Part shown: positions 1-8,986 of the stretch, in pieces
How positions within the stretch are numbered: position 1 is the stretch's first letter
How the letters are laid out: each line of letters begins with the position of its first letter
From: an uncultured Curtobacterium sp.
GTDB lineage: Bacteria; Actinomycetota; Actinomycetes; Actinomycetales; Microbacteriaceae
NCBI GenBank assembly: GCA_913774725.1
Contig: CAJYIG010000400.1
Location: forward strand, 1 to 8,986
Reading direction: 5' to 3'
Length of the DNA stretch: 8,986 nt
The notes under the pieces: model-generated
Told to the model about the DNA's origin: nothing
Database searches by the model: none
The model's input: only the letters and a program-made list of their open reading frames with translations
Made by a program: the position numbers and the translations under genes

Positions 1-443
1 CCGGCAACTTCCCCGACGACACGATGACCGTCGCCGGCGAGCACGTGCCGTTCGAGCAGTTGCTCGGGACCGAGGCCACCCGCGTCGTCGTCATCTCGCC
101 GGGACACGACACCGAGGACTTCCTGCAGGTCGTCGAGCGGATGGGCCTGCACAAGGTCTCGTACTCGGTCGGCTGGACGTCGTGGCTCGACATCGCTCCC
201 GAGGGCGTGACGAAGGCGACCGCGATGGAGCGCGTCCGCGAGTGGCTCGACATCCCTCGCTCCCGCGTCATGGCGGCGGGCGACGGGCGGAACGACATCG
301 ACATGCTGCGGTGGGCGTCGACCTCGGGCCGCGGTGTCGTGATGGGACAGGCCCCGGACGACGTCGTCGACGCGGGCAACGAGCTGACCGGTGGTGTGAC
401 CGACGACGGTCTGGCGGCGGCGCTCGACACGCTGCCGCGGTAG
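1..443 (+). CDS. Cof-type HAD hydrolase, C-terminal part (5' truncated by window)
   Basis: The first complete codon is at position 3 and the reading frame is open to the window edge, so only the C-terminal ~146 residues are present. HAD-superfamily phosphatases remove phosphate from small molecules through an Asp nucleophile; that Asp (motif I) lies outside the window. Two late motifs are visible. The motif III lysine sits in GVTKATAM, the usual 'KG.AL' position of the Cof/IIB group, and motif IV is GDGRNDIDML, where the Asp residues bind Mg2+. The tail (GVVMGQAPDDVVDAGNELTGGVTDDGLAAAL) is the typical Cof ending in which the protein checks an 'is-it-time' cap and then closes with a short helix. 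The substrate cannot be read from the sequence. The gene ends with TAG, followed by a 91-bp gap before the next gene. An internal ATG at 24 is not taken as the start because the family signature clearly extends upstream. Confidence 0.88.
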   Translation, partial: GNFPDDTMTVAGEHVPFEQLLGTEATRVVVISPGHDTEDFLQVVERMGLHKVSYSVGWTSWLDIAPEGVTKATAMERVREWLDIPRSRVMAAGDGRNDIDMLRWASTSGRGVVMGQAPDDVVDAGNELTGGVTDDGLAAALDTLPR

Positions 444-473
444 TCCTCGGCCGCCTGAGGCTCCCGTGTCGTG

Positions 474-489
474 GGCAGCCGGCGCTGCC
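474..489 (+). terminator. Small GC hairpin after the HAD gene, possible terminator
   Basis: GGCAGC (474-479) pairs perfectly with GCTGCC (484-489) around a CGGC tetraloop, 31 nt after the HAD stop codon. There is no T-tract. U-poor hairpins can terminate in actinobacteria, but a 6-bp stem is weak evidence, so this is a candidate only. Confidence 0.35.
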
Positions 490-513
490 ACTTCGAATCC
501 GGCCTGGTCACTC

Positions 514-534
514 GTGTCAATGTAGGCTTGACGC
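514..534 (+). promoter_or_regulatory. -10 box for a leaderless transcript, inside an inverted repeat
   Basis: TAGGCT at 523-528 fits the actinobacterial TANNNT -10 consensus and lies 6 nt before the ATG at 535. Transcription would therefore start on or next to the start codon. No Shine-Dalgarno sequence precedes that ATG, which agrees with a leaderless mRNA. No convincing -35 box is seen. The -10 box is bracketed by GTCAA (516-520) and TTGAC (528-532), an inverted repeat with a 7-nt spacer. A repressor such as the HTH protein encoded directly downstream could bind there; this role is inference. Confidence 0.45.
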
Positions 535-1143
535 ATGCAACCGAATCTCTACGAGCAGGCGTCGAACGTGCATCGTGCCGTCGGCGACATCATCGCCTCG
601 CCCGTCCTCGGGGACGGGCAGGAGCCACTGGACACGGTGGCAGCGGCGAACCGCGTCTGTGAACAGGCGACGGCGCTCTTGGCGGCTTCGGTGGAACGCG
701 CGCGCAACGAGGGTGTCACGTGGCAGCAGATCGGGGACGTCCTCGGGGTCTCTCGGCAGGCGGCGTTCCAGCGGTTCGGCAAGCCGGTCGACCCGGCGAC
801 CGGCGCGACGCTCGACATCGCCGTGCTCCCCGACGCGACCGAGCTGGCAGCATCCGTGATCGACCTGCTCGCGTCCGGACGATGGGACCAGGTGACCAGC
901 CAGTTCGACGATGCGATGCTCCGGACGGTCACCACCGACGGCCTCGCCGCCGCGTGGACGCAGATCATCGCCGCGGCGGGGGCGTTCGAGCGTCGTGGCG
1001 AGACCGAGTCCGTCCGCTCCGCCGGGCTCACCGTCACGAACACGCCCCTCGCGTTCGAGGCGGGCGACTTCACCGCCCGCATCGCGTTCCGCGACGACCG
1101 TCGCATCTCCGGACTGCTCGTGCTCGCCGGGCCGGCGTCGTGA
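535..1143 (+). CDS. HTH protein with C-terminal DUF3887-like domain
   Basis: The protein has 202 residues and is probably a DNA-binding regulator of the operon it begins. Residues 61-82 (VTWQQIGDVLGVSRQAAFQRFG) form a clear helix-turn-helix of the type seen in sigma-like or TrfA-like actinobacterial proteins. Residues about 36-58 form a helical lead-in. Residues about 103-198 have the alternating pattern of a small alpha+beta fold (ATELAASVIDLLASGRWDQVTSQFDD, ending in ISGLLVLAGP), which resembles the DUF3887 domain often paired with this HTH. No membrane segment or catalytic motif is seen. The start is ATG 535, beside a -10 box and without an SD. The stop TGA overlaps the GTG start of the ABC ATPase gene (GTGA, 1140-1143), so the two are translationally coupled. 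It may sense a small ligand through its C-terminal domain; neither ligand nor target is known. Confidence 0.8.
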   Translation: MQPNLYEQASNVHRAVGDIIASPVLGDGQEPLDTVAAANRVCEQATALLAASVERARNEGVTWQQIGDVLGVSRQAAFQRFGKPVDPATGATLDIAVLPDATELAASVIDLLASGRWDQVTSQFDDAMLRTVTTDGLAAAWTQIIAAAGAFERRGETESVRSAGLTVTNTPLAFEAGDFTARIAFRDDRRISGLLVLAGPAS

Positions 1144-1820
1144 CCCCCGTCCCGGGTCGGTCCACAGCTCCCGAGCAGGACACCGTGGTCGACCTGCGCG
1201 ACGTCGAGGTCGTCGTGGACGGCACGACGCTCCTCCCCAGGACGAGCGTCGCGGTCGGGCGCGGGCAGGCGGTGGTCGTCCGGGGGCACAACGGCGCGGG
1301 CAAGTCGACGCTCCTCCGTGTCGTCGCGGGGATGCGGACGCCGACCTCGGGGAGCGCAACCGTCGGTGGTGAGCGGATCTCCAAGCGTGACGCGACGTTC
1401 CGACGTCGTCTCGCTGCGATGATCGGGCTGCCGCCGATGGCACCGGACCTCACGATCCGCGACCACGTCCGCATGGTGTCGGCGACGTGGTTCAGCGATC
1501 CCGACGAAGCGGAGGCAGTCGCTGCCGAAACGATCGGATCGCTCGACCTCCAGCGGCTCGATCGTCGCTTCCCGCATGAGCTGTCGACCGGGCAGCTCCA
1601 GGTCGCGGCGCTCGCCCTCGTGCTCGCTCGACCGTTCGACGTCCTCGTCCTCGACGAGCCGGAACAACGCCTCGACCAGGACCGACTCGCCGGAGTGCGT
1701 GACGTCCTCGCAGGGCGCCGGGATGCTGGAGCGGCGCTCGTCATCGCGACGCACAGTACGACCCTCGCCGACAGCCTGGCCGACCACGTCGTCGACCTCG
1801 ACGCCGACGGGTCGCGATGA
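1140..1820 (+). CDS. ABC transporter ATP-binding protein
   Basis: This 226-residue protein is a single nucleotide-binding domain that hydrolyses ATP at the cytoplasmic face to drive the membrane protein encoded next. Walker A is GHNGAGKST (residues 49-57). The signature is LSTGQ (148-152) instead of LSGGQ. Walker B is VLVLDEP (168-174) with D172 and catalytic E173, and the switch His is H205 in VIATHS. The Q-loop position reads GLPPMAPDLT (96-105), without the usual Gln. The GTG start at 1140 overlaps the stop of the upstream regulator, and the stop TGA overlaps the next ATG (ATGA, 1817-1820). The frame is open further upstream to 720, but that part is a shadow of the regulator gene. The length is short for an importer and fits ABC-2-like export or resistance ATPases. 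The substrate is unknown; the nearby linaridin genes make peptide export or immunity one possibility. Confidence 0.9.
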   Translation: MTPVPGRSTAPEQDTVVDLRDVEVVVDGTTLLPRTSVAVGRGQAVVVRGHNGAGKSTLLRVVAGMRTPTSGSATVGGERISKRDATFRRRLAAMIGLPPMAPDLTIRDHVRMVSATWFSDPDEAEAVAAETIGSLDLQRLDRRFPHELSTGQLQVAALALVLARPFDVLVLDEPEQRLDQDRLAGVRDVLAGRRDAGAALVIATHSTTLADSLADHVVDLDADGSR

Positions 1821-3286
1821 CGAAGCGCGCTGCGGCCGTCTTCGAGATATGGCGCCGTCGCGACGAGCGGACGGTGGGAGACCGCGCGTTCATCTCGTAC
1901 GCGCTGGTGCTCGTCGGGCTCATCGTGGTGGCGCCGGTCGTCCGGGCGACCTGGATCGGTCTCTCGACCCCGCCCGCGTCGGCGACGCTCACATCACCGA
2001 TGGCGCCGTCGGTCGCAGCGTTCCTGCTGGCTGCGTCGTGGTCCACTGCGTTGCTCGTCGGTCGCCGACGCGGCCCGGCCGTCCTGGCACCGATCCTCGT
2101 GCACGTCCTGGCGGACAGCGACGTGCCGCGGATCCGGGCGTTCGGGCGAGTCGTCTCGCTGTCGACGGCATGCGTGGCGTCCTGCTTCGCGGGTGTGGCC
2201 GGCCTGGTCGGCTCAGCGGCGCTGGGGGGCGACGTGGGTGCGATCGGTCCCGTCGTCGACTTCGTCGTCCGCGGTGCCGCGTTCGGCGCGGTCGCGGCGG
2301 TCCTGTGGCTCCTCGGCGAGGCGGTGCCGAGGGCATCGACCTGGGCGGCGGGTGCCGTGCTCCTCCTCGGCGGGGTCGCGCTGGTTTCGCCGGACCGTCC
2401 GCTCTGGGCCTGGGCCTGGGTACGGCCGGAGGTCGTGCCCCTCACGACCCTCGTCACCGTGGTGATCGCCGTGGCCGCGCTCACGAGCGTCCCCGCACTC
2501 CTCGAGCGTGTCGAACCGGCGCGGCTCTCCGAGCAGGCCGCCGCGTGGGACACGGCGATCGCGCACGCTGTCAGCCTCGACCTGAGTTCGGCCTCGGGCA
2601 CGTACCACGCGCTGCCCTCGTGGGGGCGGAGACTCAGTGCCGTCGTGACGTCGAGGTCGGTCGCCGTCCTCGTCGTCGTCCGGGACCTCGTCGCGGTCGT
2701 CCGGACGCCGGAACGGCTCCTGACCGGCGTGCTGCTGTCGGCGGCGGGCGGTGGTCTCCTGGTGGTCGCAGCCGTCTCCGGGCCGTACGGCGCGCTCCTC
2801 GGCGTCGGCGCTGCCGTGCTCGTGTACTCGGGGACGGGGTCGCTGTCGGCCGGTCTCTACCACGCAGCGCGCGTCGCGTCGGACCTTCCGCTCTACGGCG
2901 TCCGTGACGGGGTCCTGCTCCTCTGTCACGGCATCCTGCCCCTCGGCGCGCCCGTGCTCGTGACGGGAGCGGTGGCCGCCGGCACGGGAGTCGCTGCGGG
3001 GGTGCCCGTCGTCGCGCTCGTCCACGCCGTCGTCCTGGCGGTCGCCGCCGCGGTGGCCCGAGGAAGCGACGCGCTGCGAGGACCGACGCCGCTGTTCCTC
3101 CTCACCCCGGCGCCGTCCGCCATGGGCGACCCGATGCCGGTCATCCGGGTGCTGTGGGCAATGGACTCCTTCGTGCTGACCGTCCTCGTCGGCTCGGCCG
3201 TGGGGGTCGGTTCCGCCGTCGGCGCCGGGGCGATCGCGGTGATCCTCCTCGTCGTCCTCGTCGTCCGGTGGGCACGGCGGCCCTGA
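1817..3286 (+). CDS. Polytopic membrane protein, ABC permease-like (possibly DUF6297 family)
   Basis: The protein has 489 residues and is very hydrophobic. I count about 11-12 likely membrane segments, including residues 24-41, 66-82, 115-136, 148-167, 174-190, 206-227, 302-320, 365-385, 388-412, 448-466 and 468-484. A more polar stretch (about 228-280) divides the protein into two halves. It starts at ATG 1817, overlapping the ATPase stop by 4 bp, so it is almost certainly the membrane partner of that ATPase. From memory, the length, composition and position beside a lone ATPase resemble actinobacterial DUF6297 proteins. No substrate-specific motif is visible. Exporter, immunity pump and a non-transport regulatory complex are all possible. 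The next gene lies 376 bp away behind its own promoter, so the operon probably ends here. Confidence 0.75.
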   Translation: MTKRAAAVFEIWRRRDERTVGDRAFISYALVLVGLIVVAPVVRATWIGLSTPPASATLTSPMAPSVAAFLLAASWSTALLVGRRRGPAVLAPILVHVLADSDVPRIRAFGRVVSLSTACVASCFAGVAGLVGSAALGGDVGAIGPVVDFVVRGAAFGAVAAVLWLLGEAVPRASTWAAGAVLLLGGVALVSPDRPLWAWAWVRPEVVPLTTLVTVVIAVAALTSVPALLERVEPARLSEQAAAWDTAIAHAVSLDLSSASGTYHALPSWGRRLSAVVTSRSVAVLVVVRDLVAVVRTPERLLTGVLLSAAGGGLLVVAAVSGPYGALLGVGAAVLVYSGTGSLSAGLYHAARVASDLPLYGVRDGVLLLCHGILPLGAPVLVTGAVAAGTGVAAGVPVVALVHAVVLAVAAAVARGSDALRGPTPLFLLTPAPSAMGDPMPVIRVLWAMDSFVLTVLVGSAVGVGSAVGAGAIAVILLVVLVVRWARRP

Positions 3287-3300
3287 TCCAGCGGCGGTCC

Positions 3301-3329
3301 TGGACACGACCGAGGGGCTTTGCTAGCGT
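3301..3329 (+). promoter_or_regulatory. Sigma-70-type promoter candidate upstream of the linaridin genes
   Basis: TGGACA (3301-3306) differs from TTGACA at one base. After a 17-nt spacer comes TAGCGT (3324-3329), which fits TANNNT. Transcription would start near 3336. It lies 15 bp after the permease stop codon and points towards the precursor gene. A closer promoter within the leader cannot be excluded. Confidence 0.5.
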
Positions 3330-3371
3330 CGTGTCACGTCACCCGATCGAGGGGCATCCGGTGGCGGGGGG

Positions 3372-3385
3372 GTGCTGATCAGCAC
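3372..3385. promoter_or_regulatory. Perfect 14-bp palindrome, operator candidate
   Basis: GTGCTGATCAGCAC is a perfect palindrome. An 11-bp direct repeat, GGGTGCTGATC, covers its left part (3370-3380) and recurs at 3481-3491, where the right half is not conserved. A dimeric regulator binding site just downstream of the putative start of transcription is a reasonable reading; the factor is unknown. Confidence 0.4.
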
Positions 3386-3492
3386 GCCCGAGGGGGAGCT
3401 GTAGCGATGCAGCGCGAACGGGGGAACCATGTCGCAGCGAACGTGATCGCCGATCGCAACCGATGTCTTCGGGAGCGAGCGGGTGCTGATCG

Positions 3493-3594
3493 CTCGGCGC
3501 AACGATGCGCCTGAGTGATGTGTCGCCGCGTGGTGGAGCCATGTGCTCTCGACCGCTCCTGGTCGACCTGTTCGGCGTGCTCGGACGCCGAACA
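3493..3594 (+). other. Three consecutive hairpins in the precursor mRNA leader
   Basis: Hairpin 1 (3493-3515) has GGCGC pairing GCGCC around a 6-nt loop, extended by CTC/GAG across a one-base bulge. Hairpin 2 (3549-3566) has TCGACC/GGTCGA around GCTCCT. Hairpin 3 (3569-3594) has TGTTCGGCG/CGCCGAACA, a perfect 9-bp stem with an 8-nt loop. No known riboswitch class is recognised. Hairpin 3 ends 56 nt before the precursor RBS. It could equally be a DNA operator, since the arms are perfect inverted repeats. Confidence 0.4.
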
Positions 3595-3662
3595 CAGCCG
3601 TCTCCGTGGGGAGGCGAATCCGCTGGTGCAGGGACACCGGCGTTCAGGAAAGGGAGAGTCAC

Positions 3663-3836
3663 ATGCAGTCAGAGATCCTCGAGGTGCAGGCGTTCGCGAA
3701 CTCCGCACTCCGGTCCGTCGACGCTGAGATCGGCGGCGACAGCTCGATCCCGGCGATGACCACGCCGACCGTCGTGTTCACGCCCGCAGCGGCGGAGTAC
3801 GTGGTCGCAGGGAGCACCATCTGCCTCATCTGCTAG
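3663..3836 (+). CDS. Linaridin (type A, cypemycin-like) precursor peptide
   Basis: The gene encodes a 57-residue RiPP precursor. The leader (residues 1-32) carries QAFANSAL (9-16), matching the 'DFANTVL' region I recall from cypemycin precursor CypA, and ends in PAM (30-32). The expected core (33-57) starts TTPT and ends AGSTICLIC. The last eight residues, GSTICLIC, differ from cypemycin's GSTICLVC at one position. By analogy, Thr residues (33, 34, 36, 40, 52) would become dehydrobutyrine. C54 and decarboxylated C57 would close an aminovinyl-cysteine ring, and Ile53 or Ile56 may be epimerised. E45, Y46 and an N-terminal Thr instead of Ala set it apart from cypemycin. The start is ATG 3663 behind AGGGAG (3651-3656), spacing 6 nt; an in-frame GTG at 3543 is rejected because it has no RBS and adds an Arg-rich non-leader sequence. 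The downstream hairpin and the H, L and D genes support this call. Confidence 0.9.
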   Translation: MQSEILEVQAFANSALRSVDAEIGGDSSIPAMTTPTVVFTPAAAEYVVAGSTICLIC

Positions 3837-3847
3837 GCGCAACGAGC

Positions 3848-3876
3848 GCTCCCCGCCCGGTCACCGGGCGGGGAGC
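3848..3876 (+). terminator. Strong hairpin after the precursor gene, attenuator or partial terminator
   Basis: A 13-bp perfect stem (3848-3860 with 3864-3876; arms CTCCCCGCCCGG and CCGGGCGGGGAG plus one outer G-C pair) closes a TCA loop. It begins 11 nt after the precursor stop. No T-run follows. RiPP operons often have such a structure between precursor and enzyme genes, where it stabilises the precursor mRNA and reduces read-through. The same role is inferred here. Confidence 0.65.
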
Positions 3877-3906
3877 CGCTCCGTCGCTCGGTCACCGGGC
3901 GCGGAG
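3858..3906 (+). repeat. Duplicated 18-bp hairpin arm giving a competing structure
   Basis: CGGTCACCGGGCGGGGAG (3858-3875) recurs as CGGTCACCGGGCGCGGAG (3889-3906), 17 of 18 identical, offset by 31 bp. The upstream arm (3849-3860) can pair with the first copy perfectly or with the second at 11 of 12 positions, so two mutually exclusive stems are possible. It may be a simple duplication or a switch. Confidence 0.5.
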
Positions 3907-3951
3907 TCCTCACGACGCCCAGCACCGACGAGACGGAACAGTGCACCTCAG

Positions 3952-5736
3952 ATGACCCTGACCTTCCGGCGCCGACCAGCACGTGCCGGCACGCCGACCC
4001 CCGCCGACCGACGCCAGGGCGCGGTGAACGCGACGATGGCCCCGATCGCGATCGGGCAGATCCTGGCCTCGGTCGAGTCCATGACGATCGGTCGCCTGTA
4101 CCGTCGTGACAACCTGCTCAGGGGGGTCTCAGCCCGCGGAGCACGAGTCGGTACGCTCCGACACCGGCTGCTCACCGTCCTGGATTCCCCGACGACGCCG
4201 CAGATCCTCGCTGCCGTCAACCTCGTGAGTGCGACCGCGTTGCTCCTCGGACGGAACCGGCGTCCGGTCCAGATCGCCTCGAACGTGGTGATCGGCCTCT
4301 GCAACCGGCTCAACGAGATCCGCACGCCGTACGGTCGAGACGGAGCCGACCAGATGACGGCGGTGATCACGCAGTACCGATCGCTGTCTGCTCTGATCCC
4401 CGATGCCGCACGGTCGGATGACCTGTTCCTCCGCGCGGTGAACTACCAAGCCGCGCTGAGCTACTTCGTCTCCGGCATCTCCAAGGCCTTCGGATCGAGC
4501 TGGGTGCAGGGCGACGCCCTCGGGGAGATCGTGCGCACCCAGGCGTACGGTGGCGGTCCCGCAGCCCGGCTCCTCCGCGACCGTCCCCGCCTCGCCCGGC
4601 TGCTCACCTGGAGCACGCCGCTCTGGGAAGCGTCGTTCCCCCTGATCTACCTGCTCCCCGAGCGGTGGGGCCGGCGTGCGCTGTGGGGAGTGAAGGGCTT
4701 CCACGTCGCCGTCGCCGCCGTCATGGAACTCCCACGCTTCGTGTGGGGGTTCACCGGTTCGCACGGAGCCGTCGGGTACGCGTTGTCGGGACACCGGCTT
4801 CCCTCATCGAACGTCGAACGGGTGGTGCTGACGGCAACGGCGGCAGTCGCTCTGACTGCCGGTACGTACGCCGCAGCCCAGCGGGCCCAGGACCGAGACC
4901 GTCGCGCGGGCCTGAAGGGGTCCGTGCTGCTCGAGCTGGAGGACGGCGTCATCGAGTACCGGCACGTGCCACCGACGGATCCGTCCGTCGATGCCGACAC
5001 TGCGCCGGTCGTGATCCTCGAAGCGGGTCTGGGCAATGCCCTCGATGCCTGGGCCTGGGTCGCGGACGGTATGTCCCGCTCGGCTCACGTGCTCGCCTAC
5101 CATCGCCGTGGCTACGGCCGGACCACCTCGAGCGCGGATCCCGGTCGCGCGGTCGAAGCCCTGGTGCGGACGGTGGGCTCGAGCGGTCCCCTCATCGCAG
5201 TGAGCCACTCGATCGGTCTGCTCGTGCTCGCCGGTTACGCCGGTGGTCAGGTGGACGGCAGGGCGTTCGCCGCAATCGTCCTCGTCGACGGCACGGATCC
5301 CGACCTCTTCGACGCAGACCGCGCTGACCGGCGACGCGTCGGCACGTACCTCCAGTCGCAAGCGCACACGATGTTCGCGGCGCTGAGCGGGGTCTACAAC
5401 TTCGCCCCGAACGCAGTCGCCCGTCAGACGAGGTACGAACCCGACCAGCAGAACGGCACCCTGCAGTTCATCTTCGCCCCGCGGAACGTCTACCGCGCGA
5501 CGCGGGAGTACTTCGAGCTTCCCACCGCCGGAGCGATCGACGCGCTGCGGGACGTGCCGGTCCGGTACCTCGTCGCATCCGAGGAGAACGCGGCACAACA
5601 GGAGAGCCTCGCGCGCAAGCTCGCCGCGGAGCATCGGCTGGTACCGACCTCGTCCCACCGGTCCGTGATCGGCTTCCGGGGGAACGCCACGCAGGTCGTC
5701 TCGGTGATCGAGGAGGCGCTCGACCGTGTCCGTTGA
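3952..5736 (+). CDS. LinH-like protein: HTTM-type membrane domain fused to alpha/beta hydrolase
   Basis: The protein has 594 residues. The N-terminal part (about 80-310) is membrane-embedded and resembles the HTTM domain of vitamin K-dependent carboxylase relatives: YFVSGISKAFGSSWVQGDAL (171-190) and KGFHVAVAAVMELPRFVWGF (248-267). The C-terminal part (about 325-594) is an alpha/beta hydrolase fold. Its nucleophile elbow is VSHSIG with S420, and the likely catalytic His is H569 (SSHRS). Strand patterns VVILEAGLG and AIVLVDGTDPDL flank them. Cypemycin-type clusters carry such an H protein. Work on linaridins implicates H together with L in Thr dehydration and residue epimerisation, but which domain does what cannot be read here. 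The start ATG 3952 has no good SD; ATG 4036 (M29) is an alternative. It overlaps the L gene by 11 bp. Confidence 0.85.
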   Translation: MTLTFRRRPARAGTPTPADRRQGAVNATMAPIAIGQILASVESMTIGRLYRRDNLLRGVSARGARVGTLRHRLLTVLDSPTTPQILAAVNLVSATALLLGRNRRPVQIASNVVIGLCNRLNEIRTPYGRDGADQMTAVITQYRSLSALIPDAARSDDLFLRAVNYQAALSYFVSGISKAFGSSWVQGDALGEIVRTQAYGGGPAARLLRDRPRLARLLTWSTPLWEASFPLIYLLPERWGRRALWGVKGFHVAVAAVMELPRFVWGFTGSHGAVGYALSGHRLPSSNVERVVLTATAAVALTAGTYAAAQRAQDRDRRAGLKGSVLLELEDGVIEYRHVPPTDPSVDADTAPVVILEAGLGNALDAWAWVADGMSRSAHVLAYHRRGYGRTTSSADPGRAVEALVRTVGSSGPLIAVSHSIGLLVLAGYAGGQVDGRAFAAIVLVDGTDPDLFDADRADRRRVGTYLQSQAHTMFAALSGVYNFAPNAVARQTRYEPDQQNGTLQFIFAPRNVYRATREYFELPTAGAIDALRDVPVRYLVASEENAAQQESLARKLAAEHRLVPTSSHRSVIGFRGNATQVVSVIEEALDRVR

Positions 5737-6271
5737 CCTCCGCCGCGCCGCCGGCACCGCTGCGGCCGTCGCCATCACCGCTCATCTCGTCGCGACCTCG
5801 CTGTTCAACACGCCGGACTCGTTCAACTTGGACCTGCGGCGCTACGTCGGCGGCTGGACGGTACCGGGCTGGCGGTTCTTCGCTCCGAATCCCGGAGTGC
5901 AGAACGTCCACCTGCTCGTCCGGACCCGTGGCGGGTCGACCCGCACCGCTCCGAGTGACTGGGTCGACGTCACCCCGACGATCCGGCACGGCTTCTGGAA
6001 CGTTCTGATGAACCCGAAGAGCCGCGGGCCGAAGGCGTTGTTCGACGCGATGCAGCAGCTGTCGGTGATGAAGGCGAACTACTCCCAGTTCGATTGGATG
6101 GTGAGCAGCACTGCGTACGAGCTCGTGCGGGATGCAGCATCGGGTCTCGTCTCCGGGGGAGACTCGCAGGAGTTCCAATTCCTCCTGATGAACTACTTCC
6201 CGGCGGCACCTCCCGAGAAACGCATGCAGCCCATCCTCGTGTCGCGATGGGAAGGACGCTTCCATGCCTGA
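5726..6271 (+). CDS. LinL-like membrane-anchored protein of linaridin biosynthesis
   Basis: The protein has 181 residues. One membrane segment lies near the N-terminus (about 8-27). After it comes WTVPGWRFFAPNPG (44-57), a motif resembling small proteins (DUF5819-like) that accompany HTTM membrane domains. The remainder is mixed polar sequence with aromatic clusters (QFDWMVSSTAYELV, QEFQFLLMNYF) and no familiar catalytic signature. In linaridin clusters, the L protein accompanies H and is needed for maturation; a joint membrane complex is likely. The start is GTG 5726 behind AGGAGG (5711-5716), spacing 9 nt. It overlaps the H stop by 11 bp and the D start by 8 bp, so the three genes are translationally linked. 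I do not assign an individual reaction. Confidence 0.75.
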   Translation: MSVDLRRAAGTAAAVAITAHLVATSLFNTPDSFNLDLRRYVGGWTVPGWRFFAPNPGVQNVHLLVRTRGGSTRTAPSDWVDVTPTIRHGFWNVLMNPKSRGPKALFDAMQQLSVMKANYSQFDWMVSSTAYELVRDAASGLVSGGDSQEFQFLLMNYFPAAPPEKRMQPILVSRWEGRFHA

Positions 6272-6842
6272 CACCCTTCCGACGTTCGCTGGAGCCGAGC
6301 TGCACCTGCACGTGAGTGGGGCGGTCGCAGCATCGCTCGTGCCCTGGTGGATCAACTGGTTGCGCTTCACGTCGCCGGAGGTCGTCGTCAACGTCTCCGT
6401 CTCGACGCACGCGACAAGGTTCGTGAGTACCGACGCCGTACGCGCGCTCGCGAACGGAGAAGTCTGGCTCGACGAATGGGAACAGGACGCACTGCCGCAC
6501 TCCTGGAGGGACGGCCGCACGGGGAGGTCCGAGTGCATCATCGTGTTCCCGGCATCGCTCGACACGATCATGCGCCTCGCGCAGGGCCGAGCGGACTCCC
6601 CGGCGCTCATGATGATGCAGTTGACCGAACTGCCGGTCATCATCGCTGACGTGTCCCCGGCGTCTAACGCGGTCATCGACCATTGGCGCACGTTGCTCCT
6701 CCAGCGCCCGAACGTCGTCTTCGCGCCGGCGGTCGACACGCCGCGGGCCGACGACCGGAGCACGACGCAGAGCGGCTTCAACCTCCCGGGTGCGCTCGCT
6801 CTGGCGAATGACCGCCTTGCGCGTCCTGCCGGACGAGCCTGA
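6264..6842 (+). CDS. LinD-like HFCD flavoprotein, peptidyl-cysteine decarboxylase
   Basis: The protein has 192 residues, near the 181 of EpiD. HFCD proteins bind FMN; EpiD and CypD oxidatively decarboxylate the C-terminal Cys of the precursor to an enethiol, the half of AviCys that then reacts with a dehydroalanine. Seen here: a flavin-binding N-terminal beta strand and loop (LHLHVSGAVAA, 13-23), FVS (53-55) and LDEWEQDALPHSW (69-81) with H79 as the likely catalytic His. PASLDT (96-101) replaces PASANT, and SPASNAVID (131-139) sits where EpiD has PxMNxxMW, keeping P and N. The start is ATG 6264 behind GGAAGG (6250-6255), overlapping the L stop by 8 bp. It is the last gene of the cluster and fits the CLIC end of the precursor. 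A phosphopantothenoylcysteine decarboxylase is unlikely given the context and altered motifs. Confidence 0.85.
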   Translation: MPDTLPTFAGAELHLHVSGAVAASLVPWWINWLRFTSPEVVVNVSVSTHATRFVSTDAVRALANGEVWLDEWEQDALPHSWRDGRTGRSECIIVFPASLDTIMRLAQGRADSPALMMMQLTELPVIIADVSPASNAVIDHWRTLLLQRPNVVFAPAVDTPRADDRSTTQSGFNLPGALALANDRLARPAGRA

Positions 6843-6887
6843 CCGTCTCGGCTCTCCTCCCGGTCGTCCGGCCGAGCGCACTGCCGC

Positions 6888-6901
6888 GCATCGAAGGATG
6901 C
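6888..6901 (+). terminator. Weak hairpin after the linaridin operon
   Basis: GCATC (6888-6892) and GATGC (6897-6901) form a 5-bp stem with a GAAG loop, 45 nt after the linD stop. An outer pair, CTCGGC (6847-6852) with GCCGAG (6871-6876), lies just before it. Neither has a T-tract. No stronger terminator is visible before the tRNA gene. Confidence 0.25.
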
Positions 6902-6906
6902 CTCGC

Positions 6907-6932
6907 TTGCCGCTCCGGTGGACCGCTAGACT
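6907..6932 (+). promoter_or_regulatory. Candidate promoter of the tRNA-Ser gene
   Basis: TAGACT (6927-6932) is a good TANNNT -10 box, 40 bp before the tRNA gene. TTGCCG (6907-6912) could be the -35 but the spacer is only 14 nt, so the -35 is doubtful. Confidence 0.4.
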
Positions 6933-6972
6933 GCCCGGGACACGGTCACGTCTCGCCACGTGGTCGTGTCAT

Positions 6973-7057
6973 GGAGGGTTGTCCGAGCGGCCGATGGAGC
7001 CTGTCTTGAAAACAGGTGGGCAGTGATGTCTCGTGGGTTCGAATCCCACACCCTCCG
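6973..7057 (+). tRNA. tRNA-Ser (anticodon UGA)
   Basis: A full class II cloverleaf can be drawn. The acceptor stem GGAGGGT/ACCCTCC is perfect (6973-6979 with 7050-7056) and the discriminator is G7057. The anticodon stem is CCTGT/ACAGG (7000-7004 with 7012-7016) with loop CTTGAAA and anticodon TGA at 7007-7009. A long variable arm lies at about 7017-7032. The T arm is GTGGG/CCCAC with loop TTCGAAT (7033-7049). UGA reads UCA and other UCN codons, and the long variable arm is the serine identity element. The 3' CCA is not encoded (CGC follows), so it must be added enzymatically. The GNAT start codon is 3 nt away. Confidence 0.97.
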
Positions 7058-7060
7058 CGC

Positions 7061-7591
7061 ATGAGCACCGGGACCCGCCTCCGACTGATCGAGCTGTCCG
7101 ATGCAGCCGAGCTCGCCACGATCGTCCGCGCGAGCGCCGATCACTTGCGGCCGTTCGAGCCGACGCGGCCGGACAGCTACTTCACCGAGGCCGGGCAGCG
7201 CGCGACGATCGGCGTCCTGCTCGCTGCCGCGCAGAGGGGCGGCTCGGTGCCCTTCGTGATCGTGGGGGACGACGACGAGTTGCTCGGCCGGATCACCCTG
7301 AGCGGTGTGACCCGTGGTGCCCTGCAGTCGTGTGCGCTCGGGTACTGGATCCGTGCCGACCGGACGCGGCAGGGGCACGCGACCCGTGCGGTCGGGCTCG
7401 CGGTCGACTACGCGTTCCGGGAGCTCGGGCTGCACCGGGTGCAGGCGGAGACCCTGCCGGAGAACACCGCGTCGCAGCGGGCGCTCGAGCGGAACGGCTT
7501 CGAGCGGTACGGCTTCGCGCCGCAGTACATCCGCATCGCGAGTGAGTGGCGCGACCACGTCATGTTCCAGGTGCTCGCCCCCGGCGCCTGA
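7061..7591 (+). CDS. GNAT family N-acetyltransferase (RimJ/RimL type)
   Basis: The protein has 176 residues. It should transfer an acetyl group from acetyl-CoA to an amine, most often a protein N-terminus in the RimJ/RimL branch, though small molecules are also possible. It begins with the family's usual strand TRLRLIELSD (5-14). The acetyl-CoA pyrophosphate loop is RTRQGHATRAV (101-111), matching R/QxxGxA. The C-terminal signature ENTASQRALERNGFERYG (134-151) and HRVQAE (125-130) are typical. ATG 7061 is chosen because family homology starts at residue 5; the open frame extends upstream only through the tRNA. No Shine-Dalgarno is possible, since the tRNA ends at 7057. Expression may come from the tRNA transcript after 3' processing. 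A 67-nt nested hairpin begins 10 nt after the stop. Confidence 0.9.
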   Translation: MSTGTRLRLIELSDAAELATIVRASADHLRPFEPTRPDSYFTEAGQRATIGVLLAAAQRGGSVPFVIVGDDDELLGRITLSGVTRGALQSCALGYWIRADRTRQGHATRAVGLAVDYAFRELGLHRVQAETLPENTASQRALERNGFERYGFAPQYIRIASEWRDHVMFQVLAPGA

Positions 7592-7600
7592 CTCGCTCGC

Positions 7601-7667
7601 GTCGAACCACGAAGGCGACATCGAACCAACGCGAGCACGTGGTTCGATGTCGGGAACGTGGTTCGAC
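7601..7667. repeat. Nested inverted repeat between convergent genes
   Basis: The outer arms are GTCGAACCACG (7601-7611) and CGTGGTTCGAC (7657-7667), 11 bp and perfect. The inner arms are CGACATCGAACCA (7616-7628) and TGGTTCGATGTCG (7640-7652), 13 bp and perfect, around an 11-nt loop. AAGG and GGAA separate inner from outer arms as a symmetric 4x4 internal loop. The motif TCGAACCA thus occurs four times in two orientations. Lying between the GNAT stop and the stop of the minus-strand regulator, it probably ends transcription from both sides. It may also be a REP-like element. No T-tract is present. Confidence 0.75.
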
Positions 7668-7698
7668 ACGGAGGCTACCCGCGCCCGATGCTCAGCGC

Positions 7699-8526
7699 TC
7701 AGGGACGGGCGCCGAGGGCGGCGAGCTCCGCTCGGGTGCGGGCACCGTGCTTCCGGAGCAGGTTCGCCACGTGGTACTTGACCGTGTTCGGGCTGATCCC
7801 GAGTCCCTCGGCGATCTCCCGGTTCCCGACGCCGGTCACCACGAGCCGGAGCACGTCGCGCTCGCGCTCGGTCAGCCCGCTGTCGTCGGGCAGGTCCACC
7901 GCCCCGGGTGCGGGATCGAGGGGGAGTGAGATGTCGAGCGTCGAGCCCCACCCCGGCGTGGAGTCGACGCGCATCGTGCCGTCGAGGGCGACGACCCGCT
8001 CGGCGATCGGCCGGACGGCGTCGTCGTGGGTGTCGAGCGTGCCGGCGCCGTCGTCCCGCAGCTGCATGAGCAGGTTGCGCCCGTCGCAGTCCCACTGGAT
8101 GCGGACCCGTCGGGCGACCCCGTCGTCGACCAGTGCGAGCACGGCCGTCCGGACGATGGCCCGGGCGCTGTGGGCGACGTCCCCGGGCAGGGCCCTGCCG
8201 GTTGCCGGCGGCTCGACGAACTGCACGTCGAGGTCCCCGAACCGGACGAGCGGGCGGAGGTCGGCCCGCAGCCGTGAGAACGCGCCGGTGACGGGCTCGA
8301 GCAGTGTGCTCCGCTGCCGGTCGGTCACCGTCCGGAGTTCGACGAGTGCAGCGGAGGCGATCTCGACGGCCTCGGCGCGGGCAGCGGCGTCGGACAGGCG
8401 GTCCGCGCGCAGGGCAGCGAGGACCGACTCGAGGGTCAGCGCGTGGCGGTCGGCCTGCTCCGCGACCGTCCGCGCGTGCTCCGACGCCGCGATCCGGCTT
8501 GCTGGTGCGTCCGATCCCGTCTCCAC
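7699..8526 (-). CDS. LuxR-type HTH regulator with degenerate histidine-kinase ATPase domain
   Basis: The protein has 275 residues from the chosen start. Residues about 11-95 form a helical region resembling a dimerisation domain but lacking the ER..H.D phospho-acceptor motif. Residues about 113-203 form a HATPase_c domain: RDDGAG (157-162) is the G1 box and PGWGSTLDISLPL (191-203) the G2 box, while the N-box (ARAIVRTAVLALVDDGVARRV, 121-141) lacks the usual Glu and Asn. Residues 217-270 are a LuxR-type HTH (LTERERDVLRLVV, NREIAEGLGISPNTVKYHV, NLLRKHGARTR). A single protein thus replaces a kinase/regulator pair, or the ATPase fold acts as a ligand sensor. The longest start is GTG 8568, but GTG 8526 is preferred: it sits 8 nt behind TAGGTT on the minus strand, giving a leaderless mRNA, and leaves the upstream palindrome outside the gene. 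It is divergent from hxlB. Confidence 0.8.
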   Translation of the reverse strand: METGSDAPASRIAASEHARTVAEQADRHALTLESVLAALRADRLSDAAARAEAVEIASAALVELRTVTDRQRSTLLEPVTGAFSRLRADLRPLVRFGDLDVQFVEPPATGRALPGDVAHSARAIVRTAVLALVDDGVARRVRIQWDCDGRNLLMQLRDDGAGTLDTHDDAVRPIAERVVALDGTMRVDSTPGWGSTLDISLPLDPAPGAVDLPDDSGLTERERDVLRLVVTGVGNREIAEGLGISPNTVKYHVANLLRKHGARTRAELAALGARP

Positions 8527-8534
8527 GAGGACCG

Positions 8535-8540
8535 AACCTA
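8535..8540 (-). promoter_or_regulatory. -10 box for the minus-strand regulator gene
   Basis: On the minus strand TAGGTT (8540 down to 8535) fits TANNNT and is 8 nt from GTG 8526. No good -35 is seen. It supports the shorter, leaderless start and would be internal to the gene if the start at 8568 were used. Confidence 0.4.
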
Positions 8541-8563
8541 CCCGTCCCACCCGGATGGACGGT

Positions 8564-8581
8564 CCCACTCGATCGGGTGGG
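8564..8581. promoter_or_regulatory. 18-bp near-palindrome in the divergent promoter region
   Basis: CCCACTCGATCGGGTGGG pairs at 8 of 9 symmetric positions around a CGATCG centre; T8569/G8576 is the only break. A further half-site, CCCACCCG (8546-8553), is the exact inverse of CGGGTGGG (8574-8581). The repeated half-sites between divergent genes suggest a dimeric operator, perhaps for the adjacent LuxR-type protein (inference). Confidence 0.45.
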
Positions 8582-8636
8582 CGGACTGCCTGCTCGGGCA
8601 GCGGCGCGATCGACTCGACGCGAGGAGCATCGAGCC

Positions 8637-8986
8637 ATGGCCACCACGACGACAGCCGACGCCCTCGGGCTGATCGGCGACGAGCTCCAGGACCTGATCG
8701 CCGCCGTCAGCGGTGCCGACCAGGTGCCGTTCGAGCGCGCCCTCGACCTGCTGTCCGGCGCCGAGCGCGTCTTCGTGCACGGCGCCGGTCGCTCGGGCCT
8801 CGCACTGCGGATGACCGCGATGCGCCTGATGCACCTCGGGCTCGACGTGCACGTCGTCGGCGAGGTCACGACGCCCGCGATCCGGCAGGGCGACCTGCTG
8901 CTCGTCGCGAGTGGCTCGGGCACGACGAGTGGCATCGTGCAGGCGGCACGGACCGCGTCGGACGTCGGCGCGCGGGTGCTCGCCGT
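8637..8986 (+). CDS. hxlB: SIS-domain protein, 6-phospho-3-hexuloisomerase-like (3' truncated by window)
   Basis: The first 116 residues are visible. 6-phospho-3-hexuloisomerase converts 3-hexulose-6-phosphate to fructose-6-phosphate in the ribulose monophosphate pathway, which traps formaldehyde. The SIS sugar-phosphate fold is clear: an N-terminal helix (ADALGLIGDELQDLIAAV), then VFVHGAGRSGLALRMTAMRLMHLG (47-70) with the phosphate-binding GAGRSG, then GDLLLVASGSGTTSGIV (84-100) with the SGSGTT loop. The wording VHGAGRSGLALRMTAMRLMHLGL is characteristic of HxlB rather than GutQ or KdsD. The start ATG 8637 has GAGGAG at 8622-8627, spacing 9 nt. The partner 3-hexulose-6-phosphate synthase is not in the window and may lie downstream. 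It shares a short divergent control region with the LuxR-type regulator, a likely controller. Confidence 0.85.
   Translation, partial: MATTTTADALGLIGDELQDLIAAVSGADQVPFERALDLLSGAERVFVHGAGRSGLALRMTAMRLMHLGLDVHVVGEVTTPAIRQGDLLLVASGSGTTSGIVQAARTASDVGARVLA

What the first reader, a model, noticed from the sequence alone, without database searches (positions are those of the whole stretch)
3663..6842. Compact type A linaridin cluster (A-H-L-D)
A 57-residue precursor ending GSTICLIC, with QAFANSAL in the leader and PAM at the expected cleavage site, is followed by overlapping genes for LinH-like, LinL-like and LinD-like proteins. That set matches the conserved core of cypemycin-type linaridins, known from few producers and mainly Streptomyces. 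A member in what looks like a Microbacteriaceae-type genome with only four genes would be among the smallest sets. No lanthipeptide cyclase or dehydratase gene (LanB, LanC, LanM, LanKC) is present, as expected for linaridins.
Basis: partly seen in the sequence, partly recalled or inferred. Interest (0 to 1): 0.88.

Follow-up and report, generated by a model that had tools for sequence, protein, structure and literature searches.

The report
Methyltransferase-free cypemycin-type linaridin gene island
A 6.5-kb gene island in a Curtobacterium genome carries a seven-gene cypemycin-type linaridin cluster with no N-methyltransferase gene, and the peptide is predicted to cap its own N-terminus through a first-position threonine instead.

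Summary
In detail: window 3663-6842 encodes a cypemycin-family precursor (NF033752, 78 bits, cut-off 35) and overlapping H, L and D genes; D is a CypD decarboxylase (313.7 bits, cut-off 215). It is a type A linaridin cluster. The set is not four genes: an ABC ATPase, a membrane protein and an HTH/DUF3887 protein upstream recur beside the same genes in relatives, and seven genes fill a 6.5-kb island at a site that is empty (gap at most 232 bp) in 57 of 61 usable congeners. Nor is it mainly a Streptomyces affair: relatives sit in five Microbacteriaceae genera and Brevibacterium, and NCBI already names a Curtobacterium precursor 'cypemycin family RiPP'. Worth following: CypM, directly after D in 12 of 12 Streptomyces-type loci, was found in 0 of 10 loci of this clade, and core residue 1 is Thr in 8 of 8 such precursors but Ala or Val in 11 of 11 with CypM. 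I predict that Thr1 is dehydrated and hydrolyses to a 2-oxobutyryl cap: one evolutionary contrast, chemically untested. A hairpin with compensatory changes follows the precursor gene in 19 of 19 loci.

The parts
24..443 (+). HAD-family hydrolase gene (3' part, cut by contig start): left chromosomal flank, not part of the cluster
   Evidence: PF08282 73.7 bits; listed hits in all 65 other genus genomes searched (rows counted)
440..6916 (.). inserted island holding the whole linaridin cluster (ends approximate)
   Evidence: flanks lie -7 to 232 bp apart in 57 of 61 congeners with both flank hits on one contig; seven empty sites read directly
535..1143 (+). HTH-like + DUF3887 protein, 202 aa; predicted cluster regulator (role inferred)
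   Evidence: PF13026 61.3 bits; 53% homologue at the same place in L031, L049 and L050, none found in L033, L034, L035, L047 or L048
1140..1820 (+). ABC transporter ATPase (CypT-like; predicted export/immunity)
   Evidence: PF00005 82.9 bits; about 64% in L031/L049/L050, 52-56% in L032, L033, L034, L035, L047, L048, 40-43% in 11 of 12 Streptomyces-type loci (L036 ends before it)
1817..3286 (+). membrane protein, 489 aa, 12 hydrophobic stretches; predicted partner of the ATPase
   Evidence: homologue beside the ATPase in L031, L033, L034, L035, L047, L048, L049, L050 (L032 ends inside the ATPase) and in 6 Streptomyces loci at E 1.7e-4 to 2.2e-14; not detected in the other Streptomyces-type loci (L042 also found); hydropathy
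3663..3836 (+). linaridin precursor A (57 aa)
   Evidence: NF033752 78 bits, E=5.3e-22
3663..3758 (+). leader peptide (32 aa, ends PAM); cleavage site inferred from the PxxxTP motif and cypemycin
   Evidence: alignment of 19 precursors; motif in PMC9927463
3759..3833 (+). core peptide TTPTVVFTPAAAEYVVAGSTICLIC (25 aa): Thr1, Cys22/Cys25 for the predicted AviCys ring
   Evidence: alignment; cores of the other 18 loci are 19 or 22 aa, 25 aa also in P0047, P0048, P0049, P0051
3848..3876 (+). hairpin between A and H (13 pairs, 3-nt loop as folded; no T run); predicted attenuator or mRNA-processing/stability element
   Evidence: hairpin soon after the A stop in 19 of 19 loci; compensatory changes in 6 of 14 pairs in 11 Streptomyces-type sequences (4 pairs broken in 1-3 of them) and in 2 of 12 in 3 Curtobacterium-type ones
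3952..5736 (+). LinH/CypH homologue, 594 aa: N-half weakly HTTM/SdpB-like, alpha/beta-hydrolase C-half (S420, D446, H569 conserved)
   Evidence: 50-74% to H of relatives; hydrolase hits in 15 of 17, HTTM in 1 of 17, SdpB in 3 of 17 members; invariant columns in 17; no stretch over the hydropathy threshold, highest 1.59 against 1.6
5726..6271 (+). LinL/CypL homologue, 181 aa (DUF5819)
   Evidence: PF19136 29 bits over cut-off 27.1, matched by 38 of 38 aligned relatives at E up to 1; 58-73% to L of relatives
6264..6842 (+). CypD peptide-cysteine decarboxylase, 192 aa
   Evidence: NF033753 313.7 bits, cut-off 215; PDB 6jdd_A E=1.4e-67
6973..7058 (+). tRNA-Ser(TGA): right chromosomal flank, not part of the cluster
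   Evidence: ARAGORN, Rfam tRNA 52.8 bits

Best explanation
The locus is a type A (cypemycin-family) linaridin cluster of seven genes on a 6.5-kb island in a Curtobacterium genome, has no CypM methyltransferase gene, and is predicted to make a 25-residue AviCys peptide whose first threonine likely becomes a 2-oxobutyryl cap in place of the N,N-dimethyl cap of cypemycin. Shown: the gene set, its order, the precursor, the missing CypM, the Thr1 shared by all CypM-less precursors read, the island boundaries and the hairpin after the precursor gene. Inferred from the family: H and L together would epimerise residues and dehydrate threonines; D would oxidatively decarboxylate the C-terminal Cys25; the enethiol would add to a dehydroalanine made from Cys22 to close the AviCys ring; a host protease would cut after PAM; the ABC ATPase and membrane protein would export the peptide and/or protect the producer. 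Predicted and untested: Thr1 is dehydrated with other threonines, and after leader removal the free N-terminal dehydrobutyrine tautomerises and hydrolyses to 2-oxobutyryl, which caps the chain without an enzyme. The hairpin would let the precursor be made in excess over the enzymes.
For: Family: NF033752 78 bits and NF033753 313.7 bits, both over cut-off; PDB 6jdd CypD 1.4e-67; A-H-L-D collinear with named relatives; trees. Seven-gene unit: ABC and membrane genes recur, DUF3887 in the three closest loci; empty site in 57 of 61 usable congeners, seven read directly. No CypM: found after D in 12 of 12 Streptomyces-type loci (73.9-100% identity; L036 shows only residues 1-75 before its contig ends) and in 0 of 10 loci of this clade (window, L031, L032, L033, L034, L035 with L095, L047, L048, L049, L050; several are cut by contig ends); genome-wide the best hits in G000, G295, G433, G221 and the genomes of L033, L034, L047 are 24-58 bits against 520 for the true gene. 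Thr1 in 8 of 8 readable precursors of these loci and in 8 of 8 homologues from the protein search, an overlapping set whose CypM status was not seen; Ala (10) or Val (1) in 11 of 11 readable precursors with CypM. The chemistry is known in another class: the lanthipeptide rosin A1 has an N-terminal 2-oxobutyryl group, attributed to spontaneous deamination of an N-terminal Dhb (PMC12291118, passages). Hairpin: 19 of 19, covariation. Purifying selection on all seven genes, dN/dS 0.11-0.49.
Against: The Thr1/CypM link is a single contrast: each trait changes once on the H+L+D tree, so the two may differ only by clade history. Cleavage after PAM is inferred. Whether H/L dehydrate the residue next to the cleavage site is unknown, and one review lists cypemycin among RiPPs whose dehydration uses kinases and lyases (PMC10880069, passage), of which none is seen in the window; another text says LinH or LinL (PMC7794033, passage). 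Generic class I methyltransferases exist in these genomes (up to 58 bits, 41% over 134 residues), so methylation in trans is not excluded; G000 is only 73% complete. The membrane assignment of H is weak: HTTM in 1 of 17 members at E=0.0028, and no hydrophobic stretch over the threshold in H or L. The membrane gene was not detected in several Streptomyces loci. No product, expression or activity data exist.
Confidence: 0.55

Rival explanations
1. Ordinary type A linaridin with an unmodified N-terminus: Thr1 is simply kept as a free threonine, and the absence of CypM has no compensating chemistry.
For: Corynaridin, a type B linaridin, lacks a methyltransferase gene and its LC-MS data suggest no N-terminal dimethylation (PMC9927463 section 11). 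Thr1 could be clade history only: one change on the tree.
Against: Thr1 is the same in every CypM-less precursor read while core positions 4-8 vary, and position 1 does vary (Ala or Val) where CypM is present; most corynaridin signals fitted dehydration of all Thr/Ser residues, though forms with fewer were seen.
Confidence: 0.27
2. The N-terminus is methylated (or acetylated) in trans by a host enzyme encoded elsewhere.
For: Class I methyltransferase-like matches to CypM (up to 41% over 134 residues) exist in the genomes; a RimJ-like GNAT lies at 7061-7588, next to the island.
Against: No full-length CypM relative in the seven CypM-less genomes searched. The GNAT region (within window 6917-7596) sits beside the HAD gene in congeners that have the empty site, such as L054, L058, L060, L061, L066, L068, so it belongs to the chromosome.
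Confidence: 0.1
3. Four-gene minimal cluster: A-H-L-D suffices and the upstream transporter genes are unrelated.
For: A 376-bp gap separates the membrane gene from A, and Microbacterium, Herbiconiux and Brevibacterium relatives place the transporter on the other side.
Against: ATPase and membrane protein accompany the set, on either side, in the Micrococcales loci whose contigs reach them, and both lie inside the same island.
Confidence: 0.03
4. A decaying or silent remnant.
For: Rare and patchy: the true H homologue is in 3 of 66 genus genomes; one relative (L049) has H split over two frames, and the Microbacterium rhizomatis genome holds a second precursor with a stop inside.
Against: All seven window genes are open and under purifying selection; a precursor one residue different (P0047) exists elsewhere.
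Confidence: 0.05

Closest known systems
Cypemycin / grisemycin clusters of Streptomyces (type A linaridins; S. griseus L045 as a compared locus, its link to grisemycin is recalled)
   Same: Precursor with QDFAN-like leader, PAMxTP site and GSTICLxC end; H, L, D order; ABC ATPase and membrane protein; hairpin after A.
   Different: Streptomyces loci have CypM directly after D and Ala1 (Val1 in L089); here no CypM, Thr1, a 25-residue core (22 or 19 there), transporter genes upstream instead of downstream, and an extra HTH/DUF3887 gene.
Curtobacterium sp. MCBD17_013 (L031) and G295 (L050; contig length as P0052 of MCBD17_035, 'cypemycin family RiPP') loci
   Same: Same seven genes in the same order, 69-72% identity in A, H, L and D, no CypM, Thr1.
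   Different: Different chromosomal site (G295); 22-residue core without the three-residue insertion.
Brevibacterium 239c linaridin cluster (PMC5719810, passages: homologues of cypH, cypL, cypD, cypT)
   Same: No CypM found, TTP at the core start, same enzymes.
   Different: 19-residue core; transporter genes after D; split over two contigs in the assembly (L035, L095).
Corynaridin (Corynebacterium lactis, PMC9927463)
   Same: Linaridin without methyltransferase; LinL, HTTM and alpha/beta-hydrolase proteins; PxxxTP site; ABC transporter.
   Different: Type B: no decarboxylase, no C-terminal Cys, HTTM and hydrolase as two genes, short-chain oxidoreductase present.

Membership tests
type A (cypemycin-family) linaridin | Precursor of the cypemycin family | tested here: met
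   NF033752 78 bits, cut-off 35
type A (cypemycin-family) linaridin | C-terminal Cys-x-x-Cys for AviCys | tested here: met
   ...STICLIC; STICL[VI]C in 19 of 19 aligned precursors
type A (cypemycin-family) linaridin | PxxxTP cleavage motif | tested here: met
   PAMTTP at residues 30-35; motif described in PMC9927463. Cleavage itself not tested
type A (cypemycin-family) linaridin | LinL homologue (used to identify linaridin clusters, PMC9927463) | tested here: met
   58-73% identity to L of type A loci; DUF5819 over cut-off
type A (cypemycin-family) linaridin | LinH homologue (HTTM-like part + alpha/beta hydrolase in one protein) | tested here: met
   50-74% identity to H of type A loci; hydrolase hits in 15 of 17; the HTTM part is only weakly recognised
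type A (cypemycin-family) linaridin | CypD cysteine decarboxylase | tested here: met
   NF033753 313.7 bits, cut-off 215; PDB 6jdd
type A (cypemycin-family) linaridin | No lanthipeptide dehydratase/cyclase in the cluster | tested here: met
   no such model among the Pfam/NCBIfam hits shown for ten window proteins
type A (cypemycin-family) linaridin | CypM N-methyltransferase beside D (common accessory trait, not defining: corynaridin is filed as a linaridin without one) | tested here: not met
   found in 0 of 10 loci of this clade and in 12 of 12 Streptomyces-type loci
type A (cypemycin-family) linaridin | Product with Dhb residues and C-terminal AviCys | not testable with these tools
   needs mass spectrometry and NMR
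class V lanthipeptide / thioamitide | Kinase-like (PF01636 APH) and PF17914-type partner, or YcaO, beside a LanD (the domain pair from PMC7794033 passages; YcaO recalled) | tested here: not met
   no such model among the hits shown for ten window proteins; APH-type genes do occur at the unrelated loci L051 and L052

The most novel reading that the evidence does not exclude
A whole clade of type A linaridins in Micrococcales has swapped the enzymatic N,N-dimethyl cap for a self-forming one: CypM is gone and an invariant Thr1 is dehydrated and hydrolyses to 2-oxobutyryl on leader removal, so the H/L dehydration machinery itself supplies the N-terminal protection.
Probability: 0.45. Interest if true: 0.55.

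Novelty: new member of a known kind. Interest (0 to 1): 0.42.

Why it matters
A 2023 review says that all characterised linaridins carry an alpha-N-dimethyl group from a locally encoded methyltransferase, and that it is essential for cypemycin activity (PMC10373908, passages; corynaridin, a type B linaridin, is an exception). A type A clade without CypM but with a constant Thr1 makes a sharp, cheap test of how these peptides protect their N-terminus and of how near the cleavage site H and L can dehydrate. The seven-gene module with a clean empty site also delimits what the cluster brings along, including transporter and probable regulator, and the covarying hairpin after the precursor gene is a testable expression element shared by all 19 loci read.

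Tried and rejected
Minimal four-gene cluster: rejected (upstream genes conserved and inside the island). GNAT at 7061-7588 as an N-capping enzyme of the cluster: rejected, its region lies in the same place in congeners with the empty site. Plasmid or viral carriage: no type A D on 72,556 plasmid records (8 records matched, at 30-36% identity), H at most about 34%, no relative of D confirmed in the viral contigs scanned; the phage collection was not searched. Integrase-type ends: no shared stretch of 9 or more bases between 401-560 and 6781-6985, so the route of insertion is open. Canonical sigma-70 promoter and T-run terminator around A (3250-4000): none found. The precursor scan of genome contigs with one sequence found no relative; the D alignment found 18 loci. 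Structure of H, wanted to test for a vitamin-K-carboxylase-like fold: not obtained. The profile of L against solved structures gave no match better than E=0.17; that of H matched only alpha/beta hydrolases, best 3.5e-4. Neither upstream inverted repeat of the window precursor was listed for the nine relatives examined (L045 has a different one), so no operator is claimed.

Rows left out or artefacts: A1 used 30 of 46 D homologues, A4 38 of 56 L homologues; the script returned empty rows for L041 H and L033 ABC (both genes are seen), so L041 entered the tree without H; outgroup CoaBC rows were cut to 230 residues; L060 gave no row; four of 65 congeners were not usable.

Full report
What is there. 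The window is one whole 8986-base contig (C400) of a 2.5-Mb, 73% complete assembly. Its genus-mate G433 is Curtobacterium sp. MCBD17_013: the G433 stretch L090 and record NZ_QKTU01000006.1 (L031) agree in 17,293 of 17,293 bases at the same coordinates. The genus is therefore Curtobacterium, family Microbacteriaceae. The precursor (3663-3836) scores 78 bits with the NCBIfam model linaridin_CypA (cut-off 35), and D (6264-6842) 313.7 bits with the CypD model (cut-off 215). Among solved structures D matches the cypemycin decarboxylase 6jdd at E=1.4e-67. L carries DUF5819 just over its cut-off, matched by 38 of 38 relatives scanned at E up to 1. H has an alpha/beta-hydrolase C-half with conserved Ser420, Asp446 and His569 (reading them as a catalytic triad is mine) and an N-half that in some relatives is recognised weakly as HTTM (1 of 17) or SdpB-like (3 of 17). 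A plain hydropathy scan found 12 stretches in the 489-aa membrane protein but none over the threshold in H or L, so the membrane nature of H and L rests on the literature and on these weak hits.

Relatives. A D search of 5.8 billion proteins gave 46 hits, among them proteins named from Rathayibacter rathayi, Curtobacterium, Microbacterium rhizomatis, Herbiconiux ginsengi, Clavibacter michiganensis, Brevibacterium and many Streptomyces. A scan of genome contigs gave 18 loci. In the genome sets the cluster is rare: 3 of 398 family genomes over the CypD cut-off, 3 of 396 order genomes and 2 of 394 class genomes at E 1e-30 or better, own genome included in each, and 2 of 57 in Brevibacterium. In the genus, 18 of 66 genomes have some H-like match at E 0.001, but only the window's, G433 and G295 have a close one (70% identity, 894-898 bits for the two relatives); the next is 33% and 127 bits. 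Trees: on H+L+D for 20 loci a 100/100 branch separates 11 Streptomyces-type from 9 Micrococcales-type loci, and the window groups with L031, L050 and L049 (100/100). On D alone the window lies in the Micrococcales CypD group (93/99); five of six outgroup rows (three CoaBC, L051, L052) form one group at 85/82, the fourth CoaBC row (L018) is a very long branch, and many inner branches are weak.

The cluster is seven genes, not four. The ABC ATPase (1140-1820) and the membrane protein (1817-3286) have homologues beside A-H-L-D in relatives: upstream of A, behind a DUF3887 gene, in L031, L049 and L050; downstream of D, without DUF3887, in L033, L034, L035, L047 and L048; the ATPase after CypM in 11 of 12 Streptomyces-type loci (L036 ends before it). 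L032's contig ends inside the ATPase. The membrane homologue was detected in 6 Streptomyces loci (7, a smaller search space) and not in the rest, so this partner is less conserved or replaced there. Extent: window 1-439 (HAD gene) and 6917 onward (tRNA-Ser and GNAT) occur throughout the genus. Of 65 congeners with a left-flank hit, 61 have a listed tRNA-side hit on the same contig; 57 of these have a gap of -7 to 232 bp and four have 1105 (G433), 1145 (G295), 1356 (G447) and 17716 bp (G327) (two more had the hits on different contigs and two had no listed row). Seven of eight empty sites that I tried to read directly show 64-94 bp between the position equivalent to window 440 and the tRNA (L060 gave no row); the window has 6533 bp there. 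In G295 the cluster lies about 520 kb from that site. I read this as gain of a 6.5-kb module as a unit; loss from all other congeners is not excluded, and no terminal repeat tells how it moved.

The missing methyltransferase and Thr1. In S. griseus (L045) a 245-aa gene with methyltransferase domains (PF13649) starts inside the end of D; I take it as CypM by position and family (CypM is described as a class I methyltransferase in PMC11447909, passages). It is present after D in 12 of 12 Streptomyces-type loci (L036-L046 and the unnamed L089; L036 shows only its first 75 residues) and was found in 0 of 10 loci of the window's clade, several of them cut by contig ends. A genome-wide search gave 519.7 bits in the S. 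griseus genome and at most 24 (G000), 48 (G295, G433), 58 (G221), 39 (G455), 43 (G456) and 51 (G457) bits elsewhere. The core residue after PAM is Thr in 8 of 8 readable precursors of that clade (L031 and L050 have the same one), Ala in 10 and Val in 1 of the 11 readable Streptomyces-type precursors; L044 gave none. All eight homologues from the precursor search also have TTP. Against over-reading: each trait changes once on the tree, so this is one event, not nineteen.

Mechanism. From statements in papers (passages): cypemycin has dehydrated threonines, N-terminal methylation and a C-terminal AviCys (PMC9927463 section 3); its Dha-19 comes from Cys-19, and linaridin decarboxylases tested in vitro decarboxylate but do not cyclise (PMC10880069). 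Dehydration is thought to be done by LinH or LinL (PMC7794033), although PMC10880069 lists cypemycin with RiPPs that use kinases and lyases; no kinase model is seen in the window. grmL of grisemycin is called indispensable and a potential epimerase (PMC10373908), and a 2023 paper assigns the family-determining activity to two membrane-associated proteins (title only, in a reference list). I map these to the window's H, L and D by homology; none of it was measured here. The 2-oxobutyryl cap is my prediction; the same chemistry is reported for the lanthipeptide rosin A1 (PMC12291118).

In print. No passage that I opened reports such a cap for a linaridin. The search for 'linaridin' with '2-oxobutyryl' listed two papers, of which PMC8153245 was not opened; 'linaridin' with 'Curtobacterium' listed one, whose passages name a Microbacterium azadirachtae linaridin. 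A Herbiconiux paper lists a cypemycin-like cluster in one of 14 strains (PMC10011130, passages), and a Brevibacterium paper lists cypH, cypL, cypD and cypT homologues without naming cypM (PMC5719810, passage). NCBI names P0052 'cypemycin family RiPP [Curtobacterium sp. MCBD17_035]'. The main survey of linaridin clusters (Georgiou 2020) is not held, so the CypM-less clade may already be listed there. Hence 'new member of a known kind'.

The hairpin. Soon after the precursor stop, 19 of 19 loci can form a strong stem (z from -2.5 to -7.5 against dinucleotide shuffles). In 11 Streptomyces-type sequences 6 of 14 pairs show compensatory change, while four outer-loop-side pairs are broken in one to three sequences; in three Curtobacterium-type ones 2 of 12 pairs do. 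No terminator with a run of T was found there, so I propose attenuation or mRNA processing rather than full termination; this is inference.

Limits. Papers were seen as search listings, abstracts, passages or named sections as stated (PMC9927463: abstract and sections 3, 5, 9, 11). The number of threonines dehydrated in cypemycin was not confirmed, so masses are given for both cases.

Noticed in passing
L096 (G455, the genome of L033, Microbacterium rhizomatis; C6): A second CypA-like precursor with one in-frame TGA sits beside ABC and membrane-protein homologues but without H, L or D matches in the 16 kb taken: a likely relict.
   Followed up: partly
L049 (G221), 7640-9371: H is split over two reading frames (query 19-219 and 194-586), an apparent frameshift or assembly error in that relative; its contig length equals that given for a Rathayibacter rathayi L protein (P0056).
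   Followed up: no
L080 (G445, another Curtobacterium genome), 1231-4150: A distant linaridin-like set: H-like protein (639 aa, 33%), DUF5819 L-like protein and a CypM-like stretch right after; a second linaridin type in the genus.
   Followed up: partly
L051 (G238) and L052 (G263): Weak CypD-like flavoproteins (29-35%) in loci with APH-type kinase genes, looking like class V lanthipeptide or related sets in Microbacteriaceae.
   Followed up: partly
window 3372-3385 and 3569-3594: A perfect 14-bp palindrome GTGCTGATCAGCAC and a 10-bp-arm inverted repeat upstream of A; neither was listed for the nine relatives examined; possible operators.
   Followed up: partly
P0047 versus window precursor: A variant of the same precursor differs by one core residue (A49V), natural variation in the product.
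   Followed up: no
precursor cores of all loci: Core length steps by three residues, 19, 22 and 25 (the window has 25), through in-frame length changes just after the TP motif.
   Followed up: no
G327, G401, G439 at the HAD / tRNA-Ser site: Other congeners show large distances between the HAD and tRNA-Ser hits (G327, 17.7 kb) or between the tRNA and the following genes (G439, about 31 kb; G401, about 10 kb): the tRNA-Ser region may be an insertion hotspot.
   Followed up: no
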